Source: Kribbibacterium absianum (GTDB lineage Bacteria > Actinomycetota > Coriobacteriia > Coriobacteriales > Atopobiaceae). Taken from it: a stretch of 64,000 nt of DNA. Below the pieces are notes generated by a model. The model saw nothing but the letters and a program-made list of their open reading frames with translations. It was not told where the DNA came from and made no database searches. A program made the position numbers and the translations under genes. This document shows, one piece after another, positions 1-64,000 of this stretch (position 1 is the stretch's first letter; each line of letters opens with the position of its first letter). The DNA lies in NCBI RefSeq assembly GCF_030067705.1, contig NZ_JASJEX010000001.1:62001-126000 (forward strand). The letters are read 5' to 3'.

Positions 1-230
1 CCCGTCACCTGGACCTCCAGCTGACCGAGGACGAGGTCAAGACCGAGTTCGCCGACGTCTACGGCGTCAAGGACGTCGACAAGGTCATGGCCGACTTCAA
101 GAAGAACGGGCAGATGCCCGCCGTCCGTCAGACCATCCGCCGCTCTCGCGCTGTCAAGTGGCTGCTCGACACCGCGGAGGTCACCGAGGTGGACGAGGTG
201 GCGGAGAAGCGGGCCGCCGACAACCAGTAA
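1..230 (+). CDS. tig: Trigger factor, C-terminal end (partial)
   Basis: The open frame runs in from the left edge (codons start at base 3) and stops with TAA at 228-230. The 75 visible residues end in a helical, charged tail ([20 protein letters not shown]) typical of the C-terminal chaperone domain of trigger factor, the ribosome-bound peptidyl-prolyl isomerase that receives nascent chains. The order tig-clpP-clpX is a classic bacterial arrangement and supports the call. The N-terminal ribosome-binding and PPIase domains lie outside the window. Confidence 0.85.
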
Positions 231-243
231 CCCCGCACCTCTA

Positions 244-265
244 CCGGGGCGCGTCTGCGCCCCGG
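244..265 (+). other. GC-rich hairpin between tig and clpP
   Basis: A perfect 9-bp stem (CCGGGGCGC / GCGCCCCGG) with a GTCT loop. No run of T follows, so it is more likely an attenuator or mRNA-processing stem separating tig from clpPX than a strong terminator. Confidence 0.5.
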
Positions 266-289
266 GTCTTGTGGGAGAAAGGATGCGCA

Positions 290-910
290 GTGGTCAACCC
301 AGCCAAGAACATCCCGAACATTCCCTACGTTATCGAGCAAACGCCGCGCGGCGAGCGCTCCTATGACATTTACTCGCGCCTGCTCAACGACCGCATCGTC
401 TTCCTCGGCGAGCAGGTGGACTCCAACTCCGCGAATCTGGTGATCGCGCAGCTGCTGCACCTGGAGAGCCAGGACCCGGACAAGGACATCTCGCTCTACA
501 TCAACTCGCCCGGCGGCGACATCTATTCCGGCATGGGCATCATCGACACGATGAACTACATCAAGCCGGACGTCTCGACCATCTGCGTCGGCATGGCCGC
601 GTCGATGGGCGCCGTCATCCTCGCTGCGGGCACCGAGGGCAAGCGGTACTGCCTGCCCAACTCCATGGTCCTGATCCACCAGCCGTCGAGCGGCGTGCAG
701 GGCCAGCAGACGGACATCAACATCGTCGCCCAGGAGACCTCCTACCTGCGCGACCACCTCAATCACATGCTGTCCGACTACACCGGCCAACCTGTCGAGC
801 GGATTCAGCAGGACACCGAGCGCGACAACTATATGCGCGCCCAGGAGGCCATGGAGTACGGGCTCGTGGACAAGGTGATCGCCTCCCGCGTCGACCCGAA
901 TGAGGGGTAG
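290..910 (+). CDS. clpP: ATP-dependent Clp protease proteolytic subunit
   Basis: Serine protease that forms the double-ring chamber degrading substrates unfolded by ClpX. 206 residues, the usual ClpP length. The catalytic triad is visible: Ser105 in GMAASMGA, His130 in MVLIHQP and Asp179 in TERDNYM, with the substrate-binding INSPGG loop near residue 71. I chose GTG at 290 because it follows a purine-rich site (GGGAGAAAGGA, 273-283) at good spacing and gives the normal N-terminus; the frame is open further upstream. clpX follows after 2 bases, so the two are cotranscribed. Only one clpP copy is seen here, although many actinobacteria carry two. Confidence 0.95.
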
Positions 911-912
911 CG

Positions 913-2223
913 ATGTCGGATTTTGACCACGACCACGACCACGACGACAAGCAGCTCCACTGCTCGTTCTGCGGCCGCACTCGCGACCAGGTGCAGAAGC
1001 TCGTGCAGGGGCCTGCCGGCGTGTTCATCTGCGACGAGTGCATCAGCACCTGCAGCGAGATGATCAACGCCGACCTCCCGCCCGAGGAGGCCGCCACAGG
1101 GATGCTCATCGAGCACCTGCCCACGCCGCACGAGATCTACGACGAGCTGAGCGAGTACGTGATGGGTCAGGAGGCGGCCAAGCGCGCGATGAGCGTGGCC
1201 GTCTACAACCATTACCGCCGCATCATGAACGGGCCGTCCGGCGCCGCGCAGCCCGCAGCCTTCGATGAGGACCACGAGGAGGTCGAGCTCGCGAAGAGCA
1301 ACATCCTGCTGCTCGGCCCCACCGGCACCGGCAAGACGCTTCTGGCCCAGACGCTCGCGCGCTTCCTCGAGGTGCCGTTCGCCATCGCGGACGCCACCAC
1401 CCTCACCGAGGCGGGGTACGTGGGCGAGGACGTCGAGAACATCCTGCTCAAGCTCATCAACGCCGCCGACGGCGACGTCGAGCGCGCGCAGGTGGGCATC
1501 GTCTACGTGGACGAGATCGACAAGATCGCCCACAAGGCGGAGAACTTCTCGATCACGCGCGACGTGTCCGGCGAGGGCGTGCAGCAGGCCCTGCTCAAGA
1601 TCCTCGAGGGCACGATGGCGAGCGTCCCGCCCCAGGGCGGTCGCAAGCACCCGCAGCAGGAGCTCATCTCGATCGACACCACCAACATCCTGTTCATCTG
1701 TGGCGGCGCGTTCGTCGGGCTCGACAAGATCGTGGCGGACCGCATCGGCAAGAAGGGCATCGGCTTCGGCACCGACCTTGGCGCCCGCGTGGAGGAGGCT
1801 GAGGACGAGCTGATGAGCCAGGTGGCGCCGGAGGACCTTCACAAGTTCGGCCTCATCCCCGAGTTCATCGGGCGTATCCCGGTGGTGACCAACACGCAGC
1901 AGCTCACCGAGGACGACCTCATGGACATCCTCACGACGCCCAAGAACGCGCTCGTCAAGCAGTACAAGCGCATGTTCGAGATCGAGGGCGTGGACCTCGA
2001 GTTCGAGGACGACGCGCTGCGCGAGATCGTCGCCAAGGCCATCGAGCGCAACACCGGCGCCCGCGGTCTCCGCGCCATCTGCGAGGAGGTGCTCCAGGAC
2101 ACGATGTTCGACATCCCGTCCGAGTTGGACGTGGTGCGCGTGGTCGTGACCAAGGAGTCCGTGGACGGCTTGGAGCAGCCACGGCGCATCACCGCCGAGG
2201 TCGCCCGGGAGCTTGCGTCCTAG
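913..2223 (+). CDS. clpX: Clp protease ATPase subunit ClpX
   Basis: AAA+ unfoldase that recognises tagged substrates and feeds them to ClpP. 436 residues. The N-terminal zinc-binding domain has Cys17, Cys20, Cys40 and Cys43. Walker A is GPTGTGKT at 135-142 and Walker B is VYVDEID with the acidic pair at 200-201. The ClpP-docking IGF tripeptide lies in KKGIGFG near residue 280. An Asp/His run ([10 protein letters not shown]) precedes the zinc domain and is not part of the conserved core. The RBS (GAGGGG) overlaps the end of clpP. A strong hairpin follows the stop, closing the operon. Confidence 0.97.
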
Positions 2224-2250
2224 GGGCGCCGCTTGTGACAGAGAGAACAG

Positions 2251-2285
2251 GAAACGGCGTCCCTCAGGGGCGCCGTTTCTCGTGG
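2251..2285 (+). terminator. Terminator of clpPX
   Basis: Perfect 9-bp stem GAAACGGCG (2251-2259) / CGCCGTTTC (2271-2279) with an 11-nt loop; the right arm ends in a short T tract. It lies 28 bases after the clpX stop. Confidence 0.7.
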
Positions 2286-2306
2286 GGTTGTGTTTCTCGT
2301 TTTGGC

Positions 2307-2321
2307 GTGGACATGGTCCAC
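2307..2321. promoter_or_regulatory. Perfect palindrome upstream of the M18 aminopeptidase
   Basis: GTGGACATGGTCCAC is a 6+3+6 inverted repeat, with a TATAAC (-10-like) hexamer at 2339-2344. Its size and position suit an operator. GTGGAC is also the end motif of the R1 repeats, so it may be a solitary repeat remnant. No protein partner can be named. Confidence 0.35.
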
Positions 2322-2394
2322 GATCTCCCGGCGAGCGGTATAACCAGTCCGTTGGCGCAGGCGGCGCGGGAGCGCCCGAGACGACGGAGGGTCC

Positions 2395-3786
2395 ATGGAG
2401 CGAGAGAACGCCTGGAAGCGCTTGTCCGAGGAGCAGCTGGCGGAGCTCGAGGAGCTGAACGACAACTACCGCACCTTCATCAGCGAGAACAAGACCGAGC
2501 GCGAGTGCGTCCAGGCCGCCGTCCGACTGGCGGAGGCCGCCGGCTACGTCCCGCTCGACGACCTGGTCCGTGCCGGCACTCCTGTGACGCCCGGTACGAA
2601 GGTCTACGTGAACACCCGCGGCAAGGCCCTGACGCTCTTCAACGTGGGCACCGAGCCGCTCGAGGGCGGCCTCAACATCCTCGGCGCGCACGTCGACAGC
2701 CCGCGCCTCGACATCAAGCAGAACCCGCTCTACGAGAAGTACGACCTGGCGCTGGCCGACACCCACTACTACGGGGGCCTCAAGCCCACGCTCTGGGTCG
2801 CCACCCCGCTCGCGATCCATGGCGTCATCGTCAAGAAGGACGGCACGACGATCCCGGTGCGCGTGGGCGAGGACCCGAACGACCCGGTGTTCTGCATCTC
2901 CGACCTGTTGATCCACCTGGCCTCCGAGCAGATGAAGAAGCCGCTCGCCGAAGCAGTGGACGCCGAGAACCTCGATGTGATCCTCGGGAGCCGCCCGCTC
3001 GTCGTCGAGGGCGACGAGCTGGAGCAGAAGAACCCGGTCAAGGGCCTCTTGCTCGACATCCTCGCCAAGCGGCTGGGCATCGAGGAGGAGGACCTGCTCT
3101 CCGCCGAGCTCGAGGTGGTGCCGGCGGGCCCGGCCCGCGACATGGGCCTCGACCGCTCGATGATCCTCGGCTACGGCCACGACGACCGCGTGTGCGCCGC
3201 CACGTCCCTCTACGCCCAGTTGGCCGAGGAGAACGTCGCGCGCACGAGCTGCTGCATCCTGGTGGACAAGGAGGAGATCGGCTCCGTCGGCGCCACCGGC
3301 ATGCAGGCCCACTACTTCGAGAACGCCCTCGCCGAGCTCATGGAACTCGCGGGCGAGGGCGGCGGCCTCAAGCTGCGCCGCGCCCTGGCCAACTCGCGCA
3401 TGCTGTCGAGCGACGTGTCGGCAGCCATCGACCCGGCCTACGCCGACCGCTTCGAGGAGAAGAACGCCGCCGTGCTCGGCCACGGCCTCTGCTTCAACAA
3501 GTTCACCGGGTCTCGCGGCAAGGGCGGCTCCAACGACGCCGACGCCGAGTACATGGCCTTCATCCGCTCGGTGATGGACGGCGCCGACGTCGCGTTCCAG
3601 ACCTGCGAGCTCGGGCGCGTCAACGCCGGCGGCGGTGGCACGATCGCGTACATCATGGCGCTCTACGGCATGGAGGTCATCGACTCGGGCGTGGCCGTGC
3701 TGTCGATGCACTCGCTGTGGGAGGTCGTCTCGAAGGTCGACGTTTACGAGGCCTATCGCGGGTACCGCGCCTTCCTCCAGGCCTAA
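2395..3786 (+). CDS. M18 family zinc aminopeptidase
   Basis: Predicted cytosolic dinuclear-zinc aminopeptidase that removes N-terminal residues from peptides; it would act downstream of ClpXP. 463 residues, normal for bacterial M18 enzymes. Visible motifs: the metal-site HVDSPR near residue 100, the DKEEIGSVGATG segment with the catalytic Glu pair near residue 290, and a late MHSLWE metal site near 440. There is no signal peptide. The ATG at 2395 follows GGAGG. The gene stands alone between the clpPX terminator and an R1 repeat cluster that begins four bases after its stop. Confidence 0.9.
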   Translation: MERENAWKRLSEEQLAELEELNDNYRTFISENKTERECVQAAVRLAEAAGYVPLDDLVRAGTPVTPGTKVYVNTRGKALTLFNVGTEPLEGGLNILGAHVDSPRLDIKQNPLYEKYDLALADTHYYGGLKPTLWVATPLAIHGVIVKKDGTTIPVRVGEDPNDPVFCISDLLIHLASEQMKKPLAEAVDAENLDVILGSRPLVVEGDELEQKNPVKGLLLDILAKRLGIEEEDLLSAELEVVPAGPARDMGLDRSMILGYGHDDRVCAATSLYAQLAEENVARTSCCILVDKEEIGSVGATGMQAHYFENALAELMELAGEGGGLKLRRALANSRMLSSDVSAAIDPAYADRFEEKNAAVLGHGLCFNKFTGSRGKGGSNDADAEYMAFIRSVMDGADVAFQTCELGRVNAGGGGTIAYIMALYGMEVIDSGVAVLSMHSLWEVVSKVDVYEAYRGYRAFLQA

Positions 3787-3789
3787 GTC

Positions 3790-3899
3790 TGGACGCTTCG
3801 GTCAAAGCTCAATGTCCACGCTCCAGGGGACTAAAGCGTGGACAAATGGCTCTGACCGAAGCGTCCAACCGTGGACAAATGGCTTTGACCGAAGCGTCC
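3790..3899. repeat. R1 repeat cluster: hairpin plus one tandem unit
   Basis: Three copies of the 33-bp R1 unit. The unit has ends GGACGCTT and GTCCACG and a variable middle. Copy 1 (3790-3822) points left and copies 2 and 3 (3835-3867, 3868-3899) point right. Copies 1 and 2 form a long imperfect hairpin around a 12-nt loop (3823-3834). The TGGAC motifs of copies 2 and 3 are exactly 33 bp apart. Confidence 0.9.
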
Positions 3900-4001
3900 G
3901 CGGACCGTGGGTGCCGTTTGACCGTGAATGCCGTTCACATTGGGGCACGAACCATACTTCTCGGTGAAGCGTGAGACGGGCGCAGGGGAAGGCGGGGCTC
4001 C

Positions 4002-5822
4002 ATGGACGGCACGGGTCTGCAGGCGTTCTATCGTGGCGACGAGTTCGACGCGTACGAGTACCTCGGCTGCCATTACGAGCCACAGGCCACGACGTTCCGG
4101 GTCTTCGCGCCGGCCGCTGCGGGCGTCGACCTGATCGGCGACTTCAACCAGTGGCAGCCCGTGGCCATGAGCCAGGTCTACGACGGCAACTTCTACGAGC
4201 TCGCCGTCCCTGGCGTGGAGCTCGGGCAGTTCTACAAGTACCGCGTCCATCAGCAGGACGGCCGCGTCGTGGATCACATGGACCCCTACGGCTACGGCAT
4301 GGAGCTGCGCCCCAACACGGCGTCGGTCGTGCGGACGCTCGACTGCCACGAGTTCCACGACAAGGCCTGGATGGATTGCCGAAGCCGCTGCTACGACCGA
4401 CCGCTCAACATCTACGAGGTCCACGCGGGCTCGTGGCGCACCCGCGAGGGGGCAGAGACCGTCGAGGAGGGCTGGCTCACCTACGACGAGCTCGCACAGC
4501 GGCTGCCTGCCTACGCCAAGCAGCATGGCTTCACGCACATCGAGCTCATGCCCCTCTGCGAGTATCCCTCCGACGAGTCCTGGGGCTATCAGGGCTACGG
4601 CTTCTTCGCGCCCACCGCGCGGTACGGGGACGTGGCCGGGCTCAAGGCGCTCGTCGATGCCTGTCACCAGGAGGGCGTCGGCGTGCTGCTCGACTTTGCG
4701 GCCGTGCACTTCGCGGTGAACGACTACGGCCTCGGCACTTTCGACGGCACGGCGCTCTACGAGTTCCCCTCGGCGGACGTGGGCTACAACGAGTGGGGGA
4801 GCAAGAACTTCAACCACTCGCACCCCATCGTTCGGAGCTTCCTGCAGTCCTCCGTGCACTACTGGCTCGCCGAGTACCACATGGACGGCGTGCGCGTGGA
4901 CGCGGTCAGCAACCTCATCTACTGGCAGGGCGACCCCGGGCGCGGCGTCAACGCCGGCGCGGTGCAGTTCCTGCAGAACCTGAACGACGGCATCCACCGC
5001 CTGGAGCCCACGGCCATCATGGCCGCGGAGGACTCCACCAACTATCCCGGCGTCACGCATCCCACGCACAAGGGCGGCCTCGGTTTCGACTACAAGTGGG
5101 ACATGGGCTGGATGAACGACACGCTCGACTACTTCCGGCTGCCGCCCATCGCACGCCAGGGCGCCTACCACAAGCTCACGTTCTCGATGATGTACTTCTA
5201 CGACGAGCGCTACCTGCTGCCGTTCTCCCACGACGAGACCGTGCGCGGCAAGGCGACCATCGTGCAGAAGATGAACGGCCAGTACGAGGGCAAGTTCTCG
5301 CAGGCCAGGGCGCTCTATGCCTACATGTACGCGCACCCGGGCAAGAAGCTCGACTTCATGGGCAACGAGCTCGGCCAGATGCGCGAGTGGGACGAGAAAC
5401 GCGAACAGGACTGGATGCTCCTGAGCTACCCGGTGCACGACGCGTTCCGCACGTTCCGGGACGAGCTGTCGAGGCTGTACGACGACGCGCCGGCGCTGAG
5501 CCAGCAGGACTACCAGCCGCACGGCTTCGAGTGGGTGGACTGCAGCGCCGAGACGCCCTGCTGCTACGCGTTCGAGCGACGCGCACAGGGCCAGCGAATC
5601 CTCTGCGCGTTCAACTTCGGCGACCTGCCCCGCGCCTACGAGCTCGCGCCCGAGGGCGTCGGGACGCTCGAGGAGCTGCTCGACACCGACTGGCAGAGGT
5701 TCGGCGGCGCGACGGCGTGCGCGCCGGTCGCGCTCGAGCCCGAAAAGGACCGCGTGACGCTCGAGCTGGCGCCCTTCTCGGCGCAGTTCTGGCTCGTGAA
5801 CGAGAAGGCTCCCGAGGAGTAG
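4002..5822 (+). CDS. glgB: 1,4-alpha-glucan branching enzyme
   Basis: GH13 enzyme that introduces alpha-1,6 branches into glycogen. 606 residues, compatible with a short form without the extra N1 module. An N-terminal CBM48 (RVFAPAAAGVDLIGDFNQW) is followed by the TIM barrel with nucleophile Asp300 in DGVRVDAV, acid/base Glu343 in MAAEDST and the transition-state-stabilising FSHDE near residue 410, then a C-terminal beta domain. The ATG at 4002 follows a GGGGAAGGCGGGG stretch. The gene is monocistronic, separated from the upstream aminopeptidase by R1 repeats. No other glycogen gene is in the window. Confidence 0.93.
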   Translation: MDGTGLQAFYRGDEFDAYEYLGCHYEPQATTFRVFAPAAAGVDLIGDFNQWQPVAMSQVYDGNFYELAVPGVELGQFYKYRVHQQDGRVVDHMDPYGYGMELRPNTASVVRTLDCHEFHDKAWMDCRSRCYDRPLNIYEVHAGSWRTREGAETVEEGWLTYDELAQRLPAYAKQHGFTHIELMPLCEYPSDESWGYQGYGFFAPTARYGDVAGLKALVDACHQEGVGVLLDFAAVHFAVNDYGLGTFDGTALYEFPSADVGYNEWGSKNFNHSHPIVRSFLQSSVHYWLAEYHMDGVRVDAVSNLIYWQGDPGRGVNAGAVQFLQNLNDGIHRLEPTAIMAAEDSTNYPGVTHPTHKGGLGFDYKWDMGWMNDTLDYFRLPPIARQGAYHKLTFSMMYFYDERYLLPFSHDETVRGKATIVQKMNGQYEGKFSQARALYAYMYAHPGKKLDFMGNELGQMREWDEKREQDWMLLSYPVHDAFRTFRDELSRLYDDAPALSQQDYQPHGFEWVDCSAETPCCYAFERRAQGQRILCAFNFGDLPRAYELAPEGVGTLEELLDTDWQRFGGATACAPVALEPEKDRVTLELAPFSAQFWLVNEKAPEE

Positions 5823-5832
5823 CGGCCCCGCG

Positions 5833-6756
5833 CTACCCGCAGCAGACCGTCTCCACGAAGTCGGCTACATCGTCGAAGACCAGCCGGCGGTCCCTCTCAT
5901 TGAGGATCTCATGGCGCATGCCCTCATAGAGCTTGCCGGTCACGTTCGCGTAGCCACGGTCGCGCAGGAACTGCTGCGACTCCCGCCACTTCTCGGCGCC
6001 GCCGATTACGGGGTCGTCCGCCCCGGCGATGAAGAGGATCGGTAGGTCGGGGTTCTCCCGGGTCCAGCCCTCCGCGTCGAACGCGTGCGTGATGAGGAGC
6101 ATCAGGTTCTTGTAGCCGTTGAGCGTGAAGCCGAAGCCGTCGAGGGGGTTCGCGACGTAGGCGAGGACGTTCTCCTCGTTCGCAGAGAGCCACCGGAGCT
6201 CGTGGTCGCCAGGGAGCCCCTTGTTGTAGGGGCCGAACACCAGGCCCCGCACGAGGCCGGACTTGGCGCGGTCCCCCTTCACGGCCGTCACGGTCGCGAC
6301 CGCGGCCAGCCCCAGGCCCGTGGCGGCGTTGTTGAACGGCGCGCCGCACAGCACGAGGCCCTGGATGTCCCTGTCGTGCTCCTTGAGGAACACGCGCGCC
6401 ACGAGCGAGCCCATCGAGTGGCCGAAGAGCACGAGCGGCTCGTCGGGCCAGCGGCGCCTCAGCACGGCTTGCACGGCCACGACGTCGTCGACGATGGCCT
6501 GGGCGGAGTCGTCGTAGAAGTAGCCGAGGTCGTCGGGGCTCCGAACGCTCTGGCCGTGGCCGCGGTGGTCGTGGATCACGCTCGCGAAGCCGCGCTCGGC
6601 GAGGAACTCCATCAGCGGGAGGTAGCGCTCCTTGTGCTCCTCCATGCCGTGCGAGAACTGCACGAGCCCGCGCACGGGGCCCCGTGGCTCGACGACGATG
6701 CAGCTCAGCTCCAGCCCATCGAAGGGGGAGACGACGGAGAACTCCTCGGTGCGCAT
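5833..6756 (-). CDS. Alpha/beta hydrolase, monoacylglycerol lipase-like
   Basis: Predicted serine hydrolase of the lysophospholipase/monoacylglycerol lipase group (Hydrolase_4). 307 residues from the ATG at 6756, chosen because GAGAGGAG stands five bases upstream; the open frame extends further without an RBS. Features: oxyanion-region SHGMEEHKERY near residue 35, DHRGHGQS near 63-70, nucleophile Ser114 in FGHSMGS, a late Asp in AGADDPV and His in GMRHE. No signal peptide. It converges on glgB with a 10-base gap and lies downstream of the zinc-ribbon gene, from which a terminator separates it. Confidence 0.82.
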   Translation of the reverse strand: MRTEEFSVVSPFDGLELSCIVVEPRGPVRGLVQFSHGMEEHKERYLPLMEFLAERGFASVIHDHRGHGQSVRSPDDLGYFYDDSAQAIVDDVVAVQAVLRRRWPDEPLVLFGHSMGSLVARVFLKEHDRDIQGLVLCGAPFNNAATGLGLAAVATVTAVKGDRAKSGLVRGLVFGPYNKGLPGDHELRWLSANEENVLAYVANPLDGFGFTLNGYKNLMLLITHAFDAEGWTRENPDLPILFIAGADDPVIGGAEKWRESQQFLRDRGYANVTGKLYEGMRHEILNERDRRLVFDDVADFVETVCCG

Positions 6757-6802
6757 GGGGCTCCTCTCGGGTTCGTATCGGAATCGCTGAATACATCCTA
6801 GA

Positions 6803-6836
6803 CAAAACGAGCCGGCGCCATGGGGACGCCGGCTCG
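6803..6836 (-). terminator. Rho-independent terminator after the zinc-ribbon gene
   Basis: On the minus strand CGAGCCGGCG (6836-6827) pairs with CGCCGGCTCG (6817-6808), followed by TTTT. It ends the upstream 86-residue gene and precedes the lipase RBS. Confidence 0.85.
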
Positions 6837-6856
6837 AACAATCTATGACGTGCACC

Positions 6857-7117
6857 CTACAGCACGAAGTACATGGCCACGACCACCGCGCACACCAGGA
6901 GCAGCACGCCCCAAACGGCGTTGGCCATGCGGATCCCGTCCAACGATGACATCTTGTCGGCGACCTTCTTGACCGGGGGCGCCGGGTCGACGATCAGGGC
7001 CGGCATCGAGAACGCGATCTCGCCGGAGGCCGGCTCCTCAATGGGCAGCTCCCCGCCACACGTGGGGCAATAGCCGGTGTCGTTCGAGACTTCGCGGTGG
7101 CAATTTGGGCAGCGCAT
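6857..7117 (-). CDS. Zinc-ribbon protein with C-terminal membrane anchor
   Basis: Small protein of 86 residues with an N-terminal zinc ribbon (Cys3, Cys6, Cys17, Cys20), an acidic/proline linker and one C-terminal membrane helix (about residues 66-85) ending at the C-terminus. This is a tail-anchored architecture with the ribbon in the cytoplasm. Proteins of this plan are common in Coriobacteriia and Firmicutes, but I cannot assign a function. The RBS GGAAGGAG is well placed before the ATG. Confidence 0.75.
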   Translation of the reverse strand: MRCPNCHREVSNDTGYCPTCGGELPIEEPASGEIAFSMPALIVDPAPPVKKVADKMSSLDGIRMANAVWGVLLLVCAVVVAMYFVL

Positions 7118-7357
7118 CGGGTCTCCTTCCGCTCGTCACTCTCGGGGCATCAGGTTGCTTATAGCTACCATACACGATGTCTTCACAATTGTGCGACGGA
7201 TTGGGAAAAGGAGGGCGTCCTCTCGCGAACCCGTCTCTCACAATGGCCAAGGTGTTCCATGCACAACGCTGGGCTGTCGAGGGTTCTTCGCTGCATCGCG
7301 GTTGTGTGTCTTATACAGAGCTTTGCCCAGCAACGGCCGAACGATGCGGGGGGATCC

Positions 7358-8305
7358 GTGAGCGGTAGAACCGATCTGTCGATGAGAGAGCAACTGGGGC
7401 GGCTGGCCCGGTCCGCCGGGTTCTGCAAGGTCCTGCTCGTGTGTTGCGCGCTCATCTGGGGCTCCTCGTTCTTCCTGATGAAGGACGTGATGGACCTCGT
7501 GCCGCCGTTCTGGCTGCTCGCCATCCGCTTCACGATGGCCGTGGCCCTCATGCTCGTCGTGTTCTGGAAGCAGTTCAGCTCTCACCTGGACCGGCGGACC
7601 ATCTCGGTGGGCCTCGTGATCGGGTTCCTCGAATGGGCGGGCTACGCGGTGCAGACGCTCGGGCTCACGCTGACCACTCCGGGCAAGAACGCGTTTCTCA
7701 CCGGCACCTACTGCGTGATGGTGCCGTTCTGCGCGTGGCTCCTCGGGATGGGGCGCCCGAAGCGCTACGACGTCGTGGCGGCGTTCGTGTGTTTGGCCGG
7801 GCTTGGGCTCGTCGCGCTCGACAACGGGTTCCCGCTCAACGCCGGGGACCTGCTCACGTTGCTCGGCGCGGTGTTCTATGCGCTGCAGCTGGTGGTGGTG
7901 GCCAAGGAGGGCCAGGAGCTCGACGTCTGGGCGATAACCGCCTGGCAGTTCATCGTGATGGCGCTCGCGTCTTTGGTCTGCGGACTGGTCTGGGAGCAGC
8001 CGCCGGCGATCTCGACGCTCCTGGAGCCGAACGTGTTCTGGCCGTTCGTGTACTTCGGCGTGGTCTGCTCGTTCTTCTGCCTCACGGTGCTCAATTACGC
8101 GTTCACCAAGGTGGACCCCACCGAGGGCGGCATCCTCTCGTCCCTCGAGTCGCCGAGCGGCGTGCTCTTCAGCGTGCTGGCCGGCCGTGAGGTCCTGACC
8201 GGGCGTCTGGTGTCCGGGTTCGCGCTGATCTTCCTGGCGGTGCTCATCTCGAACGCCTACCCAGCGTGGCAGGAACGGTGGCAGGCGAGAAAGGCGCGAA
8301 GATGA
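7358..8305 (+). CDS. EamA/DMT family transporter
   Basis: Predicted ten-helix drug/metabolite transporter built from two EamA repeats (for example ALIWGSSFFLMKDVMDLVPPFW in the first and the VVCSFFCLTVLNYAFTKVDPT region in the second). The substrate is unknown; relatives export amino acids or metabolites. I prefer GTG at 7358 (315 residues), which follows GCGGGGGGAT; ATG at 7382 is the alternative. The frame is open upstream to 7097, but that part reads as non-coding. Its TGA overlaps the ATG of the next gene (ATGA), so transporter and HAD phosphatase are translationally coupled. Confidence 0.82.
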   Translation: MSGRTDLSMREQLGRLARSAGFCKVLLVCCALIWGSSFFLMKDVMDLVPPFWLLAIRFTMAVALMLVVFWKQFSSHLDRRTISVGLVIGFLEWAGYAVQTLGLTLTTPGKNAFLTGTYCVMVPFCAWLLGMGRPKRYDVVAAFVCLAGLGLVALDNGFPLNAGDLLTLLGAVFYALQLVVVAKEGQELDVWAITAWQFIVMALASLVCGLVWEQPPAISTLLEPNVFWPFVYFGVVCSFFCLTVLNYAFTKVDPTEGGILSSLESPSGVLFSVLAGREVLTGRLVSGFALIFLAVLISNAYPAWQERWQARKARR

Positions 8306-8946
8306 CGATGGCGAACCTGGCTGCCGCGCTGTTCGATTTCGACGGCGTGGTGGCGGACACCGAGCCCCTGGTCTCTGCTCAGGACCTCGAGGCGTTCCGA
8401 ACCTTTGGCATCGAGCCCACCTGGGACGAGCTCTACTCGTTCGTGGGCACGGACGGCTACGGGCCGGCGCGCGCCGTGTTCGAGAGGTACGGCGTGGACG
8501 CGACGTTCGACGACCTGCGGAGCCCGGAGCGCCACGCGGACCGCATCGAGGTGTACCTGGACCCGTCGCTCGACGCAATGCCGGGGATCCGCGAGTTCAT
8601 CGCCGGCCTACGGGAGCGCGGGCTGAAGACGGCGCTCGTGTCGACGTCGCCGGCGCGGCACCTGCTCGCCGGGCTCAACCGGCTGGGGATGACGAGCTGC
8701 TTCGACGCGATCGTCTCGGGCGACCTCACCGAGCGGCACAAGCCGGACCCGGAGCCGTACGCGCGGGCGTGCGAGCTGCTCGGCGTGGTGCCGGGGGAGT
8801 GCGTGGCCTTCGACGACTCGCCGTCGGGCATCGCGAGCGCCAAGGCGGCCGGCTGCTACGTGGTGGGGTTCACCGGGTCGGTGGTGCGCCAGGACACCTC
8901 CGAGGCCGACGAGACGCTCGCGTCCTTTGAGGGCCTCGTGCTGTAG
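8302..8946 (+). CDS. HAD-superfamily hydrolase (beta-phosphoglucomutase/phosphatase type)
   Basis: 214-residue haloacid-dehalogenase-like phosphatase. Motif I DFDGVVADTE gives nucleophile Asp12 and acid Asp14; motif II is STS near residue 116, motif III a Lys near 150 and motif IV FDDSPSGIASAKAAG near 172. A helical cap (residues 20-90) places it with subfamily I phosphatases and beta-phosphoglucomutases. It starts at the ATG overlapping the transporter stop. The substrate is unknown; coupling to an EamA carrier hints at metabolite disposal or import processing. Confidence 0.8.
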   Translation: MTMANLAAALFDFDGVVADTEPLVSAQDLEAFRTFGIEPTWDELYSFVGTDGYGPARAVFERYGVDATFDDLRSPERHADRIEVYLDPSLDAMPGIREFIAGLRERGLKTALVSTSPARHLLAGLNRLGMTSCFDAIVSGDLTERHKPDPEPYARACELLGVVPGECVAFDDSPSGIASAKAAGCYVVGFTGSVVRQDTSEADETLASFEGLVL

Positions 8947-9056
8947 CGCGCCGCTCGCCGGACCTGTGCCGCCGATCCCGGCCTCGAGTGCAGGATTCTG
9001 GTTCGACGGGTTATAAGGCATCGTGTTGCATATCTGTGCTCAGGAGGCGATGTCTT

Positions 9057-10022
9057 ATGGCGAAGAAGATCATCCTGGACTGCGACCCCGGCCACGACGA
9101 CGCCGTGGCGATGTTGCTCGCCCACGCGAACCCCGAGATCGAGCTGCTCGGCGTCACGACCATCGGCGGCAACCAGACCCTCGACAAGGTGACGCACAAC
9201 GCGCAGTGCCTGGCCACGGAGTACGGCATGGAGGGCGTGCCCATTCACGCGGGCTGCGACCGACCGCTGCTGCGCCCGGTGAACCCTGCGGCGAAGGAGC
9301 ACGGCGAGAGCGGCCTGGACGGCGTGGTGCTGCCCGAGCCGGCCCCGCTCTCGGAGGGCCACGCGGTGGACTTCATCATCGACACCATCATGGAGAACGA
9401 GCCGGGCACCGTCACGCTCGTGCCGACCGGGCCCCTCACCAACATCGCGATGGCCGTGCGCAAGGAGCCGCGCATCGTGGACCGGGTGAAGGAGGTCGTG
9501 CTCATGGGCGGCGGCGTGCACGTGGGCAACCGCGGCCCGGTGGCCGAGTTCAACATCTGGACGGACCCAGAGGCGGCGAAGATCGTCTTCAACGAGCCGT
9601 GGCCGATCACGATGGTGGGGCTCGACCTGACGCACCAGGCGCTCGCGACCGATGAGGTGGCGAAGAAGATCGCCGATCTGGGCGGCCCTGTGGCCGACTT
9701 CGTGCTCGGGCTCTTCACGTTCTTCCGCAAGGCGTACCAGGACTCGCAGGGCTTCGAGTTCCCGCCGGTGCATGACCCGTGCACGGTGGCGTACCTGATC
9801 GACCCCGACATCGTGAAGTGCGTGAAAGTGCCCATCGACGTCGAGACGGCGCCCGGCATCACGAACGGCATGACGGTGGCGGACTTCAACGCGCCCATCG
9901 ACGAGACGGTGCACACGCAGGCCGCGATGGAGCTGGACTTCGACGGCTTCTGGAGCCTCGTGGTCGACGCTATCGACCGCGTGCAGAAGAGCGGCAAGGG
10001 CGCGCCGGCGCCGCAGCGCTAG
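9057..10022 (+). CDS. Nucleoside hydrolase (IUNH family)
   Basis: Hydrolyses ribonucleosides to base plus ribose in salvage. 321 residues. The family signature DCDPGHDD lies at residues 8-15 and supplies the calcium-binding aspartates; VPTGPLTNIA, the EFNIWTDPEAA segment and a late HDP motif complete the site. The ATG at 9057 is chosen because AGGAGG stands at 9042-9047; the frame is open back to 8988 without a better site. Specificity (purine, pyrimidine or mixed) cannot be read. It is followed by a very stable family-R2 hairpin. Confidence 0.9.
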   Translation: MAKKIILDCDPGHDDAVAMLLAHANPEIELLGVTTIGGNQTLDKVTHNAQCLATEYGMEGVPIHAGCDRPLLRPVNPAAKEHGESGLDGVVLPEPAPLSEGHAVDFIIDTIMENEPGTVTLVPTGPLTNIAMAVRKEPRIVDRVKEVVLMGGGVHVGNRGPVAEFNIWTDPEAAKIVFNEPWPITMVGLDLTHQALATDEVAKKIADLGGPVADFVLGLFTFFRKAYQDSQGFEFPPVHDPCTVAYLIDPDIVKCVKVPIDVETAPGITNGMTVADFNAPIDETVHTQAAMELDFDGFWSLVVDAIDRVQKSGKGAPAPQR

Positions 10023-10036
10023 GGCACGCGGTCAGT

Positions 10037-10076
10037 GGGGCCGTTTCCCCGCAAGGTTATGCGGGGAAACGGCCCC
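10037..10076. repeat. R2 repeat: perfect 17-bp hairpin
   Basis: GGGGCCGTTTCCCCGCA (10037-10053) is followed by a 6-nt loop and then its exact reverse complement (10060-10076). It lies 14 bases after the nucleoside hydrolase stop. No T run follows, so if it terminates transcription it is not of classical type. The same core recurs at 10139 and 54481-54625. Confidence 0.85.
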
Positions 10077-10138
10077 TTGCAGATGGGTGTCACGACAAAA
10101 CCCCATGTCATCGTCCTGCCGACCCCCGGGGCGTCGTC

Positions 10139-10185
10139 GTTTCCGCGCAAAGAGGCCACCAATCTTGCGGGGAAACGGCTCCCCA
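10139..10185. repeat. R2 repeat: second, imperfect hairpin
   Basis: GTTTCCGCGCAA pairs imperfectly with TTGCGGGGAAAC across a 14-nt loop, followed by GGCTCCCC. It is a degenerate copy of the hairpin at 10037 in the convergent gap before the threonine aldolase. Confidence 0.75.
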
Positions 10186-10214
10186 CAGGAGCGATGGCCC
10201 CGCTGGGCCCACGT

Positions 10215-11261
10215 TCAACACCCGTCGCGCCTGAGCGTGCGCGCCAGGGCGAGCAGCTCGCCGACGGACTCCGGGGTCGTCGCCCAGCTGCACACGAAAC
10301 GGATCACGCGCCGTCCGTCCGGCATCTGTAGGAACGTCTCGCAGCCGCAGGCCTCCGCGAAGGCGTCGCCCACGGCGTCGGGCACGACGAAGAACTGCTG
10401 GTTGGACGGGCTCGCGAGGTATGGCTCGTAGCCCAGCTCCAACATGCCGTCGCGCAGGCGCAGCGCCTGCTCGTCCGCGTGACGCGCGAGCCGCCAATAG
10501 AGCCCGTCCTCGAAGGCGGCCGAGAACTGCACGCCGAGCAGGCGCCCTTTGGCCATCAGGCCGCCGCGCTCCTTTTGCAGGTACGGGAAGTCGCGGCGCA
10601 GCTCCGGGTCGCGGACCACAACGGCGTCGCCAAAGAGCATCCCGTTCTTGGTGCCCCCAATGGTGAAGGCGTCCGCGCGGCCGGCAAGGTGCTCGAGCGT
10701 CAGGTCGTTGGCCGGTGACTCGAGCGCCGCGCCGAGCCGCGCGCCGTCCACGTAGACCTTGCAGTCGTGCTCCGCTGCCCAGTCGCAGATGGCATCGAAC
10801 CTCTCGGCGGTCCAGACGCCGCCGAACTCCGTCGAGTCCGTGATGTAGAGCAGCCGGGGGCGCGTCATGTGGCGACCGGTCCCCGTCTGGAACCGCCACA
10901 CGCGCTCGCACTCCTCGGGCGACAGGAACCCGTCGGCGTCCCGCGTCGCCAGCGTCGTGCGCCCGCAGGCGCCGATGGCGCCCGTCTCGTGCGTGGCGAT
11001 GTGCGCGTCCGGCGTGCAGATCACGCCCTCGTAGTCGCGCAGCATGCCCGCCACGCAGATGAGGTTCGCGCTCGTGCCGCCGATGCAGAACTCCACCATC
11101 GCGTCGGGCTGTCCGCACGCCTCGCGGATCAACTGTCGGGCGCGCTCGCAGTGAGGGTCGCCCTCGGTGTAGCCCACGGTCTGCTCGTCGTTGGTGGCGA
11201 CGAGCGCGGCGAGGATCTCGGGCGCCGCGCCCTCGGAGTAGTCGTTCTGGAAGCTGCGCAT
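10215..11261 (-). CDS. ltaE: Low-specificity L-threonine aldolase
   Basis: PLP enzyme (fold type I) cleaving threonine or allo-threonine to glycine and acetaldehyde. 348 residues. Visible: NDYSEGAAPEIL at the N-terminus, the YTEGDPHCERAR substrate loop, GGTSANL near residue 63, a KVYVDGARLG segment with the PLP-binding Asp near 170 and the lysine in TIGGTKNG near 203 as Schiff-base residue. GAGAAGGG precedes the ATG. It is divergent from ilvE. Confidence 0.87.
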   Translation of the reverse strand: MRSFQNDYSEGAAPEILAALVATNDEQTVGYTEGDPHCERARQLIREACGQPDAMVEFCIGGTSANLICVAGMLRDYEGVICTPDAHIATHETGAIGACGRTTLATRDADGFLSPEECERVWRFQTGTGRHMTRPRLLYITDSTEFGGVWTAERFDAICDWAAEHDCKVYVDGARLGAALESPANDLTLEHLAGRADAFTIGGTKNGMLFGDAVVVRDPELRRDFPYLQKERGGLMAKGRLLGVQFSAAFEDGLYWRLARHADEQALRLRDGMLELGYEPYLASPSNQQFFVVPDAVGDAFAEACGCETFLQMPDGRRVIRFVCSWATTPESVGELLALARTLRRDGC

Positions 11262-11371
11262 CGAATGCCCTTCTCGAACCCGTGGGAGACAGTGCCTTCC
11301 TTTTTCTCACGCCGTCTTTTCGGGTTCGTGTCACAGGACACCCCGGAAACCGCAGCGATCCATTGCCGTCC

Positions 11372-11377
11372 TACAAT
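11372..11377 (+). promoter_or_regulatory. Probable -10 box of ilvE
   Basis: TACAAT lies 36 bases before the ilvE ATG. No convincing -35 hexamer is visible at 16-18 bp, which is common in high-GC genomes. The same hexamer precedes the genes at 33396 and 56404. Confidence 0.4.
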
Positions 11378-11412
11378 CGCCGCCAACCTTGAAGACCGTC
11401 GAGGAGGCATTT

Positions 11413-12462
11413 ATGGCGCAGGAGAAGAAGGACATCGACTGGGGCAGCCTGACGTTCGCGTACCAGCCCACGGACTACAGCTACGTCTGCAACTGGAAGG
11501 ACGGCGAGTGGGACGAGGGCGGCCTCACCGCCGACCACACCGTCACGCTGTCCGAGTGCGCCGGCATCCTGCATTACTGCCAGGAGTGCTTCGAGGGCCT
11601 CAAGGCCTACACCACCGATGACGGCAGCATCGTGTGCTTCCGCCCAGACCTCAACGCCAAGCGCATGCACGATTCCGCCGAGCGCCTCGTGATGCCGCCG
11701 TTCCCCGAGGACAAGTTCGTGGACGCGGTCAAGCAGGTCGTGGCCGCCAATGCCGCGTGGGTGCCGCCGTACGGCTCCGGCGCCACGCTCTACGTGCGCC
11801 CGATGATGTTCGCGACGGGAGAGGTCATTGGCGTCGCGCCAGCTTCGGCCTATCAGTTCCGCATCCTCGTGACGCCGGTGGGCCCGTACTTCAAGGGCGG
11901 CGTGAAGCCGATCACGATCCGCGTCTCGCCGTACGACCGCGCCGCTCCCCATGGCACGGGCAACATCAAGGCCGGCCTCAACTACGCGATGAGCCTGTTC
12001 GCCGGCGAGGAGGCCCACGCGCTGGGGTATGCCGAGAACCTCTACTTGGACAGCCAGTCCCGCACCTACGTGGAGGAGACCGGCGGCGCGAACGTGCTCT
12101 TCGTCGACGAGAACGGGACCCTCGTGGTCCCGCAGAGCGCCACGGACTCGATCCTGCCCTCCATCACGCGCCGCTCGCTCGTGCAGGTGGCCGAGGGCCT
12201 TGGCATGACGGTGGAGGAGCGACCGGTCATGTGGGCCGAGGTGCTCGAGGGCCGCTTCACCGAGTGCGGCCTCTGCGGCACGGCGGCCGTGATCAGCCCG
12301 GTGGGCAAGATCGTGGACGGCGACGACACGGTGACGTTCCCGGCCGGCGAGACGGAGATCGGCCCTGTGATGTCCAAGCTCCGCAACACCCTCACCGACA
12401 TGCAGGCGGGCACGATTCCCGCGCCCGAGGGCTGGGTCGTGACGGTGGTGCCGGCGGAGTAA
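11413..12462 (+). CDS. ilvE: Branched-chain amino acid aminotransferase
   Basis: PLP fold-type IV enzyme that transaminates leucine, isoleucine and valine with 2-oxoglutarate. 349 residues from the ATG at 11413, which follows GAGGAGG. The group II architecture is clear: YQECFEGLKAY, RPDLNAKRM, ATLYVRPMMF near residue 125, catalytic Lys in GNIKAGLNYA near 190, and EETGGANVLFV. It is monocistronic; a cluster of R4 repeats follows. Confidence 0.95.
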   Translation: MAQEKKDIDWGSLTFAYQPTDYSYVCNWKDGEWDEGGLTADHTVTLSECAGILHYCQECFEGLKAYTTDDGSIVCFRPDLNAKRMHDSAERLVMPPFPEDKFVDAVKQVVAANAAWVPPYGSGATLYVRPMMFATGEVIGVAPASAYQFRILVTPVGPYFKGGVKPITIRVSPYDRAAPHGTGNIKAGLNYAMSLFAGEEAHALGYAENLYLDSQSRTYVEETGGANVLFVDENGTLVVPQSATDSILPSITRRSLVQVAEGLGMTVEERPVMWAEVLEGRFTECGLCGTAAVISPVGKIVDGDDTVTFPAGETEIGPVMSKLRNTLTDMQAGTIPAPEGWVVTVVPAE

Positions 12463-12482
12463 CGGGCGAGGCCGGACCGTTC

Positions 12483-12693
12483 CCACCACCCAACCCGGCT
12501 TCCGAGCGGCGCAAATGGTCGGCTCAGAGAGGGTTGAGGGGTGAGCTTTGGGAGCACCTCCACCCAACCCTCGATTCAGAGCCCTCAACGGGGGCTCCCA
12601 GGCAGGGTTGGGTGGAGGTGCTTTCGTCTTTCACCACCCAAACCCCGCCTTGGGTCGCTAAAACGGCTCCCGGGAGGCGGTTTGGGTGGCGGT
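12483..12693. repeat. R4 repeat cluster: three tandem hairpins
   Basis: Three forward arms with core CCACCCAACCC (near 12485, 12560, 12634) alternate with three reverse arms with core GGGTTGGGTGG (near 12530, 12605, 12679). Successive forward arms are 73-74 bp apart. The middle hairpin has a 19-bp perfect stem (arms near 12554-12572 and 12603-12623). The cluster fills the ilvE-hisS gap and ends about 25 bp before the hisS -10 box. Confidence 0.85.
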
Positions 12694-12717
12694 GCTCGGG
12701 CTTCTCGGCGGCGCGGC

Positions 12718-12723
12718 TATACT
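12718..12723 (+). promoter_or_regulatory. Probable -10 box of hisS
   Basis: TATACT lies 31 bases before the hisS start codon. A -35 box 17 bp upstream would fall at the edge of the last R4 hairpin and is not recognisable. Confidence 0.45.
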
Positions 12724-12754
12724 GAAGCGACTGAAGCTCACGCAAGGAGGCGCC

Positions 12755-14110
12755 ATGCAGGCCAAGAAACCCGAGGGAACCGAGGACCTTTTCGGCGCGC
12801 GGATGCGCGCGTGGCAGGCGATGCAGGCCACGGCCGCCGACGTCTTCGGGCGCTACGGGTTCTCGGCCATCGAGACGCCGGCAATGGAGCAGGTCGACGT
12901 CTTTGTGCACGGTATCGGCCAGTCCACCGACGTGGTGCGCAAGGAGATGTTCCGAGTGTTCTCGGGGCAGAACTTCGCCAACGTGCTCGAGGCCGGCACG
13001 GACGCCAAGCTCAAGCCGGGCAAGCGTCTGGCGCTGCGCCCGGAGGGCACGGCCGGCTTCGTGCGCGCCGCCGTGGAGAACACCTTCGTGCCGCAGGGCG
13101 GGGCGCCGGTGAAGATGTGGTACGCAGGCCCGATGTTCCGTGGCGAGCGAGTGCAGAAGGGGCGGCTGCGCCAGTTCCATCAGGTGGGCGCGGAGGTGCT
13201 CGGCGCGCCGGATCCGGCACTCGACGCCGAGGTCATCATCATGCTGATGGACTTCTACGAGGAGCTGGGTCTCGACCGCTCCAAGATGCGCCTGCTCATC
13301 AACTCGATGGGCGACCCGGCGTGCCGCCCGGCCTACCGCGATGCCGTTGCGACCTTTATCCGGGAGCACGCCGACGAGATGTGCGAGGAGTGCCTCGTGC
13401 GCGCGGACACCAACCCGCTGCGCGCCTTCGACTGCAAGAACGACGCCTGCCGCGCCGTGATGGCCGACGCGCCGCTCATCACCGACGCGCTCTGCGACGA
13501 GTGCGCCGAACACTACGCCAAGGTCAAGCAGTACCTGGACGAGGCGGGCATCGCCTACGAGGAGGACCCGACGCTCGTGCGCGGGCTCGACTACTACACG
13601 CGCACGGTGTTCGAGGTGCAGGTCACCGAGGGCATGGGTGCGCAGAGCGCCATCGGCGGCGGCGGCCGCTACGACGGCCTGATGGAGCTGGAGGGCGGCA
13701 AGCCCACGCCGGGCATCGGATTTGCGGTGGGCTTCGAGCGCATCATGCTGGCCCTCGAGGCGCAGGGCGTGAACCTGGCGGGGCCGGAGCCCACCTGTGT
13801 GTACGTGGTGTCGGCGGCGCCGGAGTGCCGCGACGCTGTGTTCCGGGCGTGCCTGGGCCTGCGCCGCGCGGGCGTGACGGCCGAGGCGGACTACCAGGGC
13901 CGCTCGATGAAGAGCCAGATGAAGCAGGCCGACAAGCACCACGCGCGCCTCTGCGTGATCATCGGGCCGGACGAGCTGGCGGCCGGGGAGGCCACGGTGC
14001 GCGACATGCGCACCCACGAGCAGCGCTCGGTGCCGCTGGAGAACCTGGCCTGTGACGTGCGCGACCTCGTGAACGACGACGCCTTCGCGCAAGCCGACTT
14101 CCCGGCCTGA
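12755..14110 (+). CDS. hisS: Histidyl-tRNA synthetase
   Basis: Class II aminoacyl-tRNA synthetase charging tRNA-His. 451 residues from the ATG at 12755, which follows AAGGAGG. Motif 1 is around PAMEQVDVF, motif 2 MWYAGPMFRGERVQKGRLRQ near residue 125, the histidine motif LVRGLDYYTRTVFE near 275, and motif 3 GIGFAVGFERIML near 325. A C-terminal anticodon-binding domain contains the GRSMKSQMKQADK segment. It is not followed by aspS here; aspS is at 27.7 kb on the other strand. Confidence 0.96.
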   Translation: MQAKKPEGTEDLFGARMRAWQAMQATAADVFGRYGFSAIETPAMEQVDVFVHGIGQSTDVVRKEMFRVFSGQNFANVLEAGTDAKLKPGKRLALRPEGTAGFVRAAVENTFVPQGGAPVKMWYAGPMFRGERVQKGRLRQFHQVGAEVLGAPDPALDAEVIIMLMDFYEELGLDRSKMRLLINSMGDPACRPAYRDAVATFIREHADEMCEECLVRADTNPLRAFDCKNDACRAVMADAPLITDALCDECAEHYAKVKQYLDEAGIAYEEDPTLVRGLDYYTRTVFEVQVTEGMGAQSAIGGGGRYDGLMELEGGKPTPGIGFAVGFERIMLALEAQGVNLAGPEPTCVYVVSAAPECRDAVFRACLGLRRAGVTAEADYQGRSMKSQMKQADKHHARLCVIIGPDELAAGEATVRDMRTHEQRSVPLENLACDVRDLVNDDAFAQADFPA

Positions 14111-14226
14111 CCTGCAAAAGGGGACGGAGCACTTTCGCAGGTGGTTTGATAATCGATTTCCATAGAGCCGTCGGGTTCGCATCACGCATCGTATGACCTG
14201 CAAATAACGCTCTGTCCCCATTTTCA
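14110..14226. repeat. R5 repeat pair (GGGGACGGAGC type), inverted
   Basis: A left copy (14110-14142: CCTGCAAAAGGGGACGGAGC, then CACTTTCGCAGGT) and a right copy in reverse orientation (14196-14226: ACCTGCAAATAACGCTCTG, then TCCCCATTTTC) face each other across 53 bp. The same core recurs at 53435. Elements with AAAAGGGGAC cores resemble REP-type sequences mobilised elsewhere by Y1 REP transposases; none is in this window. Confidence 0.75.
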
Positions 14227-14245
14227 CAATGACGGAGGGCGAGCC

Positions 14246-15109
14246 ATGAGGTTCCACGCGGTGGGCAAGGACGGCGGCGCGCCGGTCGCGGGCGCCCCTT
14301 ACGTCATGCTGCTGTCGCCCGAGCTCTGCGGCTGGTGGGCCATGGCGGCCTTCTCGGCACAGCTGGGCGCCCAGGGCTACAACACGGTGGTCTGCACCTG
14401 GGACGGCTTTGGCGAGGCGGCCGACGAGCCGTTCCCGGGCATCGGCGAGGAGGCCAAGCGGGTCTGCGAATGGGTCGAGAAGAATGTGCCAGATGGCCTG
14501 CGCGCGCTGGTCGGCTGCGGTATGGGCGGTCAGGTGGCCGTCGAGGCCCTCTGTGAGGACTCGCGCTGCGCGAGGGCGCTGATGGTCGGCGACGTCCTCT
14601 GCGAGAAGGTGCCGGGCACGGCCGGCTCGGCCAAGCTCACGGCGCTGGCGTTCATGATGATGGGGGCACCGGCGGCCATGGTCATCACCGCCGCCATGAA
14701 CTATGACCAGATTCAAAACGTGATGCGCGAACGGCTGCCCAGGGTGAAGAAGCGCCGCCGCTACCTGGCATCGCAGATGGACGGCCTCGGCATCCCGCGC
14801 GCCCTCGCCCAGCAGTTCGCCGAGTCGGTCGCCGTGACCCCGCGCAAGACCGCCTCGGCCATGACGGACGCGGTGCAGGAGTGGCGCATCCCTCGGGACA
14901 TCTCGGCCATCCGGTGCCCGGTGTTGGTGACCGCGAGCGGCCTCGAGACGCGTCCGTACCGCGATAGCGCCAAGGCCCTGCATGCCGCCATCAAGCAAAG
15001 CAAACTTCAGGTGGCGCGGGACCTTGGCCGCAACGAGCTGTACCTGCGGTACCCACAGCGCGGCGCCGAGGAGTTCCTGACGTTCCTCGGGGGCGCCGGG
15101 CTCCGCTAG
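14246..15109 (+). CDS. Alpha/beta hydrolase-fold protein without catalytic serine
   Basis: 287 residues with an alpha/beta-hydrolase layout: a strand and oxyanion region (YVMLLSPELCGWW), a DGFG turn and a nucleophile-elbow region at about residue 92-97. The elbow reads VGCGMGG, so glycine sits where GxSxG enzymes have serine; codons GGC TGC GGT ATG GGC confirm it. A nearby Cys is one position too early. A helical insertion (130-190) replaces a normal lid. It could be a non-catalytic binding or scaffold protein; the substrate is unknown. ATG at 14246 follows GGAGGGCGAGCC. Confidence 0.65.
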   Translation: MRFHAVGKDGGAPVAGAPYVMLLSPELCGWWAMAAFSAQLGAQGYNTVVCTWDGFGEAADEPFPGIGEEAKRVCEWVEKNVPDGLRALVGCGMGGQVAVEALCEDSRCARALMVGDVLCEKVPGTAGSAKLTALAFMMMGAPAAMVITAAMNYDQIQNVMRERLPRVKKRRRYLASQMDGLGIPRALAQQFAESVAVTPRKTASAMTDAVQEWRIPRDISAIRCPVLVTASGLETRPYRDSAKALHAAIKQSKLQVARDLGRNELYLRYPQRGAEEFLTFLGGAGLR

Positions 15110-15116
15110 CTAGAGC

Positions 15117-15179
15117 TGGACGCTTCAGAGAGAGCCATTTGTCCACGGTTGGACGCTTCGGTCAGAGGCATGTGTCCTT
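15117..15179. repeat. R1 repeat: two tandem units
   Basis: Two left-pointing R1 units begin at 15117 and 15150 (33 bp apart). Copy 1 has the AGAGAGAGCC variant of the middle and copy 2 the CGGTCAGAGGC variant. The cluster starts eight bases after the preceding stop codon. Confidence 0.85.
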
Positions 15180-15313
15180 GCCACGAGAGCTGCCAGTCGC
15201 CCCACGGGAACGCATGGAGCCTTGGGGTTCGGAAATCGTGGGAAACCTGATGTGTGTCGGAGGGGGGACCGCAGATACCATTAGTGAGATCGAGCGGTCC
15301 GGGTTTGGAGGCG

Positions 15314-15862
15314 ATGTCGGTGACGAACGTCTTTGCGCGTGCCTGGGCCTCCGGCCTGCGGAAGGTGCTCACGTGGGGCTGGGGGGTTGAGATGGCACTC
15401 CTTGTGCTGGCGCTGCTCAACTCTCTGGAGCCGTCCGAGTGGGTCGCCTACGGGTCCGATCCCTGGTGGGTGCTCTACTTCGTGCTTGTGGTGGTGACGA
15501 TCTTTATTGCAACGGTGCCCGGGCTCGTGATTGTCCTTTGGTGTGTGGCCCGCTCGGTCAAGAGGCGCAGCGATTGGCACTCGTTGCGGGCTTGGACGTC
15601 TGTGGTCGGATGCGTCGCTCTGTGCGTTCTGACGTTGCTCGCATGCGCGCAGGTGGCGAAGTGTGGGGGAGCGTTGGCCGGCATAGACGGCGACAGCCTG
15701 GGCGCGTGGTTCAGATTTCTCGGCCCAGGGCTCGACATGGCGGTTCCTGACAAGACCGTGTTCTACGTCGTCCCGCTTACGGCGGCCTCTGTCCTCGTCA
15801 CCGAGGGCGTGGGCTACGGGGGCGCCCTCTTGACGGCGTGCGCGGGCGGCGGTCGCCCGTAG
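15314..15862 (+). CDS. Hypothetical membrane protein
   Basis: About 182 residues with four predicted membrane helices (near residues 18-36, 52-77, 95-115 and 150-175) and a short RSVKRRSD basic loop. I do not recognise the family. The start is uncertain: ATG at 15314 is only two bases from GGAGG (15307-15311), whereas GTG at 15320 has ideal spacing. The frame is open back to 15254. Third-position GC is typical of real genes here. A bidirectional terminator follows. Confidence 0.6.
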   Translation: MSVTNVFARAWASGLRKVLTWGWGVEMALLVLALLNSLEPSEWVAYGSDPWWVLYFVLVVVTIFIATVPGLVIVLWCVARSVKRRSDWHSLRAWTSVVGCVALCVLTLLACAQVAKCGGALAGIDGDSLGAWFRFLGPGLDMAVPDKTVFYVVPLTAASVLVTEGVGYGGALLTACAGGGRP

Positions 15863-15883
15863 CGTGAGTCGGCCTCCAAACCA

Positions 15884-15917
15884 GAGGGCCGCCCGTCCCC
15901 GTGGACCGGCGGCCCTC
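15884..15917. terminator. Bidirectional hairpin between convergent genes
   Basis: GAGGGCCGCC (15884-15893) pairs perfectly with GGCGGCCCTC (15908-15917) across a 14-nt loop. It separates the membrane protein from the aldo/keto reductase. Confidence 0.6.
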
Positions 15918-15955
15918 GCTGACACCCCTCTGAGGCGTCCGGTTTCAACGGTGCG

Positions 15956-16846
15956 CTACAGACCCTTGATGGCGTCCTTGAGGTTCAGCTTGTCGAGGGC
16001 GGCCACATCGGCATCCTCGATCGCAAAGCCCAGCTCCAGGTTCTGCTGCAGGTGCGCGGGCACCACGGTCTTGGGGATCACGGCGAAGCCCTTCTGCAGC
16101 AGGTAGCGCAGACACAGTTGCGCGGTGCTCACCTGGTACTTCGTGGCCATGGCCGCAAGGTCGTCGTTCTTGAGCACGTTGCCGTGCCCGAGCGGGCAGA
16201 ACGCCTGCAGCTGGATGCCCTTGTCGGAGCAGTACTCCATCAGGTCCCAGGGCATGTTGCCGATGTAGGCGCAGGTCTGCAGCACCGCCGGAACGGTGGC
16301 GCCGTCGGCGAGCAGGTGCTCCATGTCGTCGACGCTGAACTGCGAGAGGCCGATGGACCGCGTCCAGCCGGTCTTCACGGCGTCCTCGAGAGCCAGCCAC
16401 ACGGCGCGGTTCTCGTCGTAGAAGTGGCCGCACGTGTCGGGGTCCTCGTCCATGTACTTCCAGGGGCGCGGCGCGTGGATCAGCACGAGGTCCGCGTAGG
16501 GCATCTGGAGCTTGTCGAGGGACAGGTGGATCGAGTTGTACGCCAGCACCTGCTGCTTGAAGTCCGCGTCCACCTTGGTGGTCACGAAGACGTCGCCGCG
16601 CTCCAGGCGCAGCTGGTCCAGCGCATGGCGCACGCCGTTGCCCACGCCGGCCTCGTTCTCGTAGACCTGCGCGGTGTCGAAGAGCCGGTAGCCGTCCTTG
16701 GCCGCCTGCTCCACGAGGGCCGGGCAATCGCCGTCGGGGGTGAGCCAGGTGCCGTAGCCGATGGCCGGCATCTCACGGCCGGAGTTGAGCGTGAAGGTCA
16801 GGCTGGACAGGTTGTCCGTCTGGGTGACGGGCTCGTTGCACTTCAT
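15956..16846 (-). CDS. Aldo/keto reductase
   Basis: NADPH-dependent carbonyl reductase, (beta/alpha)8 barrel. 296 residues from the ATG at 16846, which follows GGGAGG. The tetrad is visible: Asp57 and Tyr62 in LFDTAQVYENE, Lys in FVTTKVD near residue 91, and His in LVLIHAPRP near 122. IPKTVVPAHLQQN near 255 is the cofactor-phosphate loop. It belongs to the prokaryotic 2,5-diketo-gluconate-reductase-like group; the physiological substrate is unknown. Confidence 0.88.
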   Translation of the reverse strand: MKCNEPVTQTDNLSSLTFTLNSGREMPAIGYGTWLTPDGDCPALVEQAAKDGYRLFDTAQVYENEAGVGNGVRHALDQLRLERGDVFVTTKVDADFKQQVLAYNSIHLSLDKLQMPYADLVLIHAPRPWKYMDEDPDTCGHFYDENRAVWLALEDAVKTGWTRSIGLSQFSVDDMEHLLADGATVPAVLQTCAYIGNMPWDLMEYCSDKGIQLQAFCPLGHGNVLKNDDLAAMATKYQVSTAQLCLRYLLQKGFAVIPKTVVPAHLQQNLELGFAIEDADVAALDKLNLKDAIKGL

Positions 16847-16980
16847 GGATGCCTCCCGGAAGTTGGGGTCACAGAGCGGGACGCCGCTCGTGGCTCTTAT
16901 ATCCATGCTCGTTGCCGGGACTCGCGGAATGGTCGGCGCCCGGGTTGGCTACACTCTCGGCACACGGCGAGGAGGCGCAG

Positions 16981-17931
16981 ATGGCGAGAAAACCGTACCG
17001 AGTGCTCGAGGCGGACGACGTGCACGTGGAGGTCGCAGTGCGGCCGCCGCAGACGGCCGGGCGCCTGTTGGCCGAGATGGGGCTCTCGCGGCCGGGGCGC
17101 GCTGCAGTGTTCGCCGGCCGACGGCTGAGCCGCGAAGGGCGCCCGCTGGCCCATGGCGACCGTCTGGCGAGCGGGGACGTGGTGACGCTTGAGCTGGAGG
17201 CCGCGGACGCCCCGTTCCCGGACTGCGAGGCCGCGACCGTGCTGTGGGAGGACCCGCTCGGGCTCGCGCTCGTGGCCGAGAAGCCGCAAGGGCTGCTCGT
17301 GCACGGCGACGGCTCGGGCGCCGAGACGCTCACGGACCGCGTGCAGGCGCACCTGGCCGACGAGGGCCGCGTGCGCGTGGCGCAGGCGGTTCAGCGGCTC
17401 GACGTGGGGACGAGCGGGTGCGTGCTGTTCTCGCTGGCGCCGGAGTTCCAGCCGTTGTGGGACGAGGCGGTGGCCGGCGCCGATGTCGAGAAGCGCTACC
17501 TGGCCGTGCTGGCCGGGACGCTGCCCGGTGACGTGACCGTGACGGAGCCCATCGGCCGCGACCGGCACGATGCCCACCGCATGCGGGTGTCCGCGACGGG
17601 CAAGCCGGCGGAGACCCGCTTCGCGGTGGTCGAGACGCGCACGGTGCCGGGGATCGGCCCGGTGACACTTGTCGAGGCCCAGATTCTCAGCGGGCGCCGG
17701 CATCAGATCCGCGTGCACGCGGCGCATCTGGGCACGCCGGTAGTGGGGGACGAGTGGTACGACGGGTCGATGTGGGACGACGGGCTCCTGCTCCATGCCT
17801 GGCGCGAGACGTTCGCGCACCCGCTGACGGGCGAGCGCGTCACGGTGGAGTCGCCGGTTCCGCCGCGCATCGCCGCTCTGTTCCCGGACGCTTGCGTCAA
17901 AGCCAATTGTCCACGCTCCAGTCCGCGATAG
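16981..17931 (+). CDS. RluA-family pseudouridine synthase
   Basis: Converts uridine to pseudouridine in rRNA or tRNA. 316 residues from ATG 16981, which follows GAGGAGG. An S4-like N-terminal segment (GRLLAEMGLSRPGRAAV) is followed by the catalytic domain with Asp in QRLDVGTSG near residue 140 (the usual HRLD has Gln for His), LAVLAGTLPG, and SGRRHQIRVHAAHLG near 240. The last 13-14 residues (ACVKANCPRSSPR) and the stop codon are encoded by an R1 repeat, so the natural C-terminus has been replaced or extended. The family paralogue cannot be fixed. Confidence 0.85.
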   Translation: MARKPYRVLEADDVHVEVAVRPPQTAGRLLAEMGLSRPGRAAVFAGRRLSREGRPLAHGDRLASGDVVTLELEAADAPFPDCEAATVLWEDPLGLALVAEKPQGLLVHGDGSGAETLTDRVQAHLADEGRVRVAQAVQRLDVGTSGCVLFSLAPEFQPLWDEAVAGADVEKRYLAVLAGTLPGDVTVTEPIGRDRHDAHRMRVSATGKPAETRFAVVETRTVPGIGPVTLVEAQILSGRRHQIRVHAAHLGTPVVGDEWYDGSMWDDGLLLHAWRETFAHPLTGERVTVESPVPPRIAALFPDACVKANCPRSSPR

Positions 17932-18063
17932 CGTGGGCAAACGGCTCTCTTCCAAGCGTCCAACCGTGGACAAACGGCTCTGACCGAAGCGTCCAACCGT
18001 GGACAAACGGCTCTGACCGAAGCGTCCAACCGTGGACAAATGGCTCTCTCCGAAGCGTCCACG
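17885..18063. repeat. R1 repeat cluster: hairpin plus three tandem units
   Basis: One left-pointing unit (17885-17917), a 12-nt loop (17918-17929), then four right-pointing units. The AACCGTGGAC junctions at 17962, 17995 and 18028 are exactly 33 bp apart. This is the same architecture as at 3790, down to the 49-bp distance between the first two unit starts. The first copy lies inside the 3' end of the pseudouridine synthase gene. Confidence 0.92.
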
Positions 18064-18167
18064 GCGGGTTGGTGCCGGCTTGTCAGCGGCCGCTCGCCAT
18101 CGTGCATGTCTAATTGCGCCGGCGTCTGCGGGACCGGTCCCTTCTTCGGCGCTGTCGCGGTGTCCGC

Positions 18168-18173
18168 TAGACT
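18168..18173 (+). promoter_or_regulatory. Possible -10 box of the hydrogenase gene
   Basis: TAGACT lies 39 bases before the hydrogenase ATG, with a weak TTCGGC 17 bp upstream. It is downstream of the R1 array. Confidence 0.35.
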
Positions 18174-18212
18174 CTCCATGAACCAACGCGACCACGTCCT
18201 CAAGGAGCCCTC

Positions 18213-19868
18213 ATGCCCAACACCATGCGCGGCGTGTACACCAACCTCACCGAGATCCGCCGCAAGGTCTTCCGCGAGGTGGCCCGCGTGGCCTACACGC
18301 ACCAGGAGGACCTCGACACCAGCTGGGTTGAGGAGCTGCCGTACCAAATCATCCCGGGCGAGTCCGCCACGTACCGCGAGTCGATCTTCCTCGAGCGCGC
18401 CATCGTCGCCGCGCGCATCCGCCTCGCCATGGGCCTCAACCTGCTGCCGGTGGACCAGCCCAGCAGCGTGTCCGAGGGCATCCGGGAGGCCGAGCACCCC
18501 GAGCGCTACTACGAGCCGCCCCTGATCAACGTGATCAAGTTCGCCTGCCACGCGTGCCCCGAGGACTCCTACATCGTTACCGACCAGTGCCAGGGCTGCC
18601 TTGCGCACCCGTGCCGCGAGATCTGCCCCAAGGGCGCCATCACGTTCGTCAACCATCGGGCCCACATCGACCAGGACAAGTGCATCAAGTGCGGTCGCTG
18701 CAAGGACGTGTGCCCCTATACCGCGATCCTCCATCGCGCCCGTCCCTGCGCGGCGGCCTGTGGCATGCACTGCATCGGCTCGGACGAGTACGGCCACGCG
18801 GACATCGACTACAGCCGCTGCGTCTCCTGCGGCCAGTGCCTCGTGAACTGCCCCTTCGGCGCCATCGCCGACAAGAGCCAGATCTTCCAGGTGATCAAGG
18901 CCATCCAGAGCGGCGCCGAGGTCATCGCTGCCGTGGCTCCGGCGTTCGTCGGCCAGTACGGCGGCCGCGGCGACGTGGGCAAGCTGCGCGAGGCGTTCAC
19001 GATGCTCGGCTTCGCGGGCGTCGAGGAGGTCGCCATCGGCGCGGACCTGTGCACGGTGCAGGAGTCCGAGGACTTCCTGGAGGAGGTGCCCGACAAGCTC
19101 CCGTTCATGGCCACGTCCTGCTGCCCCGCCTGGGCCATGATGGCCAAGAAGGACTTCCCGGACCACGCGAAGTGCATCAGCATGGCCCTCACGCCGATGA
19201 CGCTCACGGCCCGCTACCTGCGGCAGCTGCACCCGGAGGCGAAGATCGTCTTCGTGGGGCCCTGCTCGGCCAAGAAGCTCGAGGCCATGCGCGAGTCCGT
19301 GCGCTCGGAGGTGGACTTCGTGCTCACCTTCGAGGAGGTCTACGCGATGATGGAGGCGCTCGAGATCGACTACACCAAGTTGCCGAAGCCCGCGGACAAC
19401 GACTTCTCGCGCGCGAGCGCCGACGGGCGCGGGTTCGCCGTGGCGGGCGGCGTCGCGAACGCCGTGGTCAACGCCATCCACAAGACGCACCCGGACCGTG
19501 AGGTGAACGTCGCGAGCGCCGAGGGGCTCGACAACTGCCGCGCGCTGCTCCGCGACGCGACCAAGGGAAAGTACCCCGGCTACCTGCTCGAGGGCATGGC
19601 GTGCCCCGGCGGTTGCGTTGCCGGCCCGGGCACGCTCAAGGGCATCAAGCAGAGCCAGGCGCAGGTCAAGGCCTACATGAAGCGCTCGCCGCTCAAGAAC
19701 GCCACGGAGGACGGCCTCTGTGCGATCATCCCCGAGCTGATGGCCATGGGCGACGACGAGCCGGGCCAGTCCGCGCAGGAGAGGATGCCGGCGCCGAAGC
19801 GCGCAGCGGCGCCGGAGGTGCTGACCGAGACGGACTCGATCGACGTCGTGGACGAGCCGGCCGAGTGA
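18213..19868 (+). CDS. [FeFe]-hydrogenase with two [4Fe-4S] clusters
   Basis: Predicted monomeric iron hydrogenase that disposes of ferredoxin electrons as H2, or senses redox state. 551 residues. A unique helical N-terminus (1-105) precedes Cys-rich ferredoxin-like domains (about 107-230; CQGCLAHPCREICPKG, CIKCGRCKDVCP, CVSCGQCLVNCP). The H-cluster domain has all cysteine signatures: TSCCPAW near residue 301, GPCSAKK near 350 (GPC instead of the usual MPC) and EGMACPGGC near 460. The three signatures and the extra N-terminus resemble the group B/fermentative clade more than CpI, an inference. AAGGAG precedes the ATG. No HydEFG maturases or partner subunits are nearby. Confidence 0.88.
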   Translation: MPNTMRGVYTNLTEIRRKVFREVARVAYTHQEDLDTSWVEELPYQIIPGESATYRESIFLERAIVAARIRLAMGLNLLPVDQPSSVSEGIREAEHPERYYEPPLINVIKFACHACPEDSYIVTDQCQGCLAHPCREICPKGAITFVNHRAHIDQDKCIKCGRCKDVCPYTAILHRARPCAAACGMHCIGSDEYGHADIDYSRCVSCGQCLVNCPFGAIADKSQIFQVIKAIQSGAEVIAAVAPAFVGQYGGRGDVGKLREAFTMLGFAGVEEVAIGADLCTVQESEDFLEEVPDKLPFMATSCCPAWAMMAKKDFPDHAKCISMALTPMTLTARYLRQLHPEAKIVFVGPCSAKKLEAMRESVRSEVDFVLTFEEVYAMMEALEIDYTKLPKPADNDFSRASADGRGFAVAGGVANAVVNAIHKTHPDREVNVASAEGLDNCRALLRDATKGKYPGYLLEGMACPGGCVAGPGTLKGIKQSQAQVKAYMKRSPLKNATEDGLCAIIPELMAMGDDEPGQSAQERMPAPKRAAAPEVLTETDSIDVVDEPAE

Positions 19869-19893
19869 CGGCGCACGGCGATGGAACTCCAAG

Positions 19894-19936
19894 ACCCGCT
19901 CCGGGCCACGCAGTGTTGCGGCCCGGAGCGGGTTCT
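19894..19936 (+). terminator. Terminator-like hairpin after the hydrogenase
   Basis: A 14-bp perfect stem (ACCCGCTCCGGGCC / GGCCCGGAGCGGGT) with a 12-nt loop, followed by TCT. It lies 25 bases after the stop. Confidence 0.7.
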
Positions 19937-20084
19937 GTCATGCACGGCCGAGAAAGGGCCGCTTATGCCGTAGTCGGCGGAGGCCTCGACGAGGGTTTGT
20001 CGTGTGCGCGTGTAGACCGTGATGGATTGCGGTCTTGAGAGGCTGCAGCCCATCACTCGAGAGTGCCGAGTGGCGTGCCGGCCA

Positions 20085-20249
20085 CTAGCCAAAGTGGATG
20101 GGGAAGAAACCGACGAGATTATCCTCTGCGTCGTAAACGGGGAGCTGCTTAGTGGTGGGGTTGTCGATGACTTCGAGAACCTCGTCATAGATGAAGAACG
20201 CTAGCAACGCTGCGGCCACGACGCGGTGCATTATCGTAAAGTGTTTCAT
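20085..20249 (-). CDS. Small membrane-anchored protein (54 aa)
   Basis: A 54-residue ORF starting MKHFTIMHRVVAAALLAFFI, with an N-terminal membrane helix (about 5-20), an acidic stretch (YDEVLEVIDNPTT) and a soluble tail ending FFPIHFG. Its ATG overlaps the TGA of the upstream 122-aa gene (ATGA), which argues for a real, translationally coupled gene. Unknown function. An opposing 61-residue frame on the plus strand is a shadow. Confidence 0.6.
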   Translation of the reverse strand: MKHFTIMHRVVAAALLAFFIYDEVLEVIDNPTTKQLPVYDAEDNLVGFFPIHFG

Positions 20250-20614
20250 GATTCGCTCCAATTCCAGCTGTGACGGTTCTGGATGACACCCACTTGGGTG
20301 TGGCCGTCGGATAGGAAAACCGGAATCTCCTCAAGGTCGCAGAACATGGCGTACTTGTAGAAGTAGCCGTCCTGACCGTCGATGTTTTGGCACCAGACCA
20401 GGTCGGGAATTGCTGCGTTGGCTTCCTCTGCGGACATTTGAACCCCCGCCAGCTCCTCGTTATTCAGGTGTCCGTAGGTCAGCCCCATTGCGTTGCGTGG
20501 ATACTGGGCGAGGGGGTCGTCGAGCCTCTGTGGAATGACGGCCCACGTGACGGCGACGGCGAGTGACGCGCTCGCGAACGCGGTTCCCAAAACCGCAAGT
20601 AAGGTCTTCTTCAT
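20246..20614 (-). CDS. Membrane-anchored extracytoplasmic protein (122 aa)
   Basis: Starts MKKTLLAVLGTAFASASLAV: a signal-anchor helix without lipobox cysteine, followed by about 95 extracytoplasmic residues containing two cysteines (DLVWCQNIDG and AMFCDLEE) that could form a disulfide. No family recognised. ATG 20614 is preferred over GTG 20620 because GGGAGG lies five bases upstream. With the 54-aa gene it forms a small operon divergent from the response regulator/histidine kinase pair, so it may be a sensor accessory or a regulated target. Base composition is lower in GC than its neighbours. Confidence 0.6.
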   Translation of the reverse strand: MKKTLLAVLGTAFASASLAVAVTWAVIPQRLDDPLAQYPRNAMGLTYGHLNNEELAGVQMSAEEANAAIPDLVWCQNIDGQDGYFYKYAMFCDLEEIPVFLSDGHTQVGVIQNRHSWNWSES

Positions 20615-20826
20615 AAGCACCTCCCTTCTTCACGACTGATGGTAAACTGAAGTCCAAGAATTAAACCGTTCAAGTTACGCACAATGCAGCCGCTGCTGGG
20701 AGCCCCATATTCCGTGCGAGTATTGGACGGTTTGCACGGGAGTCCATGGTTGGCCTTGGCATACTCTGAAAGCACGTGTCGGTCGAGCCGCATCGACCAA
20801 GGGCATTCTTGGCAGGGACGTAAACG

Positions 20827-21516
20827 ATGGCGTTGGCCTATTTCGCTGATGACGAGCTGTACACGCGCACCCTTTTGCAGCGGGTCCTCGTGCGCGCCGG
20901 TTACGATGTGCGAGGCTTTGCTTCGGGCGAGGCGCTGTTGTCTGCCATGACGGAATCGTCCTGTCAAATCGTGCTACTGGACGTCCTCATGCCGGGGCTG
21001 GACGGGTTGGCAACCCTTGAGCGCATTCGAGCGATATCGGACGTGCCGGTCATCCTGCTCACAGCTTGCAACGGCGACGACGCCTATTGTGAGGCGCTGG
21101 CGCAGGGCGCCGACGACTACGTGACCAAGCCCTTCAAACCGGCGCTGTTGCTGGCCAAGATGAGCGCTTTGCTGCGCCGGCCAGCCATGGACTCGCGGGG
21201 GTGCGGCGTTGACGCGCTCATTCTGGCCAATCTGTCCTATGACCCCAAGGTGCGTGAGCTGCGAGTCGACGGTCGCGTGGTGCCCCTTTCACCCCTAGAG
21301 CAGAATCTGATGGGCTTTTACGTGTCCCGCCCTTGGCAGGCCGTCTCCAAAGAGGAGCTGATGGCCAGCATTTGGGGCGCCCCGGGTATCCAGGACATGC
21401 GCGCTGTCGAAGAGGCCAACCGACGCCTGCGCCGGAAACTGGCTGCCGCTGGTTCTCGGGCTCTCAATGAGACGGTCTGGGGCTATGGGTACCGCTTCCG
21501 GGCTCAAGAGGGGTGA
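20827..21516 (+). CDS. OmpR/PhoB-family response regulator
   Basis: 229 residues. The receiver domain (1-118) has acidic residues Asp8/Asp9, phospho-acceptor Asp52 in LLDVLMPGLDG, Thr in VILLTA near 78 and Lys in VTKPF near 100. A winged-helix Trans_reg_C DNA-binding domain follows (130-228; ELMASIWG, RRLRRKL, VWGYGYRF). It is followed after three bases by its histidine kinase. Targets are unknown; the divergent small-protein operon is the obvious candidate. Confidence 0.9.
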   Translation: MALAYFADDELYTRTLLQRVLVRAGYDVRGFASGEALLSAMTESSCQIVLLDVLMPGLDGLATLERIRAISDVPVILLTACNGDDAYCEALAQGADDYVTKPFKPALLLAKMSALLRRPAMDSRGCGVDALILANLSYDPKVRELRVDGRVVPLSPLEQNLMGFYVSRPWQAVSKEELMASIWGAPGIQDMRAVEEANRRLRRKLAAAGSRALNETVWGYGYRFRAQEG

Positions 21517-21519
21517 GCC

Positions 21520-22713
21520 GTGTTGCGCAGCAAGCGTCCTTTTGGGCAGAGGTCAGTGTGTGCCGCGCTCTTGATGGCAGGCACCACCTTTGTGCTGCTT
21601 CTTGTGGCTCAAGCTCTGTCGGCCGTACAGGCCAGAGGTCTCATTAGTCGAGCCGACGAGGCTATCTCGGAGCACCTCCAGCTTGATGGCTCGCAGGCCG
21701 GTGTGGACGACCGTGTTGGGGAGCTCCTGGTACGTGCGGACCCCGTGGAGGCCCTGTGGGTCGCTCCCGCCTCTCTCTCGGTTGCAGAGCGGGCGCTGCT
21801 CGGTTTTTGCGAGCGAGAGGGAGCGCCTCCCGTGGATTCGGGAGCTACGGTGATTTCAGAGGGCGGCGTCTCTCTTCTCGTGAGAGCTGTGAACGAGGGG
21901 GCTCTGTGCCGGGACGTGCCCGGCGATGCGACGGTCCTGGTCTTCGTGGACGTGACGCTCCCCCTCACAGCGAACGAGGCAGCCCGCCACCAACTGCTCA
22001 CCGCCCTCTGCGTGGTCGGTCCCATGGCAGGGCTGGCCATCTGGCTGGGGGTACGGTCGGCATCGATAGCGCGTCAACGTTCTCGGGAGTTCTTCGCCAA
22101 CGCGGCGCACGAGCTGAGGACGCCCCTCGTGGCGATTCAAGGCTATGCGGCCGGACTGCAGACCGGCACGTTTTCTCAGGGCGAGGCGGTGGCTGTGATC
22201 TCTGAGGAGTCGGAGCGAATGGGTGCGTTGGTGGACAACATCTTGTCTCTTTCGAAGGTGGAGGCGCATGAGGTCGTCGTCAGGGTCGCGCCCTGTGATG
22301 CGTGCGGAGAGGCTGCCGACGCGCTTGATACGCTGCGACCGGAGGCGCAGCGGCGGAGCGTGGACCTCCGTCTGACCGCTCGCAGCCGGCTCGTTTTTGA
22401 GACCGACTGCGAATTGATGAGGTCGATGCTTCTGAACATCGTCAGCAACGCCGTAAGGCACGCCGTGGGAAGAATCGAGATGACGGTCGGCGAGGAAGAC
22501 GGCGGGGTTCTGTTCTGCGTTTGGAACGACGGGGAGCCCCCGTCCGATGAAGCCTTAGCACGAGCCTTCGACCGCTTCTACTCGAGTCGGGACGGTCACA
22601 CCGGCATTGGCATGGCGCTGGTCAAAGAGTATGCGGAACTGCTCGGAGGCACGGTGGATTTCCGACGCGAGCGGGGGCTGACGGCCTGTCGCCTATGGTT
22701 GCCGAAGCGCTGA
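21520..22713 (+). CDS. Sensor histidine kinase
   Basis: Membrane kinase partner of the preceding regulator. 397 residues: TM1 about 15-37, an extracytoplasmic sensor of about 120 residues (38-156) without a recognised domain, TM2 about 157-178, HisKA with phospho-His197 in FANAAHELRTP, then HATPase_c with N box NIVSNAVRHA and G box GHTGIGMALVKEY. No HAMP domain is evident: the catalytic helix follows TM2 almost directly. The start is GTG at 21520, three bases after the regulator stop. Confidence 0.9.
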   Translation: MLRSKRPFGQRSVCAALLMAGTTFVLLLVAQALSAVQARGLISRADEAISEHLQLDGSQAGVDDRVGELLVRADPVEALWVAPASLSVAERALLGFCEREGAPPVDSGATVISEGGVSLLVRAVNEGALCRDVPGDATVLVFVDVTLPLTANEAARHQLLTALCVVGPMAGLAIWLGVRSASIARQRSREFFANAAHELRTPLVAIQGYAAGLQTGTFSQGEAVAVISEESERMGALVDNILSLSKVEAHEVVVRVAPCDACGEAADALDTLRPEAQRRSVDLRLTARSRLVFETDCELMRSMLLNIVSNAVRHAVGRIEMTVGEEDGGVLFCVWNDGEPPSDEALARAFDRFYSSRDGHTGIGMALVKEYAELLGGTVDFRRERGLTACRLWLPKR

Positions 22714-22867
22714 TGGTCGCACCGAGCGTTTCTCAGCTATCCCTTGAATAGAAACCCGTGGATGTCCCGTCAAATCTCGACGGCGTCTCGGCGGCCCGTC
22801 CCTTCTCGGGTACCGACCCCTCAGCACATGCCAACCAACGGCGGACACCCGCCAGAGAGGGGTCACT

Positions 22868-24331
22868 ATGGCAGACGCAACGACCACCGCGCCCGAGCCC
22901 GAGACCTGGGATCAGGTCCCCGAGAAGGCCACCCGTGCCTACACGTGGCACGGCCCCGACGGCCAGACCATCGATTTCGAGGGCACCGCCGAGATGGTCG
23001 ACATCTATGACGACAAGGGCGAGCTGATGTGCCACCAGTTCTGCCTGTCCTACGTCTCGGACGACCAGGACAAGAGCGACCGCCCGGTCACGTTCCTCTG
23101 GAACGGCGGCCCCGGCGGCTCCAGCTCCATGGTCTGCATCGGCGGCCAGGGCCCCTTCCGCGTCCCGACCGAGGGCACCAAGCACCTCAAGAACACGTGC
23201 CCGGTGGAGGACAACCCCTACACGCTGCTGCAGGTGTCCGACCTCGTCTTCATCGACGCCCCCGGCACCGGCTACAGCCACGTGGCCAAGGGCTATGACC
23301 CCAAGAAGGTCTGGGGCGTCGACGGCGACGGCGACGCCATGAGCCGCACCGTCATCGCATGGCTCAACGAGCGCGACGCTTGGGACCGCCCGCACTACCT
23401 CTACGGCGAGTCCTATGGCACCACGCGCGCGGCCGTCGTCTATCGCCTGCTCGGCGAGCGCGGCGTGGGCGTCGACGGCGTGGTGGAGCAGTCCACGATC
23501 CTTGACTACGCCGTGATGCTGCCGGGCAACGACGACTACTACGCCGGCATGTTCCCGGTCATGGCCGCCACCGCCCAGACCTTTGGCATGGCCGGCCAGG
23601 GCGTGGACCCCGAGGCGTGGTTCGGTCAGGCCATGGACTTCGTCAACGACACCTACATCTCGGCCATCACCAAGGGCGCCAACCTGCCCGAGGAGGAGAT
23701 GCGCGCCGTGGCCGAGCAGATGAGCCACTTCATCGGCATGCCGGTGGACTGGATCCTTGCCCGCAAGCTCCGCATCGACCTCTACGAGTGGCGCGCGCAC
23801 AACCAGCAGGCCAAGGGCCTCACGAGCGGCCGCTACGACACCCGCTTCACCGAGCAGGCCTACCAGCCGATCCAGGGCGAGCTGGGCTTCTTCCAGGCGG
23901 AGGACCCGTCCTACGACGCGATCCAGGTGGTGTACAACGAGGTCTACCAGAAGCTCCTGCGCGAGATGGGCTTCAAGGGCTACCCCAACTACTACGGCCT
24001 CAACATCCAGGTGAACGAGGACTGGAACTGGAACCACGACATGCCCGGCATCGGCACCGCGCCCATGCCCAACGTGGCCTTCGACATCGCCACGGCCCTG
24101 CGCCGCAACCCGACGAGCAACATCATCTTCCTCGGCGGCCGCCACGACGGCGCCACGCCCTACTGGAACGTCATCCATGACATGGCCAAGATGTACCTGC
24201 CCGACGCCCTTGCCCAGCGCGTGCACTGGCACGAGTCGAGCAACGGCCACATGCTGTACGCCGACACCGCGGCCCTCGAGGACACCACCCCGGTGCTCAA
24301 GGCCTTCTACGACCTGCGCCACCAGGCCTAG
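22868..24331 (+). CDS. S10 family serine carboxypeptidase-like protein
   Basis: Alpha/beta-hydrolase peptidase of family S10. 487 residues. The oxyanion motif WNGGPGGSSS lies near residue 79 and the triad is Ser182 in YGESYGTTRA, Asp427 in GGRHDGATP and His461 in SSNGHML. There is no signal peptide, so unlike secreted yeast or plant carboxypeptidases it should be cytosolic; bacterial S10 proteins of this kind are common but little studied. ATG follows AGAGAGGGG. A strong terminator closes the gene. Confidence 0.9.
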   Translation: MADATTTAPEPETWDQVPEKATRAYTWHGPDGQTIDFEGTAEMVDIYDDKGELMCHQFCLSYVSDDQDKSDRPVTFLWNGGPGGSSSMVCIGGQGPFRVPTEGTKHLKNTCPVEDNPYTLLQVSDLVFIDAPGTGYSHVAKGYDPKKVWGVDGDGDAMSRTVIAWLNERDAWDRPHYLYGESYGTTRAAVVYRLLGERGVGVDGVVEQSTILDYAVMLPGNDDYYAGMFPVMAATAQTFGMAGQGVDPEAWFGQAMDFVNDTYISAITKGANLPEEEMRAVAEQMSHFIGMPVDWILARKLRIDLYEWRAHNQQAKGLTSGRYDTRFTEQAYQPIQGELGFFQAEDPSYDAIQVVYNEVYQKLLREMGFKGYPNYYGLNIQVNEDWNWNHDMPGIGTAPMPNVAFDIATALRRNPTSNIIFLGGRHDGATPYWNVIHDMAKMYLPDALAQRVHWHESSNGHMLYADTAALEDTTPVLKAFYDLRHQA

Positions 24332-24349
24332 CTGAGGCGTGACATAAAC

Positions 24350-24395
24350 TGAGAAATGAGCCAGTGCCCGGCGGGTTCTGGCTCATTTCTCATTT
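24350..24395 (+). terminator. Rho-independent terminator after the S10 peptidase
   Basis: A perfect 15-bp stem TGAGAAATGAGCCAG / CTGGCTCATTTCTCA (24350-24364, 24378-24392) with a 13-nt loop, followed by TTT. Confidence 0.85.
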
Positions 24396-24412
24396 GATAG
24401 AAGGGGACAGCC

Positions 24413-25036
24413 ATGGTTCTGCGGTGGGCGCTGGTGGTCGTCGTCTCGTACCTCTTGGGGTCGATCCTGATGGGCGACATCGTGGCCCGATTCGTGGTGC
24501 ATGCGGACGTGCGCCAGACGGGCACGGGCAATCCGGGAACGGCCAACATGACCTCGCAGTTCGGCATCGGCCCGGGCATCCTGACGCTCGCCGGGGACGT
24601 GCTCAAGACCTGTGCCGCCGTCTGGCTCGCCTGGCTGTGGCTGCCGGGCGTTGCCTTTCCCACCGTCGCCATGGTGGCGGGCACGGTGGCCACCGTCGGC
24701 CATATCTTCCCGGTCTGGGCCGGTTTCAAAGGCGGCAAGGGCGTCGCCTGCATGATCGCGACCATCGTGCTCGCGCGGCCGCTCGTGGCCCTCGTGGCAC
24801 TCGTCGTGGGGCTCGTGTTTCTGTTGGCGACGCGCTACCTCTGCATTGCCGGCGTCGCGATTCCGCTCGCGTTCCTCTGCGGCGTGCTCGTCACGGGATG
24901 CGAGACGGCGGTGTGGGTCTTCGCGCTCGTCCAGCTGGGTCTCGCCGTGTACGCGCACGGGCCGTTCCTGGCGCACATCAAGGACGGCACGGTCCCTCGG
25001 ACAGACCTCATCGGCAAGTTCACCAAGCGCCTGTAG
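24413..25036 (+). CDS. plsY: Acyl-phosphate glycerol-3-phosphate acyltransferase
   Basis: Integral membrane enzyme that acylates glycerol-3-phosphate from acyl phosphate, the first step of phospholipid synthesis. 207 residues, about six membrane helices. Loop motifs match PlsY: GTGNPGTANM near residue 37 (usually GSxNxGaTN) and GHIFPVWAGFKGGKGVA near 96. A third motif (AHIKDGTVPRTDL) near the C-terminus is also present. The start has AGAAGGGG upstream. It is followed 50 bases later by a GNAT gene. Confidence 0.88.
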   Translation: MVLRWALVVVVSYLLGSILMGDIVARFVVHADVRQTGTGNPGTANMTSQFGIGPGILTLAGDVLKTCAAVWLAWLWLPGVAFPTVAMVAGTVATVGHIFPVWAGFKGGKGVACMIATIVLARPLVALVALVVGLVFLLATRYLCIAGVAIPLAFLCGVLVTGCETAVWVFALVQLGLAVYAHGPFLAHIKDGTVPRTDLIGKFTKRL

Positions 25037-25086
25037 GCCCAGTGGGGGATACTGGAGCCTCCGTCCCCGCCGAGAAGGAGCCCCTC

Positions 25087-25557
25087 ATGGAAGTCCGCCC
25101 CGCCGTCGAATCGGACGTGCCCGCGCTGCTCGAGCTGCTCGACCAGGTCAACGCGCTCCATCACGAGGGCAGGCCGGACCTGTTCGCTCGGGGCGTCAAG
25201 TACCGCGCCTCCCAGCTCGCCGACCTGTTGGCGGACGGGTCGCGGCTGACCCTTGTGGCCGTGGACGACGAGGGCACGGTGCTCGGGCACGTGATGGCCG
25301 AGAAGCGCGAGGTGCCGGAGGGGGAGGGCTGTCTGGTGCCGCTCAGGACCCTGTACGTGGACGACCTCTGCGTGAGCGACGCGGCCCGTGGGCACGGTGC
25401 CGGCACGGCGCTGATGCGGGCCTGCGAGGACTGGGCGCGCGAGAACGGCTGCCACAACGTGACGCTCCACGCGTGGACACTCAACCCGGGCGCGATCGAG
25501 TTCTACGAGCGCCTGGGCTACCGCACGCGCTGCCTGGACATGGAAGTGGTTCTCTAG
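25087..25557 (+). CDS. GNAT family N-acetyltransferase
   Basis: 156-residue acetyl-CoA-dependent acetyltransferase. The core shows beta4 (LRTLYVDDLCVSDAARG), the pyrophosphate-binding DAARGHGAGTALM (Q/RxxGxG/A) near residue 98, and a C-terminal NPGAIEFYERLGYR. The substrate is unknown. The ATG follows AAGGAG. It is likely cotranscribed with plsY. Confidence 0.85.
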   Translation: MEVRPAVESDVPALLELLDQVNALHHEGRPDLFARGVKYRASQLADLLADGSRLTLVAVDDEGTVLGHVMAEKREVPEGEGCLVPLRTLYVDDLCVSDAARGHGAGTALMRACEDWARENGCHNVTLHAWTLNPGAIEFYERLGYRTRCLDMEVVL

Positions 25558-25562
25558 CCGAT

Positions 25563-25591
25563 GTGCATTTGGGGACAGTCCCTAAATGCAC
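25563..25591. repeat. R6 REP-like palindrome
   Basis: GTGCATTT (25563-25570), then GGGGACAGTCCC and AAATGCAC (25584-25591). The whole 29 bp is a palindrome apart from one wobble and the 3-nt centre. A related element lies at 31111. Cores of the GGGGACAGTCCC type are typical of REP elements. Confidence 0.8.
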
Positions 25592-25597
25592 ACGACC

Positions 25598-26821
25598 TCA
25601 GGTGCTTCTCAGCCAGCCCTTCGTCGGCAGGTGCTTGCCGATGTGTCCCACGACCAGCTTGCGGCGCTCGGCGTCGAACAGGAAGTACACCCGGAGGGCC
25701 CCGTCCGCGTAGCGGCTCGGGTTGCCGATCTTCACGTGGTTGGTCATCAGCACGTCCTCGCCGTTGTACCGGAACGTGCGGGCTCGTCGGCACTCCTCGA
25801 TGGCCAGCGTCTCCGGGCTCTCATTGGCCGCGTACTCGAAGCCGCTGCGCTCCTTGAAGTCGCGGCTGATCTGCACGTCCTCCTCGAGGAACTTGAGGGG
25901 CCACAGGTGGTCGTGCATCGCGAGCAGCCCCGCCCAGTAGCGGTCGAGGTCCGGGCCGTGGTACTTGTCGGCCGAGAGCAGCGCGCTCGGCAGGAACTCC
26001 ACGCGGTCCTGGAGCATGGCGAACAGGTCCACTTCCTCGCGCAGCGACGTCGGGATCGTGCGGATCGCGTCCAGGGGCCCCTCCACAGGGCCGAGGTCAA
26101 CGTCGCGCGGCTGGGACCGCACCGCGTCCAGCTCCGCTTGTAGGCGCCGAGCCCGGTTCTCGGCGTCGGACAACTGACGCGCCCAGGCGGCCTCCGTTAG
26201 CTCGCGGGCTCGACGCTCGCGCTCCAACGCGTCGTGTGGCGCCGACAGCTCCGCCACCCGCTGCTCGAGGACCCGGTTCGCCTCCTGCAGGTGGCGAACC
26301 TGCGCTCCCAGGTCGCGCTGCGCCGCTTCCGCCGCGCGGGCGGTGCCGAGCAGCGCGTTCCGTTCCTTGGTTCGGGCCCGTCTCACGGCGTCCTGGAGCT
26401 CCTCGAGGGACTCCTGCTGGTAGCGGCCGATCTCCTCGGCCACCCTGATGGCCACCTGCTGTTCGACGAGCCGGTCCGCCTGTGCCAGCCGCTCCTCGGC
26501 GTCCCTGCGGAGCAACCGCTCGCGCTCGATCGTCGCCTGGAGCTCGGCCACGGACGTGCGAAGGCGCCCCTCGCGGCTGTCGCGGTACCAGTCCTCGACG
26601 GCGCCCAGCAGCGGGTCCGGCTCGTCCGGTTCCTCGGGCGCCTCGTCGAGCGGCTTCACCGTGTCGGGGACCTCGACCTTCAGCAGCTCCCGAGCGGCGC
26701 GCGGCACCAGCGGCACGGCGCGCGGCAGCGACCAGCCGAGCGGCAGCGGCGCGACGAGCTCGACAGGCTCGTGGTCGACCGGCGGCTCCCGGTGGAGCGG
26801 CCGCCACTCGGGCTCGTGCAT
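25598..26821 (-). CDS. Coiled-coil protein of unknown function
   Basis: 407 residues. Proline-rich N-terminus (1-70), a long charged coiled coil (about 80-240, rich in Glu, Arg, Gln and Ala), then a C-terminal globular domain (250-407) ending ALRVYFLFDAERRKLVVGHI, which in length and hydrophobic pattern resembles small RelE/ParE-like or barrel domains; this is only a resemblance. No signal peptide or membrane helix. GAGAGGAG stands before the ATG at 26821. Probably cytosolic. It is monocistronic. Confidence 0.65.
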   Translation of the reverse strand: MHEPEWRPLHREPPVDHEPVELVAPLPLGWSLPRAVPLVPRAARELLKVEVPDTVKPLDEAPEEPDEPDPLLGAVEDWYRDSREGRLRTSVAELQATIERERLLRRDAEERLAQADRLVEQQVAIRVAEEIGRYQQESLEELQDAVRRARTKERNALLGTARAAEAAQRDLGAQVRHLQEANRVLEQRVAELSAPHDALERERRARELTEAAWARQLSDAENRARRLQAELDAVRSQPRDVDLGPVEGPLDAIRTIPTSLREEVDLFAMLQDRVEFLPSALLSADKYHGPDLDRYWAGLLAMHDHLWPLKFLEEDVQISRDFKERSGFEYAANESPETLAIEECRRARTFRYNGEDVLMTNHVKIGNPSRYADGALRVYFLFDAERRKLVVGHIGKHLPTKGWLRST

Positions 26822-26892
26822 CGCGTCTCCTCTCGGGTCTCGGAACGGGGCCTTTCAGTGTAGGGGAAGAAAAACAGGGGAGCCGGACCCGG

Positions 26893-27543
26893 TCAACCGG
26901 CCACGCGGTAGTGCCCCACGATCGCGCCCCAGTTCCTCAGGATGTCCTCCTCATAGGACAGCTGGAACGGGTGCGCGTGATGGATCACGAGCGGCACGCC
27001 GTCCTGGTCGCGGACGTCGCTCACAACGCCCACATGGTCCTCCCACACCACGATGTCGCCGCCGTGCCACTGCGCGATGTCCGCAGGGTCCAAGGTCAGC
27101 GCTGCGGCATGCCGTTGCAGCCAGACGTGCTGGTTCGCGACCCGTCGGAAGTCGATCGCGGGGTCCGGCCGTGGGTTCCCGTACGCCTCGGGTGCGGCGG
27201 CCATGTCTTGCTCGATGAGGGCCTGGAGGTCGTACCCGGCGGCGAGCAGCGCTCGAGCGGTGACGTCCGTGCACACGCCTTGGCCGGCCGGGGGCCAGCC
27301 GCCCTCCACGTACGACCCGTCGTATGCGGGCCGGGCGGCCACTGCGGCGCGGGCGCCTGAGAGGATCTGCGCCTGGTCGTCGATGCCGTCACCGTTCTCG
27401 TCGTGCGCGCCTGCGAGCGCCTCGATGCCCCAGTCGGCGTCGGTCGTGCGCGCGAGCGGGATGCGGCGCCCGGAGACGGCCAACATGCCGACAAGCGCGG
27501 CGGCGCACACGCCTGCCACTGCCCAGCGACGGACACGCCCCAT
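26893..27543 (-). CDS. DUF1287 secreted protein
   Basis: 216 residues with an N-terminal signal sequence (RRWAVAGVCAAALVGMLAVS), then a DUF1287-type domain. Conserved features include YDGSYVEGGWPPAGQGVCTD (Cys in GVCTDV), a DLQALIEQDM segment, VANQHVWLQRHA, HGGDIVVWEDHVGVVSD and a late HHAH. The arrangement of Cys and His is reminiscent of NlpC/P60-like papain folds, so a cell-wall amidase/peptidase role is possible. GAGGAGG precedes the ATG. Confidence 0.75.
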   Translation of the reverse strand: MGRVRRWAVAGVCAAALVGMLAVSGRRIPLARTTDADWGIEALAGAHDENGDGIDDQAQILSGARAAVAARPAYDGSYVEGGWPPAGQGVCTDVTARALLAAGYDLQALIEQDMAAAPEAYGNPRPDPAIDFRRVANQHVWLQRHAAALTLDPADIAQWHGGDIVVWEDHVGVVSDVRDQDGVPLVIHHAHPFQLSYEEDILRNWGAIVGHYRVAG

Positions 27544-27562
27544 GGCGCACGCCTCCTCGGAT

Positions 27563-27632
27563 GAGACACTCTCGTCTCTTTAGAGTGTCTCATTGTCCCG
27601 TGGGACACTTTCGTCTCTTTGGAGTGTCTCAC
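27563..27632. repeat. R7 repeat: two hairpins
   Basis: Unit 1 has GAGACACTCT and AGAGTGTCTC arms (27563-27591); unit 2 (27602-27632) has GGGACACTTT and GGAGTGTCTCA. Both loops contain CGTCTCTTT. The units are 39 bp apart and joined by TGTCCCGTGGGACA, itself palindromic. They lie between the DUF1287 gene start and the aspS terminator. Confidence 0.85.
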
Positions 27633-27640
27633 GGCGCAGC

Positions 27641-27668
27641 AAAAGAGCCGCCCCCGAGGGGGCGGCTC
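27641..27668 (-). terminator. Rho-independent terminator of aspS
   Basis: On the minus strand GAGCCGCCCC pairs with GGGGCGGCTC across a 4-nt loop, followed by TTTT. It lies 28 bases after the aspS stop. Confidence 0.85.
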
Positions 27669-27695
27669 CAGGTTCGTCAGGGTCTGACGGCACCG

Positions 27696-29471
27696 CTAGT
27701 TGATCGAGAGCGACACGTCCTTCAGTTGCGCGGCGCTGACCTCGCTCGGGGCGCCGAGCATCAGGTCCGAGCCGCTCGCCGTCTTCGGGAACGCCATGAC
27801 GTCGCGGATGGACGGCGCGCCCACCAGGAGCATGCACACACGGTCGAGGCCGAGCGCGAACCCGCCCATCGGGGGCGCGCCAAAAGAGAGCGCCTCGAGC
27901 AGGAACCCGAACTGCTCGGCTGCCTTCTCCTCGCTGAAGCCCATGCGCTTGAGCACGCGCATCTGCAGGTCGGCGTTGTGGATACGCAGGCCGCCGCCGC
28001 CGGCCTCGAAGCCGTCCATCACGAAGTCGTAGGTGGCCGACCCGACCGCCAAGGGGTTAGTCTCGATGAGGCCCAGGTCGCCCGTCGGCAGCGTGAACGG
28101 GTGGTGCTCGGCGGCGTAGCGCTTGTGCTCCTGGTCGTACTTGAACATCGGGAAGTCGACGACCCACAGGAAGTCGTGCCCCTCGCGCGGGACGTCGAGG
28201 GCGTCGGCCATGTGGGTGCGCATGCCGCCGAGGATCTCGTCGGCCTCGAGGCGCGGGGCGGCGGCGAACATAACGAGGTCGCCCGGTTCGACGCCCGCGC
28301 GCTCCTTGAGGGCGTCCATCTCGGCGTCCGAGAAGAACTTCACGATGGGGCTGTTCACGGAGCCGTCCTCGCGGAACGCAATCCAGGCGAGGCCCTTGGC
28401 GCCGAGCTTCTTGGCCACGTCCTCGAGCTTGTCGATCTGGGCGCGCGGCCAGGCGCCGGCCCCCTTGGCGTTGATGCACTTGACGCAGCTGCCCTCGGTG
28501 CTGGCGGCGCTCGCGAACACCTTGAAGTTGCTCGCGCGGAAGATGTCGCTCACATCCATGAGCGTCATGCCGTAGCGGGTGTCGGGCTTGTCGGAGCCAT
28601 AGGTGTCCATCGCGTCCCAGTAGTTGAGGCGGCGGAGCGGCGCCGGGAAGTCAACGCCCACGGCGGCGAAGGCCTTGCCCAGCACGTGCTCCATCATGCC
28701 GATGACGTCGTCCTCGGTCACGAAGGACATCTCGACGTCCACCTGGGTGAACTCCGGCTGGCGGTCGGCGCGCAGGTCCTCGTCGCGGAAGCACTTGGCC
28801 ACCTGGTAGTAGCGCTCGACGCCGGCCACCATCAAAAGCTGCTTCAGGAGCTGCGGGGACTGCGGCAGCGCGTAGAAGTTGCCCGGCTGGGTGCGCGACG
28901 GGACGATGAAGTCGCGGGCGCCCTCGGGGGTGGACTTGCCCAGGGACGGGGTCTCCACCTCGAGGAAGCGCTCGGCGTGCATGGCCTCGCGCATCGCGAA
29001 GGTGAAGTCGTTGCGGACCTTGAGGTTGCGCTGGAGCTCCGGGCGACGGAGGTCCAGGTAGCGATAGCGCAGGCGGGTGTCCTCGGCCGTCTCGATGCCG
29101 TCCTCGATGGGGAAGGGCGGCGTCTTGGAGCTGTTGAGCACCACGATGTTCGAGACGATGACCTCGATCTCGCCGGTCTCGAGGTTGGGGTTCGCGGTGT
29201 CCTCGGGGCGGTGGCGGACGACGCCCGTGACCATGATCGGCCACTCGGGGCGGATCTGCTCGGCGGTGTGGAACGCCTCGCCGCCGGAGTGGTCCGGGTC
29301 GAAGGCGAGCTGCGTGACGCCGGTGCGGTCGCGGAGGTCCACAAAGATCAGGCCGCCGTGGTCGCGGCGACGCCAGACCCAACCGGTGAGGACCACCTCC
29401 TCGCCGATGTCGGACGCGCGGAGCTGGCCGCAGGTGTGCGTGTGCAGGGAGTAGGTGCGGGTGTCGCTCAT
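27696..29471 (-). CDS. aspS: Aspartyl-tRNA synthetase
   Basis: Class II synthetase, bacterial type, 591 residues. N-terminal OB-fold anticodon domain (VVLTGWVWRRRDHGGLIFVDLRD), motif 1 (FLEVETPSL), motif 2 (CFRDEDLRADRQPEFTQVD near residue 220), a GAD insertion domain (about 290-420), and motif 3 (GFALGLDRVCMLL near 535). Together with GatCAB in the window, it may be the non-discriminating kind that also mischarges tRNA-Asn, an inference only. ATG at 29471 is the standard start. Confidence 0.96.
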   Translation of the reverse strand: MSDTRTYSLHTHTCGQLRASDIGEEVVLTGWVWRRRDHGGLIFVDLRDRTGVTQLAFDPDHSGGEAFHTAEQIRPEWPIMVTGVVRHRPEDTANPNLETGEIEVIVSNIVVLNSSKTPPFPIEDGIETAEDTRLRYRYLDLRRPELQRNLKVRNDFTFAMREAMHAERFLEVETPSLGKSTPEGARDFIVPSRTQPGNFYALPQSPQLLKQLLMVAGVERYYQVAKCFRDEDLRADRQPEFTQVDVEMSFVTEDDVIGMMEHVLGKAFAAVGVDFPAPLRRLNYWDAMDTYGSDKPDTRYGMTLMDVSDIFRASNFKVFASAASTEGSCVKCINAKGAGAWPRAQIDKLEDVAKKLGAKGLAWIAFREDGSVNSPIVKFFSDAEMDALKERAGVEPGDLVMFAAAPRLEADEILGGMRTHMADALDVPREGHDFLWVVDFPMFKYDQEHKRYAAEHHPFTLPTGDLGLIETNPLAVGSATYDFVMDGFEAGGGGLRIHNADLQMRVLKRMGFSEEKAAEQFGFLLEALSFGAPPMGGFALGLDRVCMLLVGAPSIRDVMAFPKTASGSDLMLGAPSEVSAAQLKDVSLSIN

Positions 29472-29648
29472 GGGAACTGCTGGTTCCTTTCGTCTTTTCC
29501 GCCCTCTGCGGGATCGGGCGGGGTTGCCAAGACGGCGCGGGATGCGGAGACAGCGCGTCCCGGCGCGCGACCTTCCATAATAGCCACGCCAAGTTGGGGA
29601 GAATGAGCCGGGAGAGGGTCTCTTTCAAACGGAAAGGAAGCCGAAACC

Positions 29649-30296
29649 ATGGCGCGAGCGGCTGTGTTCGATATGGACGGCACGATCCTGGACACCTTGG
29701 ACGACCTGCAGTTGAGCTTGAACCGCACGCTGCAGGAGTTCGGGCGGGAGCCCTACTCGCTCGCCGAGGTGCGGGCCATGGTGGGCAACGGCGTGCCCCG
29801 CCTGATCGAGCTGGCGGTGGGGGAGACGTGCCCGGACGAGGAGCGCGCCCGCGTGCTGGCACGCTTCAAAGAGGTCTACGGCGATCACTGCAACGACCAC
29901 ACGCGGCCATACCCGGGGATCGTCGCGATGGTCGCCCGCCTGCGCGAGCAGGGCGTGCGCGTGGCCGTGGTGTCGAACAAGGTGGACTTCGCGGTGCGCG
30001 AGCTGGCCGATCTGCACTTTCCCGGCGTGTTCGACGCGGTGCTCGGCCAGCGCGACGACATCCCGAGAAAACCGGACCCGACCATGGTGTTCCGCGCGCT
30101 CGAGACGCTGGGAGTGGCGCCTGAGGACGCCTGCTATGTGGGCGACTCCGAGGTGGACGTGCTGACCGCCGCGAACTCCGGGCTCGAGCCTCTGATCGTG
30201 ACCTGGGGCTTCCGGAGCCGGGAGTCCCTGATCGAGAACGGCGCGACGGTGCTGGTGGACACGCCGGAGGAGTTGGAGGCGCTCATCCTGGCGTGA
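29649..30296 (+). CDS. gph: HAD-family phosphatase (phosphoglycolate phosphatase-like)
   Basis: 215 residues. Nucleophile Asp8 and Asp10 in VFDMDGTILDT, motif II VVSNK near residue 109 (Ser), Lys in PRKPDP near 145 and GDSEVDVLTAANSG near 165. A helical cap covers residues 15-80. It matches Gph-type phosphatases that remove 2-phosphoglycolate or related phosphates; exact substrate uncertain. GGAAAGGAAG precedes the ATG. Divergent from aspS. Confidence 0.82.
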   Translation: MARAAVFDMDGTILDTLDDLQLSLNRTLQEFGREPYSLAEVRAMVGNGVPRLIELAVGETCPDEERARVLARFKEVYGDHCNDHTRPYPGIVAMVARLREQGVRVAVVSNKVDFAVRELADLHFPGVFDAVLGQRDDIPRKPDPTMVFRALETLGVAPEDACYVGDSEVDVLTAANSGLEPLIVTWGFRSRESLIENGATVLVDTPEELEALILA

Positions 30297-30336
30297 CGCC
30301 CGGGACCTGCACCGCGGTGCAAGGCCAGCGATAAAA

Positions 30337-30467
30337 GGCCGATTCGGGGCAAGCGGTGCAACGGTTGACCCCGTATCGGCCCCGTTCCGCCACGTGAGCC
30401 ATCCTCGTGCCGAGAAGCTCCCGATTGTGGGGCAAAGAACTGAACAGTTTGCCCCGTTTCGGCGTGA
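30337..30467. repeat. R8 repeat: two hairpins
   Basis: Unit 1 has arms CCGATTCGGGGCAA and TTGACCCCGTATCGG (30338-30380); unit 2 has CCGATTGTGGGGCAAA and TTTGCCCCGTTTCGG (30421-30462). The two GATT motifs are 82 bp apart. This fills most of the 389-bp gap between the phosphatase and the next gene; the rest (30468-30685) shows no other feature. Confidence 0.8.
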
Positions 30468-30685
30468 TTGCGCACGGGCATCGCTCGGGTCCGTCTCGTT
30501 GCACTGCCGAACGTGCACAGCCCCGGCGCTGGCCGGACCGTCGGTGCGCTCACGGAGAAACCGGTCCTTGTGGGTCTGGGCGATCATGAGTTGGGGTAGC
30601 CTTTCAGTCACGCTGCAGCCGTCCGATCGGCCCCAGGCGGTCCGACAACGGTTGCCACTATCCACTTGCGAGGGAAGGAACCGTC

Positions 30686-31030
30686 ATGGGCGTTCGTGCA
30701 GAAGAGGCTCTCGATCTGAACGTGGACGGGCTTGCCGACTACCTGCGGTGCAACCACTCCGTGTACATGCAGGCGGGCGACAAGCTGTACTACCTCACCG
30801 ATGTGAACGACCACTACTGGCGCGCGCAGGACACCTCCGTCCTGAACCACAAGAACCATTACACCGACTGCTCCGACCTCGTTCCCACCGTCTCCGAGTT
30901 CCTGGCCCTGCCGTTCGTTGACGGCAAGACCATCGCGGACGCCGGCGAGGTCGTGTTCTATGAGAGCACGAAGCCGCGCTCCGAGGTGGAGGCCGAGGCC
31001 GCGGCCGCGGGTGTCGAGCCCGAGGACTGA
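30686..31030 (+). CDS. Conserved small hypothetical protein (114 aa)
   Basis: 114 residues, soluble and acidic: MGVRAEEALDLNVDGLADYL, then an NHSVYMQAGDKLYYLTDVND strand-rich segment, DCSDLVPTVSEFLALPF and an acidic tail. I do not recognise a named family. GAGGGAAGG precedes the ATG at good spacing, codon use is typical, and a strong terminator follows, so it is a real, single-gene transcription unit. Confidence 0.65.
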   Translation: MGVRAEEALDLNVDGLADYLRCNHSVYMQAGDKLYYLTDVNDHYWRAQDTSVLNHKNHYTDCSDLVPTVSEFLALPFVDGKTIADAGEVVFYESTKPRSEVEAEAAAAGVEPED

Positions 31031-31061
31031 TCGCGCGGGCGACCAATCATGTGAGCACGGA

Positions 31062-31099
31062 AAAGGGCGGTGCCAAGACTCGGCGCACCGCCCTTTGTT
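31062..31099 (+). terminator. Rho-independent terminator
   Basis: AAAGGGCGGTGC (31062-31073) pairs with GCACCGCCCTTT (31085-31096) across an 11-nt loop; the stem ends in T residues. Confidence 0.85.
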
Positions 31100-31110
31100 A
31101 TGAAGATCGA

Positions 31111-31152
31111 TGTGTAAAAAGGGACTGTCCCCAAATGCACGCCAAATGCACG
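31111..31152. repeat. R6 REP-like element
   Basis: TGTAAAAAGGGACTGTCCCC then AAATGCAC, with a second AAATGCAC 4 bp later. It shares the GGGGACAGTCCC core (reversed) and AAATGCAC end with the palindrome at 25563. Confidence 0.75.
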
Positions 31153-31158
31153 TGCGTG

Positions 31159-31911
31159 TCAGCGCCTGGGCAGCACGAAGCAGTCGGGGAAGTCGCGTGC
31201 CAGCCGCTCGAGGTACTGCGTGTAGTCGGACAGCATCCCGTGGATTGCCGTCGTTACCTCGTGGCGGTTCTCTCCGCCGGACCGGAGGAAGCTCACGATC
31301 TGCCGGTGCATGTCGGTGTTGGGACGCGAGTAGCCGTACAGGAGCCCCATGTTGTAGGTGCGCTCGTAGGCGGTGCCAGTCTTCTGGAGGCTCTCCCAGA
31401 TGTAGCCCTTGCCCGCCGCGTCGTAGAACCGCTTGTTGAACCGGGCGTTGAGGTCGATGAACTCCGCCTCGCGCCCTGGCTCGGAGCACACCTCGTCCAT
31501 CTGCTTGAGGATCGCCCCCAGGTCGGCGACCGCATGCGGCGACACCGTGCGGGCCAGCTGCGTGACGATGAGCGGCTCCACGGCCACACGCATGAAGAAC
31601 GACTGGCGCAGCTCGCTCACGCTGATGCGCGAGACGTGCGTCGCGCTCTGGGGCGCCACGTCGACGAGCGACCGGTCCCGCAGGAGCCCCATGGCCTCGT
31701 GCACCGGCGTGCGCGACACGTGCAGCGCCTCGGCGATGGACGACTCGCGAATCCACGCCCCGGGCGGCATGTAGAGCATCATGATGTTCCGCGAGAGCAC
31801 GCGGTACGCATAGGCCGACCCGGACTCCTTCTCCCGTCGCGGCACGACGCGCATGCAATCGGCGGCGCTGACGCCGCCGCGTCCTTCCAGGCGTGTGCGG
31901 GGCTCGGCCAT
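31159..31911 (-). CDS. GntR-family transcriptional regulator (FCD domain)
   Basis: 250 residues. An N-terminal winged helix (about 35-100; RESSIAEALHVSRTPVHEAMGLL is the recognition-helix region) and a C-terminal all-helical FCD ligand-binding domain (110-240) with His/Asp residues that may bind metal. FadR subfamily; effector unknown. It is divergent from the MFS gene at 32051, so it probably controls it. AGGAGAGG precedes the ATG. Confidence 0.85.
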   Translation of the reverse strand: MAEPRTRLEGRGGVSAADCMRVVPRREKESGSAYAYRVLSRNIMMLYMPPGAWIRESSIAEALHVSRTPVHEAMGLLRDRSLVDVAPQSATHVSRISVSELRQSFFMRVAVEPLIVTQLARTVSPHAVADLGAILKQMDEVCSEPGREAEFIDLNARFNKRFYDAAGKGYIWESLQKTGTAYERTYNMGLLYGYSRPNTDMHRQIVSFLRSGGENRHEVTTAIHGMLSDYTQYLERLARDFPDCFVLPRR

Positions 31912-32050
31912 GTGCGTCCTCTCCTAGGGGCTCCGCGTCTTTCCATCGTCCTAGAATATCAGTCTCTGGATTTGTTGTGTGGGACAGGGAATTAAGGGTT
32001 GTCAGAATGATGAGCCTCTCGACAAAAACCGCGCAGACGGTGCCCGGCTC

Positions 32051-33256
32051 ATGAGCCGCGCCTTCGAGAGGCGCCAGCTGCCGTTGCTCGTCGTGATCGT
32101 GCTCTGCGCCCTCATCACCCAGTTCGGAGCGGTCGGGTCCGTGCTCACGGCGGACGTCGCTGCCGCTTTCCCCGGTGCCGGCGACGCGGCGGTGCAGGCC
32201 ATGCTCCAATGCTCCGTGGTGGGGTCGTTCGCCGGCTCGCTGGCCGTGTCGGCGCTGGCCGGGCGCGTCGCGGCAAAGGCTCGCGTGCTCGGCGGCCTCG
32301 CCGGCGAGCTGCTCGGCGGCCTCATGCCGCTCGTGGGCACGGTCTCGCTGCCCCAGCTGTGGGTCGCCGCCTTGCTTGTGGGACTTGGGCAGTCGACGGT
32401 GGTCGCCACGCTCGGTGAGCTTTGTCTCGACGGTTTCACGGGCCGCGCCCGGGCCCGGGCCCTCGGCCTCAACTCTGCGGCCAACAACGGTGGCGCGGCC
32501 GCGGTGCTCTTTGTGGCGGGCCGGCTCGCCCTCGCTGTGGGCTGGCGCGGGGTCTTCTGGCTCTATCTCCTCGTGGTGCCGGTCCTCGTGACTGCGGCGC
32601 TCGTGCTCAAAGCGCCCGTGCCCGAGAAGGCCCCCGAGAGCGCCCCCTTGCCGAAAGGGGACGCCGTCGGCGCTCGCGGCCGCGCGCTCTGCGCGCTCGC
32701 TGCGGTTTCGCTGCTCGCGTACGCTGTCGTGCCGTTCAACTTGGCCTTGTACGTGGTCCGTGACGCGGCGATCGGCACCACCGCCGACGCCGGTGCGGCC
32801 ATGGGCCTCGTGACGCTGGCCGCTGCGCTCTCCTCGCTGGCGCTGCCGTGGCTCACGCGCCGGCTCGGGCTCTTCGTGGCCGTGGTGCCGCCCGTGGCCG
32901 GGCTCGTCGGGTGTTTGGTTCTGCTCGGCGCGACCAACATGGGCGCCGTCTTTGCGGCGACCGTCTGCGAGGGCGTCTTCCTCGGTGTGACGCAGGCATC
33001 GATGGGTTACCTGATCGGCCGCGTGTGCCCCGGTGCCGCGTACGGGCGTGCCTACGGGCTCGGCAACGCGATGATCTCGCTGGGGCAGATCCTGTGCCTG
33101 CCGGTGATCGACGGGCTCGGGGCGCTCGCTGGCGTCGCGGGGTCGCTCGCACGGTTCGGTTTCTGGGTCAGCGCGGGCCTGTTCGGGTGCCTCGTGCTCG
33201 CCCAGACGCTATGGGCCTTGTGGGCTCGACGGGACGCACCGAGGACGACGGGGTAG
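32051..33256 (+). CDS. MFS transporter
   Basis: Predicted 12-helix major facilitator, 401 residues from ATG 32051 (MSRAFERRQLPLLV). Other in-frame starts up to 31979 exist; the chosen start places a basic patch directly before TM1. The inter-helix GRARARALGLNSAANNGG segment and a proline-rich central loop (APVPEKAPESAPLPKGD) separate two six-helix halves. Substrate unknown. It shares a 139-bp control region with the divergent GntR regulator. Confidence 0.78.
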   Translation: MSRAFERRQLPLLVVIVLCALITQFGAVGSVLTADVAAAFPGAGDAAVQAMLQCSVVGSFAGSLAVSALAGRVAAKARVLGGLAGELLGGLMPLVGTVSLPQLWVAALLVGLGQSTVVATLGELCLDGFTGRARARALGLNSAANNGGAAAVLFVAGRLALAVGWRGVFWLYLLVVPVLVTAALVLKAPVPEKAPESAPLPKGDAVGARGRALCALAAVSLLAYAVVPFNLALYVVRDAAIGTTADAGAAMGLVTLAAALSSLALPWLTRRLGLFVAVVPPVAGLVGCLVLLGATNMGAVFAATVCEGVFLGVTQASMGYLIGRVCPGAAYGRAYGLGNAMISLGQILCLPVIDGLGALAGVAGSLARFGFWVSAGLFGCLVLAQTLWALWARRDAPRTTG

Positions 33257-33351
33257 TCCGAGCCCGCAGGTCGGGAAGCGGCGCTCCGGCCGCCCCGCTC
33301 GTGCGCGCCGTGGGCGCCGACCGTCGGCGCGGGCCTCCGGCACAGGGAGCC

Positions 33352-33357
33352 TACAAT
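33352..33357 (+). promoter_or_regulatory. Probable -10 box
   Basis: TACAAT 39 bases before the ATG at 33396; same hexamer as before ilvE and nrdA. No clear -35. Confidence 0.4.
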
Positions 33358-33395
33358 GGCGCCGTCGTCCACGGCCGAACGGAAGGGAGGCAGCC

Positions 33396-34685
33396 ATGGC
33401 CCACATCGTTCTCGCACCGGATTGTGCCGGGAAGGCCCAGATGGCCGACCGGTTCCCCGACGCCGTGGTGAGCGTCGCCCCCGAGGGTTACGAGTGGGAG
33501 ATGTCGCTGAACCCGGCAGGTGCCCTCACTCGGGGCGAGCGGGACCCCTTCTGGCCGTCCAATTACGTGGGCGTCCTCGTGGAGGCGTGGCGGTCCGGCA
33601 CCTGGCAGTACGTGCTCGGGGACGCCCGGATGGAAGTGGCACGGGAGTTGGAGCAGTGCGGCGTGCCCTACCTGTGGGTGGACGCCCCGGGCTGCGCGAT
33701 GGAGGACGGCCTGTCGCCCGCCGTGCGCTACGAGCTGGCCGTCGGTCAAGGGTTGAAGGAGCTGCTGCCGGTCGTGGCGTCGGCGGTGTCCATGAGCCTG
33801 TCCCGGCTCACCTACGAGCGGGGCGACGCCCCCGAGACGGACGCGCTCCTCGACCTCTTCGGCGCCGAGCCCGACCAGGGGCTCGTTGTCGCGCTGTCCG
33901 TGGTGATGGGGTCGCTGCCTGGCACCTGCGACGTGCAGGCCGTGGGCCTTGCGAACGTGGGCCAGTGGCGCGAGCGCGTCGACGGCATGCGGCAGGCGCG
34001 GGAGGCGCTCGAGTCGTTGCTCGGCGCCTCGGGCGACGCCGAGACGAACGGTGCGGCAGAGGGCGACGACGCCGACACCGAGCAGGACGCGCTCGACGAG
34101 GCGCTCGACGAGCTGTCCGAGCTTCCCGGCGGGGTGGACGTGAACGCGCTGATCGAGTCACTGATCCGCACCTTCGCAGTGCAGGGCGCCGCCGACCTCT
34201 CACTGTCCATGCGACGCTGGAGCGACGTCGAGGAGCCGCTGCGGACGCAGGCCACCGAGCGGTTCTTCCGCGACTACCTGGCGCTCGGTGACGAGCAGGA
34301 CGCGCTCGCCCAGAGCCTTGACCAGATGGTGCAACCGGTGGGGGAGCTGGCGTCCGCGACCGTGGGGCTCGTCGTCTCCTGGAACGAGGACCCCGGCCTC
34401 GACTCGCTGCTCGCGCACTTCTCGGTGCCCAAGGACGGGGAGGCCCACGTGCTGGTGGAGACCGAGCGCTTCGGGGACGCGTGGGTCTTGAACCCCGCCA
34501 CCGTGCGCGTGTTCACCGAACAGGGCGAGCAGCCGTGGGCGGCGTGGGACGTCGCGGACCGCATGGGCGCGGAGGACGCCCTGGAAGCGACGCTGCGGCG
34601 GGTGGTGCCCCGTCTGGAGCAACAGCCGCTGCATTCCAGCTACGAAGGGGCATCGCTCCAGGGCGGCAAGCCGGCGGACGAGTGA
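33396..34685 (+). CDS. Unknown protein with kinase-like N-terminal domain
   Basis: 429 residues. Residues 1-110 resemble a family of small phage-type nucleotide-kinase-like proteins: an N-terminal APDCAGKA loop (degenerate P-loop), YEWEMSLNP, FWPSNYVGVLVEAWRSG and YVLGDARMEVARELEQCGVP. The remainder is acidic, largely helical (GASGDAETNGAAEGDDADT linker near 210) and unrecognised, with a C-terminal mixed domain (320-410). No signal peptide or TM. GGAAGGGAGG precedes the ATG. Probably cotranscribed with the small membrane gene at 34796. Confidence 0.6.
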   Translation: MAHIVLAPDCAGKAQMADRFPDAVVSVAPEGYEWEMSLNPAGALTRGERDPFWPSNYVGVLVEAWRSGTWQYVLGDARMEVARELEQCGVPYLWVDAPGCAMEDGLSPAVRYELAVGQGLKELLPVVASAVSMSLSRLTYERGDAPETDALLDLFGAEPDQGLVVALSVVMGSLPGTCDVQAVGLANVGQWRERVDGMRQAREALESLLGASGDAETNGAAEGDDADTEQDALDEALDELSELPGGVDVNALIESLIRTFAVQGAADLSLSMRRWSDVEEPLRTQATERFFRDYLALGDEQDALAQSLDQMVQPVGELASATVGLVVSWNEDPGLDSLLAHFSVPKDGEAHVLVETERFGDAWVLNPATVRVFTEQGEQPWAAWDVADRMGAEDALEATLRRVVPRLEQQPLHSSYEGASLQGGKPADE

Positions 34686-34795
34686 GCCAGACACGGTGAT
34701 GTGAAGCGGGTGCGTGGCTCGGCTCAAGCGCCGGTGTGGGGGCACGTTTTGACAACGGCGGGTACGTCCCTTGAAACGACGAGAGGAGCTGTGCC

Positions 34796-34990
34796 ATGGC
34801 CGCCGACCCCACGTACACCGAGAAGACGAACCGAGAGCTGGAGGATCTGCCCGAGGAGGTCGAGGCCGAGAAGAAGGCCAACGAGATGCCCGAGGGCGAG
34901 AAGCACGTGGACCGGTCCGTCATGAAGGTGTGTCTGCTGATTGCGGCGGCGGCGATTGTTGTTTTGATGTGCGCCGCCGTCTTCGCGTGA
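34796..34990 (+). CDS. Small C-terminally anchored membrane protein (64 aa)
   Basis: 64 residues: a very acidic, charged N-terminal half (NRELEDLPEEVEAEKKANEM) and one membrane helix at the C-terminus (VCLLIAAAAIVVLMCAAVFA). Tail-anchored, facing the cytoplasm. No family recognised. A TTGACA hexamer lies at 34749 and GAGAGGAG before the ATG; a 26-bp palindrome follows the stop. Confidence 0.6.
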   Translation: MAADPTYTEKTNRELEDLPEEVEAEKKANEMPEGEKHVDRSVMKVCLLIAAAAIVVLMCAAVFA

Positions 34991-35001
34991 GGCAAGAAGG
35001 C

Positions 35002-35027
35002 GCCCTCGCACGGCGCCGTGCGAGGGC
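35002..35027. terminator. Bidirectional palindromic terminator
   Basis: A perfect 26-bp palindrome (GCCCTCGCACGGC and its complement) between the convergent 64-aa gene and metY. Confidence 0.7.
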
Positions 35028-35036
35028 CGCGCACCT

Positions 35037-36335
35037 CTATGCGCGTGACGCTTCCACTGCCGCGAAGCCTCGCTCGAGGTCGGCGATGATGTCGTCGACG
35101 TGCTCCGTGCCGATGGAGAGCCGCACGGTCTGCGGCCGGATGCCGGCGGCGAGCAGCTCGTCCTCCGACAGCTGGCTGTGGGTGGTGCTCGCTGGGTGAA
35201 TCACGAGGCTCTTGACGTCCGCCACGTTCGCGAGCAGCGAGAACAGCTCGAGGCTCTCGGTGAACAGCCGCGCCTCGTCGGCCGAGCCGTCGATGTCGAA
35301 CGTGAAGATGCTGGCCCCGCCGTTGGGATAGAACCGCCGGTACAGCTCGCCCTCGCGACCTTCGGCCAGGGACGGATGGTCGACGCGGCCCACGAGCGGG
35401 TGCCGGCTCAGGAAGCCCACCACCGCGAGCGCGTTCTCCACCTGGCGCTCCACGCGCAGGGACAGCGTCTCGGTGCCGAGCAGCAGGAGGAACGCGTCGA
35501 ACGGCGAGAGGCACGCGCCCTGGTCGCGCAGAAGCGTCGCGCGGGCCTTGAGCGCGTAGGCCGCGTTCCCGCCCGCGTCCGAGAAGACCAGCCCGTGATA
35601 GCTGGGGTTGGGCTGTGAGAGGCCGGGGAACGCGTCGGACGCGGCTCAGTCGAACGTGCCGCCGTCCACGAGCACGCCGCCCATGGCCGCCCCATGGCCG
35701 CCAAGGAACTTCGTGGCGGAGTGCACCACGACGTCCGCGCCGTGCTCGAGAGGCCGGAAGAGCGCCGGTGTGGAGAACGTCGCGTCCACAATCAGCGGCA
35801 GGCCGTGACGGTGTGCGATGGCGGACCAGGACTCGATGTCGAGCACCTCGGATCCGGGGTTGCCGAGGGTCTCGGCGTACAGCAGCTTGGTCTCGGGACG
35901 GATGGCCGCCTCCACCGCCTCGAGGTCGGTCTGGTCCACGAAGGTGGTCTCGATGCCGAGGTCGCGCAGCGTGTGCGAGAAGAGGTTCGCGGTCCCGCCG
36001 TAGAGGTTGGTGGAGGCCACGACGTGGTCGCCGGCGCCCGCGACGTTCTCGATGGCCGCCGTGATCGCGGCGGAGCCGGACGAGAAGGCCACGGCCGCGG
36101 TGCCCCCTTCCAGCGCCGCGACGCGGTTCTCGAACGCGGCCACCGTCGGGTTGGTCAGGCGCGAGTAGATGTTGCCGGCCTCGGCGAGCCCGAAACGCGC
36201 GGCGGCAGACTCGCTGGTGGGGAAGACGTAGCTGGTGGTGGCGTAGATGGGCACGGCGCGGGCGCCCGTGGACAGGTCCGGGTGCTCCTGGCCGGCGTGG
36301 ACCTGAATGGTCTCGATGTGCGTGCTCTGGCTCAT
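35037..36335 (-). pseudogene. metY: O-acetylhomoserine sulfhydrylase, interrupted by one TGA
   Basis: PLP enzyme of the Cys/Met metabolism family that makes homocysteine from O-acetylhomoserine and sulfide. The product (432 codons) reads through normally: [20 protein letters not shown] at the N-terminus, [12 protein letters not shown], Schiff-base Lys in [11 protein letters not shown] near residue 208, and a C-terminal IHPASTTHSQLSEDELLAAG. But codon 230 is TGA (35648-35646) where the family has a conserved Trp (FDW). Both halves are in the same frame, so a single TGG-to-TGA change, a sequencing error or programmed read-through explains it. TGA is a normal stop elsewhere here. Confidence 0.75.
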
Positions 36336-36402
36336 GGGGTGCTCCTTCTTGGTTTGACGCGTTCAAACAAACGGGGAGTCCCGGGAGCCTCAGGAGGTGC
36401 GG

Positions 36403-36480
36403 CTACGCGCAGGAGCGCCGCGACCGAGGGTCCCGGGAGCAGGGCATTCGCATCGACATCGCGTTCGTCGTGGCGGCCAT
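36403..36480 (-). CDS. Met-rich leader peptide upstream of metY
   Basis: A 25-residue ORF starting MAATTNAMSMRMPC with four methionines in the first 12 residues and two cysteines, ending RSCA and TAG. A perfect-looking RBS (GAGAGGAG) stands five bases before the ATG at 36480. It ends 67 bases before the metY ATG. Two copies of TCCCGGGA (in the Met/Cys region and downstream of the stop) could pair in alternative ways, and GTTTGA/TCAAAC flank an ACGCG loop just before the metY RBS. This layout fits translation-dependent attenuation sensing methionine or cysteine supply. Confidence 0.5.
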   Translation of the reverse strand: MAATTNAMSMRMPCSRDPRSRRSCA

Positions 36481-37115
36481 GGCTGCTCCTCTCGGTCTCG
36501 TGCGCGGGCGGGGTGCCATAAGGGATACCCCCGCCGGTAAACACCTAGCAGTGCGGTAGGAATTATCGAAACCGAGAAGAAACGCGCGCCCTCCTCTAAA
36601 ACCGACGTAGATGAATCGCCGCGCGCGGAGGAGCCATGGCCGAGTCCCACCGCCGGGTGGCAAGCGGGGCGGGCACGCAGCACTGCGGACGTGGCGCGGG
36701 GCACATGCGGGCCCGGACTGAAGGGCCTCAGGCATGTCGCAGGATTGCAGGTCTGAGTGACGCTCAGATTGCGGATCTGGATTCGTGCGAGGCAGAAACT
36801 GCGATGCGGACGTTCAGATGGCGGTTTTCCCTGCTGCCGAATCGAGAAATGCGATCTGGCTCGGATGTGCAATGTGAGGCCGACCGGGGGCGCACGGTCC
36901 TCACGGGTGCCCATCGGTTCACCTTGTCCGCCCACAGCTGGTCATCTTTGCCAGCTCTAGCTGCACAAACGACCGCCCACGCGCTTTTCCCTGTGGATTT
37001 GTCTTCCCGCCCCCGGCGTCCCCATAACAAAGGCGATAATCGCTCGTAGGTATGGAAACGGGCGCCGGCGCCGTGCCGCCGTCCGCAGGAGAGGCGAACT
37101 AACGGAGGTTCCAGC
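36481..37115. other. Long intergenic region metY leader - fba
   Basis: Minus strand, near the metY leader: a GATAAT-like hexamer (about 36562) and a hairpin with GGCGGGG/CCCCGCC arms (36505-36535). Plus strand: a GGAGGAG-ATG at 36636 opens a 137-codon frame to 37049, but its codon use degrades after about 35 codons and it overlaps the fba -10; I do not accept it as a gene. Around 36730-36870 there are degenerate inverted motifs (TCTGAG/CTCAGA, ATCTG/CAGAT) and lower GC. GATAAT at 37035-37040 is a likely fba -10 box. Confidence 0.4.
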
Positions 37116-37988
37116 ATGCTCGTCAACGCCAAGCAGATGCTCGACCTGGCCGAGGCCGGCCACTACGCGGTGGGCGCGTTCAACACCAACGACCTCGAGT
37201 GGTGCCACGCGATCATGAACGCCGCCGAGGAGACCCAGTCCCCGGTCATCATCCAGTGCTCCATGAGCGCGGCCAAGTACCAGACCGGCTACAAGACCGT
37301 CTCCAAGCTCGTGCACGCGATGTACGACGCCCTCGACCTCACGGTGCCCGTCGCCCTGCACCTGGACCACGGCACCTATGACGCCTGCCTCGAGTGCATC
37401 GACGCCGGCTTCACCTCCGTGATGTACGACGGCTCCCACGAGGAGTCCTTCGACGTCAACATGAAGAACACCGCCGAGCTCGTGAAGATCTGCCACGCCA
37501 AGGGCATCTCCATCGAGGCCGAGGTGGGCGGCATCGGCGGCGTCGAGGACGGCGTCGTGGGCAAGGGCGAGCTGGCCGACCCGGACCAGTGCGCCGCCAT
37601 CGCCGACCTGGGCGTCGACATGCTCGCCTGCGGCATCGGCAACATCCACGGCCTCTATCCGGACAACTGGGAGGGCCTGGATTTCGGCGTCCTCGCCGCC
37701 ATCAAGGCCAAGACCGGCGCCATGCCGCTCGTCCTCCACGGCGGCACCGGCATCCCGGCGGACCAGATCGCCAAGGCCATCCAGAACGGCATCGCGAAAA
37801 TCAACGTGAACACCGAGCTCCAGGTGGCCTTCTCGGACGCCACCTGCGAGTACGTCGAGTCCGGCGCCGCCAAGAAGGGCAAGGGCTACGACCCGCGCAA
37901 GTTCCTGGCCCCGGGCGCTGCGGCCATCCAGGCGAAGACCGAGGAGAAGATCCGCGAGTTCGGGAGCGCCGGCCGCGGCTGGAACTAA
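37116..37988 (+). CDS. fba: Class II fructose-1,6-bisphosphate aldolase
   Basis: Zinc-dependent aldolase of glycolysis/gluconeogenesis. 290 residues. Visible: AGHYAVGAFNTNDLEW, the zinc and base region VALHLDHGT near residue 86, VMYDGSHE near 108, IEAEVGGIGG near 137, the GNIHGLY zinc His near 178 and LVLHGGTGIP near 208. Class II, short type B. GGAGG precedes the ATG. It is followed by one of the strongest terminators in the window. Confidence 0.96.
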   Translation: MLVNAKQMLDLAEAGHYAVGAFNTNDLEWCHAIMNAAEETQSPVIIQCSMSAAKYQTGYKTVSKLVHAMYDALDLTVPVALHLDHGTYDACLECIDAGFTSVMYDGSHEESFDVNMKNTAELVKICHAKGISIEAEVGGIGGVEDGVVGKGELADPDQCAAIADLGVDMLACGIGNIHGLYPDNWEGLDFGVLAAIKAKTGAMPLVLHGGTGIPADQIAKAIQNGIAKINVNTELQVAFSDATCEYVESGAAKKGKGYDPRKFLAPGAAAIQAKTEEKIREFGSAGRGWN

Positions 37989-38017
37989 CGGCTCAACCGT
38001 TCGCATGGCGGACGATC

Positions 38018-38054
38018 GGGGGCTTGGGCCGGCTGGCCCGGGCTCCCTTTTTTG
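38018..38054 (+). terminator. Strong rho-independent terminator of fba
   Basis: GGGCTTGGGCC pairs with GGCCCGGGCTCCC across a GGCT loop, followed by TTTTTT. Confidence 0.9.
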
Positions 38055-38221
38055 AGGATTGTGGAGAACCTCTCATTGAAGGGACAGCAGCTGCGCAGCG
38101 GGTTCTGCCGGTATGTGAAGGAGGGAGTTGCCTGAAACGCTGCTGGGGGCACGTTGCTACCATTCTCAGGGGCTTCGGCGCGCGTCGAAGCCGGACCGTG
38201 CACCCAACCACGAGAGGTCCT

Positions 38222-39487
38222 ATGAGTAAGCGATTCAAGGCCCCTGCGGCGCTCGCGCTGGTCGGGGCGTTCCTGTGCGCTGTCGCCTTCGGTGCGCCGA
38301 CGCCGGCCGTCGCGGACACGGCGGCACAGCTGCAGGCCAAGCTCGACACGGCGCAGAACAAGCTCGACTCCCTCTACGAGCAGGCCGAGCAGATCTCCGA
38401 GCAGCTCAACGGCACGAAGGTGCAGCTGCAGGAGACCAACGCGAAGATCGACCAGGCGAACTCCGACATCGCCCAGACCGAGAAGGACATCGAGGCCAAG
38501 AAGGCGGAGCTGGCCGAGCGCCAGTCGCACCTCTCGGCCAAGGTGGCCCAGGACTACAAGAACGGCACGGTGTCGTTCCTCTCGATCGTCCTCAACGCCA
38601 CCTCCTTTGACGACTTCGTGAGTCGCATCCACTATGCGGACAAGGTGTCCGAGAAGCAGGCGTCCGACATCGACGCCACCAAGCAGCTGCAGGCGGAGCT
38701 CAACGACAAGAGCATCGAGCTCACGGCTCAGAAACAGCAGTTGGAGCAGCAGAAGGCGCAGCAGGAGCAGCTCCAGGCGGACCAGGAGTCGCAGCAGGCG
38801 CAGCTCGACGCCCAGGTCTCCGAGACACAGTCCTACGTGAACGGCCTCGACCAGGAGGTCAAGGACAAGCTCGCCGAGGAGCAGGAGGCCGCCCGGGCGC
38901 AGCAGGAGGCCGAGGCCAACGCCGCCCGCGAGGCAGCGAACGCCGCGCTGGCGAGCAGCTCGTCGGGCTCCAGCGGCGGTTCTTCCGGCTCCTCCAGCTC
39001 GGGGAACGGCTCTTCGACCGCGCCCTCCGGCTCGACTGGCTCCCGTCCTGCCGCAGGCTCCACGCCTTCGGGCTCCAACCCTGGCTCCGGGTTGAGGCCT
39101 TCCGGTTCGGGCGGGTCGTCGTCGAGCGTGGCCGGCAGCACGGCCCAGCGTCAGGCGGTCATCGACGCCGCCTGGTCCATGGTCGGCGGCTCCTATATCT
39201 ACGGCGCCTACGACCCGGCCAACCGCACCTTCGACTGCTCGGGCCTCACGATGTACTGCTTCTCGAAGGCGGGCATCTCGCTCCCGCACCAGTCCGAGGC
39301 GCAGAAGGGCTACATCAGGAACTTCGTGCCCCTGTCGCAGCTCCAGCCTGGCGACCTCGTGTGGAAGAGCGGCCACGTGGGCATCTACGTGGGCAACGGC
39401 CAGATGATCCACGCGTCCAACCCCACCAGGGGCATCATCGTCGGCCCGATGACGTGGGGCATGGTCGGCGGCGGCTGGCCGGCGTAA
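38222..39487 (+). CDS. Secreted NlpC/P60 peptidoglycan hydrolase with coiled coil (copy 1)
   Basis: 421 residues: signal peptide (1-31, cleavage after AVA), long coiled coil (33-245) of the CwlO/PcsB type, a Ser/Gly/Pro-rich linker (247-300), and a C-terminal NlpC/P60 domain with catalytic Cys339 in TFDCSGLTMYCF, His385 in KSGHVGIYV and a third polar residue in MIHASN. Probably a D,L-endopeptidase for daughter-cell separation, held inactive by its coiled coil. It starts at ATG 38222 after GAGAGG. A paralogue follows. Confidence 0.92.
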   Translation: MSKRFKAPAALALVGAFLCAVAFGAPTPAVADTAAQLQAKLDTAQNKLDSLYEQAEQISEQLNGTKVQLQETNAKIDQANSDIAQTEKDIEAKKAELAERQSHLSAKVAQDYKNGTVSFLSIVLNATSFDDFVSRIHYADKVSEKQASDIDATKQLQAELNDKSIELTAQKQQLEQQKAQQEQLQADQESQQAQLDAQVSETQSYVNGLDQEVKDKLAEEQEAARAQQEAEANAAREAANAALASSSSGSSGGSSGSSSSGNGSSTAPSGSTGSRPAAGSTPSGSNPGSGLRPSGSGGSSSSVAGSTAQRQAVIDAAWSMVGGSYIYGAYDPANRTFDCSGLTMYCFSKAGISLPHQSEAQKGYIRNFVPLSQLQPGDLVWKSGHVGIYVGNGQMIHASNPTRGIIVGPMTWGMVGGGWPA

Positions 39488-39519
39488 CCGGCTGCGGTCA
39501 CGCGCTACAGAACGTCTGC

Positions 39520-39551
39520 GAGGGCGGTCGCTTCGGCGGCCGCCCTCTTTT
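39520..39551 (+). terminator. Terminator between the NlpC/P60 genes
   Basis: GAGGGCGG / CCGCCCTC stem with an inner TCGC-TTCG-GCGG turn, followed by TTTT. The same core (GGGCGGTCGCTTCGGCGGCC) is used at 51564. Confidence 0.85.
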
Positions 39552-39665
39552 GTCGACCGTTGCGCGTCCGACGAAAAGCGAGGGACTTCCGGCGCCTACG
39601 TGGGCACAGGTGGTTACCATGGTGCCTATCCGGACTCAAAGGCACGTGAACATCGGGGGTACTCA

Positions 39666-40970
39666 GTGAAGAAGCCTCTCCGCACGCTGTTCCTGGCGGT
39701 CGTCGCCATCCTTCTGGGAGGCGCCCTTCTTGGCGCGCCTCGAATCGCCCTGGCCGACACCTCCACCGAGCTCCAGGGCAAGCTTGCCAGCGCCCGGGCA
39801 CAGCTCGACGAGCTGTACGGCCAGGCGGAGCAGATCTCCGAGCAGCTCAACGGCACCAAGGTGCAGCTGGACGAGACCACCGGGCTCGTCGAGCAGGCGG
39901 AGGCGTCCATCGCGCAGACCGAGCGCCAGATTGCCGAGAAGCAGGCGGAGCTGGCCGAGCGCCAGCAAAGCCTCGCCGCCATGGCCCGGGTGGACTACAA
40001 GAACGGCAGCGTGTCGGTGCTGTCGGTCCTGCTCAACGCCAACAGCTTCGAGGACCTGTGGGAGCGCGTGTACTACGCCGACAAGGTCTCGGAGCAGCGT
40101 GCCGGCCAGATCGCCGCGACCAAGCAGCTCAAGGCGGAGCTCAACGATAAGAACATCGAACTCACCGGGCAGAAGCAGCAGCTCGAGACCCAGCGTGCGC
40201 ACCAGGAGTCCCTGCTTGCCGAGCAAGAGGCGCAGCAGGCCTCGCTCGATGCGCAGGTGGCGGAGGCCGAGTCCTACGTGAACGGCTTGGACCAAGAGGT
40301 CCAGCAGAAGCTCGCCGAGGAGGCGGCCGCCGAGAAGGCAGCGCAGGAAAAGGCCGCACAGGAAGAGGCGGCGCGCCAGGCTGCCGAGGAACGGGCCGCT
40401 GAGAGCGCGACGACGCAAGGCGGCCAGTCCGCAGGGTCGGCGACCAACCCTGCGGGCGCTTCAGAGTCGCGCCCGAGCTCCGGCTCGAACCCCACGAACG
40501 AGAGCGCGGGCGGGAGCGCGAACACGACCCCGAAGCCGAACCCGAGCACGCCCGCCACGCCGACGGGCACCACCAAGCCGAGCGGTGGCTCCTCACAGGG
40601 AACGACAACGCCCACCTCGGGCGGTACGAGCGCCCAGCGGTCCGCTGTCGTGGCCGCAGCGTACGACATGCTCGGCGGATCCTACGTGTACGGGGCTTAC
40701 AACCCGGCGAGCCGCACCTTCGACTGCTCGGGCCTCACGATGTACTGCTTCGCGCGAGCGGGCGTCTCGCTGAGCCACTACAGCGAGAGCCAGAGGGGCG
40801 CCATCGCGAACTTCAAGCCCGTCTCCCAGCTGCAGAGGGGCGACCTCGTGTGGAAGAGCGGCCACGTGGGGGTCTATGTGGGCGGCATGATGATCCACGC
40901 CTCGACGCCGAGCAAGGGCATCGTCCTCAGTAGCTGCGGCTACATGTCGGGCGGCGGCTGGCCTGCCTGA
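39666..40970 (+). CDS. Secreted NlpC/P60 peptidoglycan hydrolase with coiled coil (copy 2)
   Basis: 434 residues, a tandem paralogue of the preceding gene: signal peptide (KKPLRTLFLAVVAILLGGAL), coiled coil (36-250), a Thr/Pro/Ser/Asn linker in place of the Ser/Gly linker, and an NlpC/P60 domain with Cys354 in TFDCSGLTMYCF and His400 in KSGHVGVYV. Start GTG 39666. Coiled coil and catalytic domain are highly similar to copy 1, while the linkers have diverged. Each copy has GGGCAC upstream of a TACCAT hexamer, 55-75 bases before its start, possibly a shared promoter element. Confidence 0.9.
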   Translation: MKKPLRTLFLAVVAILLGGALLGAPRIALADTSTELQGKLASARAQLDELYGQAEQISEQLNGTKVQLDETTGLVEQAEASIAQTERQIAEKQAELAERQQSLAAMARVDYKNGSVSVLSVLLNANSFEDLWERVYYADKVSEQRAGQIAATKQLKAELNDKNIELTGQKQQLETQRAHQESLLAEQEAQQASLDAQVAEAESYVNGLDQEVQQKLAEEAAAEKAAQEKAAQEEAARQAAEERAAESATTQGGQSAGSATNPAGASESRPSSGSNPTNESAGGSANTTPKPNPSTPATPTGTTKPSGGSSQGTTTPTSGGTSAQRSAVVAAAYDMLGGSYVYGAYNPASRTFDCSGLTMYCFARAGVSLSHYSESQRGAIANFKPVSQLQRGDLVWKSGHVGVYVGGMMIHASTPSKGIVLSSCGYMSGGGWPA

Positions 40971-40987
40971 CGCGGAGGCAGAATAGG

Positions 40988-41016
40988 GCGGCACAGGGAC
41001 GCGACCCCGTGCCGCC
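40988..41016. terminator. Hairpin between convergent NlpC/P60 and rrf2 genes
   Basis: GGCGGCAC / GTGCCGCC with an inner GGG/CCC; no T run. Likely a bidirectional terminator. Confidence 0.55.
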
Positions 41017-41023
41017 AGCGCAG

Positions 41024-41470
41024 TCAGACGCCGCAGCCCCCGTCGATGTCCGCGGCGGTCGTGCCGTCCAAGAGGTCGGCCAGCGTCTTCGAGTCCAGGT
41101 AGTTCGCCGTCACCTGCCCCAGCTCCTGCCACATCGGCAGCGTCGGGCAGCTCTCGGCGCGCGGGCAGAGCGCCCCGGTCGAGCAGTCCAGGCACGCGAC
41201 CGGGGCCAGCGAGCCGTTCTCGGCCGCGCGCAGGATCGCGCCCACGGTGTAGTCGGCCGGGTCGTGCGCCAGTTGGTAGCCGCCGCCCTTGCCCCGCTGG
41301 CTCGTCACGAGCCGCGCTTTGAGCAGCGAGCTCATCACCTGCTCCAGGTACTTGCGGCTGATGCCCTGGCGCTTGGCCACGTCCCCGAGCGACACCCAGC
41401 CCTCGTGGCACCCGAGGTCGATCATCACCCGCAGCGCGTAGCGGCCCTTGGTGGAAATCGTGCCGGACAT
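41024..41470 (-). CDS. Rrf2/IscR-type regulator of the suf operon
   Basis: 148 residues. Winged helix (1-80; VSLGDVAKRQGISRKYLEQV is the recognition region) and a C-terminal cysteine cluster (Cys93, Cys96, Cys102, Cys108) expected to hold an iron-sulfur cluster. It would couple suf expression to cluster status. It is the last gene of the suf operon, six bases after sufU; in many bacteria it is the first. A candidate operator lies in the sufC promoter. Confidence 0.85.
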   Translation of the reverse strand: MSGTISTKGRYALRVMIDLGCHEGWVSLGDVAKRQGISRKYLEQVMSSLLKARLVTSQRGKGGGYQLAHDPADYTVGAILRAAENGSLAPVACLDCSTGALCPRAESCPTLPMWQELGQVTANYLDSKTLADLLDGTTAADIDGGCGV

Positions 41471-41476
41471 CGCGCC

Positions 41477-41935
41477 TCAGCCCTCTTCCGTGGTGGTGGG
41501 GTCGCTCGCGCCGTTGAGCATCTCCTCCATCGTGCGCCAGGCCAGCTCGGCGCACTTCACGCGGGCCGGCATGTGGGAGATGGAGGAGAGGCACGCGGCC
41601 TCGTCGAGGTCCTCCAGCTGCTCGGCCGTGAGCTCCTCGCCGCGCACGAGCTTGCCGAAGCTCTCGGCCAGCTCTCTCGCCTCGTCCGCTGTGGCACCGA
41701 TGAGCAGGTCGCTCATCATGTCCGCGCTCGCCTTGGACACGGCACAGCCGGCCCCCGTCCAGGACGCGTCCGCGATGGTGCCGTCGTCGGCCAGCTTGAG
41801 GTGGAGCGTCAGGTCGTCGCCGCAGCTCGGGTTGATGCCCTCGTGGACGTGCGTCGCGTCCTCCATCTCGTAGTTGTAGTCGGGATGGTTGCAGTGCTCG
41901 AGCAGCGCGGGCGTGTACAGGTCAGCAGCTCCCAT
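41477..41935 (-). CDS. sufU: SufU sulfur-transfer/scaffold protein
   Basis: 152 residues, IscU-like fold. Cys38 in NPSCGDD, Cys64 in GAGCAVSKASADM and Cys128 in RVKCAELAW form the zinc/cluster ligand set. SufU accepts persulfide from SufS. Its ATG lies 14 bases inside sufS, so the two are translationally coupled. Confidence 0.92.
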   Translation of the reverse strand: MGAADLYTPALLEHCNHPDYNYEMEDATHVHEGINPSCGDDLTLHLKLADDGTIADASWTGAGCAVSKASADMMSDLLIGATADEARELAESFGKLVRGEELTAEQLEDLDEAACLSSISHMPARVKCAELAWRTMEEMLNGASDPTTTEEG

Positions 41936-43208
41936 GGAAGATCCCTCTCACGAACTCGATGCCGTCCACCAGCTGGTCGATGTCGGAACGGTCGTTGTAG
42001 AACGCGACGGACGCCCGGTTGGTGCTGTCGCAGCCCAGGTAGGTGAGCAGCGGCTGCGCGCAGTGGTGGCCGGCGCGAATGCAGACGTCCTTGGAGTCCA
42101 GGAGGCTCGCGACGTCGTGCGGGTGCACGCCCTCCAGGTTGAACGCGACCACGCCGTGGCGCTTCGTGGCGTCGGTGGGGCCGTACACCGTGACGCCGGG
42201 AATCGCGCGGAGGCGGGCGTCCAGCTCCGCGACGAGCGCGTCCTCGCGGGCCTCGATCGCGTCGAGGCCCACCTCGTCGACGTAGTCCAGCGCCACGGCC
42301 GTCGCGGCGATGCCGGCGGCGTCCTGGGTGCCGGCCTCGAACTTCTCGGGCACCGGCGCCCAGACGGCCTCGGTCTCGGTGACGGAGTCGATCATCTCGC
42401 CGCCGGTCAGGAACGGCGGCATCTTCTCGAGCAGGGCCATCTTGCCCCAGAGCACACCGATGCCGAGGGGCCCGAAGACCTTGTGCGCCGAGAAGGCGAG
42501 GAGGTCGCAGCCCAGCTCCTTGACGTCGATCTTGATGTGCGGGGCGGACTGCGCGGCGTCCACGACGCACACGGCGCCCATCTCGTGGGCACGGTCCGCG
42601 ATGGCGTGCACCGGGTTCTCGACGCCGAGCACGTTGGACACATGGGCGATGGAGACGATCCTCGTCTTCGGGCCGATCTTGGCCTCGATCTCCTCCGGGG
42701 TCAGCAGCCCCTCGTCGTTGGGATAGAGGTAGACGAGCTCCGCGCCCTTCTCGGCGCAGACCTGCTGCCAGGGAATCAGGTTCGAGTGGTGCTCCATCAC
42801 GGAGATGACCACCTGGTCGCCGGGCTTCAACAGCAGGTCGCCGAGCGATCGTGCGGCCAGGTTGAGCGACTCGCTCGTGTTGCGCGTGAAGATGACCTCG
42901 CGGGGGTCGTCGGCGCCGATGAACCGCGCCACTGTCGCGCGGGCCTCGTTGATCTCCTCGGTGGCCTCGATCGAGAGGCCGTAGAGACCACGGAGCGGGT
43001 TCGCGTTCATCGTCTCGTAGAACACCTTCTGCGCCTCGAGCACGCACTCGGGACGCTGCGCCGTGGCGGCGGAGTCGAGGAACGCGAGGCCCGGGCTGTT
43101 GGCCAAAAGCGGGAAGTCCGCCCGGTAGGGGTTCTCGTCGATGTTCGCGGCGACCGCGGGGTCGAGCCCCGGCGCCACGGTCAGAGGGCCGTCGAATAGC
43201 TTGCTCAC
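41922..43208 (-). CDS. sufS: Cysteine desulfurase SufS
   Basis: 428 residues, PLP fold type I group II. Features: DSAATAQRP, MEHHSNLIPWQ with the PLP-stacking His near residue 143, Schiff-base Lys in FSAHKVFGPLG near 246, and catalytic Cys in RAGHHCAQP near 385. It frees sulfur from cysteine for cluster assembly. Start is GTG 43208, after AGGAGG; its first codon overlaps the sufD stop (GTGA). Confidence 0.95.
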   Translation of the reverse strand: MSKLFDGPLTVAPGLDPAVAANIDENPYRADFPLLANSPGLAFLDSAATAQRPECVLEAQKVFYETMNANPLRGLYGLSIEATEEINEARATVARFIGADDPREVIFTRNTSESLNLAARSLGDLLLKPGDQVVISVMEHHSNLIPWQQVCAEKGAELVYLYPNDEGLLTPEEIEAKIGPKTRIVSIAHVSNVLGVENPVHAIADRAHEMGAVCVVDAAQSAPHIKIDVKELGCDLLAFSAHKVFGPLGIGVLWGKMALLEKMPPFLTGGEMIDSVTETEAVWAPVPEKFEAGTQDAAGIAATAVALDYVDEVGLDAIEAREDALVAELDARLRAIPGVTVYGPTDATKRHGVVAFNLEGVHPHDVASLLDSKDVCIRAGHHCAQPLLTYLGCDSTNRASVAFYNDRSDIDQLVDGIEFVRGIFHGSC

Positions 43209-44335
43209 GCAGGGACCTCCTCAAGGTCGTGGCCGGCCAGTTCGGCAGCGGTGGCGGCGCTCTCGGCGGCGTCCGGGCCGAGCGACCATCTCGCCCACTC
43301 AACGACCGCGGCGGCGGCCTCGGCGGGCAGCGACGCCGCCGCGTCGTCGACGATGGCCGTGGTCATAAGGCCGGTGGCGTCCTCCTCGGTGAGGCCGCGG
43401 CAGGCCAGGTAGAACAGCTGCTCCTCGCTGAGCGAGCCGATCGTGGCGCCATGGTTGCCCGCGACGTCGTCCTCGGAGCAGAGGATCACTGGCAGGGTCT
43501 TGTTGACCACCTGGTCGCCGGCGAGCACGACGGTCTCGGCCTCCGAGCCCTCGGCGCCCTTGCAGCCGTGGGCGAGGTCGATGGTGGCGCGGAGCACCTT
43601 GGAGCCGTCGCCCGTGATCACGCCGGCGGCGACGATGTCGGTGCGCGTCTTGCGGCCCTCGTGGATGGACTGGTAGCTGACGTCCGTGGCCTCGGCCGCG
43701 CGGGTGACGTAGCGGAGGTTGGCATCAAGGGCGGCGTTCCGGCCGAGCAGCTCCACGGCGACGCCCACGGCCGCTTGCTCGCTCCCGAGCACGTACTGGC
43801 GCAGGGTGAGCCGGGCGTCCTCGCCGAGGGCGGCGCCGAGGTCGTCCACGTGGCGCTGCCCGGGGCCCTGGGCGACGAGGAGGTCCACCTCGGCCTCGGC
43901 GCCATCGGCGAGCACAAGGCGCAGGGCCGAGCCGGTGGTGCCGGCGTCCGTCTCGCGGCCGAGCGCGCACACGAGCACCTGCGCGGAGGCGTCCTCCTCG
44001 AGCACGACAGTGGTCTGCGCAACGGTGCCCTGGGCCGCGTCGAGGAACACCAGGACGGGCTCCTCGGCGTAGGACGCGGCGGGGACCGTGACGGTGGCGC
44101 GCTGCGTGGCACAGGCGTCGATCCATCCGGTGGCCTGGGTGCCGGCGCCCATGAGGACGCCCTGCGCCTGCTCGGGCACATCGGTGTTCACGAGGGGCTG
44201 CCAGCCGTCGGCGTCGACCTGGGCGGCCACATCCGCCGGCACGGGCACGCCCACGGCCGTCTCGTTGATCTTGAGCCAGTTCCAGGTCTGGGCAGGGGCA
44301 GCGTTGACGTGCTGCAGCGTTCTCAGGTCGCTCAC
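43205..44335 (-). CDS. sufD: SufD, Fe-S assembly scaffold subunit
   Basis: 376 residues, SufBD beta-helix family (VLRATIDLAHGCKGAEGSEAET core; NHGATIGSLSEEQLFYLACRGL near the end). Works with SufB and SufC in the SufBC2D complex. The GTG start at 44335 overlaps the TAG of the small ORF before it. N-terminal VSDLRT resembles the start of that small ORF (VSDKRT). Confidence 0.9.
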   Translation of the reverse strand: MSDLRTLQHVNAAPAQTWNWLKINETAVGVPVPADVAAQVDADGWQPLVNTDVPEQAQGVLMGAGTQATGWIDACATQRATVTVPAASYAEEPVLVFLDAAQGTVAQTTVVLEEDASAQVLVCALGRETDAGTTGSALRLVLADGAEAEVDLLVAQGPGQRHVDDLGAALGEDARLTLRQYVLGSEQAAVGVAVELLGRNAALDANLRYVTRAAEATDVSYQSIHEGRKTRTDIVAAGVITGDGSKVLRATIDLAHGCKGAEGSEAETVVLAGDQVVNKTLPVILCSEDDVAGNHGATIGSLSEEQLFYLACRGLTEEDATGLMTTAIVDDAAASLPAEAAAAVVEWARWSLGPDAAESAATAAELAGHDLEEVPA

Positions 44336-44478
44336 TAGCCGATCGCCCCTTCCATCTCGAGTGCGGTCATCGTCACTGAGAGATTGTCTCTTTTGGGCGC
44401 CGTGGCGGGCACCTCGGCTGGCGCCGAGCTGGCCGCGACGGCTTCGCTCCGCAGGGCGATCGTTCGCTTATCGCTCAC
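44335..44478 (-). CDS. 47-codon ORF created by a partial tandem duplication at the sufB/sufD junction
   Basis: Begins GTG AGC GAT AAG (overlapping the sufB TAG) and ends LEMEGAIG, TAG, overlapping the sufD GTG. The end repeats the last eight residues of SufB, and the start resembles the SufD N-terminus. A 34-bp direct repeat (44328-44361 and 44471-44504, one mismatch, 143-bp offset) bounds it. TAGTG overlaps at both junctions keep the operon coupled. It may be an expressed microprotein or neutral debris. Confidence 0.45.
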   Translation of the reverse strand: MSDKRTIALRSEAVAASSAPAEVPATAPKRDNLSVTMTALEMEGAIG

Positions 44479-45941
44479 TAGCCAATCGCCCCTTCCATCT
44501 CGAGCTTGATCAGGTTGTTCATCTCGACCGCGTACTCCAGCGGCAGCTCCTTGCTGATGGGCTCCGCGAAGCCGTTCACGATCATCGCGCGGGCCTCCTG
44601 CTCGGGGACGCCGCGGCTCATCAGGTAGAGGATCGTGTCGTCGGAGATGCGGCCGATGGTGGCCTCGTGGCCCACCTGCGCGGTGCGGTTGCGGATGTCC
44701 ATGGCCGGGATGGTGTCCGAGACGCTCCGGTCGTCGAGCATGAGGCTCTGGCAGCTGACGGTGGCACGGGCGCGGTCGGCGCGCGGGGTCACGGTCACGG
44801 AGCTGCGGAACGTGGAGATGCCGCCGCCCTTGGAGATGGACTTGGTGGAGACGCTCGCGCGGGTGTCCGGCGCGGACATGTGCACCTTGCAGCCGGTGTC
44901 GAGGTTCTGCGTGGCGCCGGCGAACGTGATGCCGGTGAACTCGCAGGCCGCGCGCTTGCCCACCAGGAGGCTCGACGGGTAGAGGTAGCTCACGTGGCTG
45001 CCGAACGAGCCGGAGACCCACTCGATGGTGCCGTCCTCCTCCACGCGGGCGCGCTTGGTGTTGAGGTTGTACATGTTCTTGGACCAGTTCTCGATCGTGG
45101 AGTAGCGCAGGCGCGCGCCCTTGCCCACGAAGAGCTCCACGCACCCGGCGTGGAGGTTGGCCACGTTGTACTTGGGTGCCGAACAGCCCTCGATGAAGTG
45201 CAGGTCGGCGCCCGGCTCCACGATGATGAGGGTGTGCTCGAACTGGCCCGCTCCCGCCGCGTTGAGGCGGAAGTAGCTCTGCAGCGGGAACGGCACGGTG
45301 ACGCCGGCCGGCACGTACACAAAGGAGCCGCCGGACCACACCGCGCCATGGAGCGCCGCGAACTTGTGGTCCGTCGGCGGCACGAGCTTCATGAAGTGCT
45401 CGCGGATCAGCTCCTCAAAGGGGCCGTGGAGGGCCTCCTCGATGCCGGAGTAGACCACGCCCAGCTCGGCCACTTCCTCGCGCATGTTGTGGTAGACGAG
45501 TTCGGAGTCGTACTGGGCGCCGACGCCGGCGAGGCTCGTGCGCTCCGCCTCGGGGATGCCGAGGCGCTCGAAGGTGTCCTTGATGTCCTCGGGCACCTCG
45601 TCCCAGGAGTCCACCTGCTCGTGGCCGGAGGTCACGTAGGTGGAGATGTTGGCCATGTCGAGGCCCTCGATGGAGGGGCCCCAGTTGGCGGGCATCGGGG
45701 TGTTCTCGTAGATCTGGAGGGAGCGGAGGCGCAGGTCGAGCATCCACTGGGGCTCATCCTTCTTGCGGCTGATCTCCTCGACGATCTGGGGCGACAGCCC
45801 GTCCTCGAAGCGCTCGTAGCCCTCCTCGGACTTCACGAAGTCATAGAGCGAGCGGTCGACGTCGGCCACGTTCGTGCGAACGCGCTCGCCACCGGAGGCC
45901 TCTGCGGAGGTGAGCTCGCTTTGGTAGGTGGTATCGGACAC
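44478..45941 (-). CDS. sufB: SufB, Fe-S assembly scaffold subunit
   Basis: 487 residues from GTG 45941 (VSDTTYQSEL), chosen because CAGGAG stands five bases upstream; GTG 45956 is a longer alternative. SufB signatures: GVVYSGIEEALHGPFEELIR, GGSFVYVPAGVTVP, HFIEGCSAP, ENWSKNMYNLNTKRA, and RNRTAQVGHEATIGRISDD near the C-terminus. It forms the cluster assembly site with SufC and SufD. It overlaps no upstream coding sequence with this start. Confidence 0.95.
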   Translation of the reverse strand: MSDTTYQSELTSAEASGGERVRTNVADVDRSLYDFVKSEEGYERFEDGLSPQIVEEISRKKDEPQWMLDLRLRSLQIYENTPMPANWGPSIEGLDMANISTYVTSGHEQVDSWDEVPEDIKDTFERLGIPEAERTSLAGVGAQYDSELVYHNMREEVAELGVVYSGIEEALHGPFEELIREHFMKLVPPTDHKFAALHGAVWSGGSFVYVPAGVTVPFPLQSYFRLNAAGAGQFEHTLIIVEPGADLHFIEGCSAPKYNVANLHAGCVELFVGKGARLRYSTIENWSKNMYNLNTKRARVEEDGTIEWVSGSFGSHVSYLYPSSLLVGKRAACEFTGITFAGATQNLDTGCKVHMSAPDTRASVSTKSISKGGGISTFRSSVTVTPRADRARATVSCQSLMLDDRSVSDTIPAMDIRNRTAQVGHEATIGRISDDTILYLMSRGVPEQEARAMIVNGFAEPISKELPLEYAVEMNNLIKLEMEGAIG

Positions 45942-45943
45942 GG

Positions 45944-46747
45944 CTACTCCTGACACGCGTTCTCGGCCATGACCGTGGCGTCGGCGGCTTCCGCGACGGC
46001 CACGGCCTCCTCGAACTGCTCGAAGCCGTTTGCATCGATGTTCGGGATAAGCGCGGCGTCGCCGTTGGCCACGATGCGGCCGTTCACCATCACATGGGTC
46101 TCGTCCACGTCGAGGCGCTCGAGGATGCGCGTGTTGTGCGTGATGACGAGCAGCGCGCCGCCGGTGCGCTCGCGATAGGCGGCGATGCCGCGGGACACGA
46201 CGCCGAGCGCGTCGACGTCGAGGCCGGAGTCGGTCTCGTCGAGGATGGCGAGCTTGGGCTCGAGGAGGAGCAGCTGGAGCATCTCCACCTTCTTCTTCTC
46301 GCCACCGGAGAACCCCACGCCGAGGTCGCGCGTGAGGTAGGCCGGGTCCATCTCCAGCTCCTCGGCGAGCGCGGTCACGTGCTTGCGGAACTGGCGCGCG
46401 GTCATCTTGAGGTCCGGGCGCTTCTGGCAGATGGTGCGCAGGAAGCTGTACAGCGGCACGCCGGGAATCTCCACCGGGGCCTGGAACGAGAGGAACATGC
46501 CGGCGAGCGAGCGCTTGTCGGCCGAGAGGTCCGTGACGTCCTCGCCGGCGAACTCGATGGTGCCGGAGCCCACGGTGTAGACCGGGTCGCCCATCAGCAC
46601 ATGGCCGAGGGTCGACTTGCCGGCGCCGTTCGGGCCCATGAGCACGTGACAGGTCCCCGGGTCGATCGCGAGGTCGATACCGTGCAGGATGGTCTTGTCG
46701 TCCGCGCTTGCCGTGAGGTCGCGGACCGAGAGCAGAGGTTCTGCCAT
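45944..46747 (-). CDS. sufC: SufC, Fe-S assembly ATPase
   Basis: 267 residues, ABC-type ATPase. Walker A GPNGAGKS near residue 36, Q-loop in FLSFQAPVEIPG, signature GFSGGEKKK near 148, Walker B LAILDETDSGLD near 168 and H-loop ITHN near 203, all as in SufC. ATG 46747 follows AAGGA. First gene of the operon sufC-sufB-sufD-sufS-sufU-rrf2. Confidence 0.96.
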   Translation of the reverse strand: MAEPLLSVRDLTASADDKTILHGIDLAIDPGTCHVLMGPNGAGKSTLGHVLMGDPVYTVGSGTIEFAGEDVTDLSADKRSLAGMFLSFQAPVEIPGVPLYSFLRTICQKRPDLKMTARQFRKHVTALAEELEMDPAYLTRDLGVGFSGGEKKKVEMLQLLLLEPKLAILDETDSGLDVDALGVVSRGIAAYRERTGGALLVITHNTRILERLDVDETHVMVNGRIVANGDAALIPNIDANGFEQFEEAVAVAEAADATVMAENACQE

Positions 46748-46790
46748 GGGTGGTTCCTTAGCGTCGATGAGATGTGACCTGAACAAAATA

Positions 46791-46835
46791 CCCCTTACGT
46801 GAGGGGAAATAGCCGAGACACGAATGTCTGGACAA
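46791..46835 (-). promoter_or_regulatory. Promoter and candidate operator of the suf operon
   Basis: TTGTCC (-35, 46835-46830), 17-bp spacer and CTATTT (-10, 46812-46807) on the minus strand. The spacer contains AGACA-CGAA-TGTCT, an inverted repeat fitting an Rrf2-type operator. Just downstream, CCCCTTACGTGAGGGG (46791-46806) can form a stem in the 5' leader. Confidence 0.5.
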
Positions 46836-46849
46836 ATCCCCGATCGGCG

Positions 46850-46879
46850 CTGGCACCGTCCCCCGTTTTCCGCTAGGGT
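46850..46879 (+). promoter_or_regulatory. Possible promoter of the MFS leader transcript
   Basis: CTGGCA (46850-46855) and TAGGGT (46874-46879), 18-bp spacer, about 45 bases before the leader ATG. Back to back with the suf promoter. Confidence 0.35.
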
Positions 46880-46925
46880 GGCACGCAGTCTCTGAAGTCG
46901 GACAGGAGCGTGAGGAGGGCAGACT

Positions 46926-46979
46926 ATGGCAGCCACCGGATTGTTGGTCTTCACCAGCGGGTTCGTGGTCGCGTCATAG
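46926..46979 (+). CDS. Leader peptide upstream of the MFS exporter
   Basis: A 17-residue ORF, MAATGLLVFTSGFVVAS, with an excellent RBS (AGGAGG, 7-base spacing). It stops 52 bases before the MFS start. CTCCTT (46993-46998 region) can pair with AAGGAG, the ribosome-binding site of the MFS gene, so a ribosome stalled on the leader could change access to that site. Short hydrophobic leaders of this kind control antibiotic-efflux genes. Confidence 0.5.
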   Translation: MAATGLLVFTSGFVVAS

Positions 46980-47031
46980 CTCGTTCCCTCCTTTGTCTTG
47001 CTCGTTGCTGATCCGATAAGGAGCCTTTTTC

Positions 47032-48279
47032 ATGGCTTATGCGGTTTCGTCCGCCCTCCCGCGCGGCGGTGAGGCGCGGCTCTTCTTCTCACGGCTGTTC
47101 CAACGTTTGGGCGTGCACTGCAGCTACTTCGTGGGGCTGCTCGGCATTGCCACCTACGAGCTGGGGATGGACGCCTTTGGCATCTCGGCGCTGATGCTGC
47201 TGGGGAACCTGTCCATCGTCGTGGGCAATGCGGTCGCAGGCCCAGTGGTGGACCGCTTCGGCCCCAAGGCCACGCTCGTGCGGTCCCTGCTGGTCATGGT
47301 GGCGGTGTTCCTGGTGAACGCGCTCGTGCTGTCCACGTTCGCCGTGCTGTGCGTGGTGATGGCGGCCTGGTCGCTGCTGACGGGCGTGCTCAACACGGCG
47401 TACAAGACGCTGCCGCCCTACCTGGTGGTTCCGGATCGCTATCAGAGCGCGAACGGCCTCTTGGCATTGGCGGACAACATCGCGCTGGTGGCAGGCCCGC
47501 TTCTCGGCGGCGCGGTGACGTTGGTGTTCCCGGTGCGCGCCGTGTTCTTTGTGGCCACGGCGTTCACGCTGGTGGCGTGGGGCGTCGTGCTGAGGATGAC
47601 GTTGAGCGCGGCGGGGACGGACGTGGGGCCTGGCAAGGCCGACGCGTCCGAGCGGCACGGCCTCGGCTACGTGCTCGAGGGGTTCTCGGTGACGTTCCGC
47701 ACGCCCGCGCTGCTCGTGATGTTCTGCATGTGCTTCTTCGGCTTCTTCTGCTACGGCGCGTTCGACTCGCTGGAGTCGCTGTTCTACCGCGACGTGCTCA
47801 ACGTGTCCGTGGACTGGCTCGGGTGGCTGGTCGCGGCGCTTGGCGTGGGGTCCGTGGTGGGGTCCGTCGGCATGATGGCCGCGAAAGGGCGCGCGCAGAG
47901 GCTGGTCAGCCTGCACGGCGCGGCGCTGATGCTGCTCGTGACGGGGCTGGGATCGTGGCTCTACGTGGGCACGTCCAACGTGTGGTGCGCCGCGGCCGGC
48001 CAGGTGGTGACGGGCTTCGGGTTCGCGTTCCTCGACCCCACCATCACGATGCTCGCGCAGGAGCGCACGGACCTCTCGGTGACCGGTCGCGTGATCTCCA
48101 CGATCAGCATCGGCGGTCAGTGCGCGGGGATCCTGCCTCTGTTCGTGGCGCCGTTCTTGGCGGAGGCCTTTGGCGTGCAGCCGGTGCTCGTGGGCGCGTC
48201 CATCATCAGCACGCTGGTGGGCCTCGGCTTCCTCGTGTGCCTGCCCCGCGGCTTTGGTCACGAGAAGGTCAGCGAATAA
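47032..48279 (+). CDS. MFS exporter (MFS_3/Mef-like)
   Basis: 415 residues, 12 predicted helices. The N-terminal half has the motif-A-like GPVVDRFGPKATLVRS loop; the overall pattern (ARLFFSRLFQRLGVHCSYFV, SANGLLALADNIALVAGPLLGG) resembles EntS/macrolide-efflux type carriers, which suggests drug or siderophore export. AAGGAG precedes the ATG. A leader peptide and hairpin upstream imply post-transcriptional induction. An R1 repeat lies seven bases after the stop. Confidence 0.8.
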   Translation: MAYAVSSALPRGGEARLFFSRLFQRLGVHCSYFVGLLGIATYELGMDAFGISALMLLGNLSIVVGNAVAGPVVDRFGPKATLVRSLLVMVAVFLVNALVLSTFAVLCVVMAAWSLLTGVLNTAYKTLPPYLVVPDRYQSANGLLALADNIALVAGPLLGGAVTLVFPVRAVFFVATAFTLVAWGVVLRMTLSAAGTDVGPGKADASERHGLGYVLEGFSVTFRTPALLVMFCMCFFGFFCYGAFDSLESLFYRDVLNVSVDWLGWLVAALGVGSVVGSVGMMAAKGRAQRLVSLHGAALMLLVTGLGSWLYVGTSNVWCAAAGQVVTGFGFAFLDPTITMLAQERTDLSVTGRVISTISIGGQCAGILPLFVAPFLAEAFGVQPVLVGASIISTLVGLGFLVCLPRGFGHEKVSE

Positions 48280-48285
48280 GCGGCG

Positions 48286-48350
48286 TGGACGCTTGAGAGA
48301 GAGCCGGTTGTCCACGGTTGGACATTTAGCTCTCTCTCAAGCATCCGTCC
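48286..48350. repeat. R1 repeat: hairpin pair
   Basis: Left arm GGACGCTTGAGAGAGAGC (48287-48304) and right arm GCTCTCTCTCAAGCATCC (48329-48346) pair at 17 of 18 positions. The two TGGAC starts (48286, 48319) are 33 bp apart. Confidence 0.88.
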
Positions 48351-48355
48351 CGCCA

Positions 48356-48395
48356 TTGTGCGATGCGAATTAGCGTATGATAAAAACGACGCTAA
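48356..48395 (+). promoter_or_regulatory. hipBA promoter with operator
   Basis: TTGTGC (48356-48361), 17-bp spacer, GATAAA (48379-48384). The inverted repeat TTAGCGT (48370-48376) / ACGCTAA (48389-48395) straddles the -10, the expected place for HipB autorepression. Confidence 0.6.
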
Positions 48396-48429
48396 ATGAA
48401 GTAGCCAGTCAGAAAGCAGACGCGAAGCT

Positions 48430-48729
48430 ATGTCCAAGCGCCTTTCCTTCAGAGTCCAGCGTACGGCTCAAGAGCTGGGGACGAGCATCGCTACATGGCG
48501 CAAGCTGCTCGGCATCCAGTCTGGCGAGCTCGCGGAGCGCGCGGGCGTGAGCCGCTCGACGATTTCTCGTCTGGAGCACGGCGACCCGTCAGTGTCGCTC
48601 GGCACGTTCCTCTCGGTGTGCGACGTACTGGACTCGCTGGAAGCGGTTGAGCAGGCCCTCGATCCTATGGAGACCACGCTCGGGCGCGTGCGGGCCGAGC
48701 AGGAGCTGCCGCAGCGAGTGAGGAGGTGA
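48430..48729 (+). CDS. hipB: HipB-like antitoxin (XRE family)
   Basis: 99 residues with an HTH_3 domain (IATWRKLLGIQSGELAERAG, VSRSTISRLEHGD). It sits three bases before the hipA-like toxin gene and should neutralise it and repress the operon. Typical antitoxin-first order. Confidence 0.85.
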   Translation: MSKRLSFRVQRTAQELGTSIATWRKLLGIQSGELAERAGVSRSTISRLEHGDPSVSLGTFLSVCDVLDSLEAVEQALDPMETTLGRVRAEQELPQRVRR

Positions 48730-48732
48730 GCG

Positions 48733-49968
48733 ATGGTTCCAACGCTGACCATTTGGCTTGATGGCACCGAGGCGCCTCGGCGTGTGGGGCTGTTACGCTC
48801 CTCGGTCCGTCGTGGCGAGCTGACCACGACGTTTTCCTATGACGAGTCGTTCCTGGCATGGCCCGGTGCGTTCGCCATCTCGCCGGAACTGTCGCTGCGC
48901 ACAGGGTCCTGGCATGGCTCCGGGCTTCCCGGGGCACTCTCTGATGCTTCTCCCGACCGTTGGGGTCGGTTGCTTATCAAGCGCGACGCTGCGGATTTGG
49001 GCCTGGGCGGTCGCATGCTGGACGACGTGGACTATCTGATGGGAGTGCTGGACGTGAGTCGGCAGGGTGCGCTTCGGCTGGCCTTGCCGGAAGGTCCGGA
49101 CTTTCTTTCGGCTGGCTCCGGCATTCCGCCGATGGTTGAGCTGACCCGACTCGCAGATGCTGCTCGGCAGGTTTCGGCTGGCGAAGCGAGCCAGGAAGCG
49201 GTCAAGGAGCTGCTCGACGCGGGCTCTGGTTCTCTCGGAGGGGCGCGCCCCAAGGCGTCTGTGGTGGACAGTGGCCGGCTCTGGTTGGCCAAGTTCCCGC
49301 ACGAGGCCGATGAGTGGGACGTGCTGGCCTGGGAAGCGGCGACTTTGGAGTGCGCTCGCGCTGCTGGTATTGGGGTTCCGGCTTCGCGCACGGTGAGGCT
49401 GGGTGCCGCGCACGGGCTGTTGACCCTGCGTTTTGACCGACGGGATGGTCTTCTTGACGGTCGGCGCGTACCTTATCTGAGCGGGCTGTCCTTGGTGGGC
49501 GGCAAGCCGGGCGACCTTTATGACTATGCAGACGTCGCGGATCGAGTGCGGGCAACCTGCCGAGAGCCGAGCCGGGCTCTGGAGGAACTGTTCCGCCGCG
49601 TGTGCTTCTCGGTGGCGGCGAACAACACGGACGACCACCTGCGGAACCTTGGCTTATTGAGAGGAGCAGGGGGCTGGCGGCTGTCGCCGCTCTTTGATGT
49701 GAACCCGGACCCGTCGCTTGCCACACGACGGGTGACGGGGGTGTTAGGGGAGACCGAAGCCATGGCATGCGCTCGGGCCCTGCCGGAGTTCGCGGAATAC
49801 GTCGGGGTGCTCGGGGAACGCGCGGCGGCCATTGCGCAGCAGACCGGTCGCGCGGTCGCCGGGCTGGTTGGGCAGGCCCGACAGCTGGGCGTCCCGCAAA
49901 GCGAGCAGGGCCGTTTCGCTTCTGCGCTGGCTAAAACAAGCGGCGCGGTGTCGGAGGCGTTCGAGTGA
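48733..49968 (+). CDS. hipA: HipA-like serine/threonine kinase toxin
   Basis: 411 residues. N-terminal HipA_N (SGLPGALSDASPDRWGRLL), ATP-binding GSLGGARPKASV near residue 160, catalytic Asp in NNTDDHLRNLG near 298 and metal Asp in LFDVNPDP near 322. HipA of E. coli phosphorylates glutamyl-tRNA synthetase to slow growth; the target here is unknown. All catalytic motifs look intact. Slightly lower GC than its neighbours, consistent with horizontal gain. Confidence 0.9.
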   Translation: MVPTLTIWLDGTEAPRRVGLLRSSVRRGELTTTFSYDESFLAWPGAFAISPELSLRTGSWHGSGLPGALSDASPDRWGRLLIKRDAADLGLGGRMLDDVDYLMGVLDVSRQGALRLALPEGPDFLSAGSGIPPMVELTRLADAARQVSAGEASQEAVKELLDAGSGSLGGARPKASVVDSGRLWLAKFPHEADEWDVLAWEAATLECARAAGIGVPASRTVRLGAAHGLLTLRFDRRDGLLDGRRVPYLSGLSLVGGKPGDLYDYADVADRVRATCREPSRALEELFRRVCFSVAANNTDDHLRNLGLLRGAGGWRLSPLFDVNPDPSLATRRVTGVLGETEAMACARALPEFAEYVGVLGERAAAIAQQTGRAVAGLVGQARQLGVPQSEQGRFASALAKTSGAVSEAFE

Positions 49969-49994
49969 GACAAAACCCGTCGGGTTTCGTCGCA

Positions 49995-50357
49995 TCATCG
50001 GTACGCCACCGCCACGCGGTCGCGGTGCTCGTGCAGGGACCAGTACTGCTCGGCGATGGCGTCCGGCTTGTAGCGCTCGTTCTCCGGGTCCACCACGCCC
50101 GAGACCAGCACCGTGCCCACAAAGATGCCGCGCTGCGCGAGCCGGTCGTGCAAACATTCCGCCGCGCCTCGCAGTGCCGCCTTGTCCAGACAGAGGGCCG
50201 TCAACGGCTCAATGGCCTGCCAGTTCTCGGCGAACCCGCCGCCCGTGTAGATCACGCAGCCGTGCTTGGCGGCAAACTCGTCCGTCGCCACGGCCAGCGT
50301 CGCCTCGACAGCGCTCGCGACGTCCACCTGGAAGTGCCGGAGGAGATACGGATGCCC
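49995..50357 (-). pseudogene. C-terminal remnant of a short-chain dehydrogenase
   Basis: About 120 residues matching the C-terminal half of SDR-family oxidoreductases (VIYTGGGFAENW, LTALCLDKAALRGAAECLHD with the Tyr-Lys neighbourhood missing, and a VVDPENERYKPDAIAEQYW tail). Coding continuity extends upstream as GHPYLLRHFQVDVAS until it meets the hairpin at 50360. The Rossmann N-terminus (GxxxGxG) is absent, so it is a 5'-deleted fragment. Confidence 0.6.
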
Positions 50358-50359
50358 GA

Positions 50360-50386
50360 GGCCGCCCCTGGGAGGCAGGGGCGGCC
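50360..50386 (-). terminator. Hairpin ending the PTS remnant
   Basis: GGCCGCCCCTG / CAGGGGCGGCC, 11-bp stem, 5-nt loop, 23 bases after the PTS stop codon. No T run. It marks the junction where the SDR fragment begins. Confidence 0.6.
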
Positions 50387-50408
50387 TGGCCGGGAAGGAA
50401 GCGGGGAA

Positions 50409-51011
50409 CTAGAGGGCCATCAGCAAGTCGCCGTGGCTCATGGAGCCGAGTTGCTTCACGGCGTCCGGGTAGTCCGCGTAGTTGGTGACGACCACCGGCG
50501 TTGCGAGCGGCAGGTTCTGGAAGCGGATGTAGTCCATGTCGAATTCCATCAGCAGCTGGCCTGCGGTGATGCGCTCGCCGGCCTGAACGTGCGGGGTGAA
50601 GCCCTTGCCGCCGAGGTTGACGGTGTCCATGCCCACGTGGATCATGAGCTCGGCGCCGTTGTCGGCCTTGATGCCCATCGCGTGCAGGGTGTCGAAGAGC
50701 ATCGTGAGCTCACCGTCGCAGGGGGCATAGAGCTTGCCGTCCGTGGGCTCGATCATGACGCCGTCGTCGAGCATGCCGCTGGAGAAGACGTCGTCGGGGC
50801 ACTCGGAGAGCGGCTTGACCTCGCCGGTGATGGGGGCGATCAGCTGGGCGCTGGCGGTCTGGGAGGCGGGCTCAGCGGCGGCCCTCTCGGCGGAGGCTTC
50901 CGCGACCCTCTCGACCTGCTCGTTCTTAGCGACGCGCGGATAGACCACGAAGGCGGAGGCGAAGCCCACGACAATGGCGGTAGCGGCGCTCAGGAGGGCG
51001 GGCAGGCAGTT
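50409..51011 (-). pseudogene. PTS EIIA(Glc)-type domain, 5'-truncated remnant
   Basis: About 200 codons: one membrane helix (LPALLSAATAIVVGFASAFVV), a linker, then a full EIIA-Glc domain with both active histidines (TLHAMG and LMIHVGMDTVNL) and TPVVVTNYADYP. The helix looks like the last TM of an EIIC domain, so this is the 3' end of a glucose/beta-glucoside EIICBA-type gene. The frame continues open to 51281 but with no acceptable start or RBS. It may still make a protein if translation starts nearby. Confidence 0.6.
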
Positions 51012-51177
51012 TCGATTCTCCCCAGGAACCTCACTGGTTGTCCGTGTGATGGACGATCCCGGTGGCTGCGCAGCTCTTGGGGTTCGTTGTGGCTTTGAGT
51101 ATGGGGGCGGCGCCGCGCCTTGCGAAGGACTGAAAAGGACACACTCGCGTTGACCAGCGGTAAATGCTTCTGGCCTG

Positions 51178-51209
51178 TGGACGCTTGGGAGAGAGCCGTT
51201 TGTCCACGC
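51178..51209. repeat. R1 repeat: single unit
   Basis: One left-pointing unit of the GGGAGAGAGCC variant. Its TTGTCC end forms the -35 box of the promoter at 51200. Confidence 0.85.
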
Positions 51210-51303
51210 CCAGCGCCGGTGATATGACACTGATGTGTGAAACGGTTGTCTCCCGTAAACCGTGTCCTCGGAGGGGTACATGTCCCCTAGAACGGTTTCA
51301 CAC
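51200..51303 (+). promoter_or_regulatory. Promoter and structured leader of the small charged protein
   Basis: TTGTCC (51200-51205), 17-bp spacer, TATGAC (51223-51228). Transcription would begin close to GTGTGAAAC (51235-51243), which pairs with GTTTCACAC (51295-51303); inside lies AGGGG-TACATGT-CCCCT. The 5' leader is therefore two nested hairpins ending 25 bases before the start codon. Confidence 0.55.
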
Positions 51304-51328
51304 GTATCGATTTAAGGGAGTGTGCGTC

Positions 51329-51538
51329 ATGGCTGACTTCAAGGAGAAGGTCGAGGAGAAGCTCGACGAGATTCGCGAGCATCACGAGGAGCACAAGGAA
51401 GAGCGCGAGGAGGCCCGCGAGGCCCGCGAGGAGGCCCGTGAGGACAAGAAGGCCATCGACGAGGCCGCGAAGGACGTCAAGAAGGTCGTCGACGCCGGCG
51501 CCAAGGACGCCAAGAAGATCGTGGACGAGGTCGAGTAA
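51329..51538 (+). CDS. Small highly charged helical protein (69 aa)
   Basis: 69 residues of almost pure Glu/Lys/Asp/Arg/Ala helix (MADFKEKVEEKLDEIREHHE, then EAREAREEAREDKKAIDEA and AKDVKKVVDAGAKDAKKIVD). The AKDxKK repeats recall CsbD/LEA or apolipoprotein-like stress proteins, but no family assignment is safe. AAGGGAG precedes the ATG. It has its own promoter and terminator. Confidence 0.7.
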   Translation: MADFKEKVEEKLDEIREHHEEHKEEREEAREAREEAREDKKAIDEAAKDVKKVVDAGAKDAKKIVDEVE

Positions 51539-51563
51539 CCCCCATCGCACCATCGCTGTCCCG

Positions 51564-51597
51564 GCGGGGCGGTCGCTTCGGCGGCCGTCCCGCTTTT
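51564..51597 (+). terminator. Rho-independent terminator
   Basis: GCGGGGCGGTCGC - TTCG - GCGGCCGTCCCGC followed by TTTT, 25 bases after the small gene. Confidence 0.88.
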
Positions 51598-51599
51598 GC

Positions 51600-51697
51600 G
51601 TGGACGCTTCGGAGAGAGCCGTTTGTCCACGGTTGGACGCTTCGAAGAGAGCCGTTTGTCCACGGTTGGACAGAGGGCTTTGACCGAAGCGTCCACG
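51600..51697. repeat. R1 repeat cluster: two tandem units and one inverted
   Basis: TGGAC starts at 51601, 51634 and 51667, exactly 33 bp apart. The first two units point left; the third (51667-51695) is inverted and shortened by a few bases. Confidence 0.9.
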
Positions 51698-51740
51698 TGG
51701 GACACTGGTGCCTGACCTGTCCGTCCCACCGGGAGGCGCC

Positions 51741-52547
51741 ATGGCCGAGATGTTCGAGAAGCGCGACCGCGACCCGAGAAGCGACTTGCGTTGCGAAGCG
51801 GCGGCGCTCGCGTGGCTAGGAGAGGCGACAGCGAACGGCGGCCTGCCCGTGGCTCGTCCACTCGAGGCCACGCGCGACCGCCTGGTCGAGCAGCGCGTGT
51901 CGTCGGCGCCGGCCACGGCCGCTCGTGCCGAAGCTGCGGGCCGGGCACTCGCCCGCACGCATGCGGCCGCCGCGCCGTACTGGGGCGCGCCTCCTGCCAA
52001 CTGGTCCGGCGCGGAGGGTTATTGGATCTCTGGCCAGCTCACGCCCATTGTCCCGGAACAGCCAGCCCCCGAGCCCTGGGGCGCCTGTTACGCCCGCGTG
52101 CACATCATGCCGCAGGTGCGCGAGCTGGTCGACGCCCGTGTTTGGGGGACCCGCGAGGCCGCGTTGTTCGCCAAGCTCTGTGACCGCCTGACCGCCGGCG
52201 ACTTCGACGCACCACAGCCCGGGCTTCTCCAACCGGCCCAGCCCGCGCGCATCCATGGCGACCTCTGGGCCGGCAACCTGCTCTTCTCGGACGTGCCCCA
52301 GGGCGCCGTTCTCATCGACCCGATGGCCCGCGGCGGCCACGCCGAGGAGGACCTGGCGATGCTCCAGCTCTTCGGCGCGCCGCACCTCGATCGCATCATC
52401 GCGGCCTACGACGAGGTCTCGCCCCTCGGGCCCGGCTGGCGCGACCGCGTCCCGCTCATGCAGCTCCAGCCGCTCCTGCTGCACTGTCGGCTCTTCGGCT
52501 CTGGGCACTTTGGCCAGACATTGGCGGTCGCGCGCCGATTCGCGTGA
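51741..52547 (+). CDS. Fructosamine kinase family protein
   Basis: 268 residues from ATG 51741, which follows GGGAGG. The kinase core has the Brenner-type motif IHGDLWAGNLLF near residue 176 and VLIDPMARGGHAEEDLAML near 195, typical of fructosamine-3-kinases. The N-terminal glycine-rich region is weak: the lysine motif is not evident in SDLRCEAAALAWL. It would phosphorylate glycated amines for deglycation or an unknown small molecule. It is followed by a HAD phosphatase after 42 bases. Confidence 0.8.
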   Translation: MAEMFEKRDRDPRSDLRCEAAALAWLGEATANGGLPVARPLEATRDRLVEQRVSSAPATAARAEAAGRALARTHAAAAPYWGAPPANWSGAEGYWISGQLTPIVPEQPAPEPWGACYARVHIMPQVRELVDARVWGTREAALFAKLCDRLTAGDFDAPQPGLLQPAQPARIHGDLWAGNLLFSDVPQGAVLIDPMARGGHAEEDLAMLQLFGAPHLDRIIAAYDEVSPLGPGWRDRVPLMQLQPLLLHCRLFGSGHFGQTLAVARRFA

Positions 52548-52589
52548 CCGGTTGGGTAGGGTAGGGCGTGGCAATGAAGGGAGCCCCGC

Positions 52590-53435
52590 TTGATCCGACT
52601 CGTCCTCACCGACCTCGACAACACCCTCGTCAACACGCCGGTCAGTCCCCGCCTCACGCCGTTCGCGCGCCACGCGATCCATCGGCTGCAGAAGGCCGGC
52701 GTGCGCTTCGGCCCTGCCACCGGTCGCATGCCGTGGATGCTCGACCCCATCTTTGGCGATGAGCGCGACCTCTGGGCGACGTCCGTGCAGGGCAACGGCC
52801 AGGTGGGCTACCTCGACGGCGAGAAGGTCTTCGAGCACGAGGTGGACTGGCGTACGCTCCGGAGGCTCGGAGAGTTCCTCAAGGACAAGCCGGGCGCCGT
52901 GCTCTACGCCATCGACGAGACGGACACCCTGGCGGTGGGCGGCCTCACGCAGGAGGAGCTCAACGGCCAGTACGACATCGCGTTCCGCGGCCCGGTCGTG
53001 GTGGACGAGGTGCCCGAGCGCCGCTGGGTCAAGGCCAACGTGCACTGCTTCCGCGCGCCGGGGGCGCCGGACTTCCAGCAGCTCCGCGTCCAAATGGAGG
53101 CGCTGTGCCCGGACCTGGACTTCGTCTCGCCCACGCCCGAGCCCATCCTCTGGGACATCACCAACAAGGGCCGCTCCAAAGCCAGCGGCATCCGCGAGCT
53201 GCTCGGCGTCATGGGCCTCGAGGAGGACGAAGTGGCCGTGTTCGGCGATTCCGACAACGACATCGAGATGCTCGCGGCCTTCCCGTACTCGGTGGCGGTC
53301 GCGAACGCCAAGCCGGGCGTCCTCGAGGCGGCCAACTATGCCGTGGGCTCGGTGGAGGAGGACGGCGCGGCTCGGGCGTTCCTGGAGATCGCGGAGGCCT
53401 CCGCCCGTGGCGCGCTCCCCGCTTTCCTGATGTGA
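52590..53435 (+). CDS. Cof-type HAD phosphatase
   Basis: 281 residues. Motif I LTDLDNTLV (Asp8, Asp10), motif II ATGR near residue 44, Lys in NKGRSKASG near 200 and motif IV FGDSDNDIEML near 223; large C2 cap in between. Cof-type phosphatases act on sugar phosphates and cofactors. Start TTG 52590, after AGGGAG. Likely one transcript with the fructosamine kinase gene. Confidence 0.85.
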   Translation: MIRLVLTDLDNTLVNTPVSPRLTPFARHAIHRLQKAGVRFGPATGRMPWMLDPIFGDERDLWATSVQGNGQVGYLDGEKVFEHEVDWRTLRRLGEFLKDKPGAVLYAIDETDTLAVGGLTQEELNGQYDIAFRGPVVVDEVPERRWVKANVHCFRAPGAPDFQQLRVQMEALCPDLDFVSPTPEPILWDITNKGRSKASGIRELLGVMGLEEDEVAVFGDSDNDIEMLAAFPYSVAVANAKPGVLEAANYAVGSVEEDGAARAFLEIAEASARGALPAFLM

Positions 53436-53464
53436 AAAAGGGGACGGAGCGTTTTGTCAGGTAC
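53435..53464. repeat. R5 repeat (GGGGACGGAGC type), single
   Basis: AAAAAGGGGACGGAGCG then TTTTGTCAGGT, matching the pair at 14110-14226. It includes the probable TTG start of the BASS transporter. Confidence 0.75.
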
Positions 53465-54434
53465 TACAAATCTGTATCGCAGGATCGGGGCTCTCGTTGG
53501 GTCCCACATGGCGTGGATCGCTCCCTGCTGCGTGGCGATTGGCGTGGCGTTTCCCGAGGTCTTTGCTCCGGTGCGCGCGTGGGTGCCTGCGCTCTTCGCG
53601 TTCATCACGTTCCAGGGCGCGCTCAACAACCGCTTCTCGCAGGTCGCCGCTGTGTTCCGGCGCCCGGCCTTCCTGCTGCTCCTGCTCACGATAAGCACCG
53701 TTGTCATGCCGGTGGTGGCGTATCTGTTCGCAATGCTGTGCTTTGCCAGCGACCCTGACATCGTCACCGGCGTTGTGCTCGAGTACTCGGTGCCCGTGGC
53801 CGTGGTCGCGTACCTGTGGATCGGCATGTACGGCGGCAACCGGCCGCTGGGGCTGTCGGCGATTCTCGTGTCCACCGTGCTCGCGCCGTTCACCATCCCG
53901 CTGACGCTCGAGGCCTTGATGGGCGCGCACATCCAGCTCGACGTGCCCGCCATGATGGGGCAGATGGCGTACATGATCGCGATCCCCGCTGTGCTCGGCA
54001 TGGCGGTCAATGATGCGAGCCACCGGTGGGGCGACGGCTGGGGAGAGCGGCGTCTGTCGCCCGCGCTCGGCCTGGCGGCCAAGATGCTGCTCGTCCTCAT
54101 CATCACCACCAACTCCACCGAGATGGCCGACTATCTGCGGCATCCCACCTGGGAGACGCTCGCCGTGTCGCTGTTCATCCTCGTGTTCGCCGCGTCCGGC
54201 TTTGTCTGGGGCCTGCTGGTGGCGCGTCGCATGCGTCGCCCGGTCGCCGACGTGGTGACGGCAACGTACGTCACGGGCATGCGCAACATCAGCGCCGGCG
54301 CGGTCATCGCGGCGCAGTTCTTCCCGGGCGCGACCGTGTTCCCTGTGATGGTGGGCACGATGTTCCAGCAGGTGCTCGCCGGCCTCATGTCGAGGCACTT
54401 GGTGCGTCTGGGCGCGGTGCCCGAGGGCGAGTAG
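53454..54434 (+). CDS. BASS family transporter (bile acid:Na+ symporter-like)
   Basis: 326 residues as TTG 53454, or 308 from ATG 53508. About nine or ten helices with two SBF-like inverted repeats; TITFQGALNN-type LFAFITFQGALNNRF and YVTGMRNISAGAVIA carry the conserved polar crossover residues. BASS proteins carry organic anions with sodium. The TTG has GGACGGAG six bases upstream, but both lie in the R5 repeat, so the true start is uncertain. Confidence 0.75.
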   Translation: MSGTTNLYRRIGALVGSHMAWIAPCCVAIGVAFPEVFAPVRAWVPALFAFITFQGALNNRFSQVAAVFRRPAFLLLLLTISTVVMPVVAYLFAMLCFASDPDIVTGVVLEYSVPVAVVAYLWIGMYGGNRPLGLSAILVSTVLAPFTIPLTLEALMGAHIQLDVPAMMGQMAYMIAIPAVLGMAVNDASHRWGDGWGERRLSPALGLAAKMLLVLIITTNSTEMADYLRHPTWETLAVSLFILVFAASGFVWGLLVARRMRRPVADVVTATYVTGMRNISAGAVIAAQFFPGATVFPVMVGTMFQQVLAGLMSRHLVRLGAVPEGE

Positions 54435-54474
54435 CTGCGCCACGGAGCACGTCTCGGCGCCCCTGAGCTTGTGC

Positions 54475-54627
54475 GGAACCGTTTCCCCGCAGGGTTTTGC
54501 GGGCAATCGTCTCCCCGCAAGCAGACGCCGACGCAAAACCGCAGGTGACTGTCCAATTCGAGAGGAACCCTCTGCCGTTTCCCCGCAAATCGCCCCAGAC
54601 TTTTGCGGAGAACCGTTTCCGCGCAGG
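54475..54627. repeat. R2 repeat cluster
   Basis: Four forward cores (GTTTCCCCGCA or near variants at 54481, 54509, 54577, 54615) and reverse cores (TTTTGCGG near 54495 and 54601). The pair 54577/54601 forms an 11 of 13 bp stem. Same family as 10037-10185. Confidence 0.8.
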
Positions 54628-54632
54628 CAGCC

Positions 54633-54696
54633 CGGACGCTTGGGAGAGAGCCTTCCGTCCAGGCGTGGACAAATGGCTCTCTCCCAAGCGTCCACG
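54633..54696. repeat. R1 repeat: perfect 19-bp hairpin
   Basis: GGACGCTTGGGAGAGAGCC (54634-54652) pairs exactly with GGCTCTCTCCCAAGCGTCC (54675-54693). The GGAC start of unit 1 and TGGAC of unit 2 keep the 33-bp register. It abuts the eno terminator. Confidence 0.92.
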
Positions 54697-54729
54697 AAAA
54701 AGCGCCCGCCTCCCGAAGGAAGCGGGCGC
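54697..54729 (-). terminator. Rho-independent terminator of eno
   Basis: On the minus strand GCGCCCGC / GCGGGCGC with inner TCC/GGA, followed by TTTTT (54701-54697). Confidence 0.9.
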
Positions 54730-54751
54730 CCATCAGGCGGTGCGATTTCGT

Positions 54752-56403
<1,652 letters not shown>

Positions 56404-58926
56404 ATGGACCGGGCACTGGACGTGATCAAGCGAGACGGCCGCCGCGAGGCCTACGACGCGGCCAAGATCGTCTCGGCCATGGAACGGGCCTTCGCCGACG
56501 TGGGGGAGACGGTCTCGTCCGAGGAGCTGGAGGCCCTGCTCGCCCGGGTGGAGGACGAGACCGCACAGGCCCCCGAGGTCGAGAGGATCCAGGACGCCGT
56601 GGAGCTGGCCCTGATGGAGACCGGCCACTACGCGGTCGCGAAGTCCTACATCCTGTTCCGCCACATGCGCGCCGAGAAGCGCGCCACGCGCGTGGCGCTC
56701 GCGGCCACCATCGGCATCCCGGCCCTCGAGCCGGAGCTGCGGCGCATCCAGCGCGACTTCCCCGGTCAGGCCTACGACCTGGGGCTCCTCCTCAACAAGG
56801 TCCAGGCTGCCGTGAAGGAGGGCATGACGGCCGACCAGCGTCTCCAGGTGGCCGTCCGCGCGGCCGTGGAGCTGACCACCCAAGAGGCCCCGCGCTGGGA
56901 GTACATCGCGGGGCGCCTGTTGGCCGCGTCGCTCCGTCGCGAGCTGGACGCCCGCTGGGCCGAGCTCGGTGTGTCCGGCTACGCCGAGCGCCTCGCGTTC
57001 CTCGCGCGGCAGGGGCTCTACGGCCAGTACATCGTGGACGGCTACACACCCGAGGAGCTGGAGGAGGCCCGCACGTTCGTGGACGAGCGGCGCAACGGCC
57101 TCTTCAACTACTCCGGCCTCGACCTCTTCAGCCGCCGCTACTGCGTGCGCTCCCACGCGGGCGACCTGCTCGAGGGGCCGCAGGAGGCGTTCCTGGGCAT
57201 CGCGCTGCACCTGGCGCTGAACGAGCCCAAGGACCGCCTGGCCTGGGTGCGCCGCTTCTACGACATGCTCTCGGAGATGAAGGTCACGATGGCGACGCCG
57301 ACGCTCTCGAACGCGCGGCGGCCGTTCAGCCAGCTCTCCAGCTGCTTCATCGACACGGTGCCCGACAGCCTCACCGGCATCTACCGGTCCGTCTCCAACT
57401 TCGCCCAGGTGTCCAAGTACGGCGGCGGCATGGGCCTCTACCTGGGCAAGGTTCGCGCCACGGGCAGCGCGATCCGAGGCTTCCAGGGCGCGGCCGGCGG
57501 CGTGATCCGGTGGATCCGCGTGATCAACGACACCGCCGTCGCCGTCGACCAGCTCGGCGTGCGCCAGGGCGCCGTCGCCGTGTACCTCGACGCCTGGCAT
57601 CGCGACCTGCCGGAGTTCCTGCAGCTCCGCACCAACAACGGCGACGACCGCATGAAGGCCCACGACGTCTTCCCGGCCGTCTGCTACCCGGACCTCTTCT
57701 GGCGCCTGGCCGAGCAGGACCTGGACCAGGAGTGGCACCTGATGGACCCGCACGAGGTCTTCCTGGCCCGCGGCTACCACCTCGAGGACTTCTGGGGCGA
57801 GGAGTGGGAGCGCCGCTACTGGGAGTGCGTGAGCGACCCGAAGATCGAGAAGCGCACGATGACGATCAAGGACATCGTCCGTCTCGTGCTCAAGAGCGCG
57901 GTGGAGACGGGCACGCCGTTCGCGTTCAACCGCGACGCCGTGAACCGCGCGAACCCCAACCCGCAGGCCGGCGTCATCTACTGCAGCAACCTCTGCACGG
58001 AGATCTGCCAGAACACGAGCGCGATCCGCTCGGTGGATCAGCAGACCGTTCAGGTGGACGGCGAGACCGTGGTCGTGACGACCACCGAGCCGGGCGACTT
58101 CGTCGTGTGCAACCTGGCGTCGCTCACGCTCGGGCGCCTGGACGTGGAGGACGAGGACGAGATGCGCGACGTCATCCGCTCCGTCGTGCGCGCCCTCGAC
58201 AACGTGATCGACCTCAACTACCCGGTGCTGCCCTACAGCCACCTCACGACCGAGCGCTACCGGGCCATCGGCCTCGGCGCGTCCGGCTACCACCACATGC
58301 TGGCCAAGCGCCGGATCCCGTGGGAGAGCCAGCAGCACCTGGACTTCGCCGACGAGGTCTTCGAGCGGATCAACCGCCTCGCCATCGAGGCGTCCTGCGA
58401 GCTGGCCGAGGAGCGCGGCGCGTACCCGCTGTTCGAGGGCAGCGACTGGCAGACCGGCGAGTACTTCTCGAAGCGGCGGTACGAGTCGCCCGAGTGGCAG
58501 GCGCTGGCGGCCCGGGTGGCCGAGACGGGCGTCCGCAACGGCTACCTGCTCGCCATCGCGCCCACGAGCTCCACGTCGATCATCAGCGGCACCACCGCCG
58601 GCGTCGACCCCGTGATGGGCAAGTTCTTCCTCGAGGAGAAGAAGGGCTCGATGCTTCCGCGCGTGGCGCCGGACCTGTCGCCGGAGACCTTCTGGTCCTA
58701 CAAGGCCGCCCACGTGATCGACCAGCGCTGGTCCGTGCGCGCGGCCGGCGTGCGCCAGCGGCACATCGACCAGTCGCAGTCCGTGAACCTCTACATCACC
58801 AACGACTACACGATGCGCCAGGTGCTGAACCTGTACCTCGAGGCCTGGCACGCCGGCGTGAAGACGCTCTACTACGTGCGCAGCAAGTCCCTGGAAGTGG
58901 AGGAGTGCGACTCCTGCTCGGCCTAA
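56404..58926 (+). CDS. nrdA: Ribonucleotide reductase class Ia, large subunit
   Basis: 840 residues from ATG 56404 (AAAGGG upstream). N-terminal ATP-cone (1-90; IKRDGRREAYDAAKIVSAME), giving allosteric dATP control. Active-site Cys in LSSCFIDT near residue 318, substrate loop CSNLCTEICQNTS near 528 with a catalytic Glu, NLASLTLG, PTSSTSIISGTTAGVDP near 725, and a C-terminal CDSC thioredoxin/NrdH-reactive pair at the end. It converts ribonucleotides to deoxyribonucleotides. nrdB follows after an R1 hairpin. Confidence 0.95.
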   Translation: MDRALDVIKRDGRREAYDAAKIVSAMERAFADVGETVSSEELEALLARVEDETAQAPEVERIQDAVELALMETGHYAVAKSYILFRHMRAEKRATRVALAATIGIPALEPELRRIQRDFPGQAYDLGLLLNKVQAAVKEGMTADQRLQVAVRAAVELTTQEAPRWEYIAGRLLAASLRRELDARWAELGVSGYAERLAFLARQGLYGQYIVDGYTPEELEEARTFVDERRNGLFNYSGLDLFSRRYCVRSHAGDLLEGPQEAFLGIALHLALNEPKDRLAWVRRFYDMLSEMKVTMATPTLSNARRPFSQLSSCFIDTVPDSLTGIYRSVSNFAQVSKYGGGMGLYLGKVRATGSAIRGFQGAAGGVIRWIRVINDTAVAVDQLGVRQGAVAVYLDAWHRDLPEFLQLRTNNGDDRMKAHDVFPAVCYPDLFWRLAEQDLDQEWHLMDPHEVFLARGYHLEDFWGEEWERRYWECVSDPKIEKRTMTIKDIVRLVLKSAVETGTPFAFNRDAVNRANPNPQAGVIYCSNLCTEICQNTSAIRSVDQQTVQVDGETVVVTTTEPGDFVVCNLASLTLGRLDVEDEDEMRDVIRSVVRALDNVIDLNYPVLPYSHLTTERYRAIGLGASGYHHMLAKRRIPWESQQHLDFADEVFERINRLAIEASCELAEERGAYPLFEGSDWQTGEYFSKRRYESPEWQALAARVAETGVRNGYLLAIAPTSSTSIISGTTAGVDPVMGKFFLEEKKGSMLPRVAPDLSPETFWSYKAAHVIDQRWSVRAAGVRQRHIDQSQSVNLYITNDYTMRQVLNLYLEAWHAGVKTLYYVRSKSLEVEECDSCSA

Positions 58927-58931
58927 CCCCC

Positions 58932-58998
58932 GTCAAAGCCGTTTGTCCACGCTTCAGCCACCTGCAGCGTGGACATTGAGCTTTGACCGAAGCGTCCA
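58932..58998. repeat. R1 repeat: hairpin between nrdA and nrdB
   Basis: GTCAAAGC...TTGTCCACGCT (58932-58953), 12-nt loop (58954-58965), then AGCGTGGACA...TTTGACCGAAGCGTCC (58966-58998). Same 12-nt loop length as at 3790 and 17885. The left unit has lost its GGACGCTTCG end. Confidence 0.9.
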
Positions 58999-59050
58999 CC
59001 CGATGAGTCGGCGCCCGCCGGGCGTTGACTCATAGATAAGGAGCGATCCC

Positions 59051-60112
59051 ATGACCCTCAGCCTCGGCGATCCCATGGTGCGCAAGGCTCTCTTCAACCC
59101 CGAGGGCGACACCGACGTCCTCGCTCGCCGCATGATCGGCGGCAACACCACCAACCTCAACGACTTCAACAACATGAAGTACGGCTGGGTCAGCGACTGG
59201 TACCGCCAGGCGATGAACAACTTCTGGATCCCCGAGGAGGTCAACCTCGGCCAGGACGTCAAGGATTACCCGCTCCTGAGCGACGCCGAGCGCACCGCCT
59301 ACGACAAGATCCTCTCGTTCCTCGTGTTCCTCGACTCGCTCCAGACCGCCAACCTGCCCAACGTCGGCGAGTACGTCACCGCCAACGAGGTCAACCTCTG
59401 CCTCACGATCCAGGCCTTCCAGGAGGCGGTGCACTCCCAGAGCTACTCCTACATGCTCGACACCATCTGCAGCCCCGAGAAGCGCACCGAGATCCTCTAC
59501 CAGTGGAAGACCGACGAGCACTTGCTCGCCCGCAACCAGTTCATCGGCGACCGCTACAACGACTTCGTCGAGCACCGCGACACCCGCAGCTTCGTTCGCG
59601 TGCTGATGGCCAACTACATCCTCGAGGGCGTGTACTTCTACTCGGGCTTCTCGTTCTTCTACAACCTCGCGCGCATGGGCAAGATGCCCGGCTCCGCCCA
59701 GGAGATCCGCTACATCAACCGCGACGAGAACACCCACCTGTGGCTCTTCCGCAACATCATCCTGGAGCTCAAGCGGGAGGAGCCCCAGCTCTTCGACGAC
59801 GTCATGGTCGGGGAGCTGCGCGCGATGATCCTCGAGGGCGTGCGCCAGGAGGCGGCGTGGGGCCGTTACGTGATCGGCGACGACATCCCCGGCCTCACCG
59901 GCGACATGGTGGAGGGCTACATCCGCTACCTCGGGTCGCTGCGGTGGCACAGCCTGGAGCTGGGCGACGAGCTCTACGGCGAGCTGCTGCCCGAGCCGGA
60001 GGACATGCGCTGGGTCTCCCAGTACTCCAACGCGAACCTCGTGAAGACGGACTTCTTCGAGGCGCGGAGCACGGCCTACGCCAAGTCGTCGGCGCTGGTG
60101 GACGACCTGTAA
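59051..60112 (+). CDS. nrdB: Ribonucleotide reductase class Ia, small subunit
   Basis: 353 residues. Di-iron ligands: Asp in LVFLDSLQT near residue 99, Glu and His in FQEAVHSQ near 128-131, Glu in ILEGVYFY near 193 and Glu/His in NRDENTHLW near 227-230. The radical Tyr fits HSQSY, four residues after the His. AAGGAG precedes the ATG. It partners NrdA. Confidence 0.94.
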   Translation: MTLSLGDPMVRKALFNPEGDTDVLARRMIGGNTTNLNDFNNMKYGWVSDWYRQAMNNFWIPEEVNLGQDVKDYPLLSDAERTAYDKILSFLVFLDSLQTANLPNVGEYVTANEVNLCLTIQAFQEAVHSQSYSYMLDTICSPEKRTEILYQWKTDEHLLARNQFIGDRYNDFVEHRDTRSFVRVLMANYILEGVYFYSGFSFFYNLARMGKMPGSAQEIRYINRDENTHLWLFRNIILELKREEPQLFDDVMVGELRAMILEGVRQEAAWGRYVIGDDIPGLTGDMVEGYIRYLGSLRWHSLELGDELYGELLPEPEDMRWVSQYSNANLVKTDFFEARSTAYAKSSALVDDL

Positions 60113-60117
60113 GCGGG

Positions 60118-60265
60118 CTGCAGCAGAAAGACGCTGCAGGGACGGCGGGGAAGGCCTTCTCGGAGGCGTCCGACGGGGTGCTGCAGCGGAAAAACGCTGC
60201 AGGGGCGGCCGCCATCGGCCTTGGTGGGGCGACAACTGCATCTGCGCAGCGTTTTTCTGCTGCAA
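60118..60265. repeat. R3 array, left of the nuclease gene (three copies, 63-bp steps)
   Basis: Cores at 60120-60137, 60183-60200 and 60246-60263 match GCAGCAGAAAAACGCTGC (copy 1 has one A-to-G, copy 2 one A-to-G, copy 3 reversed). Starts are exactly 63 bp apart; spacers are 45 bp and only weakly similar. Arms GCAGC/GCTGC make each core a small hairpin. The last copy ends five bases from the nuclease stop codon. Confidence 0.92.
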
Positions 60266-60267
60266 CG

Positions 60268-61407
60268 TCACCACACGAACCGGAACGTGAGCCACGCCTT
60301 GTGCGCCTCTGAGAAGCGTTTTCTGTTCACTGGCCCTTCCGGGACGCCCAGCTCTCGTTCCAATCGCCGCACCAGCGATAACGTCCGCTCTGGTGTCCGC
60401 GCCAACGCCGGTGTCACCGGGATTGCCGCGATCCCGCTCTCCTCCAAGGCGTTCAGCCGGTTCCGGTCTCGTTCGCCCGTCTCGTCTTCGGGGTGGTTCG
60501 AGGCGCTGTCGTACTCGGCCGCCACGCGTTGCTCCTCCCAGAGCAGGTCTGGATGCATGGTCTCGCGGCCGAGAATCGCGCGGCCCTCTTTGCTGAGCAC
60601 CACCTCGGCATTGAGGTTCGGTCTCGGTAGCCCGGGGCCTCCCATCTCCTGCGGCAGCGAGGCAATCATTGCGAGGCCCGCTTCCCGAGGCGACCAGGCG
60701 TTGTCAAAGGCCAGGGCGAGCGCGGTCTGGAGACGGCGCGCCGCCGGCAGTCCTTCTGGAAGCTTGTTGATGTACGCAGCGAGCCGTTCGCGCGAGGTGA
60801 GCGCTGCCTCGCGACTCTTGAGGCCCCTCTTGAACTCTGGCCGCTGGTCGTACTTCCCGCAATAGGAGCAGACGAGGAGCGCCAAGTCCAGGACCGGCAG
60901 TTTTGCGGCGCGAAGCACCAGATGCAGCTCCGGGCTGCACACGAGCAGCTCGTTGGTCGCTGACCCCGCTCTCCAGAAGGACCCCGCCGGCGGCTTGAAC
61001 CCGAGCACGTGCGGCGAGAGTCCCTGGACATGGTGCGCGTGCTTTCGCTCCGGCACGAGAAGCGAGAGCCGCTGGCTTGCCGTCGCGCGGGCGGCGAGGG
61101 CGGACAACACGGTCACAAACCGCTCGTGCTGGGCGTTCTTCTCGGCTGCCGTGGGCTCTGGCGCACGCTTCTTGCGTGCTATTGGCCTGGGATAGAGGCT
61201 TGCGCGGAGCCCCCGGTTCTCGAAGAGCAACCGCGAGAGGGCGGTCTCCTGCATGGGCGCCCAGGCGTTGATCTTGTCGCGCCCCTGTTTGGTGGACTGG
61301 CAGCTCCGAAAGGCATCGAGCTCCTCATCGGGGCTCGCGAACGCGTAGAACGTCATGCCGTCGCAATGGTGCAGCGCGTGGGCTGAGAGATGACAGAGGC
61401 AGTACAT
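60268..61407 (-). CDS. DUF559/AbiEi-like PD-(D/E)XK nuclease-domain protein
   Basis: 379 residues. A mid region (SPELHLVLRAAKLPVLDLAL, VCSYCGKYDQRP) matches a Coriobacteriia family often annotated AbiEi-like; the C-terminal part (MHPDLLWEEQRVAAEYDS, NHPEDETGERDRNRLNALEE, SGIAAIPVTP) fits the Vsr/DUF559 nuclease fold with Glu, Asp and the following catalytic-like residues. N-terminus MYCLCHLSAHALHH is Cys/His-rich. GAGGAGGG precedes the ATG. No partner toxin or methylase is next to it. Moderate GC, inserted between nrdB and gatC, flanked both sides by R3 arrays. Confidence 0.65.
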   Translation of the reverse strand: MYCLCHLSAHALHHCDGMTFYAFASPDEELDAFRSCQSTKQGRDKINAWAPMQETALSRLLFENRGLRASLYPRPIARKKRAPEPTAAEKNAQHERFVTVLSALAARATASQRLSLLVPERKHAHHVQGLSPHVLGFKPPAGSFWRAGSATNELLVCSPELHLVLRAAKLPVLDLALLVCSYCGKYDQRPEFKRGLKSREAALTSRERLAAYINKLPEGLPAARRLQTALALAFDNAWSPREAGLAMIASLPQEMGGPGLPRPNLNAEVVLSKEGRAILGRETMHPDLLWEEQRVAAEYDSASNHPEDETGERDRNRLNALEESGIAAIPVTPALARTPERTLSLVRRLERELGVPEGPVNRKRFSEAHKAWLTFRFVW

Positions 61408-61427
61408 TGACCCTCCTCGATAGGGGA

Positions 61428-61445
61428 GTCCAAGGTACGTTGGAC
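61428..61445. promoter_or_regulatory. Palindrome upstream of the nuclease gene
   Basis: GTCCAA-GGTACG-TTGGAC, a perfect 6+6+6 inverted repeat 21-38 bases before the ATG. Good size for an autoregulatory operator. Confidence 0.4.
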
Positions 61446-61516
61446 GGCACTAAACGCTGAATTGCATCTGAAGTTGTGGTGCTGACCGGCGCCCAGCGAG
61501 CGGCCAGCGGCAAGGG

Positions 61517-61664
61517 CTGCAGCAGAAAAACGCTGCGAGACTGCCCGAGATGGGCTCTGTGGCGTTCGAATGGCCAGCCGTGCAGCAGAAAAGCGCTGCG
61601 CCATTGGCCGAGAAGCCCGCTCGGGGTCCGACGCGCAGCTCTCTGCAGCAGAAAAACGCTGCAT
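61517..61664. repeat. R3 array, right of the nuclease gene (three copies, 63-bp steps)
   Basis: Cores at 61519-61536, 61582-61599 and 61645-61662, all in one orientation; two are identical and one has a single A-to-G. Spacing is again exactly 63 bp with 45-bp spacers. Confidence 0.92.
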
Positions 61665-61934
61665 GCCTGCGCCTCGCTCCCCACAAATCCATAATCTTGC
61701 ATCTTTAAAGGCTGTTGAAGGCATGCTCGGGTAGGGACTCGACAGCCACCGGGACCGGCCTGCGTCAAAGACGCTCGGCGCGGGCGGGTCCCGGTGCATC
61801 TCCCTGCGTGTCCCCGGCCCAAGCCCCCTCGTCAAGGCATTTGCATCTTTTGGGCGCGTTACAGCTCGCTCATCGGCCTGGGCTAGTATCGGTACCGCCG
61901 CATAAGCAAACTTCTCAGGCAAGGAGGGACGCCT
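61665..61934. other. Intergenic region before gatC with a structured element
   Basis: CACCGGGACC (61747-61756) pairs perfectly with GGTCCCGGTG (61787-61796); inside, GCGTC-AAA-GACGC forms a second stem, and GTAGGGA/TCCCTGC extends outside. The motif TTGCATCTTT occurs at about 61697 and 61841. TAGTAT (61884-61889) is a plausible gatC -10 box. The folded segment (about 61730-61810) could be a terminator or an unannotated RNA; I recognise no Rfam family. Confidence 0.4.
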
Positions 61935-62243
61935 ATGGCGCTCAGCCAAGAGGACGTCCAGGCCATCGCCGAGTACGCCCGTATCGCCCTCGAGGGCGAC
62001 GAGCTGGCTCGGATGACCGACTACCTCAACAGCGCGGTGGAGATGCTCGAGCCCATCCGCGAGTTCGCCGGATCTGCGGATCCCACGTTCCATCCCATCG
62101 GAGACCTCGTCAACGTGATGCGCCCGGACCAGGTGCGCGAGAGCCTCGACCTCGAGGAGGCGCTGTACAACGCGGCGTCAACGCAGGGGCGCTACTTCCG
62201 CGTGCCGGCGATCCTCCCTGGCACCGCTGAAGGGGGTATGTGA
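61935..62243 (+). CDS. gatC: Glu/Asp-tRNA amidotransferase subunit C
   Basis: 102 residues. LSQEDVQAIAEYARIALEGDE and LNSAVEMLEPIREFA match GatC, the clasp between GatA and GatB. AAGGAGGG precedes the ATG. The stop overlaps the gatA start (TGATG). The operon gatC-gatA-gatB charges Gln- and/or Asn-tRNA by transamidation. Confidence 0.93.
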   Translation: MALSQEDVQAIAEYARIALEGDELARMTDYLNSAVEMLEPIREFAGSADPTFHPIGDLVNVMRPDQVRESLDLEEALYNAASTQGRYFRVPAILPGTAEGGM

Positions 62244-63739
62244 TGCCCAACATCGACCAGCTCTCCGCGCGCGCCATCGCCGACGGCGTCCGCAACGGCG
62301 TCTGGAGCGCCACCGAGGTCGCCCAGGCCCAGCTGGACGCGACCGTCGCCCGCGACCAGGGCGTGAACGCGTTTCTCGAGATCACCTACGACCTCGCGCT
62401 CAAGACGGCCGCCGAGACGGACCGCCTCCGGGCGGCCGGCGCCAAGCTCGGGCCTTTGGCGGGCGTGCCGGTGGCCTTCAAGGACAACCTCAACATGGTT
62501 GGCAGCCACACGACCTGTGGCTCACGCATGCTCCAGTACTTCGACTCGCCCTACACGGCCACCTGCGTGCAGCGCCTGATCGACGCCGGCGCGACGCCGC
62601 TCGGCAAGACCAACATGGACGAGTTCGCCTTCGGCTCCTCCACAGAGTCCAGCCACTTCGGCCCCACCCACAACCCGTGGGAGACCAACCACGTGCCCGG
62701 CGGCTCCTCGGGCGGCTCCGCGGCCGCCGTTGCCGCCGGCGAGGCCACGGTGGCGCTCGGTTCCGACACCGGCGGCTCCATCCGTCAGCCGGCCAGCTTC
62801 TGTGGCGTCGTGGGCCTCAAGCCCACCTACGGCGCAGTGAGCCGCTACGGCGTCGTCGCCTTCGGCTCCTCGCTCGACCAGGTGGGCCCGATGGCACGCT
62901 CCGTCGAGGACGTCGCCCTCGTGATGAACGCCCTCACCGGGGCCGGCAAGGACCCGCGCGACACCACGAGCCAGGACGTGCCGGTGGACTTCCTCGAGCA
63001 CCTCGAGGACCCCATCGAGGGTCGCCGGGTGGGCGTCGTGCCGGCGATGATGGAAGCCGAGGGCCTCTCGCCCGAGATGCGCCACGCGATGTACGAGGCC
63101 CGGTGCGCCCTTGAGGACCAGGGCGCCGAGCTGGTCGAGGTGGACCTGCCGTCCCTCGCCGCCGCCATCAGCGCCTACTACGTGATCGGCCCCTGCGAGG
63201 CCTTCTCGAACCTGGCGCGCTTCGACGGCGTCCGCTACGGCTACCAGGAGCCGGGCTGCGCGACGCTGGCAGAGCAGACCTCGCTCTCCCGCGCCCACGG
63301 CTTCGGTGCGGAGGCCAAGCGTCGCCAGCTGCTCGGCGCGTACCTGCTCGCCAGCGGCGTGTACGACGAGTACTACATGCCCGCGCTCGAGGCCCGCACG
63401 CTCATCACCGAGGACTACCGCGCGGCCTTCGAGCAGTGCGACGTCCTTCTGATGCCGGTCGTCCCGCGCACCGCCTTCTGGCACGGCGAGATGAGCAACC
63501 CGACGGACATGTACCTCTCGGACCTGTTCACCATCTCGAGCAACATCGCCGGCAACGGCTCCATCTCCGTGCCGCTCGGCCTCGGCCGCGACACCAAGAT
63601 GCCCATCTCGGCGCAGCTCCAGGCGGCGCCGTTCCGTGACCGCACGCTGCTGACCTTTGCGCGCGCCCTCGAGCGCGCCCGCGGGACCGCCGGCTGGGTG
63701 GCCCCCGCGTTCGGCGGAAGGGAGGGGCGCCTTTCATGA
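62243..63739 (+). CDS. gatA: Glu/Asp-tRNA amidotransferase subunit A
   Basis: 498 residues from ATG 62243. Amidase signature with the Ser-cisSer-Lys triad: Lys80 in PVAFKDN, Ser155 in [12 protein letters not shown] and Ser179 in [10 protein letters not shown]. It releases ammonia from glutamine for GatB. The ATGA overlap with gatB couples translation. AAGGGGG precedes the start. Confidence 0.96.
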
Positions 63740-64000
63740 GGTCGCTCACTGAGGTTCTCAAAGACTGGGAGGCCGTGATCGGCCTCGAGGTCCACACCGA
63801 GCTCACGACACTCGAGACCAAGATGTTCTGCGGTTGCCGCCTGTCCCATGGCGACGAGCCCAACCAGGACGTCTGCCCCGTGTGCCTGGGCATGCCCGGT
63901 GCGCTGCCGGTGCCCAACAAGGATGCCATCCGGTCGATCGTGAAGGCGGGTCTCGCCACCAACTGCGAGATCATGGAGCGGTCGATGTTCTACCGCAAGC
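63736..64000 (+). CDS. gatB: Glu/Asp-tRNA amidotransferase subunit B (partial)
   Basis: First 88 codons only; the window ends inside. [21 protein letters not shown], then [20 protein letters not shown] and the [19 protein letters not shown] helix, match the GatB N-terminus with its Cys-x-Cys...Cys-x2-Cys zinc site. The ATG overlaps the gatA stop. Confidence 0.95.

Follow-up and report, generated by a model that had tools for sequence, protein, structure and literature searches.

The attenuators of trp, his, leu, thr and phe operons combine a short ORF carrying codons for the end product with mutually exclusive RNA helices and an intrinsic terminator. Sulfur amino acid codons are likewise found in short ORFs before sulfur genes in Actinobacteria, namely in the cysteine leaders of the Mycobacterium cys operon and Bifidobacterium cbs, in which runs of Cys codons lie near the stop and neither a conserved terminator nor a conserved antiterminator accompanies them (PMC1262725). 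Leader peptides for Cys, Trp and Leu were reported in the same study, which saw no conserved regulatory RNA structure upstream of methionine operons (PMC1262725). In other Bacillota, target genes similar to those considered here are controlled by SAM riboswitches (S-box and others) or by Met T-boxes, and a further mode of control is known from TnaC and other arrest peptides that sense a ligand.

Here, we analyse a Met- and Cys-rich leader ORF before metY in Kribbibacterium absianum and the family to which it belongs. This leader family shares the short ORF, the mutually exclusive helices and, in most members, the intrinsic terminator of the operon attenuators, but it differs from them in its Met/Cys codons, in being limited to three segments, the first of which lies in the ORF, in an antiterminator arm that starts 5 nt after an AUG, and in a conserved CGA codon before that AUG. 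In contrast to the actinobacterial cysteine leaders, most of its members have competing helices that include a terminator, and in contrast to SAM riboswitches and Met T-boxes it has no Rfam match and its sensor would be a translated ORF. One of its two classes resembles TnaC-like peptides in keeping a chain of about 14 residues that ends where a stall is presumed, in some cases with a UGA stop directly after it; no sequence relation to TnaC was seen, and the other class is without a conserved chain. No leader of this type is named in the accessible part of a wide-ranging survey of attenuation in bacteria (PMC2965389). A full-text literature search, whose scope left out subscription papers and preprints so that an earlier description is possible, returned neither a description of the family nor any Met-codon attenuator, in agreement with a preliminary description of the locus that knew of none. 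Hence the family is apparently undescribed so far.

The leader ORF and its RNA in the window

The window, the whole stretch of 64,000 nucleotides analysed here, carries the leader and metY on its minus strand. The leader ORF, MAATTNAMSMRMPCSRDPRSRRSCA, has 25 codons and a stop TAG (36480..36403, minus strand; stop at 36405..36403), and is also placed in the family alignment; its Shine-Dalgarno (SD) sequence, GAGAGGAG (36493..36486, minus strand), lies 5 nt 5' of the leader ATG, and 67 nt separate the leader stop from the metY start at 36335. Both the ORF and its ribosome-binding site had been proposed in the preliminary description, together with four Met in 12 codons and two Cys, and this composition is confirmed, with Met at codons 1, 8, 10 and 12 and Cys at codons 14 and 24. 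Codons 11-12 form the CGA-AUG pair (36445..36450, minus strand) that serves as the anchor of the family.

The repeated TCCCGGGA blocks that had been pointed out earlier, at 36431-36438 and 36379-36386, are the two arms of a covarying helix. Segment 1, TCCCGGGA-C-CCTCGG (36424..36438, minus strand), is the 5' arm of this antiterminator-like helix and lies within the leader ORF, whereas segment 2, CTGAGG-C-TCCCGGGA (36379..36393, minus strand), is the 3' arm and lies past the leader stop. The helix built around the two TCCCGGGA copies has 14 bp with a single mismatch, and the predicted fold of the hairpin has an energy of -36.1 kcal/mol (z = -3.4). A second proposed stem, GTTTGA/TCAAAC, does exist at 36352-36357/36363-36368, but it is not seen in relatives and is no part of the family element. 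As had been supposed, a SAM riboswitch is not in evidence: no Rfam family matched at the locus, and neither the leader nor its RNA matched Rfam 15, Pfam or NCBIfam at curated thresholds. An Rfam scan of the whole window returned a sole match, the aspS RNA motif (RF02930; 29485-29564, minus strand), and no riboswitch at the leader.

Elsewhere in the window, two tandem genes on the plus strand (38222-39487 and ~39666-40970) encode similar secreted proteins that, as judged by eye, have coiled-coil-like N-termini and NlpC/P60-like C-termini; the pair lies downstream of a fructose-bisphosphate aldolase-like gene.

Conservation before metY and two leader classes

MetY homologs were taken from GTDB genomes and from the window's own GTDB family, and the 600 nt upstream of each were searched for a short SD-preceded ORF with an Arg-Met pair, with any Arg codon allowed and the spacing left free. 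Such an ORF occurs in 39 of 109 upstream regions in the sense direction and in three in the antisense direction, and the Arg codon is CGA in 31 of the sense cases and in none of the antisense ones; the ORF and its SD, in the window and in its relatives, are strand-specific. The preliminary description had tied its proposal to conservation of the short Met-rich ORF and of its Met codons. A Met/Cys-rich ORF is indeed kept before metY and before other methionine and cysteine genes, and the Met codons persist in genus g9 even where Cys and CGA are missing.

Two classes of leader can be told apart. In class B, which includes the window copy, Met/Cys codons are followed by R-M, two residues and S-R-A. 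Class A has the chain FExLVRxNFRFGRM, or in its wider pattern F-E-x-L-[VL]-R-x-N-[FY]-R-F-G-R-M, after which the ORF stops at once (RM-stop) or continues for a few residues, often Cys. Among 23 class A sequences, Arg at -7, Asn at -5 and Gly at -1 are present in all 23 and Arg at -3 in 22, with up to six codons used. CGA encodes the final Arg, before Met, in 22 of the 23, a count to be read with the origin of the set, 13 of whose sequences came from the metY-anchored search (12 with CGA) and part from a pattern containing CGA. Since these residues are kept despite varied codons while CGA is kept as a codon, selection appears to act there on the chain as well as on CGA. Two hybrids (L011 and L082) join the class A chain to segment 1 at the same spacing. 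Class A copies have no recognisable terminator, and in several of them, located before metY or metQ, the ORF stops right after R-M.

Individual loci add some detail. In a group of class A loci (L151, L153, L158-L163, L166, L171, L175 and L177), the leader ends at CGA-AUG-UGA or soon after, and metY or metQ starts ~60-85 nt after the CGA without a recognisable terminator; Rho, mRNA decay and translation are candidate outputs there. One upstream region (L099, genome G098) has tandem leaders ~90-360 nt upstream of metY, the first beginning MKQRTDIVTGVIMEMRMCTCMCKTCCAHLSDVV and the second being the class A leader MENYFEKLVRENYCFGRMCPCNRHL, with a terminator-like hairpin, CCGGGAGACTT..AAGTCTCCCGG, and then a T run between them. 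In addition, seven class B leaders of Clostridia (L077, L142-L145, L148 and L149) have a second conserved CGA-UGU-(UGA) near the ORF end, an echo of CGA-AUG.

As for the residue that is sensed, Met and Cys account for 36.7% of codons ahead of the anchor in class B, against 5.6% in shuffled sequences and 2.8-17.5% in the other frames. Met, which the preliminary description had singled out, is supported by the conservation of its codons, but Cys codons are equally prominent in many relatives. In genus g9, the leader before MetQ reads MTMAMSM[H/Y/S]MPSSRAP.., with alternating Met kept, varying residues between them, and neither Cys nor CGA. Alternating Met codons with varying neighbours are what codon sensing predicts, and not what sensing through a nascent chain predicts.

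Two competing helices in class B

The class B core consists of Met/Cys codons, usually followed by CGA-AUG, then 5 nt, and segment 1, CTCCCGGGCA, inside the ORF; segment 2, TGCCCGGGAG, lies downstream and ends 70-133 nt after the CGA. In 28 distinct sequences, nine of the 14 pairs between segments 1 and 2 have changed on both sides and 83.7% of cells are paired, values reached by none of 500 shuffles, and slid registers give at most 53%. At one locus (L223), the core differs and the change is compensated, CTCCCAGGCG:TGCCTGGGAG. Alternatively, segment 2 can enter an intrinsic terminator with a third segment and a U run. This holds for almost every Bacillota copy and for L088 and L089; in the genus g9 copies L190-L193 it also enters a terminator, of different sequence. 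A recognisable intrinsic terminator is absent from many Coriobacteriia copies, including the window copy 3' of its segment 2, and the automatic terminator fold at L011 is not a clean case. The alternative structures suggested earlier are therefore present as a competing terminator in most relatives, but not as an intrinsic terminator in the window itself.

The 5-nt spacing between AUG and segment 1 was preset in the pattern searches and in one tally, and evidence for it hence comes only from the metY-anchored and covariance-model sets, in both of which it holds. Two further possibilities were set aside. Pairing of CGAAUG with a CAUUUG that precedes segment 2 was abandoned for want of conservation of CAUUUG, and translational control by SD sequestration in Coriobacteriia was rejected, as masking segment 1 gives no consistent change in predicted SD pairing.

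The regulon and a promoter layer

The pattern CGAATG-N5-CTCCCGGGCA has 12 sites in 391 Clostridia genomes against none for a reversed control, and each of the sites examined falls within an ORF that has an SD and has segment 2 and a terminator after it. Among pattern matches, one inside a coding region (L117) was discarded and five others (L129, L130, L134, L136 and L137) look like chance. A covariance model gave 10 strong sites in the window's GTDB family and 19 in Clostridia, counts in which the sequences used to build the model match by construction. Weaker sites in the family have a leader ORF in L190-L194, L196 and L198. Another weak site, at C2:220073 in the genome of K. absianum itself, the only other match there below E = 0.1, was rejected as a second leader, being a terminator-like hairpin without an ORF.

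Leader relatives are found in Coriobacteriia and Clostridia. The genes downstream encode MetY, MetQ, MetN, a MetE-like methyltransferase, a MetB/MetC-like enzyme, amino-acid ABC permeases and a binding protein related to cystine transporters, CysK with a GshA-like protein, and a peptidase T-like protein. Several of them scored below the curated NCBIfam cut-offs, so the gene names give the family and not a proven substrate. Judged by this gene content, the regulon of the leader family is one of methionine and cysteine.

At most class B loci, a promoter -35 box lies inside or adjoins a palindrome, typically CCTATTGACATAGTAGG, ~60-90 nt upstream of the leader start, which places the leader inside the transcript. 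Several relatives carry a divergent regulator of the Rrf2 family, and this promoter is probably also the target of a repressor. Regulators of this family adjoin metY at L091:932-1357, L105:723-1148, L104 and L097, and most loci with a leader have a palindrome of the CCTATTGACATAGTAGG type across the promoter, an arrangement that resembles a CymR-like control layer.

How the leader might work

The best reading of the leader family is an attenuator that responds to starvation for Met, or for Met and Cys; translation of the leader, the signal, the sign of control and stalling at AUG are what we infer from the arrangement. When charged Met-tRNA, and in many members also Cys-tRNA, became short, the leading ribosome would wait at the AUG or at the preceding Met/Cys codons. 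Since the AUG is 5 nt upstream of segment 1, a ribosome with this codon in its A site would halt just short of the helix; the helices of frameshift signals that stop a ribosome begin ~5-8 nt after the A-site codon. Segment 1 would be left free to pair with segment 2, the 2:3 terminator would be blocked and the gene would be transcribed. With Met and Cys plentiful, the ribosome would move onto segment 1, the 2:3 helix would form and transcription would stop. CGA is a slow codon, decoded by an inosine tRNA, and its position before the AUG would prolong the wait. A waiting ribosome would thus mean ON and an advanced one OFF, a sign that fits starvation control of acquisition genes. Comparison of the spacing with the mRNA entry site of the ribosome reduced the statement that a stall at R-M must mean OFF to one of two readings.

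Some points weigh against this attenuator. Met is required to start every protein, because of which Met-codon attenuation looks awkward on paper, and Met starvation should hamper initiation at the leader's own AUG too, an objection to Met-codon attenuators. The many Coriobacteriia copies without a recognisable intrinsic terminator, the window copy included, are a further difficulty. Moreover, the conservation of CGA exceeds what a pure hungry-codon model calls for, which counts against the best explanation, and the full freedom of segment 1 with a ribosome at the AUG depends on an assumed footprint: judged by toeprint edges, its first 3-4 nt would be covered.

Rival readings

A 25-codon ORF in one GC-rich genome would, taken alone, be weak evidence, and one may argue that the ORF and the repeats of the window are there by chance. 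Conservation and covariation refute this, and with the pattern control, the covariance-model sites and the strand bias also opposed to it, the probability of a chance origin is negligible. A more serious rival is that methionine, SAM or a related compound arrests the ribosome with R-M in the P site, whereupon the ribosome covers segment 1, the 2:3 helix forms and the gene is off, which is TnaC-like in principle with the opposite outcome. The invariant class A chain with its CGA, the leaders that end at RM-stop before metY or metQ, and the hybrids, in which chain and segment 1 are united at the same spacing, all speak for such an arrest. Yet class B, with the window, has only Met/Cys codons and no conserved chain before R-M, genus g9 keeps neither Arg nor CGA, and the CGA-containing pattern contributed to the class A set; in addition, class A is without a recognisable terminator, so the sign of control cannot be read from it. 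We regard ligand-induced arrest as unlikely, though least so for class A. Stalling at Met codons as the sensor, as first proposed, agrees at the family level with the Met/Cys-rich ORF, the helix and the terminator, but it is not separable here from such an arrest. A metabolite-binding riboswitch with the segment 1:2 helix as its P1 and an incidental ORF is considerably more doubtful still: a P1-like helix does compete with the terminator, and Bacillota copies have a predicted inner helix that is shorter, ATGGC:GCCAT, but the interior is not conserved between Coriobacteriia and Clostridia, Rfam has no match, and codons outside the helix rank among the most conserved positions, in an ORF with an SD, in-frame Met/Cys enrichment and, in class A, conservation at the amino acid level.

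Compatible with the starvation attenuator at the family level is the view that the locus in this genome is a dead relic without present function. The metY gene (O-acetylhomoserine sulfhydrylase; 35037..36335, minus strand) reads open throughout but for a single in-frame TGA, at codon 230 (35646..35648, minus strand), where 29 of 29 homologs have Trp, and as printed it is not intact owing to this codon, which is either a nonsense mutation or a sequencing or assembly error. Otherwise, the gene has no frameshift, keeps the PLP lysine and shows no raised dN, so that the damage is recent if it is not a sequence error. An operator-like palindrome, CCTACCGCACTGCTAGG (36560..36544, minus strand), is retained, and the matching palindrome in relatives holds or adjoins the -35 box, but the promoter -35 and -10 hexamers that relatives have are not recognisable near the window palindrome (best 7/12). 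The missing terminator and the short distance from CGA to segment 2 (72 nt, against 90-133 nt in most members) also favour decay, whereas the leader ORF and the 1:2 helix are intact, and several apparently working Coriobacteriia copies are likewise without an intrinsic terminator. Another MetY-like gene, 45% identical, is present in the same genome at C3:8107, and no leader was found in the 330 nt upstream of it. The window locus is probably a decaying family member; whether decay has gone as far as loss of function is, on this evidence, an even call.

Returning to the starvation attenuator, we consider it likely that the window ORF belongs, probably as a decaying member, to a ribosome-sensed leader-peptide family that controls genes for methionine and cysteine acquisition. 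The preliminary description, which took the leader for an attenuator, was right in kind; its interpretation holds for the family and is in part supported. The fuller proposition, of an undescribed and widely shared leader-peptide family that gauges the supply of methionine, and of cysteine, at a programmed CGA-AUG, with some members helped by the FExLVRxNFRFGRM chain, and that is coupled to a terminator or another output, has in our estimate about equal chances of being right or wrong.

Implications

Copies of the leader family sit before methionine and cysteine genes of many gut bacteria. If the proposed reading is true, the family would be a peptide-based counterpart of SAM riboswitches and Met T-boxes. 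It would also offer a clean system for studying how an AUG, a slow CGA and a nascent chain together set the dwell time of a ribosome. Moreover, a conserved regulon of this kind would explain how those gut Coriobacteriia and Clostridia in which no SAM riboswitch is evident at these genes regulate the uptake and synthesis of methionine and cysteine.
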